From the IMG/VR virus record IMGVR_UViG_3300006738_000119, positions 1 through 20,920 of that record: a stretch of 20,920 bases of DNA; one strand, written 5' to 3'. The translations under genes were made by a program, and so were the position numbers. Positions 1 through 20,920 of the stretch are shown one piece after another. Position 1 is the stretch's first letter. Each line of letters opens with the position of its first letter. Source of the stretch: a virus. The notes under the pieces are model-generated. The model made no database searches. It saw nothing but the letters and a program-made list of their open reading frames with translations, and was not told the origin of the DNA.

Positions 1-1098
1 CTGAAGCGACGTGTTGCAGGTGAAGCACCCTCTCCGGCAGAGATTCAGCACACCCGGCAGACCGAGCAGAATCTGCGGATGCTACTTGGTGCCTCCGCAG
101 GCGCAGCAGCAGATCGTGGACGACTCCGCCAAGTGCAAAACCTCTGGCGCGACATCCAGCAAGTTGCAACCGGACAAGCCGCAGAACTGAGATCACAAGA
201 ACAGATTGCTGCGGAAGACAGGTTGCTCAAACTCTATCAGACGCAGGGAACACGAGAGGCATCCCTGGCACTTGCAAAACTAGGTGCAGAGAAAGAGAAA
301 GCATTTTCACAAGGGAATCTCGATCAAGCGCGAAACCTCGCGATGATGGAGGCAAACATCACGAGAGTTGCAGCACAGGCATCTGCGGATCTGGAAAAAC
401 TCCAAGCTAAGAAGGAGATTCTCATCGAGAACGGTCAGATGTCGCTTGCAACCAAACTTGCAAATTTAGAGACTGCGATCCTGATCAGTAAGGTAAATGT
501 TGAGGTTGCACTGAAATCAAGAGCAATGGACGAGGCACTAGCACTTGCAGCATTCCAGGGAGAGATGGCACTTGAAGGACAAGAGGTCACTCTGGAACTC
601 GCAGCAATGGATGTCCGAGTGCGGACAGAACTCGCAAAACTTGGAATTGATTCTCAAGAGAAACTTGCCGCACTTTCACGGTCGCAGAAGATGGTGCTTG
701 CAAATATGGAGCAGGCAATGGCGAATGCAGGTAATGACACTAAAAAGCAGAACGCGATCATCAGTGGGATTGCAACGGTTGCCGCAGCATGGTTGATGAT
801 GCCAGTGTCAGACAGACGTGCAAAGAAGAAGATCAAACCTGCGAAAACCAAGGTGCAGGATTTCTTGGATTCCCTCCACGCATATTCCTACGAGTATAAA
901 AAGCCGGACTCGCCTGGTGCAAGACATGGCGAGATGCTTGGCGTGATGGCACAAGACCTGGAGAAAACAACCCTCGGCAAGCAGTTTGTCCGGGATACTC
1001 CTGCCGGCAAGTTGGTTGACATGGGACAGGGCCTCGCAGCAATCCTCGCGTCGCAGTCCTACCTTAACTCCCGCATGAAACGACTGGAGGCACGATGA
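1..1098 (+). CDS. Coiled-coil virion protein with C-terminal S74 chaperone domain (5' partial)
   Basis: The frame is open to the left edge, so the true start lies outside the window and at least 365 residues are seen. Most of the visible protein is Ala/Leu/Glu/Lys-rich helix with coiled-coil character. A hydrophobic stretch (IISGIATVAAAWLMM) is followed at about nt 808 by SDRRAKKKI and then GVMAQDL. This is the layout of the Peptidase_S74 intramolecular chaperone domain, in which the Ser and a downstream Lys carry out self-cleavage after helping a trimeric fibre or spike to fold. The SDRR serine is present. Its stop overlaps the start of the next gene (ATGA). By family knowledge S74 domains end tail fibres, spikes and some internal virion proteins. 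Given the two ejection-like genes downstream, this may be an internal or appendage protein; which one cannot be decided from the fragment. Confidence 0.8.
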   Translation: MKRRVAGEAPSPAEIQHTRQTEQNLRMLLGASAGAAADRGRLRQVQNLWRDIQQVATGQAAELRSQEQIAAEDRLLKLYQTQGTREASLALAKLGAEKEKAFSQGNLDQARNLAMMEANITRVAAQASADLEKLQAKKEILIENGQMSLATKLANLETAILISKVNVEVALKSRAMDEALALAAFQGEMALEGQEVTLELAAMDVRVRTELAKLGIDSQEKLAALSRSQKMVLANMEQAMANAGNDTKKQNAIISGIATVAAAWLMMPVSDRRAKKKIKPAKTKVQDFLDSLHAYSYEYKKPDSPGARHGEMLGVMAQDLEKTTLGKQFVRDTPAGKLVDMGQGLAAILASQSYLNSRMKRLEAR

Positions 1099-2897
1099 CG
1101 ATGATAATTGATGTCAGCGGGAAATCCGCTCCAGGCATACTCCAAACACTAAAGAGTGAGGGAGTCAATGCCACACTTGCGGATTTGTTACAGGTTTCAG
1201 ATGCTGCCTCCGCAAACGAACTTCCTAGCTTTTGGGCAATCGATAACGGTGTAATCACCGGCGCATCCGATAGCAGAGCGGATCTCATTCCTGCCTCTGA
1301 ACCTGAACCTGCACCTGCGGAACCACTCACACTGGCACAACCTGAACCTGCTGCACTACCATCAATCACGCCAGCACCCGAAGATGGAACACCAGTGCTG
1401 CCGGTCGATGTTCTGGCAGAGTTTTCTCAAGAGGTGCAGGCGGTCGCCACGCCTGGAATCGCTGGCACTACTGCGTCCACTGCTGCCACTCCAGTTCCAG
1501 CAGATCCATTACTAGGAATTAAAAGAACGGCTACTGCACCATCCGGATATATTCCAATTACAGAAAGGACCACGACAACCAGCACCCAGGAGCAGGATTT
1601 GAAGAATTACGAGACCCTGCTTCAGAAGCGTCTTGAAATCGACACCGAACTCAGCGACATCAATCTGGGAAGATCCCAAGAAGAGGCGAATGCCGCATTG
1701 CAGACAATATCACAGATAAAGAAGGAGCAGAATAAGTTAGCCAATGAACGAGAGGAACGTCAGAAACTCCAGACTGCGCGAGAGAATGAGGTGTTGGCAG
1801 CAGTTGAGGCAGCAACCCTGGAGTACAAGAATGCAGAGATTGACAGTGGCAGGATCTGGCAGAGGAAAGGCACTGGTTCCAGGATTCTTGCTGCGATTGC
1901 AGCAGGTCTTGGTGCGTATGCGTCTGCAATGTCCGGCACAAAGAACTTCGCACTTGAGATCATCAACAATGCAATCAGTGATGATATTGACGCACAGAAG
2001 TCCGAGATTGCACTGAAGGGTGGAGTGATCACGGAGCAGAGGAATCTCCTCAGTGATCTCATCAGGAAAGGAATGTCTGACACAGAAGCAGAAAATGCTG
2101 CAAGAGTGATCATGCTCTCACAAGCACAGACGATGCTTCAGGAAAGACTTGCAAAGATCAAGGTTGGATCGGTCAAACAAGAAGGTGCGTTGCTCCAGGA
2201 ACAACTCAACAACGAAAGGGAGATGAAGCTGGAGACTTTGCGGTTGAGTGTCGCACCTAAAACAGTGGTAACCGAGAAGGAAACACAGCAAGCTGGTCCT
2301 GCATTGGTAAATTTGACTGCACGGGAACTTGCTAAACAAAGAGCATTAGGAACCGCAGAAGGAAAGTCAGAGGCAAAGCAAACAGTTGAATTGTCAGACG
2401 CAGAAAGGAGAGCATTAAGCGTTCCTGGATACATAGGCGTGGCTCCAACAGTTGAGGAAGCCAAAAAGGCACGAGATGCATCCAAGAAAATGACGGAAGG
2501 AATCGAGGCATTGGACAACCTGGTTGCGATGCGGAAAAAGCATGGTTTTGAAACGGATTGGTTTGGATGGCTTCCGGACGCAGACCGGGAAGCAGCAAAG
2601 ACCGATGCAATCCTCTTCCTCGGTATGATTAAAAACCAACTATTCTTGGATCTGGGAGTCCTACAGGACGCTGATGTTAAACTGTTAGCTAGGGCAGTGC
2701 CGCAAGATCCACTTGGTGTTTTCCGAGAAGGACCAACACTCGCACAGTATCAGACCATACGGGATTACATGGTCAAATCTGGAGAAATCTACTTCAGTAC
2801 GCTTGGGCTAATACCAGAAGGTGGAGTCAGAGTGGACTTAAAAGAAGAAGGTCTTCGCAAGCAATTACAAGCAGCATTCTCGGCATATAAACCCTGA
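1095..2897 (+). CDS. Putative internal virion / ejection protein, coiled coil (600 aa)
   Basis: The start ATG overlaps the upstream stop and has GGAGG four bases before it; ATG 1101 is an alternative. Residues 68-118 are Pro/Glu/Ala-rich (an EPEPAPAEP-type linker). Residues about 160-250 are a charged coiled coil. Residues 259-283 form a Gly/Ala hydrophobic segment, soon followed by DIDAQKSEI (297-305). A Gly/Ala hydrophobic patch followed by a DI-x-AQK motif is something I recognise from large phage proteins encoded beside ejection proteins. The C-terminal 120 residues are a helical domain with no catalytic motif that I can see. The position between an S74 protein and a 1002-residue membrane-active-looking protein supports a virion role. 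Tail-needle or tape-measure-like alternatives are not excluded. The function is inferred, not shown. Confidence 0.7.
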   Translation: MTMIIDVSGKSAPGILQTLKSEGVNATLADLLQVSDAASANELPSFWAIDNGVITGASDSRADLIPASEPEPAPAEPLTLAQPEPAALPSITPAPEDGTPVLPVDVLAEFSQEVQAVATPGIAGTTASTAATPVPADPLLGIKRTATAPSGYIPITERTTTTSTQEQDLKNYETLLQKRLEIDTELSDINLGRSQEEANAALQTISQIKKEQNKLANEREERQKLQTARENEVLAAVEAATLEYKNAEIDSGRIWQRKGTGSRILAAIAAGLGAYASAMSGTKNFALEIINNAISDDIDAQKSEIALKGGVITEQRNLLSDLIRKGMSDTEAENAARVIMLSQAQTMLQERLAKIKVGSVKQEGALLQEQLNNEREMKLETLRLSVAPKTVVTEKETQQAGPALVNLTARELAKQRALGTAEGKSEAKQTVELSDAERRALSVPGYIGVAPTVEEAKKARDASKKMTEGIEALDNLVAMRKKHGFETDWFGWLPDADREAAKTDAILFLGMIKNQLFLDLGVLQDADVKLLARAVPQDPLGVFREGPTLAQYQTIRDYMVKSGEIYFSTLGLIPEGGVRVDLKEEGLRKQLQAAFSAYKP

Positions 2898-5800
2898 TGC
2901 CGACCCTCCTCAATAAAACCACCGGGATTCTGGAGGATGTTCCATTCCAGGAGGTGAATCGAGCAATCACCTCTGGAGAGTATGGATTCCAAGCTGGTCC
3001 TCCTGTCCCACTGGAGAATCCAGCAGGTGAGGTGTACCTGATGCCTGCAAACAAGGCATCCGAGATCATCACCGATCACTCCTGGAAATTCCCATCACAA
3101 GAAAAAACCTCCCAGTTCTTCAACGCACTCCAGAAGGACATTGCCGCAGCAGATGAGGAGGCACGGCTCGAAGATGAGTATGGAGACGCACCAGTTCAGG
3201 CCGGAGTCTTTGGTGCGGCACGAGGACTCTCACTTGGACTCTCTGATCCACTCTGGCGCTCCCTTGGAGTGAGTGCAGAACGTCTCCGGGAACTTGAGCA
3301 GCGTCAACCAGGACTCTCCACGACTGCCGAGGTCGCAGGTGCGTTGGTGCCTCTGCTGCTGCCGGAACCCGCGTCGAGTGCAGGCGCTGCTGCACGCTTG
3401 GCGCTCATTGCAGGACGAGGAGTCACAGGTGCAACTGCACAAACCGGGCGTGTCGCAGCAAAAGCACTCGGACGTAGGATTGCAGGAGAAGCAGGAAAGC
3501 GGACACTTGGACGTGCTGCTGCTCCACTCGCGCTAGGAGGTGCCGTTGAAGGCGCACTCTATGGAGTCGGAGAAACAATCTCTGAGGATGCCCTAGAAAA
3601 CAAGGAGATGAGTGCAGAGGCATTCGTTGGAAATATTGGAGTTGGCATGCTGCTTGGAGGTGCCGGAGGCATGCTCCTCGGAGGAGGGTCTGAGATCGTC
3701 CAGCGTTCTGCGAGAAACCGGATGCTTCGGAACTTAACTAATGAAAGACAGGCACGGGATTTCAAACGACTCACACTGGAAAACGCACAGGCAGCAGGAG
3801 TGAGGGTCTCCGTGAATGATCATCGTCCACTTCCGAGGATTTTGAGTAGCGAGGACGTGACACGTTTTGCGCCAAGAGATAAGAAAGGCAAGATCACACA
3901 TGGAGGATTTGGACGTGCGATCAAGGAAAAGCTCGACGCAGGTGCATCCTCAACATGGGATTCTGTCAAAGGAGGTGCGGCATGGTTCACAGGTGCAGAT
4001 AAAAAACTGATGGATGAGTTCTTCTCTGGAAACCCGGAAGCAGAAAAGCTGAGGAAGTGGGCATTTGCGTCTGGATCCGAGAGGATGCAGTTGGCAGGAC
4101 AGTTCCGCACAGAGGTTGAGAAAATGTACCGGCAGACCGACAGGATGGTGCGGCAACTCACAGGACCAGAGAAGTATGCACAGATCAGGAAGATGCTGGA
4201 CGGTGAGGATGTCCAACCAGTGAAGCGTGCAGTTGAGGATATGATTTACAGATTCATCTCTGTCCTTGATGACATGAAATCACAGGGCGACATCTACATG
4301 TACAAACCTGCGATTGCACGGATCGAGGGTGCCTTGTTTGGTGGCAAAGGATTTGGAGAGGGACTCATTGGACGAGTGGAAAAGGCACAATCTCCATTCC
4401 AGATTTTCAAGGTGTTGGACAGAACAAAGAAGCAGATGATTGATCCACATCTCAAGTTTGGAAGAAATCTGCAACCAACCGAGGCAGAAACAATCAATAA
4501 CTTGGCACGGAATATCCGTGATCCAATCCGTCGCATCCTGGAAAATGATCAGGTTTTTGGTCAGGCAGGAACATTGCAGAAGCGCATCAACCGTGCTGCA
4601 TCTGATTATCTGGATTTCTTGGAGATGTTCCGGAAGAACTTCACCCTCAAACGCTACGTCAAGGGTCGTCCTGTTTATGATGTTGATGACAACAAGATTG
4701 TCTCCTTCCTGAATATGCGTGGACGCTTCCATGCAACCTCATCTCCTCGGAAACTCTCTGGTCCTGGAGGCATGAACGAGTTGTTTGAACAGCAGCAGAA
4801 AATAAGTGCAATCGCAGAAGGATTGGATCCACAGACTGAGCAGTTCCGGAGGGTTATCTCTGGCGACGTGGGAGGAGAGATGCAACAGATGGACGACATC
4901 ATTGATTTCTTCACCGGGCACGGCGCACTTCGTCAGAAATCCTGGGATGAACTGGTGCTTGGAAAAGACCGATTGATCATGCGTGAGGGTATGTCCGATC
5001 TCCAGAAATCCATTGATAAGATGTCAGGAAATCTTGCAGAGATGCAGGAGAATTGGGCCGCCTCGTTCAAACTGAAGGACATGGCAGGTGGAAGCTACAC
5101 ACAGAAAGCAGTCAATGCAATCCAGAAACTCGATCAAGTCCGTGTGAAAACACTGGATAAGATGCGACGCTCAATCATCCGCATGATGCGTCCGGCAGGT
5201 GCAGCAGGAAAAGCGGCAGCACGAGGTGCAAAGATCGAAGGATCTGCAATGGAGGAGGGAGTCAAATTCACAGAAGAAATCAAGGGTAGAAAACAAAAAT
5301 CAAAGGAGAAGGAACAGGAGACCTTCAAGCAGGAAACTGATGAAATCTCACAACTCGTGGGAGATCCGGAACTCCTTGTGGTGCGGCTGGGAGATAGCCT
5401 TGAGGACATCAGTCTGGTTGCACCTGAGACTGCAATGGCAATCACCCAGACAAGCCAGCGTGCGATGCAGTATGCCTTTGACAACATCCCAACCTCGGCA
5501 GTTGGAGAGACGATTGTCGCTGATGATTACAAGCCGAGCGCACAGGAACTCTATCGCTGGAGAACAGTGATGCGTGCAATCCAGAATCCGCTTGTACTGA
5601 CTGATCAGATTGCGTCCGGGTTTGTAATACCAAAAACAGTTGAGGCATTCGAGCAGGTGTATCCTGAGATGATGAATGAACTCAGGAAGATAACGCTTGA
5701 GGAAACCACGAGGCACCAGAAAATCTCCGTGAAACAGCAGATGCTGGTCTCACAGATCATGGGAGTCCAGGGTGCCTATCGTCGCCTCACTCCTGGCCTC

Positions 5801-5905
5801 CAACAGACCTTCCGGCAACCGTCTGGCGAAGGACTCCAGCGCAGGACCAACAAGGTGCAGAACCTCGACAGGTTGATCAAAACACCCATGCAGGGAGTCG
5901 CATGA
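2897..5905 (+). CDS. Large putative DNA-ejection / internal virion protein (1002 aa)
   Basis: The start overlaps the upstream stop by one base (TGATG) without a clear ribosome site, suggesting translational coupling. Residues 1-65 resemble the short N-terminal module (a 'TGILEDVP' turn and an Ala/Ile helix) often seen in phage ejection proteins. Residues 105-270 contain ARGLSLGLSDPLW and long Gly/Ala stretches, ending in an almost uncharged Gly-rich segment at 243-264 (GVGMLLGGAGGMLLGGG), which looks able to enter a membrane. The rest is mostly charged helix, with a basic Lys/Glu-rich section around residues 790-820. No lytic transglycosylase motif is visible. By analogy with podovirus internal proteins, it may help form the conduit for DNA across the cell envelope. 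Assignment rests on composition and gene order. Confidence 0.7.
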   Translation: MPTLLNKTTGILEDVPFQEVNRAITSGEYGFQAGPPVPLENPAGEVYLMPANKASEIITDHSWKFPSQEKTSQFFNALQKDIAAADEEARLEDEYGDAPVQAGVFGAARGLSLGLSDPLWRSLGVSAERLRELEQRQPGLSTTAEVAGALVPLLLPEPASSAGAAARLALIAGRGVTGATAQTGRVAAKALGRRIAGEAGKRTLGRAAAPLALGGAVEGALYGVGETISEDALENKEMSAEAFVGNIGVGMLLGGAGGMLLGGGSEIVQRSARNRMLRNLTNERQARDFKRLTLENAQAAGVRVSVNDHRPLPRILSSEDVTRFAPRDKKGKITHGGFGRAIKEKLDAGASSTWDSVKGGAAWFTGADKKLMDEFFSGNPEAEKLRKWAFASGSERMQLAGQFRTEVEKMYRQTDRMVRQLTGPEKYAQIRKMLDGEDVQPVKRAVEDMIYRFISVLDDMKSQGDIYMYKPAIARIEGALFGGKGFGEGLIGRVEKAQSPFQIFKVLDRTKKQMIDPHLKFGRNLQPTEAETINNLARNIRDPIRRILENDQVFGQAGTLQKRINRAASDYLDFLEMFRKNFTLKRYVKGRPVYDVDDNKIVSFLNMRGRFHATSSPRKLSGPGGMNELFEQQQKISAIAEGLDPQTEQFRRVISGDVGGEMQQMDDIIDFFTGHGALRQKSWDELVLGKDRLIMREGMSDLQKSIDKMSGNLAEMQENWAASFKLKDMAGGSYTQKAVNAIQKLDQVRVKTLDKMRRSIIRMMRPAGAAGKAAARGAKIEGSAMEEGVKFTEEIKGRKQKSKEKEQETFKQETDEISQLVGDPELLVVRLGDSLEDISLVAPETAMAITQTSQRAMQYAFDNIPTSAVGETIVADDYKPSAQELYRWRTVMRAIQNPLVLTDQIASGFVIPKTVEAFEQVYPEMMNELRKITLEETTRHQKISVKQQMLVSQIMGVQGAYRRLTPGLQQTFRQPSGEGLQRRTNKVQNLDRLIKTPMQGVA

Positions 5906-6252
5906 AAAACCTTATGGTGGTCCTCACTCTGTGGTGGTGTGCGACCGCGCATGGAAACACCATCCTGGATGAGTACCGGGATCCCACCTACTCTAGGGTG
6001 CCGGTCATCGAACCTCAGACCGGTGAAACTGCCGATGAAATCGCAGAGATCCTCCTCTCCCAGGGAGTCGCAGGAATTGGACTGATTGTCCTTGGATGGT
6101 GGATTAAAACAACAACTCAGGAGGCACGGGCAGACCGGATACGGATCGAGGAGCGTGTCTTCGACCTCGTGGAAAAGACAAACTCACACCTCGCAGAACA
6201 GCGTGCCGAACTCGAAAACATCTCAAGAGAACTTGAACGATTACGAGGATAA
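5902..6252 (+). CDS. Small membrane protein, holin-like candidate (116 aa)
   Basis: The start is at an ATGA overlap with GGGAG four bases upstream. Residues 1-18 look like a signal sequence or first membrane segment (hydrophobic core, then AHG). Residues 52-69 are a second hydrophobic segment (GVAGIGLIVLGWWIK). Residues 73-116 are a highly charged amphipathic coiled coil. It sits two genes before an endolysin, which is the usual position of a holin or spanin component. No lipobox is present: Cys13 follows two Trp, which does not fit. The topology (two hydrophobic segments plus a charged tail) fits a class II holin or an inner-membrane spanin-like protein. I cannot choose between these, and a structural role at the end of the ejection operon is also possible. 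Confidence 0.55.
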   Translation: MKNLMVVLTLWWCATAHGNTILDEYRDPTYSRVPVIEPQTGETADEIAEILLSQGVAGIGLIVLGWWIKTTTQEARADRIRIEERVFDLVEKTNSHLAEQRAELENISRELERLRG

Positions 6253-6285
6253 AGAGACCCGACGAATTGAAACAAATGGAATGAA

Positions 6286-6459
6286 ATGAGTGCAAAGATA
6301 GTATCCCAGGTATTCCAGAAACTGACCACAAGGAAATTTGTCGCAGAATTCATCCTCACTATCCTCGAACACCTCGCGCAGCAGACCGAATCGAAGGTCG
6401 ATGACAAGCTTGTCCAGGTGTGTCGAAAGGCTCTCCTCGACGAGGATAAGAAGGCGTGA
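6286..6459 (+). CDS. Small hypothetical protein (57 aa)
   Basis: This short ORF lies in the gap between the membrane protein and the endolysin. It reads MSAKIVSQVFQKL and ends LLDEDKKA. It is amphipathic and helical with alternating charged and hydrophobic residues, and has no transmembrane segment. The ribosome site is weak. The longer overlapping frame from 6338 is the upstream extension of the endolysin frame and is less protein-like here, so I prefer this ORF as the gene. Its position in the lysis region is the only functional clue. Confidence 0.5.
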   Translation: MSAKIVSQVFQKLTTRKFVAEFILTILEHLAQQTESKVDDKLVQVCRKALLDEDKKA

Positions 6460-6499
6460 ACTCCTGCTAGCGACACCATTGCTTTTCGGAATATATTAT

Positions 6500-6877
6500 A
6501 TGAATAAATATCTGACAAAAAACTTCACGGTCGATGAGTTCAAGTGCCGTGGAACAGGACGATGTGAGATGGATCCTGCGTTTCTTGAGAAGCTCCAGTT
6601 GATCCGTGAAGACTTTGGGATGCCACTCTATCCAAGTAGTGGATTCAGAGCGCCGGAGTATAATAATACAGTATCAAAAACCGGGTATCATGGACCACAT
6701 ACCACCGGGCATGCCGTTGATATTCTGATCTCAGGAAGTGAAGCAATCCGGTTGATGGAGATTGCACTCAGGCATGGAATTACCGGCATCGGTGTTAGTC
6801 AAAAAGGCCCGCATAGAAAGCGCTTTCTCCATTTTGACGACCTCACTGAGAACAGACCTTGGACGTGGAGTTATTGA
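6500..6877 (+). CDS. Endolysin, M15-family peptidase (125 aa)
   Basis: This is a D-Ala-D-Ala carboxypeptidase / L-Ala-D-Glu endopeptidase-type zinc peptidase that would cut peptidoglycan peptides during lysis. From the ATG at 6500 the motifs are SGFR (47-50), then H67 and D74 in GPHTTGHAVDI (zinc His and Asp), and H111 in FLHFDD (second zinc His). The length suits a single-domain peptidase without a wall-binding domain. The frame stays open upstream to about 6338. Just before Met 6500 it encodes RRR followed by a hydrophobic run (LLLATPLLFGIYY), resembling a signal anchor, but no ATG or GTG with a good ribosome site starts it. TTG at 6479 or ATG at 6401 could. The stop overlaps the next start (TGATG). 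Confidence 0.85.
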   Translation: MNKYLTKNFTVDEFKCRGTGRCEMDPAFLEKLQLIREDFGMPLYPSSGFRAPEYNNTVSKTGYHGPHTTGHAVDILISGSEAIRLMEIALRHGITGIGVSQKGPHRKRFLHFDDLTENRPWTWSY

Positions 6878-6984
6878 TGCCATTCAAATCAAGGAAACAA
6901 CGCATTTATCTGGCAATCAATAAGCCCAAGATCTACAAGCGCTGGAAAGCAAAACATGGAACTAAGATACGGAAGAAGAAATGA
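6877..6984 (+). CDS. Tiny basic protein (35 aa)
   Basis: It starts on the last base of the endolysin stop and ends in an ATGA overlap with the next gene, so it is embedded in a coupled string. The sequence begins MPFKSRKQRIYLAINKPK and is very rich in Lys and Arg. Short phage proteins with an N-terminal MPxKSxxQR pattern are common near virion and lysis genes, and this one fits that pattern. Their role is not known to me. It could bind nucleic acid or be a minor virion protein. Confidence 0.6.
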   Translation: MPFKSRKQRIYLAINKPKIYKRWKAKHGTKIRKKK

Positions 6985-7178
6985 CCGGACTTGAAACACT
7001 AATCGCAAAAGAACTCGTGCAGTTTGCTGCAAAAGCAATCTGGGATCTTGTCAATTCAGATGATAATAATCTCAAAGCAGAGCAGGCGAAAGCACACGCC
7101 AGGGCAGGACTGAATGAGATCTCTGAAGACGCACGACGCGCCTTCCAGTTTCACCTGCCTGATCAGTTCAAGCTCTAA
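6981..7178 (+). CDS. Hypothetical protein (65 aa)
   Basis: The start overlaps the upstream stop (ATGA), with a GGAAGAAG purine run before it. The protein is helical with no cysteine or transmembrane segment (begins MTGLETLIAKELVQF; ends FHLPDQFKL). It is the last gene of the rightward lysis/virion operon. Its final 11 bases overlap the 3' end of the oppositely directed recombinase gene. No family is recognised. Confidence 0.55.
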   Translation: MTGLETLIAKELVQFAAKAIWDLVNSDDNNLKAEQAKAHARAGLNEISEDARRAFQFHLPDQFKL

Positions 7179-7848
7179 CCCTCTCTGCGAGGATCCGTGC
7201 GACGGCCGTGCAGGAGAGTTGCTCTCCTACGCGGTTCCTGTAGCCCAGGCGGTGCAGTTCACGCGAGATCTGTGCATTGGGTATTCCACGTTTCTTCAGT
7301 TCAACTGCGTCGCTCAAAAGTCCCGGTTGGCGTTCTGTCAATCGCTTGGCACCCTCCACTTTCACACCTCCACTCCGAGTCCTACGAGGATTCCGATCTC
7401 CGTCTCGCATCAGGTCAAGTCCTCGCTTCATCCTCTCGACCAACCGGGACTTCTCTAACTCTGCGAACACTCCCTGAATTTGGATCATCGCCCGCGTCAT
7501 CGGATCCTCCGAAATCGCCATTGTCACATCTTCTCCGGTGGAGACAGAGATCAGTGTGAGGTCAAGATCCAGCATTCGTTTGATGATTGCAAGCTGGACA
7601 GAGAGTTCCCGTGCTAGACGTGAGAGATCCTCGATGTAGACAACATCTCCAGGACATGCACCGGCAAGCATTGCATCGAGTGCAGGGCGACTCTCCAGGG
7701 ATCCGCAGATGCCCTCCTCTCTCCAGATTGTCAACGATGTTAGTGGTTTACAGTAGCGCTGGATGGATTCTAACTGCCGGTCCAGACCTGTTTTGGAACA
7801 CTGTGAGCGAGTGGAAACTCTGAGGTATGCGTGTTGTTTGGACGGCAT
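7168..7848 (-). CDS. Small serine recombinase (resolvase/invertase family, 226 aa)
   Basis: This is the only leftward gene in the window. The catalytic domain begins AYLRVSTRS, with the nucleophile Ser12 and Arg10. DLSRLAREL (74-82) supplies the conserved arginines. The E-helix (FAELEKSRLVERMKRG, 128-143) is followed by a basic region and a C-terminal helix-turn-helix around 180-220 (PNAQISRELHRLGY). This matches resolvases and invertases rather than large serine integrases, which carry several hundred extra residues. AAGGAAG lies about seven bases before the start. Possible roles are resolving genome multimers, inverting a segment or integration. The DNA upstream (7849-7990) holds repeated elements that could be its crossover or operator site. 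Its 3' end overlaps the convergent upstream operon by 11 bp. Confidence 0.88.
   Translation of the reverse strand: MPSKQHAYLRVSTRSQCSKTGLDRQLESIQRYCKPLTSLTIWREEGICGSLESRPALDAMLAGACPGDVVYIEDLSRLARELSVQLAIIKRMLDLDLTLISVSTGEDVTMAISEDPMTRAMIQIQGVFAELEKSRLVERMKRGLDLMRDGDRNPRRTRSGGVKVEGAKRLTERQPGLLSDAVELKKRGIPNAQISRELHRLGYRNRVGEQLSCTAVARILAERVRA
7212..7228. other. Perfect hairpin near the convergent gene ends
   Basis: AGGAGAG, a 3-base TTG loop and CTCTCCT form a perfect 7-bp inverted repeat inside the 3' part of the recombinase gene, about 35 bp past the stop of the rightward operon. No T-run follows on either strand, so it is not a standard intrinsic terminator. It could still pause converging transcription or protect RNA ends. 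Confidence 0.35.
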
Positions 7849-7990
7849 TTTGCACTTCCTTTGTAGGACCGTCCCTGGTCTGTTACCAAAAGATACAATT
7901 TTTATCTTTCACTATCTTTTTCCGAGGAATACGATAGTGGGAAGCAAAGCGTATCTGACGAGATTCAACACTAACACAAGGAGATGAGCA
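7849..7990. promoter_or_regulatory. Divergent control region with repeated TATCTTT elements
   Basis: This gap separates the leftward recombinase from the rightward recombination/replication genes, so it should hold promoters for both. Three copies of one heptamer are visible: AAAGATA at 7889-7895, and TATCTTT at 7903-7909 and 7913-7919. The last two start exactly 10 bp apart, about one helical turn. The first two form a perfect 7-bp inverted repeat. A second inverted repeat pairs CACTATC (7910-7916) with GATAGTG (7933-7939). TACAAT at 7894-7899 resembles a -10 box, but no good -35 is spaced for it. Such a cluster fits an operator for a regulator or a resolvase binding site. AAGGAG precedes the ATG at 7991. 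Confidence 0.5.
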
Positions 7991-8185
7991 ATGGTAGTCA
8001 GAAAGCTAAGGAGCCCTGCACCACAGAGTCTGAGCGTGGACCTGGAGGCAGTCGTATCTCAGCAGGCAGAGATCCGCAGAGCAGCACGAGCGGTGGTTGC
8101 CAACAAGCCAGTACAGGATCACCACTCCGACGCGATGGAGAGTCAATATCAGCACTATCAATACTACTGGAAGTACCTGAGATAG
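7991..8185 (+). CDS. Small hypothetical protein, first early gene (64 aa)
   Basis: ATG 7991 is chosen because AAGGAG lies about eight bases upstream. The nearer ATG 7984 is too close to it and opens a different frame. The protein is Gln/Arg/Ala-rich with a helical centre and an aromatic C-terminus (QYQHYQYYWKYLR). It is the first gene of the rightward early operon, six bases ahead of the RusA gene. It has no recognised domain. An early-gene regulator or accessory to recombination is possible but not shown. Confidence 0.6.
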   Translation: MVVRKLRSPAPQSLSVDLEAVVSQQAEIRRAARAVVANKPVQDHHSDAMESQYQHYQYYWKYLR

Positions 8186-8191
8186 GATTCC

Positions 8192-8572
8192 ATGACCACA
8201 GCAGAGTGGAGCATCGCAGTGACTCCGGTTGCGAAACCGAGGATGACGCAACGTGACAAGTGGCAGCAGCGTCCGTGCGTCCTCAAGTACCGGGCGTATT
8301 GCGACGAGGTGCGGTTGAAGGTCCGCAACGTGACTCCAGTTCTCAAGTATTCTGCGGTCTCGGTGTCCGTCTCCTTCAACATGCCGATGCCGAAGTCATG
8401 GCGCACGGTCAAGAAGGAGAGGATGGATGGGACACCACACCTGAACCGTCCGGATCTTGACAACCTCGTGAAGGCATGGTGCGACGCACTCTACCGGGAA
8501 GACAGTGTGATCTGGTCAATCCATGCGACAAAGTTCTGGTCCTACAAAGGGTCAATCACCTATGAAGCGTGA
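8192..8572 (+). CDS. rusA: RusA-family Holliday junction resolvase (126 aa)
   Basis: RusA cuts Holliday junctions and branched DNA made during recombination and replication. The hallmark is RPDLDNLVKAWCDAL at 86-100, with catalytic Asp88 and Asp90. It is followed by Asp104 in REDSVIW and Lys114 in HATKFW. The N-terminus (VTPVAKPRMTQRDKW) also matches the family, and the length is typical for RusA. The gene begins the recombination module that continues with the exonuclease and RecT. Its stop overlaps the start of the next gene by 11 bases. Confidence 0.93.
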   Translation: MTTAEWSIAVTPVAKPRMTQRDKWQQRPCVLKYRAYCDEVRLKVRNVTPVLKYSAVSVSVSFNMPMPKSWRTVKKERMDGTPHLNRPDLDNLVKAWCDALYREDSVIWSIHATKFWSYKGSITYEA

Positions 8573-8765
8573 GCGCATACCCGGCACCCGGCTCACGCCT
8601 GTGAGATACCTCGGCATGAATAAACGCGGTCAGGCTCTTTACCTATATCAGTGTGACTGCGGAGAACCGTATGCCGGACGTGTTGACAACGTGCGGAGCG
8701 GCAACACTCGGTCATGCGGGTGCCTCAGACGTGAGACGACTTCTGAAAAATGGAAGAAGAAGTAA
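8562..8765 (+). CDS. Small CxC zinc-binding phage protein (67 aa)
   Basis: ATG 8562 lies inside the end of rusA. An earlier in-frame ATG at 8523 would overlap rusA far more and adds no conserved sequence. Cysteines are paired as C31-x-C33 and C52-x-C54 (YQCDCG and SCGCLRRE), with an RSGNTRSCGC turn between. Short phage proteins with a CDCG ... SGNTxSCGCL arrangement are common, and similar knuckles occur in some HNH or AP2-associated proteins. Metal binding is likely; DNA binding is a reasonable guess. No catalytic residues are seen. Confidence 0.7.
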   Translation: MKRERIPGTRLTPVRYLGMNKRGQALYLYQCDCGEPYAGRVDNVRSGNTRSCGCLRRETTSEKWKKK

Positions 8766-9202
8766 AGCAGTGGAATAGTTCCGACGCGGATGCAAACCCG
8801 CTCGGCTTGAGACATCGTCTCTATGGATTTGAAGTGCCGGCAGTTGATGTGGATTTTCTCCTCTGTGAGTATTCCTACAACCAGCCGAAGGCGCTCATCG
8901 AGTACAAGCGCTTAGCATCAGGCTCAGAGAGATGCACCTGGAACGGCAATCAGGTTCCACGCATCATCTTCAAGTCTGCCATCAGCGTGTTGCGAATACT
9001 GGCAGAGCGTGCGCGGCTTCCGTTCTATGTCGCATTCTATGACGAGGCAGAAAACTGGACGTATGAGGTATATGAACTGTTCAACGGTTCAACTTGCTGC
9101 GTCCATAGACACGACTTCACCGAGATTGAATATGTGGAGTTTCTTTACAAATTACGCGGCATGAAAATGCCAGAGGAGTTGGATGGAAAACTCAATCGTT
9201 AA
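8750..9202 (+). CDS. Putative PD-(D/E)XK-fold nuclease-like protein (150 aa)
   Basis: The start at 8750 overlaps the upstream gene by 16 bases and lacks a clear ribosome site, so coupling is probable. Residues 33-54 contain D33/D35 in AVDVDFLLCEY, then EYKR with Glu51 and Lys53 after a hydrophobic strand (PKALIEYKR). Asp, about 15 residues, then hydrophobic-E-x-K is the core signature of the PD-(D/E)XK nuclease fold. A later strand-like segment (LPFYVAFYDEAENWTYEVYEL) fits the following beta hairpin of such folds. The gene lies between rusA and a RecE-like exonuclease, so a DNA-processing role is sensible. Nuclease activity is an inference from the short motif only. Confidence 0.6.
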   Translation: MEEEVKQWNSSDADANPLGLRHRLYGFEVPAVDVDFLLCEYSYNQPKALIEYKRLASGSERCTWNGNQVPRIIFKSAISVLRILAERARLPFYVAFYDEAENWTYEVYELFNGSTCCVHRHDFTEIEYVEFLYKLRGMKMPEELDGKLNR

Positions 9203-10031
9203 GAGGATGGATGCAGACGAGTATCATCGGCATCCTGCGAAAGGATCAACACAGGTAAAGGCGATGCGGACAATCGCGTCGTATTTACATGAGGAAACGG
9301 ATCCAACAAGGACGGAGACTCCTGGAATGCATCGTGGGACATTGACCCATGCCGCAGCTCTGGAGGTGCTCACGGATGAGCAGTTGGCACTCCGGCATCC
9401 GTACGAGAGGCGTGCAGGCTGGAAGAAGGAGGATCATCAGCTTGCGCTGCGGATTGCCGAAGCACTCCGGAAGCATCCTCTCATTGGCAGGATCCTCCAG
9501 TTGGGAGATCCGGAGGTGAGTGCATTCGCAACCCTGGAGGGTGTTGAGTGCAAGGCAAGGGTCGACTGGTATCAGGATCTTGATGACCACAAGAAGATCT
9601 CGACCGTCAGAGGAGGAGTTCCATTCTCGGTGGACGCATCCGCAGTCCATCTTTATGACCTCAAGACCGTGAGCAAAGGAGTCGCCGAGCAGGAGGCGTT
9701 CTCCAAGTACGTCGGCAACTATGGACTCCACGTTCAAGCTGCACTTTATTACGACGTGATCGCGACTGTTTTGGGATCACCTCCTGCGAGGTTTTCGTGG
9801 ATTGCGGTGGAGAGAGAGCCGCCGCATTTGATGGCAGTACATGCTGCCGATGAATGGCTGGAGATTGGACGGAAAATCTACCGTCAAAACCTCCAGAACT
9901 ACCGTGACTGGATGCAAATGAATGTGTCGAGTCAAGAGCATATTAAGAACGCAGGTTACAGTGAGGACGAGCGTGTGCTTCCTGTACCTGCCTGGCTGAA
10001 ACAAAAGAACCTTAACTTGGAGGTGATATGA
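9183..10031 (+). CDS. RecE-like exonuclease (PD-(D/E)XK, exodeoxyribonuclease VIII type, 282 aa)
   Basis: This would chew 5' strands from double-stranded ends to give 3' tails for RecT. AGAGGAG lies five bases before the start. Motifs in order: GTLTHAA with His56, DPEVSAF with Glu111, CKARVDWY with Asp128, YDLKT with Asp159 and Lys161, then VQAALYY with Gln185. These match the catalytic core of RecE/ExoVIII-type nucleases. Between ARVDWY and YDLKT there is a longer-than-usual loop (about 28 residues, DDHKKIS to DASAVH). The gene is coupled to a 79-residue ORF and then RecT, the typical exonuclease-annealase pairing. Confidence 0.92.
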   Translation: MENSIVKRMDADEYHRHPAKGSTQVKAMRTIASYLHEETDPTRTETPGMHRGTLTHAAALEVLTDEQLALRHPYERRAGWKKEDHQLALRIAEALRKHPLIGRILQLGDPEVSAFATLEGVECKARVDWYQDLDDHKKISTVRGGVPFSVDASAVHLYDLKTVSKGVAEQEAFSKYVGNYGLHVQAALYYDVIATVLGSPPARFSWIAVEREPPHLMAVHAADEWLEIGRKIYRQNLQNYRDWMQMNVSSQEHIKNAGYSEDERVLPVPAWLKQKNLNLEVI

Positions 10032-10267
10032 GAAAGTTCAGGACGCTTTACAAACCGAACACTGCGTTTGGCGGTGCGGTATACTCTGCAACCACAGATG
10101 GCAAGTCTGTGCGATTGCGGGAGGACGGGCGGTGCAAGCTAGAGATGGGATTGGAGGAGTTCGATAATCAGGTGAAAGAACTCGACTGGGACTTCTCCAC
10201 AATCGCAGCTTTGATTGCAGGAGAGGGAGAACTTCAACCACAAAGAAGAGAGAGGTCAAATGTCTGA
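10028..10267 (+). CDS. Hypothetical protein between exonuclease and annealase (79 aa)
   Basis: The start overlaps the exonuclease stop (ATGA), with GGAGG five bases upstream. Its last eight bases overlap the RecT start. It is a small mixed alpha/beta protein (MRKFRTLYKPNTAF...; acidic centre GLEEFDNQVKELDWDF). No domain is recognised. Tight coupling between the two recombination enzymes suggests an accessory role. Confidence 0.65.
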   Translation: MRKFRTLYKPNTAFGGAVYSATTDGKSVRLREDGRCKLEMGLEEFDNQVKELDWDFSTIAALIAGEGELQPQRRERSNV

Positions 10268-11027
10268 ACTAACAATCCGGGAGGCAGCAACTCCAGCAGT
10301 TTCTGCACCATCTCCCGCAGTTGCCGCAAAGATCGATGAGCTGGAGTATGAAACCAGGTTGATTGACTACGACTGGAGGATGTCAACCGCGTTCGCAAAG
10401 TCCGGAGTGAGCGGAATGTGGAAATCGCAGGAGGCGATATTCACTGCGATTCAAATCGGCAGGAGATACGGATGGACTCCGGTTCACAGTCTCCAGAATT
10501 TGTATCCGTTGCAGGGTAGCGCACACTTCAAGGCAATCTCTGCAATGGGATTGGTGCTGCCACATGCAGACAAACCGCCGCGTGTGAAGCGTGAGACAGA
10601 CAAGGACGGACGACCCTACTCCTGCACCGTCATCTACACGAGGAAGGGTGTGAAGACTGAGCGCACATTCTCGATGGCGGACGCAAAGCAAGCAGGTCTC
10701 GTTAAGTCCGCCGGCTCGTGGGCATTCTACGCAGCAAACATGCTCTATTGGCGTGCCGGAATGTTCGCCGCACGGGAGGCGTTTCCGGATGTCCTCTCTG
10801 GGATCTACGCAGTGGAGGAGATTGCGAACATGAGTGCCGAGGATTACGAGCGTGGCGCCAGGGATATCACTCCGGCTGAGGATGATTCCACCGGACTCAA
10901 GCAGGAGCTGGATGCCCTCAGCTACGAGGGAATCTCTGATCCTGTGGATGAGTCTCCTGATCCAGACACAATGATCGGAGAGGATCATGTGGATCCAGAA
11001 TCCCAGGCACAGGCAGGACTCTTGTGA
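10260..11027 (+). CDS. recT: RecT-family single-strand annealing protein (255 aa)
   Basis: RecT coats 3' single strands and anneals them to complementary DNA. ATG 10260 is preferred, with AGAGAGG just upstream; an in-frame ATG at 10215 would overlap the previous gene further. The core fits the family: SQEAIFTAIQIGRRYGWTP, NLYPLQGSAHFKAISA, then the KSAGSWAFYAANMLYWRAG helix and an FPDVLSGIYAVEE motif. The C-terminal 45 residues are very acidic (Asp/Glu/Ser-rich), as in many annealases. It follows the RecE-like exonuclease, its usual partner. Confidence 0.92.
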   Translation: MSELTIREAATPAVSAPSPAVAAKIDELEYETRLIDYDWRMSTAFAKSGVSGMWKSQEAIFTAIQIGRRYGWTPVHSLQNLYPLQGSAHFKAISAMGLVLPHADKPPRVKRETDKDGRPYSCTVIYTRKGVKTERTFSMADAKQAGLVKSAGSWAFYAANMLYWRAGMFAAREAFPDVLSGIYAVEEIANMSAEDYERGARDITPAEDDSTGLKQELDALSYEGISDPVDESPDPDTMIGEDHVDPESQAQAGLL

Positions 11028-11287
11028 GAACAGACGATTCTAATTCTCACACGACTGCAAGCGAGATTCAGTTCCTGCGCTCTGCACAGGTTCTGATTGC
11101 CGAGAGGCAGCACGGAAAAAAGGCTTTGGAGATCACAACACTCGAACTCGCACGAGTGGAGGAACGTGAGCTTGGCGACTGGTATCGTAAATATTTGAAT
11201 GCTGCGAAGCTCAGAGTGAATTGGCTGGAGATGGATCGAGACGCGATTCTATCCGAGGCAAAAAAACTGTACAAACGATATCGCTGA
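11024..11287 (+). CDS. Small helical hypothetical protein (87 aa)
   Basis: The start codon is GTG, overlapping the RecT stop (GTGA). The protein is almost wholly helical with alternating charges (TTLELARVEERELGDWYRKYLNAA) and ends in a Lys/Arg/Tyr-rich tail. It has no cysteines or membrane segments. It ends the recombination operon before the gene-free stretch at 11288-11446. No family is recognised. Confidence 0.6.
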   Translation: MRTDDSNSHTTASEIQFLRSAQVLIAERQHGKKALEITTLELARVEERELGDWYRKYLNAAKLRVNWLEMDRDAILSEAKKLYKRYR

Positions 11288-11446
11288 AATTGCCCGTCCG
11301 GTCATGCCGGTCGATCCTTGACCACCGTCGCTGGTCAAAAAACGGTGCGGTAACCGATACGCCTGAGAGTTGTTTGATACATTGCAACTCTCTAAAACAC
11401 AGGGCAAAGGTGCCGGGCGGGTTTACAGATTAATTGAAAGGAAACG
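11288..11446. promoter_or_regulatory. Gene-free stretch with hairpins before the small-gene/replication cluster
   Basis: No convincing gene is present, although one frame stays open across it. Two clean inverted repeats are visible. TTGACCA (11318-11324) pairs with TGGTCAA (11332-11338) over a 7-base loop and is followed by A residues. GAGAGTTG (11365-11372) pairs perfectly with CAACTCTC (11385-11392) over a 12-base loop. A shorter CGGT/ACCG pair lies between them. GAAAGGAAA precedes the next start. There is no T-run, so these are not standard terminators on the plus strand. It may be a leader RNA, an operator region or an origin; the sequence alone does not decide. Confidence 0.4.
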
Positions 11447-11596
11447 ATGAGCGACTACGACGCATGGATCCTCCAGACTCCGGAGGAGTACAACGGATAC
11501 ACGGATAAGAGATGCGAGTCTTGTGGAGAGGTCTTCGATTCTCCTGCATCCGATGATAGTAACACCTGCACCGACTGTGAGGAGGCTGAGGCATGA
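11447..11596 (+). CDS. Small CxxC zinc-ribbon-like protein (49 aa)
   Basis: A short ORF preceded by GAAAGGAAA. It begins MSDYDAWILQTPEEY and carries two CxxC knuckles (C23-x2-C26 and C41-x2-C44), spaced as in a zinc ribbon. The rest is acidic. Small acidic CxxC proteins beginning with MSDYDAW-like sequences are frequent in phage early regions. The stop overlaps the next start (ATGA). Confidence 0.7.
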   Translation: MSDYDAWILQTPEEYNGYTDKRCESCGEVFDSPASDDSNTCTDCEEAEA

Positions 11597-11883
11597 TTGT
11601 CATCATCAACTGGTTCAAGAGCCTGATGCCATCCACAGAGGGTGGTGGTCAGAGGAAGGTTCTCTGGGACAACGCACAACTGGAGGTTGTGGAGGATGAC
11701 ATCTCACGCCTCCGCGATGAGATCTGGGAGCTGAAGCATCGCGTCTCAGAGTTGGAGGATGGACTGCGTGATGAGAGACACGAACGCTACATGCTAGGAG
11801 TGCGTTTCAGGAGACTGAGGAAGACACTGAAGACGCAGGGTATTTCAATGGATTTAAGAACCAAGGAGGACGATGTTGTATAG
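11593..11883 (+). CDS. Coiled-coil hypothetical protein (96 aa)
   Basis: It is coupled to the upstream zinc-ribbon gene by ATGA. The N-terminus has a short hydrophobic segment (MIVIINWF), and residues about 30-85 form a charged coiled coil (ISRLRDEIWELKHRVSELED). It ends 11 bases inside the next gene. The layout resembles small phage scaffolding or membrane-tethered coiled coils. No specific family is recognised. Confidence 0.6.
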   Translation: MIVIINWFKSLMPSTEGGGQRKVLWDNAQLEVVEDDISRLRDEIWELKHRVSELEDGLRDERHERYMLGVRFRRLRKTLKTQGISMDLRTKEDDVV

Positions 11884-12133
11884 AGTGCATTATTGCCGAA
11901 ACATCTGCGAAAGCGAAGGTTTCGAGTGGTTCTCAACTAAAGTTGAGGCATTATGGGCATTACAGGCATGGTATAAGGAAAACCTGTATGACGAGGAAGA
12001 AGAAAAATATGAGGAAGTTTGGGAGGATATTCTTTTGCGGAACTTGCAATCTTTCATAGTGCCAGGAGGAAAGAAAGGTCTGCTGAAGTTCCTAAACCGG
12101 GAAGCTGCTCATGCAGATAATGGGAGCGCATGA
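11873..12133 (+). CDS. Acidic hypothetical protein (86 aa)
   Basis: AAGGAGG lies three bases before ATG 11873. The protein has an aromatic N-terminus (MLYRVHYCRNICESEGFEWF), an amphipathic helix and a strongly acidic patch (DEEEEKYEEVWED). It ends in an ATGA overlap with the replication gene. No domain is recognised. Its place directly before the replisome organiser suggests an early function. Confidence 0.6.
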   Translation: MLYRVHYCRNICESEGFEWFSTKVEALWALQAWYKENLYDEEEEKYEEVWEDILLRNLQSFIVPGGKKGLLKFLNREAAHADNGSA

Positions 12134-12891
12134 GCTACATCAAACTCCATCGGAAACTATTATATTCAGAATGCTTTAAAAAGCCGGAGCATTTGAAGCT
12201 CTGGATCTACTGTTTGCTCCGTGCAAATCACGAGGATAAGGTGATTGCTCACGGCGGCAAACTGGTCAAAGTCCTGCGCGGAAGTTTTATTACCGGCAGG
12301 CATAAAATTGCAGAGGATACAGGCATATCAGAGAGGAAAATACGGACGTTTTTGGCCTCTAAAAAAGCGACCAAGGATTTGACCGTCGAATCGACCAAGC
12401 AGTATTCGGTCATAACTGTCTGCAATTACAACGATTATCAAGATCAGGAGATCGTGACCGACCAACAGTCTGACCAGAAGGATAGCCACAAACAAGAACT
12501 AACTAGAGATCTAGTAAGTAAAACCCTTGTCCGATTTCCAAGGAAATCGGACGCACCCACTTCTCCAGAATTTGAAACCTGGTGGAAGAACTGGAGAGAT
12601 TCTGTTTCTGCACCTCCTGGAGCAAAAGCGAAAGGACTCCGGCACTATAAAAGTTGCAGGATGAGCTTCTCGGTTGAAGAGATTAACATCGCAACTCGTA
12701 ATTATTTAATCGAATGCAGGAAATTCAACTATCCAAACAAACATGCAGAGGGATTTCTTAATCCAAAGAATGAACTTATTGAGCAGTATCAATCTGAACA
12801 AACCATTAACCAACCCAAGGAGAAACATGAATCGCTACTCGACCAAGAGTATCAGCGTCTCAGCAGATCCACGGCATCAACGAATGGATGA
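12130..12891 (+). CDS. Replisome-organiser-like replication initiation protein (253 aa)
   Basis: It starts in an ATGA overlap with GGGAG upstream. Residues 1-115 match the N-terminal winged helix of phage replication organisers: LKLWIYCLLRANHEDK, a beta turn with LRGSFITGRHKIAEDTG, ISERKIRTFLA, and VITVCNYNDYQ at the end. A Lys/Gln-rich linker follows, then a C-terminal helical domain (FETWWKNWRDSVSAPPGAKAK ... NYLIECRKF ... AEGFLNPKNE) like the DnaD/DnaB-type tail of these proteins. Such proteins bind the origin, often located within their own gene, and recruit the helicase loader encoded next. The 3' end overlaps the next gene by 65 bases. Confidence 0.82.
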   Translation: MSYIKLHRKLLYSECFKKPEHLKLWIYCLLRANHEDKVIAHGGKLVKVLRGSFITGRHKIAEDTGISERKIRTFLASKKATKDLTVESTKQYSVITVCNYNDYQDQEIVTDQQSDQKDSHKQELTRDLVSKTLVRFPRKSDAPTSPEFETWWKNWRDSVSAPPGAKAKGLRHYKSCRMSFSVEEINIATRNYLIECRKFNYPNKHAEGFLNPKNELIEQYQSEQTINQPKEKHESLLDQEYQRLSRSTASTNG

Positions 12892-13258
12892 TCCTGAGAT
12901 TCCGATGACCCATGCTCAGTATGAAAAGCTGTTGCAGGGATTGAAAGCATGTGAAGTGAACTACAAGTCTCAGATGCAGAGACTTGGAACCACCACCTCA
13001 GGAGAACTCAGACTGTGGGCAAAGAACCTGAGACAGCTTGCACCGTGGCAGATTGAAGATGGTTTTCAAATCCATGTGAGAAACTCTCAGTGGTATCCAA
13101 CTGCTGCTGATATCATCAATGCATCTGTGAACTACCCGCAGCCCAAAGCATCAGAGCGTCCGTCGGATGCCCTCGCGCTTCCTGAACCGGAGCGTAAAAC
13201 CGTGCCGATGCCTCCGGAATTTCGGAGTAAACTGAAGGCACTTTTCCAAACCGCTTAA
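12827..13258 (+). CDS. Putative replicative helicase loader (143 aa)
   Basis: ATG 12827 is chosen because AAGGAG lies five bases upstream, even though the start is inside the previous gene. The central part (MTHAQYEKLLQGLK, LRLWAKNLRQLAPWQIEDGF, then SQWYPTAADI) follows the pattern of phage G39P-type helicase loaders/inhibitors: a Trp-containing helix, then a 'WYPTxADI' turn. The C-terminus is Pro/Glu-rich and ends in a basic helix. Gene order (organiser then loader then SSB-like) supports it. The similarity is short, so this is a moderate call. Confidence 0.6.
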   Translation: MNRYSTKSISVSADPRHQRMDDPEIPMTHAQYEKLLQGLKACEVNYKSQMQRLGTTTSGELRLWAKNLRQLAPWQIEDGFQIHVRNSQWYPTAADIINASVNYPQPKASERPSDALALPEPERKTVPMPPEFRSKLKALFQTA

Positions 13259-13271
13259 GGAGAAGAAGAAG

Positions 13272-13586
13272 ATGGCAGATAAAACCTTCATCAATAAGTG
13301 TGCAATCAAAGAGAAAGTTTTTGATAACGGAGGTCGCCTCCTGAATGCTGCGTTCAATGTTGCAGAGCTGAGCCGGCATGCAAACGCCGAGGGATGGGTG
13401 AGGATTGTCATTGCACCACGTCGGCAACCTGATGAGAAAGGGAAGACCCACTATGCGTACAAGGACGAGTGGCAACCTAAGCCTCAGGATCCACAGGCAC
13501 AGCCACAGGCACAACCTCAGCAGGCCCAGGCACAGCCAAGGTATCAGGATCCAGAGCAGGACGTGAGAGATGGAGTGCCGTTCTGA
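13272..13586 (+). CDS. SSB-like single-stranded DNA-binding protein (104 aa)
   Basis: AAGGAG lies nine bases before the start. Residues 1-70 form a small beta-rich domain (MADKTFINKCAIKEKVF; GWVRIVIAPRRQPDEKGKTH), as in short phage proteins that take the place of OB-fold SSBs. Residues 71-90 are a Pro/Gln/Ala repeat linker. The protein ends DVRDGVPF, closely matching the acidic DDIPF-type tip by which SSB recruits replication proteins. Linker plus acidic-aromatic tip is the strongest evidence. Binding to single-stranded DNA is inferred. Confidence 0.7.
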   Translation: MADKTFINKCAIKEKVFDNGGRLLNAAFNVAELSRHANAEGWVRIVIAPRRQPDEKGKTHYAYKDEWQPKPQDPQAQPQAQPQQAQAQPRYQDPEQDVRDGVPF

Positions 13587-13614
13587 TGCTGCTGGCATTG
13601 GGTGTGACTGCATT

Positions 13615-13630
13615 ATGCACGATAGTGCAT
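13615..13630 (+). promoter_or_regulatory. Hairpin covering the methyltransferase start codon
   Basis: ATGCAC (13615-13620), loop GATA, and GTGCAT (13625-13630) form a perfect 6-bp stem. Its 3' arm includes the first two bases of ATG 13629. No AGGAG-type ribosome site lies in the 40 bases upstream, and an in-frame TAG at 13623 rules out an earlier start. The DNA palindrome could also be an operator, since C5 methyltransferases of this class sometimes repress themselves. Confidence 0.45.
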
Positions 13631-14525
13631 GATGGCCGGGAACTCCCAACCCAGCAGAACACACCTGGATCTCTTCTCCGGGATTGGAGGGTTTGCACTG
13701 GCAGCAAGATGGGCCGGATTGCAGACGATCCAGTTTGTAGAGCTTGATCAGTACTGCCAGAGGGTGCTGAAGAAAAACTTTCCAGACGTTCCAATCCATG
13801 ACGATGTCAAAACACTGGACGGCACCCAGTTCAAGGGCATTTTTCTAATCACAGGAGGTTTCCCATGCCAGGATATTTCAATTGCAGGAAAGGGTGCAGG
13901 AATTGATGGAGAAAGGTCAGGTCTTTGGACAGAACTCTTTAGGATTATTAGCGAAGTACGACCACGCTTCGCACTCGTGGAGAACGTTCCAGCTCTCACT
14001 TTTCGAGGAGGAACCAGAGTCATTGGAGACCTTACCGAAATCGGGTATGACTGTGAATGGCAAATTGTGGGAGCAGACGATGTGGGCGCACCACACCGGA
14101 GGAAGAGAATCTGGATTGTGGCTTACTCCAACAGCAACCGAGTATTTTCCACCACTCAAAAACATTTCCAAAATAGACCCAAAGAAAATGAAAAAGAGAG
14201 GCAAGCACAGTCTTGCAACTCAAGTCCATCATCCACAGATGTGGCCTACTCCAAGAGCGCAGGATGCCAAACATGGAGCAGCAACAGAATGGGAACTGAA
14301 CACGGATCACGCAGGAACGAGAGACTCCCTCCGGGTGCAAGTGGAACACCGGAAGACAGAAGTAGAGGCGGGTGGAAGCCTGAACCCTCAGTGGGTCGAG
14401 TGGCTCATGGGATACCCAAGCGGGTGGACCGACTTAGAGGACTAGGCAATGCAATCGTGCCTCAAGTTGCCTATGAAATCATACATGCAATGCAAGGAGA
14501 TGAATGCCTAGAATCCGACGGATGA
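13629..14525 (+). CDS. DNA (cytosine-5) methyltransferase (298 aa)
   Basis: It transfers a methyl group from SAM to C5 of cytosine in DNA. Motif I is LDLFSGIGGF (13-22), motif IV GGFPCQ (76-81) with catalytic Cys80, motif VI ENV (118-120), motif VIII VGAPHRRKRIWIVA (152-165) and motif X GLGNAIVPQVA (271-281). The region between VIII and X, which should recognise the target, is short and low in complexity (Asn/Ser/Gln-rich with repeated VAYS). From residue 85 to 273 the same DNA is also open in the +1 frame (see 13882-14445). ATG 13632 is an alternative start; neither has a good ribosome site. The role could be protection from host restriction, or supplying 5-methylcytosine for further modification. 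Confidence 0.92.
   Translation: MMAGNSQPSRTHLDLFSGIGGFALAARWAGLQTIQFVELDQYCQRVLKKNFPDVPIHDDVKTLDGTQFKGIFLITGGFPCQDISIAGKGAGIDGERSGLWTELFRIISEVRPRFALVENVPALTFRGGTRVIGDLTEIGYDCEWQIVGADDVGAPHRRKRIWIVAYSNSNRVFSTTQKHFQNRPKENEKERQAQSCNSSPSSTDVAYSKSAGCQTWSSNRMGTEHGSRRNERLPPGASGTPEDRSRGGWKPEPSVGRVAHGIPKRVDRLRGLGNAIVPQVAYEIIHAMQGDECLESDG
13882..14445 (+). CDS. Overlapping +1-frame ORF inside the methyltransferase (187 aa)
   Basis: The frame is open for 188 codons entirely within the methyltransferase gene, starting at TTG 13882 or ATG 13906 (an AGGAAAGGG purine run lies 13 bases or more before the latter). It does not look random: HASHSWRTFQLSLF, LPKSGMTVNGKLWEQ, GLWLTPTATEYF, MWPTPRAQDAKHG and NPQWVEWLMGYPSGWTDLED. 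I recognise this set of short motifs from phage proteins annotated on their own as methylase-related or hypothetical. Each motif lies over a conserved methyltransferase segment: WPTP shares DNA with VAYS, and NPQWVEWLMGYP with EPSVGRVAHGIP. It may be a translated overlapping gene, or a by-product of the methyltransferase sequence. No function is known to me. Confidence 0.5.
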   Translation: MQERVQELMEKGQVFGQNSLGLLAKYDHASHSWRTFQLSLFEEEPESLETLPKSGMTVNGKLWEQTMWAHHTGGRESGLWLTPTATEYFPPLKNISKIDPKKMKKRGKHSLATQVHHPQMWPTPRAQDAKHGAATEWELNTDHAGTRDSLRVQVEHRKTEVEAGGSLNPQWVEWLMGYPSGWTDLED

Positions 14526-14902
14526 CCTCAAAGGTCTGCGAAGAATGCCAGGCAACCTACACGATTCCGGCACACCGTGGAATCAAACAGAAATACTGTA
14601 GCCCTGCCTGTGCAACTAGGAATGTCTCTGCAAGAAGGACAATCAAACCAAATGAGGCACAACTCGAAGGACATCGAAATGCAGTCGCCCTGGCGAAGCA
14701 CAAGGCAGAAGAACATCCGGATCCAACACCAGAGGAAGTGAAGGATGCCGTCAGGATGTTTCTAGACTCAGGAGGTGTGATCAAAACCATGAATCCTCAA
14801 CCGAAGATTGCACTCCTAGCGCATGAGAAAGAGGATGAACTCGAACTGATCCATACGGTTCTCAGTGCAGTCATACCTCCAGATCCGTTGAAATCTCCAT
14901 GA
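14504..14902 (+). CDS. Zinc-finger hypothetical protein (132 aa)
   Basis: Start 14504 has AAGGAG about eight bases upstream and overlaps the methyltransferase end by 22 bases; ATG 14522 is a second choice. The N-terminal 45 residues carry a Cys4 finger: VCEECQATYTIP then KQKYCSPACATRN, an arrangement also found in HNH-associated and other phage zinc knuckles. The rest is helical and acidic, with no HNH catalytic residues. It ends DPLKSP, encoded by the first copy of the 17-bp repeat that brackets the next gene. DNA or RNA binding is likely; the exact role is unknown. Confidence 0.7.
   Translation: MPRIRRMTSKVCEECQATYTIPAHRGIKQKYCSPACATRNVSARRTIKPNEAQLEGHRNAVALAKHKAEEHPDPTPEEVKDAVRMFLDSGGVIKTMNPQPKIALLAHEKEDELELIHTVLSAVIPPDPLKSP
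14886..14902 (+). repeat. 17-bp direct repeat, left copy
   Basis: CGTTGAAATCTCCATGA occurs here and again, identically, at 15770-15786. This copy covers the stop of the zinc-finger gene and the start of the radical SAM gene (ATGA). Flanking bases differ between the copies. The pair brackets the radical SAM coding region exactly. Confidence 0.9.
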
Positions 14903-15786
14903 AAATAGGACTCTATGATCTTGACTCCAAGATTCCAAACCTTGCACTGATGAAGTTGTCGGCATGGCATCAGGCACAGGGAGATCAGACAGAATTGTAT
15001 TTCCCTCTGGCACATGATTCCTACCACAAGATCTATGCATCCAAAATCTTCAACTTCTCCAGTCGTGCGTATCTGCGGGATGATATGCAGATTGGAGGAA
15101 CCGGGTATGACATGGCAGTGAAATTGCCGGAGGAGGTCGAATCCGTCGCGCCTGACTACTCACTCTACAACTATCCGCACAACATCGGGTTTGCAATGCG
15201 AGGATGCAGGTTCAAATGCGAGTTCTGCGTGGTTCCTCAGAAAGAAGGGTCTCCCAAAGCAGTCAACTCAATCTCAGGGATCTGGACGCAGAGAAGCAGC
15301 AGGCTCCTCGTCTTGCTGGATAATGATTTCTTTGGAAATCCAAACTGGTCAGACTGCATTGATGAAATCAAGGAACTGAACCTCGCTGTGAACTTCAGCC
15401 AAGGACTCAACATCAGGATCATCTCTGAAAGACAAGCACAGGCACTCGCATCCGTCAAATTCCGAAATCTCCACAACACCAGAAGCCAGGTGACTTTTGC
15501 ATGGGATCAGATTAAGGATGAACGCACCATCCTCAGAGGATTCAAGCGTGTGGTGTCTGCCGGAATTAAACCCTGGCAGATCCAGTTCTATGTCCTCATA
15601 GGATTCGATAGTTCTCCTGAAGAGGATATGCATAGAGTGATGTCAATCAAACATCTGGGTGCTGATCCGTTCGTGATGCCCTATGTCAAAACGGATCCAT
15701 ATCAGAAACGGTTTGCACGATGGGTGAACCGGAAACAGATCTTCAACTCATGTGGGTTTGATGAATACTCGTTGAAATCTCCATGA
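14899..15786 (+). CDS. Phage radical SAM enzyme (295 aa)
   Basis: The iron-sulfur motif CRFKCEFC (C103-x3-C107-x2-C110) follows GFAMRG, as in radical SAM enzymes, which use a [4Fe-4S] cluster and SAM to make a radical. The N-terminal 90 residues (MKIGLYDLDSKIPNLALMK ... GGTGYD ... PDYSLY) match a phage-borne radical SAM group in which a B12-binding-like domain precedes the barrel. LLDNDFF, NFSQGLNIRI and VTFAWDQIKDE are later barrel strands of that group. The substrate is unknown. Its position after a C5 methyltransferase makes DNA-base modification a candidate role, but RNA or protein substrates are possible. The gene starts by ATGA coupling and is flanked by a 17-bp direct repeat. Confidence 0.85.
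   Translation: MKIGLYDLDSKIPNLALMKLSAWHQAQGDQTELYFPLAHDSYHKIYASKIFNFSSRAYLRDDMQIGGTGYDMAVKLPEEVESVAPDYSLYNYPHNIGFAMRGCRFKCEFCVVPQKEGSPKAVNSISGIWTQRSSRLLVLLDNDFFGNPNWSDCIDEIKELNLAVNFSQGLNIRIISERQAQALASVKFRNLHNTRSQVTFAWDQIKDERTILRGFKRVVSAGIKPWQIQFYVLIGFDSSPEEDMHRVMSIKHLGADPFVMPYVKTDPYQKRFARWVNRKQIFNSCGFDEYSLKSP
15770..15786 (+). repeat. 17-bp direct repeat, right copy
   Basis: Identical to 14886-14902. Here it encodes the last residues (LKSP) and stop of the radical SAM protein, and again ends in an ATGA. The ATG in this copy opens only a 10-codon frame (MIKEETPAGA), possibly the remnant of a gene that once followed the zinc-finger gene directly. Confidence 0.9.
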
Positions 15787-15948
15787 TTAAGGAGGAAACT
15801 CCTGCCGGTGCTTGATCGAGTGGAAACTCCAGAGTAACCTGATCCCTGGATCCTGTTCGTCCAAGAGCGTCGGAGGAAGAACAGTCCGGACTCCGGCGCT
15901 CATCTACTAAGCATTGTGTGTGTGTATATATCTAAGAGGGTGTAGATT
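15787..15948 (+). ncRNA. Candidate structured RNA / hairpin region after radical SAM gene
   Basis: No coding frame of useful length is present. Three elements stand out. AGGAG-GAAA-CTCCT at 15790-15803 is a perfect 5-bp stem closed by a GNRA tetraloop. GGAAACTCC is repeated 28 bases on (15794-15802 and 15822-15830). GAGCGTCGGAG (15865-15875) pairs over all 11 positions with CTCCGGCGCTC (15891-15901), with one G-U wobble and a 15-base loop. No T-run follows. It may be a small RNA, a processing or protection element, or recombination debris next to the direct repeat. It resembles no RNA family I can name with confidence. Confidence 0.4.
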
Positions 15949-16047
15949 GTGGTGAAGACTATAGCTAGTCCATGTCAGAATAAAGGATTACTTCCTAAAC
16001 GTAATAAACGTAAACATAAAGTGTGTGGAAAGAGTGATAGTGCCTAG
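15949..16047 (+). CDS. Possible tiny basic ORF (32 aa)
   Basis: GTG start with AGAGGG about seven bases upstream. It reads VVKTIASPCQNKG and continues with a Lys/Arg-rich stretch (KRNKRKHK) partly encoded by a 9-bp tandem repeat. It overlaps the next ORF by 23 bases. Only the ribosome site and basic composition support it, so it may be chance. Confidence 0.25.
   Translation: MVKTIASPCQNKGLLPKRNKRKHKVCGKSDSA
15996..16013 (+). repeat. 9-bp tandem repeat TAAACGTAA x2
   Basis: Two adjacent exact copies of TAAACGTAA lie in the AT-rich stretch upstream of the small coiled-coil ORF. Only two units are present, so an iteron role is a guess. Confidence 0.7.
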
Positions 16048-16237
16048 TAAATACTATAGAGAAGAGACAAGAGAATTGATTAGACAAAGAAGAGAATTGA
16101 TTAGACAAAGAAAAGCTAAGGCGTTAATGAAACAACGGCTAGAAGATCACATAGCTTATCACATTGAAAAGAATAAGTTAGAAACTGATAGACTGATAGA
16201 AGAAGATGGGAAGACCTGCATTCCAGATAACTCCTGA
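16025..16237 (+). CDS. Small charged coiled-coil protein (70 aa)
   Basis: GTG start, weak ribosome site. The protein is almost entirely charged helix (Arg/Glu/Lys/Ile). A perfect 21-bp DNA duplication gives two consecutive heptads (RELIRQR twice). Codon use is unlike neighbouring genes, with many AGA, ATA and TTA codons, and the region is AT-rich. It overlaps the small terminase start by 32 bases. It may be a terminase accessory or a recently acquired gene; no family is recognised. Confidence 0.5.
   Translation: MERVIVPSKYYREETRELIRQRRELIRQRKAKALMKQRLEDHIAYHIEKNKLETDRLIEEDGKTCIPDNS
16070..16111 (+). repeat. 21-bp perfect tandem repeat (two copies)
   Basis: The 21-base unit beginning AGAGAATTGATTAG occurs twice back to back inside the coiled-coil ORF, in frame, duplicating one heptad of seven residues. 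It looks like a recent slippage duplication. Confidence 0.9.
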
Positions 16238-16631
16238 AATACTGGAGAAAACAGAGCGTTTAGCAGCGCAAGGTCTTAATCAGGTGCAGATTAGTGCGTG
16301 TTTAGGTGTTAGACCTGAGACCATCAGCGTTAAGAAACGAGCATTCACACAATTCGCTCAAGCCATAAGCCTGGGCAAGGCAAAGGGTATTGGAACCGTT
16401 ACAAATGCGCTGTTTGAGTCTGCACAGAATGGTAGTGTTCCGGCGCAAATCTTCTTCCTGAAGAATCGGGATCCGGAGAATTGGAAGGATGTTACCGCAC
16501 ACAGTGTGTCCCTCGTTTCCAAGATGTCAGATAGCCAATTACTCTCTGAGGTTCGAGCAGACCCAGAACTTGCGAAAGTCCTGGAGTCATCGCCGGTAAT
16601 CGAGTCAACCGACCACGAAGTCGTGGGATAA
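16206..16631 (+). CDS. terS: Terminase small subunit (141 aa)
   Basis: It recognises phage DNA and loads the large subunit for packaging. Residues about 14-45 form a helix-turn-helix (ILEKTERLAAQGLNQVQISA, then GVRPETISVKKRA). The following AISLGKAKGIGTVTNALFE and NGSVPAQIFFLKNRDPENWK are strongly typical of phage small terminases: the oligomerisation region and a 'FLKNRxPxxW' motif. The length is normal. Start 16206 has only a weak purine run upstream and overlaps the previous ORF, suggesting coupling. The large subunit gene lies three genes downstream. Confidence 0.88.
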   Translation: MGRPAFQITPEILEKTERLAAQGLNQVQISACLGVRPETISVKKRAFTQFAQAISLGKAKGIGTVTNALFESAQNGSVPAQIFFLKNRDPENWKDVTAHSVSLVSKMSDSQLLSEVRADPELAKVLESSPVIESTDHEVVG

Positions 16632-16637
16632 CCAATG

Positions 16638-16658
16638 TGGCGGATGTACATTCCGCCA
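16638..16658 (+). other. Hairpin between small terminase and GNAT-like gene
   Basis: TGGCGGA, a 7-base loop (TGTACAT) and TCCGCCA form a perfect 7-bp GC-rich stem six bases past the terS stop. No T-run follows, so it is not a typical terminator. It could stabilise or separate expression of terS from the genes behind it. Confidence 0.5.
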
Positions 16659-16688
16659 TGCAAACAATGATATCAGTGACTTACGAGG

Positions 16689-17174
16689 ATGGCAGCAGAA
16701 TGTACCGACAAATATACCGACAAAAGAGAGCAGCCGATGCTGCGTGGCTATCGGGATGCAGACCTACCCATGATCCTCGACTCGTGGCTCAGGAGTGGTC
16801 TCCAGTACCCGATCTTCACCTCCGAGGTCGGGAGACCCCCTATCCGCCTGAGGGTACCCGGCACACTCCTCCTCTCACAATCCCGCACTCTCCTAAAAAC
16901 CTTAATCCCAAAAACACATGTATTAGTTTTATGCAATCCAGAGGACGAGGATCACATCATGGGATGGGTGTGTTATGAGGAGGAGGCTCCCTGTTTACAT
17001 TTTTTATTTATAAAGTTTAATTTCAGAAGAATGGGAATGGGCAGCAGATTATTATCAGAGACAGGATTACCAAAGTTTCCAGAGGAGTGTGAGGTCAGTT
17101 GGAGAACACCTGCACTTAATTTTTTCACAAAGAACTACAAGTGGATCTGGAATCCATTTAGGAGTTGGACATGA
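16689..17174 (+). CDS. GNAT-like acetyltransferase-fold protein beside terminase (161 aa)
   Basis: The core matches the GNAT fold: a first helix (YRDADLPMILDSWLRSGL), strand ILV (THVLVLCNPEDEDHIMGWVCYE), then the acetyl-CoA loop FIKFNFRRMGMGSRLL with RRMGMG at 113-118. Similar GNAT-like proteins are often encoded next to phage terminases. The acetylation target is unknown, and some of these may be non-catalytic. ATG 16689 has a poorly spaced ribosome site (GAGG directly before it). Met17 at 16737 begins right at the conserved helix, with AGAGAG upstream, and may be the real start. Confidence 0.75.
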   Translation: MAAECTDKYTDKREQPMLRGYRDADLPMILDSWLRSGLQYPIFTSEVGRPPIRLRVPGTLLLSQSRTLLKTLIPKTHVLVLCNPEDEDHIMGWVCYEEEAPCLHFLFIKFNFRRMGMGSRLLSETGLPKFPEECEVSWRTPALNFFTKNYKWIWNPFRSWT

Positions 17175-17587
17175 AGGTAGGACGAGTTCAGTTTATAAAA
17201 CCAGTGAGTATCCCACATTACAATGTGGTTGAAGGATTAAACTATAAGAGTCACAACCACGAGTTAGACATGGAGTTTGACGGAAGTGTTTTAACAATCA
17301 GAGGAATGCCGGAGCGTTTAAAGGGAAGGTTAGTTGAGGTGATGGTTCCAATCTCGAACATCGCCGGATACTTGAGTATGGACGCAGAGTTAGAATGGAC
17401 AAGAGAAGATGAGCGAAGACAAGCAGCACTTGAAGCGTCCAGACATCAGGGACAAGAAGCGCGGAACGCGTCGGGAGCGGATGCACGATCTCAACCTGAC
17501 TCCACAACAGCGGGCGCTGCTCGAAAGCCTGGTCGCCCGAAAAAAGACAAAGGAGATCGAGGTCGCCCGGTTAAGCGACGCGTCTGA
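17171..17587 (+). CDS. Hypothetical protein with AT-hook-like tail (138 aa)
   Basis: AGGAG lies seven bases before ATG 17171. Residues 1-78 look like a compact beta-rich domain (VQFIKPVSIPHYNVV; FDGSVLTIRGMPERL; VEVMVPISNIAGYLSM). Residues 80-138 are low in complexity and end with two AT-hook-like cores, KPGRPKK and DRGRPVKRR. The whole tail, and only the tail, is encoded in the 179 bases shared with the large terminase N-terminus. AT-hooks bind the minor groove of AT-rich DNA, so a packaging accessory that holds DNA is a sensible guess. No family is recognised for the N-domain. Confidence 0.7.
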   Translation: MKVGRVQFIKPVSIPHYNVVEGLNYKSHNHELDMEFDGSVLTIRGMPERLKGRLVEVMVPISNIAGYLSMDAELEWTREDERRQAALEASRHQGQEARNASGADARSQPDSTTAGAARKPGRPKKDKGDRGRPVKRRV

Positions 17588-18965
17588 ATCTTTGCGAGAG
17601 AGTTTATTTGCGGAGCAGCGCATTTTCTTTGATTCTGAAAGAAAGAAGAAACTTGCCCGGTGTTCTCGTCGTGCAGGCAAGACTCATCTGAGTGCAGTGA
17701 TTTTGCTCTGTGCCGCAATAGAGTATCCAGGGAGTTTGGTTCCATACATCACCTTGTCAATGAAGAACGCAAGGAGGATTCTCTGGGCAACCTTGCACGA
17801 GTTGGATTTGAAGTTTGGATTAAACTTGGAGTTCCGTGCAAATGATCTGACGGCAACATTATCAAATGGTTCACAGATCATCTTGGCAGGTGCAACAGAT
17901 TACGAGGAGATTCAGAAACTGAGAGGTCCAAAGTACGGTGCCGTGATCTTGGATGAAGTCCAGAGCATGAAGGCATCGGTATGCAGAACCTTGGTCGTAG
18001 ACATTCTAGAACCAGCAACAATGGATTTGGATGGAACCATCAACGCGTTTTTCACACCTAGTGCGTCGGCAGCAGGATATGCATATGACATTGACCATGT
18101 GGATGACGCATGGGAGAGACATCATTGGACAATGCTTCACAACCTTCATCTTCCTCGTGCAGGAGAGTGGCTTTCTCAGCGCAAGCAGGAGAATCATTGG
18201 ACAGATGACACGCCAGTTTTCCGCAGGGAGTATTTGGGAGAGTGGATACATGATCAGGAAACACTCGTTTATGGGTTCTCTCCGACACGGAATTTATGTG
18301 AACCGAGTCCGGACAGCAACCTGGAAAGCTTTGTTCTTGGCATCGACCTTGGATTTGTGGATGCGTCTGCATTTGTCATTCTTGGATTTTCAGAAGACTC
18401 TCCAGACGTTGTGGTGGTACACAGCGAGAAGACTTCAGGACTCACGACAGAAGATATCGCAAGGAAGATTCACATTTTAGTCGACAGATTTGATCCTGTG
18501 AGGGTGGTTGCAGACTCTGGAGGACTAGGAAAGATGATTGTCGAGGAACTGAACAAGCGCTACGAGTTGAATGTCTGGCCGGCAGAGAAGTCAAAGAAGT
18601 TGGATCATATTACACTCATCAACAGTGATTTTCAGACAGGACGTTTATTGATTGAAGAGACTCCATCAACAGAGCCTCTCAGAGATGAACTCACCTTGTT
18701 GGAGTGGAACCTCGCAGAAAAAGAAAAAGGACGGTTCATTGAGCGTGATGATTTAGAGAATCACTGTTCAGATGCAATGCTCTATGGATGGAGAGAATGC
18801 ATGCACTATCTGCATCGAGAATCAAATCCAGTTCCTGAATCAGGATCTCCAGAATATTTCAGGAAATTTGAGAAGGAACTAGAGGCAGAGTGTTTGAAAA
18901 GTGTAGAGGATCCTGAGCCAGAGTGGTTTGAGGTGAATGTTGAAGAATCCGTGCATTACATTTAG
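17409..18965 (+). CDS. terL: Terminase large subunit (518 aa)
   Basis: It powers DNA packaging and cuts concatemers. The ATPase domain has Walker A CSRRAGKT (85-92) and Walker B AVILDE (178-183). The RNase H-like nuclease domain has Asp313 in GIDLGFVD, Asp369 in VADSGG and Asp455 in CSDAMLYG. All essential residues are present. Start 17409 has AGAGAAG upstream and makes the first 60 residues overlap the previous gene in another frame. Met25 at 17481 with GGGAG before it is an alternative that shortens the overlap. The gene ends two bases before the next ATG. Confidence 0.93.
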   Translation: MSEDKQHLKRPDIRDKKRGTRRERMHDLNLTPQQRALLESLVARKKTKEIEVARLSDASESLRESLFAEQRIFFDSERKKKLARCSRRAGKTHLSAVILLCAAIEYPGSLVPYITLSMKNARRILWATLHELDLKFGLNLEFRANDLTATLSNGSQIILAGATDYEEIQKLRGPKYGAVILDEVQSMKASVCRTLVVDILEPATMDLDGTINAFFTPSASAAGYAYDIDHVDDAWERHHWTMLHNLHLPRAGEWLSQRKQENHWTDDTPVFRREYLGEWIHDQETLVYGFSPTRNLCEPSPDSNLESFVLGIDLGFVDASAFVILGFSEDSPDVVVVHSEKTSGLTTEDIARKIHILVDRFDPVRVVADSGGLGKMIVEELNKRYELNVWPAEKSKKLDHITLINSDFQTGRLLIEETPSTEPLRDELTLLEWNLAEKEKGRFIERDDLENHCSDAMLYGWRECMHYLHRESNPVPESGSPEYFRKFEKELEAECLKSVEDPEPEWFEVNVEESVHYI

Positions 18966-18967
18966 AG

Positions 18968-20920
18968 ATGTCAGAGACTAAGGAGCAATTCCGGAAGCGT
19001 GCAGACCTAGCACAACAGGCAAAGATCAATTTTGTAAAGGGTATCCTTTCCGGCACCTATGGTCTTCCTGGTGACATTGTCGAGCTTTTCTCTGGTGCAT
19101 TCGTGCCAGGCAAAGCAGAGAAGGTATTGAGGACCAGACCTCCGGGTGTGCCTCCAGATCAACCTGTGGAGGTGCCGGAGGGTGTTGTGGCACCACGTCC
19201 TGAACTCCGTTCTGAACAGATTGGTGTGCCAAAAGTCAAGTACACCAGCGGAGACTTGGCACGAAGGTTGGGATTGGATCCTTACTCTGGAGAGACCCTC
19301 ATCGCGCAGTTACTTGCTCCTGATCCTTTCGTAGGAATCAAGGCAGCAAAGGCATTAAAACTTGCAGATCTGGGATTCCTGGGTGCGCTAGGATCGATAG
19401 CTCAGCTTGGAAAACGTGCAGACAAGCTGAAGGCCTCCGGGAAATCCTCAGAGGAAATTGCTGCGGCACTGAATGTGACAGAGGCGCCCACAAAATCCGG
19501 ATGGAAGAAACTTCCTGAGAAACTTCCGGTGCAGGCGTTTGGAGGAGAACGTGTGATGCTGAAGCGCACCCTCCAGCAGCAGATCATGGCATCAGATGCA
19601 ATGAAGGATCTGCGGAATTACATGACCGAGGAGGAGTTGTTGATGCTCACTCCTGACACCATCAAGGCAATTGAGACGATTGCACAGACAGGAAAAACAC
19701 GGACAGGAAGACCAATCACAATCCTTGGAGGACAACAGATTCCACGGTTGGAGAAGGAGGATCTCAGCGCACTTGCATTTGCAGGGCGTTTCAAACAAGG
19801 GTGGTATCGACATGGTGCCGAGCAACTCCAGAATGTCTTTGGAGAAGACACTGAGCGGTTCATTGCATTGCTTGCTGCAACGTCTCCACAAACCTCTGTG
19901 GAGATGAACCTGGAAAACGCCCTCCGGGTTTGGAGGACATGGACCGACGCAGGAAGACCCACAGATTCCAAGGAAATCCGCAGGATCATGGGAAAATCGG
20001 TTGTAGGCACCGGCACCGAGAAATCTGTGATGAACGCATGGGTGAACAACTCGGTCACTGCACTCACTGCAAAGGATCCGACTGTGATTGAACTCTCAGG
20101 TCCAAAGGCAGATTCATTCATGCGGAATCTCCTGTCTAATCTTGATGAGGTCACTCTTGACACCTGGCAGGGACGTGCGTATAACCTCTTGCAGGAGGTC
20201 TTTGGAGGAAAGATCTTCAAATCCACAGAGGGTCGTGGAGTCAAAAGTCCAGGATACATCCTGAGTGCTGCGGCAACCAGACGTGCAGCAGATTATCTCT
20301 CAAAAAGGACTGGGACCACCTGGAAACCTGCCGAGGTGCAGGAAACAGTCTGGAGTTTTGTGAAGGCACTCTATGAAAAGCGCAGATCTCCTGGAGGACG
20401 TGCAAAATCGATGGACGAACTCTATCTGGAACTATCTCCGAATGAGATTGCAAATGTTCCAGATTTTGCTAGTCTGATACGAACAGATAAATATGGATCC
20501 ATTCTAGAAGGAACTGAATATGGAAGACGCATCAGCAGTGTTGAACAGTTTCAACCCTCGGCAGAAGCGTATGCTGCGACACCTTACCGAGGGTTCAGAA
20601 CCGATATTGAACGAGCTGTTGGTGGACTCGAACAGCAATACCGAACCACTGACACCACAAGAATCACAAAAACCATCCGAGACCGAATCCACCGAGCATT
20701 GGTCTCAGATGGAACTGGAACTGGCACAGTCAACTGGCCTTACGCTTCAGGAAGTGTCGGAAATCCTGGACTGGGCCTGAAGGGACTTGGAAAACTCACC
20801 AAGTTCAACCTCTCCTCTGTAGATCAGGCGCGGCTTAATTCTCTTGGAGCCTCCACGCCTGATTTCTATGAACTTCCAAAAACTCCTGAAGCAGCAGCTC
20901 GGTTTCAGGAATCCATCATA
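18968..20920 (+). CDS. Large virion-associated / polyvalent-type protein (3' partial, 651 aa seen)
   Basis: The frame runs from ATG 18968 to the right edge without a stop. Residues 20-60 (NFVKGILSGTYGLPGDIVEL) resemble N-termini of phage ejection proteins, followed by a Pro-rich linker. Residues 265-475 form a distinct domain: FIALLAATSPQTSVEMNLEN, ELSGPKADSFMRNLL, TLDTWQGRAYNL and WKPAEVQETVWSFVKALYE. I recognise this pattern from phage proteins resembling the DUF7178 group and polyvalent proteins. The order of 'SPQTS ... helix ... G-P-K ... LDTW-x-R' loosely recalls HhH-GPD DNA glycosylases. Residues beyond 530 are less clear, and a second frame is open there (20520-20780). No ribosome site is visible at the start. 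The virion role is inferred from position beside terL. Confidence 0.75.
   Translation, partial: MSETKEQFRKRADLAQQAKINFVKGILSGTYGLPGDIVELFSGAFVPGKAEKVLRTRPPGVPPDQPVEVPEGVVAPRPELRSEQIGVPKVKYTSGDLARRLGLDPYSGETLIAQLLAPDPFVGIKAAKALKLADLGFLGALGSIAQLGKRADKLKASGKSSEEIAAALNVTEAPTKSGWKKLPEKLPVQAFGGERVMLKRTLQQQIMASDAMKDLRNYMTEEELLMLTPDTIKAIETIAQTGKTRTGRPITILGGQQIPRLEKEDLSALAFAGRFKQGWYRHGAEQLQNVFGEDTERFIALLAATSPQTSVEMNLENALRVWRTWTDAGRPTDSKEIRRIMGKSVVGTGTEKSVMNAWVNNSVTALTAKDPTVIELSGPKADSFMRNLLSNLDEVTLDTWQGRAYNLLQEVFGGKIFKSTEGRGVKSPGYILSAAATRRAADYLSKRTGTTWKPAEVQETVWSFVKALYEKRRSPGGRAKSMDELYLELSPNEIANVPDFASLIRTDKYGSILEGTEYGRRISSVEQFQPSAEAYAATPYRGFRTDIERAVGGLEQQYRTTDTTRITKTIRDRIHRALVSDGTGTGTVNWPYASGSVGNPGLGLKGLGKLTKFNLSSVDQARLNSLGASTPDFYELPKTPEAAARFQESII
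20520..20780 (+). CDS. Candidate embedded overlapping ORF (86 aa)
   Basis: ATG 20520 has GAAGGA about seven bases upstream and lies in the +1 frame inside the long partial gene. The product is acidic, with well-formed amphipathic helices (ASAVLNSFNPRQKRML; LTLQEVSEILDWA) and a Ser/Glu/Pro-rich middle. Codon choice (GAA, CTG, GCA) looks as normal as in the host frame, which here is rich in Thr and Arg. It may be a true overlapping gene or a chance ORF; nothing else supports it. Confidence 0.3.
   Translation: MEDASAVLNSFNPRQKRMLRHLTEGSEPILNELLVDSNSNTEPLTPQESQKPSETESTEHWSQMELELAQSTGLTLQEVSEILDWA

Follow-up and report, generated by a model that had tools for sequence, protein, structure and literature searches.

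A nested +1-frame gene that very probably encodes the second subunit of a two-polypeptide C5-cytosine methyltransferase in phages

The window, meaning the whole stretch of DNA that was analyzed, is a 20,920-base IMG/VR virus record in which the neighboring genes that were identified are phage genes. Its methyltransferase gene (alpha) contains in the +1 frame a second gene (beta), which is a real, conserved and selected protein-coding overlapping gene. Judged from sequence comparisons, the locus very probably encodes a two-polypeptide C5-cytosine DNA methyltransferase in which beta supplies the missing small-domain half. An earlier reading of the same DNA, made from the letters alone (the sequence-only reading), saw a gene in this frame; its identity as a second subunit went unrecognized there.

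RESULTS

Alpha carries the catalytic domain and motif X

Profile searches with the alpha protein matched PF00145 in Pfam (E 7e-47) and phrog_363 in PHROGs (E 2e-80). The motifs diagnostic of a C5-methyltransferase, I, IV (PCQ), VI (ENV), VIII and X, were all present, and the motif residues were invariant or near-invariant among 88 sequences. The features of alpha are as follows.

13629-14525, + strand: alpha, C5-cytosine methyltransferase large subunit, 298 aa, with motifs I-VIII and X
13863-13871, + strand: motif IV of alpha with the catalytic PCQ, assigned from sequence; P and C invariant (alignment A5)
13980-13988, + strand: motif VI of alpha (ENV), assigned from sequence; the +1 frame there runs into SWRTFQLSLF
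14082-14127, + strand: motif VIII region of alpha, VGAPHRRKRIWIVAY, assigned from sequence; the M.HhaI alignment terminates there
14154-14414, + strand: variable region of alpha, residues 176-262, predicted disordered; its +1 frame is the candidate recognition region of beta, with WPTPxAxD-type repeats
14442-14471, + strand: motif X of alpha (LGNAIVPQVA), assigned from sequence; begins at the beta stop codon

AlphaFold (88 relatives) modeled residues 1 to ~172 of alpha as the catalytic domain of M.HhaI, mostly with pLDDT >90. Residues 176-262 were predicted to be disordered (pLDDT about 42-58), and the motif X helix resumed after them. The M.HhaI/PDB sequence alignment of alpha ended past motif VIII. 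Since the model is disordered at 176-262 and the alignment ends after motif VIII, alpha is without a small domain; neither AlphaFold, PDB alignment nor dN/dS placed a small domain with a recognition region and motif IX within the alpha chain. The single-chain enzymes M.HhaI and M.HaeIII share the catalytic fold and motifs I-VIII with alpha, but hold the small domain, motif IX and motif X all in one chain and one frame, whereas the window is split.

The +1 frame within alpha is open and has a candidate start of its own

The +1 frame was open from 13849 to 14442, with a stop at 14443-14445, inside 13629-14525. The sequence-only reading had reported an open reading frame at 13882-14445 within the methyltransferase gene, and this frame was present, with a product of 187 aa from TTG 13882 (13882-14445). 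The four +1-frame motifs that it quoted, including SWRTFQLSLF, LPKSGMTVNGK and WPTPRAQDAK, were all confirmed, and frame 0 of the same DNA encodes motifs VI and VIII and the stretch leading to X. Its choice of start calls for a correction. TTG 13882 is the first start codon of the open stretch, but ATG 13906 is preferred on the strength of its recurrent position and of a Shine-Dalgarno-like sequence ahead of it.

13906-14445, + strand: beta, nested +1-frame gene, 179 aa from the preferred ATG
13898-13901, + strand: AGGA, putative Shine-Dalgarno-like sequence 4 nt ahead of ATG 13906, in a TGATG context
14380-14433, + strand: C-terminal motif of beta, LNPQWVEWLMGYPSGWTD, proposed equivalent of motif IX; frame 0 reads EPSVGRVAHGIPKRVDR

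Among 67 loci selected by the alpha N-terminus, 53 had a beta-frame ATG 14-15 codons past PCQ, with a Shine-Dalgarno-like sequence upstream in 45 of the 53, and ATG 13906 of the window sits at this position. A second recurrent beta-frame ATG, at +39, was not among the positions with a Shine-Dalgarno-like sequence. ATG 13906 thus appears to be the better start candidate, the exact start being uncertain, and beta would be initiated independently inside alpha. Earlier beta starts may be used in many relatives whose frame is open further upstream.

A short open reading frame of 13 codons (13865-13906) was observed in the third forward frame of the window, behind AGGAGG (13853-13858), and terminates in the TGATG that includes the beta ATG; it is possibly a coupling leader, or else a product of chance, and lies on the same DNA that encodes GGFPCQD in alpha. 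In a subset of loci (L094, L097, L100, L104, L108 and similar), the beta frame opened about 75 codons ahead of PCQ and spanned nearly the whole methyltransferase gene. Beta may be longer in this subset; across the N-terminal part of alpha, dN/dS of the +1 frame was 0.35-0.40.

The beta protein matched phrog_1008 in PHROGs, annotated 'DNA methyltransferase', over residues 1-185, most of the protein (E 1.8e-19), and had no match in Pfam, NCBIfam or PDB sequences. AlphaFold gave no usable model of beta alone (pLDDT 61, pTM 0.25), an outcome that would fit a partner-dependent protein and proves nothing.

Beta accompanies alpha in phages and in bacterial genomes

A scan of IMG/VR viral contigs with the +1-frame protein returned 338 related stretches; 80 of these were kept, and in all 80 the match lay within a methyltransferase in a different frame. 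A scan of GTDB bacterial and archaeal genomes returned 376 related stretches from many phyla. Both scans select on similarity to beta. As a guard against this selection bias, 80 further viral loci were picked by the alpha N-terminus only, upstream of beta, and the key diversity test uses these loci only; a few contigs are shared between the two viral sets. The beta profile was found in the +1 frame of all 80 loci selected in this way. Among the 73 testable alpha-N-terminus loci, 96% had a +1 frame exceeding the length reached in synonymous shuffles (p<0.05), versus 16% for the +2 frame. Real loci scored above all 20 of their shuffles with the beta profile in 66/67 cases, and control methyltransferases of other layout did so in 0/5.

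Every beta that was found was accompanied by an alpha. Beta stood in the +1 relation to alpha in 252/253 loci, with a median overlap of 758 nt, and its stop lay within the alpha open reading frame in 205 loci of this set. The exception was Mycobacterium phage Ochi17, in which alpha is broken across two frames. The suggestion of the sequence-only reading that an overlapping gene is carried widely with phage Dcm-type enzymes was thus borne out. Its description of this gene as overlooked was correct insofar as beta is mostly unannotated, but Paenibacillus phage Diva gp50 and Escherichia phage K1G ORF30 are annotated and PHROGs holds phrog_1008. All three belong to the same beta family with the same nesting; gp50 is annotated 'g49 internal gene' and ORF30 'Mte8-like', without a second-subunit role.

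Layouts within the family varied at the margins. In Ochi17 (L170 1552-2311, genes 73/74), alpha is split by a frame change relative to phage SG4, and both genes are annotated 'DNA methylase'. Alpha was in more than one fragment in ~20 more loci, a few of which had motif X in the beta frame. At L132, L211, L238 and L071, motif X was in the beta frame and not in alpha, so that this one family also includes an AquI-like layout.

Beta is linked to the small domain through actinophage homologs

In actinophages, beta relatives are encoded in genes that are not nested. LHTSCC gp80, KHumphrey gp43 and Geodirt gp4 carry WPTP-type repeats, the motif LNAAFxEWMMGxxxGWVTD and a same-frame motif X (GNGV). 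The alpha gene of LHTSCC and that of KHumphrey stop soon past motif VIII, with only a slight overlap between the two annotated genes. Window-type beta was homologous to this non-nested beta (hhalign 98%, E 2e-13). The last 60 residues of actinophage beta aligned with motifs IX-X of single-chain enzymes (RLTPRECFRLQGFPD...QAGNSV; hhalign 83%, E 8.6e-6, with small inputs), and actinophage beta matched phrog_116 at 409-490, directly after the alpha part at 206-399. A first hhalign comparison of actinophage beta with a small alignment gave no link and trimmed IX-X ends gave one, while direct hhalign comparison of window-type beta with three single-chain enzymes returned nothing. The proposed assignment of motif IX in beta therefore runs via the actinophage intermediates.

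Because alpha is without a small domain and beta is homologous to actinophage proteins that carry motifs IX and X, we interpret beta as the small-domain half of the enzyme, and the target-recognition region probably lies in beta. Frame 0 would thus yield alpha, made up of the cofactor-binding/catalytic domain (motifs I-VIII) and motif X with a disordered linker of ~90 residues between them, the linker standing where single-chain enzymes hold the small domain. The +1 frame, with its own initiation inside alpha, would yield beta, which would comprise a recognition region containing the WPTPxAxD repeats and, at its end, a motif resembling IX. The two polypeptides would together form a single active enzyme methylating phage DNA, and this methylation would most likely shield the DNA from host restriction. 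We infer from this arrangement an alpha-beta complex, specificity residing in beta and an anti-restriction role.

Beta could instead be a real protein unrelated to the methyltransferase, for example a separate anti-defense protein, that was trapped within the gene. The poor predicted fold of lone beta and its lack of any functional family beyond the 'DNA methyltransferase' annotation are compatible with such a protein. However, beta was always found with an alpha (in +1 in 252/253 loci), alpha is without a small domain, and the end of actinophage beta has motifs IX and X in a single frame, with its phrog_116 match right behind the alpha part. We therefore consider an unrelated function unlikely.

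Both frames are under selection, with a reversal in the variable region

Chance was evaluated in the window by shuffles in which the methyltransferase protein was held fixed and synonymous codons were permuted, with a beta profile trained on other loci. The 187-codon +1 stretch remained free of stops in 0.07% of 20,000 shuffles, the mean being 4.7 stops, and the real +1 frame scored 230 bits against the beta profile versus at most 119 bits in 200 shuffles. Among homologs selected by the alpha N-terminus, a stop fell in the +1 core in 1-2% of real loci versus 33-70% of synonymous shuffles, so that the free interruption of this frame by stops, named in the sequence-only reading as a result that would refute it, was not seen. 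When shuffles were confined to parts of the gene, the real score exceeded all 20 shuffles in 56/67 loci for motifs VI-VIII and in 53/55 for the variable region.

Third-base diversity at 4-fold sites of alpha was determined in 47 non-redundant alpha-N-terminus loci. It was 0.672 before motif IV, 0.486 and 0.436 over motifs IV-VIII, and 0.185 over the DNA that encodes the beta motif LNPxWVEWLMGYPxGWTD, and returned to 0.669 in the 13 codons past the end of beta. Diversity over motif IX was below both flanks in 200/200 random halves of the data. Of the 18 control genes examined for diversity, the single-chain controls had no drop at their own motif IX (0.665, 0.584) and some drop over IV-VIII. 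Because single-chain controls drop there too, the decrease over IV-VIII was not used as proof. The depression of synonymous change across the overlap that the sequence-only reading had proposed to look for was thus present.

Substitution rates were estimated in up to 67 pairs by a simple two-frame count, which classes each substitution by what it does in alpha and in the +1 frame. In the variable region, dN/dS was 1.18/0.81 for alpha versus 0.21/0.14 for the +1 frame. At motif IX the values were 0.67/0.39 for alpha and 0.21/0.12 for the +1 frame, and over motifs VI-VIII both frames were constrained (+1 frame, 0.17-0.45). Past the beta stop, alpha was at 0.25/0.25 and the +1 frame at 0.96/0.93, as for a non-coding frame. 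Alpha is therefore near-neutral in its variable region, with a dN/dS of about 1, and the +1 frame is under purifying selection there. These data agree with the earlier proposal that the +1 frame is the constraining one where the methyltransferase frame is of low complexity.

The same measurements bear on a programmed +1 frameshift after motif VIII, which would give a single fused chain with no independent beta start. Every beta lies in the same +1 relation, and a shift after motif VIII would put motifs I-VIII in one chain with the recognition region and motif IX. What makes such a shift less likely is that the conserved, stop-free +1 frame already begins well before the point at which a shift would be useful, over motifs VI-VIII (dN/dS 0.17-0.45; 56/67 loci); in addition, motif X remains in frame 0 under selection, and the recurrent ATG is preceded by a Shine-Dalgarno-like sequence. 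We regard a frameshift as very unlikely. That there is no second gene, the +1 similarity being a shadow of methyltransferase conservation and base composition, is wholly improbable: shuffled genes keep about 36 bits against the beta profile and single-chain Streptococcus enzymes carry a long +1 frame too, but it is contradicted by the synonymous shuffles, by the sharp recovery of third-base diversity past the end of beta and by the reversed dN/dS of the two frames in the variable region.

In the single-chain C5 methyltransferases of Streptococcus phages (L255, L257, L279, L288, L294-L296 and L303-L306), the +1 frame was open over motifs I-VIII (codons 1-191), for 165-189 codons (p<=0.005 versus synonymous shuffles). 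Two of these frames were compared with the beta profile and did not score above shuffles. This open frame may be left over from an ancestral beta or may have another cause.

DISCUSSION

The two-subunit reading of alpha and beta has a precedent in M.EcoHK31I (YGGCCR), whose small polypeptide, according to Lee, Kam and Shaw in 1995, is reportedly read from an alternative frame within the large-subunit gene. M.EcoHK31I consists of two polypeptides, motifs I-VIII and X being on the large one and motif IX on the small one (PMC3404938), so that by motif layout it resembles the window, with I-VIII and X on the large chain and IX on a second. The placement of the second polypeptide in another frame of the first gene was likewise found in the window family (+1 in 252/253 loci). 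The two differ in that M.EcoHK31I belongs to a bacterial restriction-modification system, whereas the window holds a phage gene. In addition, the recognition domain of M.EcoHK31I was predicted in the large subunit (PMC3404938), whereas the variable part of alpha in the window is near-neutral and predicted to be disordered.

M.AquI (CYCGRG) is also a split C5 enzyme, divided within the recognition region, its small subunit bearing the distal recognition region together with motif IX (PMC3404938). It is resembled by LHTSCC gp81/gp80 and KHumphrey gp42/gp43. The beta subunit of M.AquI carries motif X, whereas in the window motif X is in alpha and beta is wholly nested. Division of a C5 methyltransferase between two genes, the second of which carries IX and X, was also observed at L259 1477-2707 (Javan129 0028/0029) and L260 1492-3376 (Yeet 112/114).

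Two-polypeptide anatomy is thus not new in kind, given the M.EcoHK31I precedent. The points that look new are its near-universal occurrence across a large phage and prophage family, the selection on both frames and the evidence for a recognition region in beta; literature searches found no description of a phage-wide nested-beta family. We lean toward a broader view, in which a very large, phylum-crossing family of phage and prophage C5 methyltransferases would consist obligately of two subunits, the one that confers specificity being encoded in the +1 frame within the gene for the catalytic one. Labor would be split between the frames, with the variable region of alpha kept open almost only for beta, and motif X would have moved between frames to give EcoHK31I-like and AquI-like layouts from one ancestor.

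The pair occurs in hundreds of viral contigs and in bacterial genomes, and the phage records examined usually annotate one frame; cloning of the annotated frame alone would probably yield an inactive or non-specific enzyme. The locus is also a clear example of tailed-phage genes that overlap at length on the same strand, in which selection on both frames is measurable with a natural before/after control. Here the overlapping genes would divide one enzyme between two frames.

No restriction enzyme was recognized among the window genes tested, so an orphan methyltransferase that protects phage DNA is the likeliest role for the pair. Upstream of the methyltransferase is a DnaD-like helicase loader, with RusA, an exonuclease and a RecT-like protein further upstream. 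Downstream are a zinc-finger/HNH-like protein, a radical SAM protein and then the terminase genes.

14899-15786: protein with a radical SAM domain, encoded immediately downstream of the methyltransferase region; phrog_9298 (E 2e-75), no Pfam match
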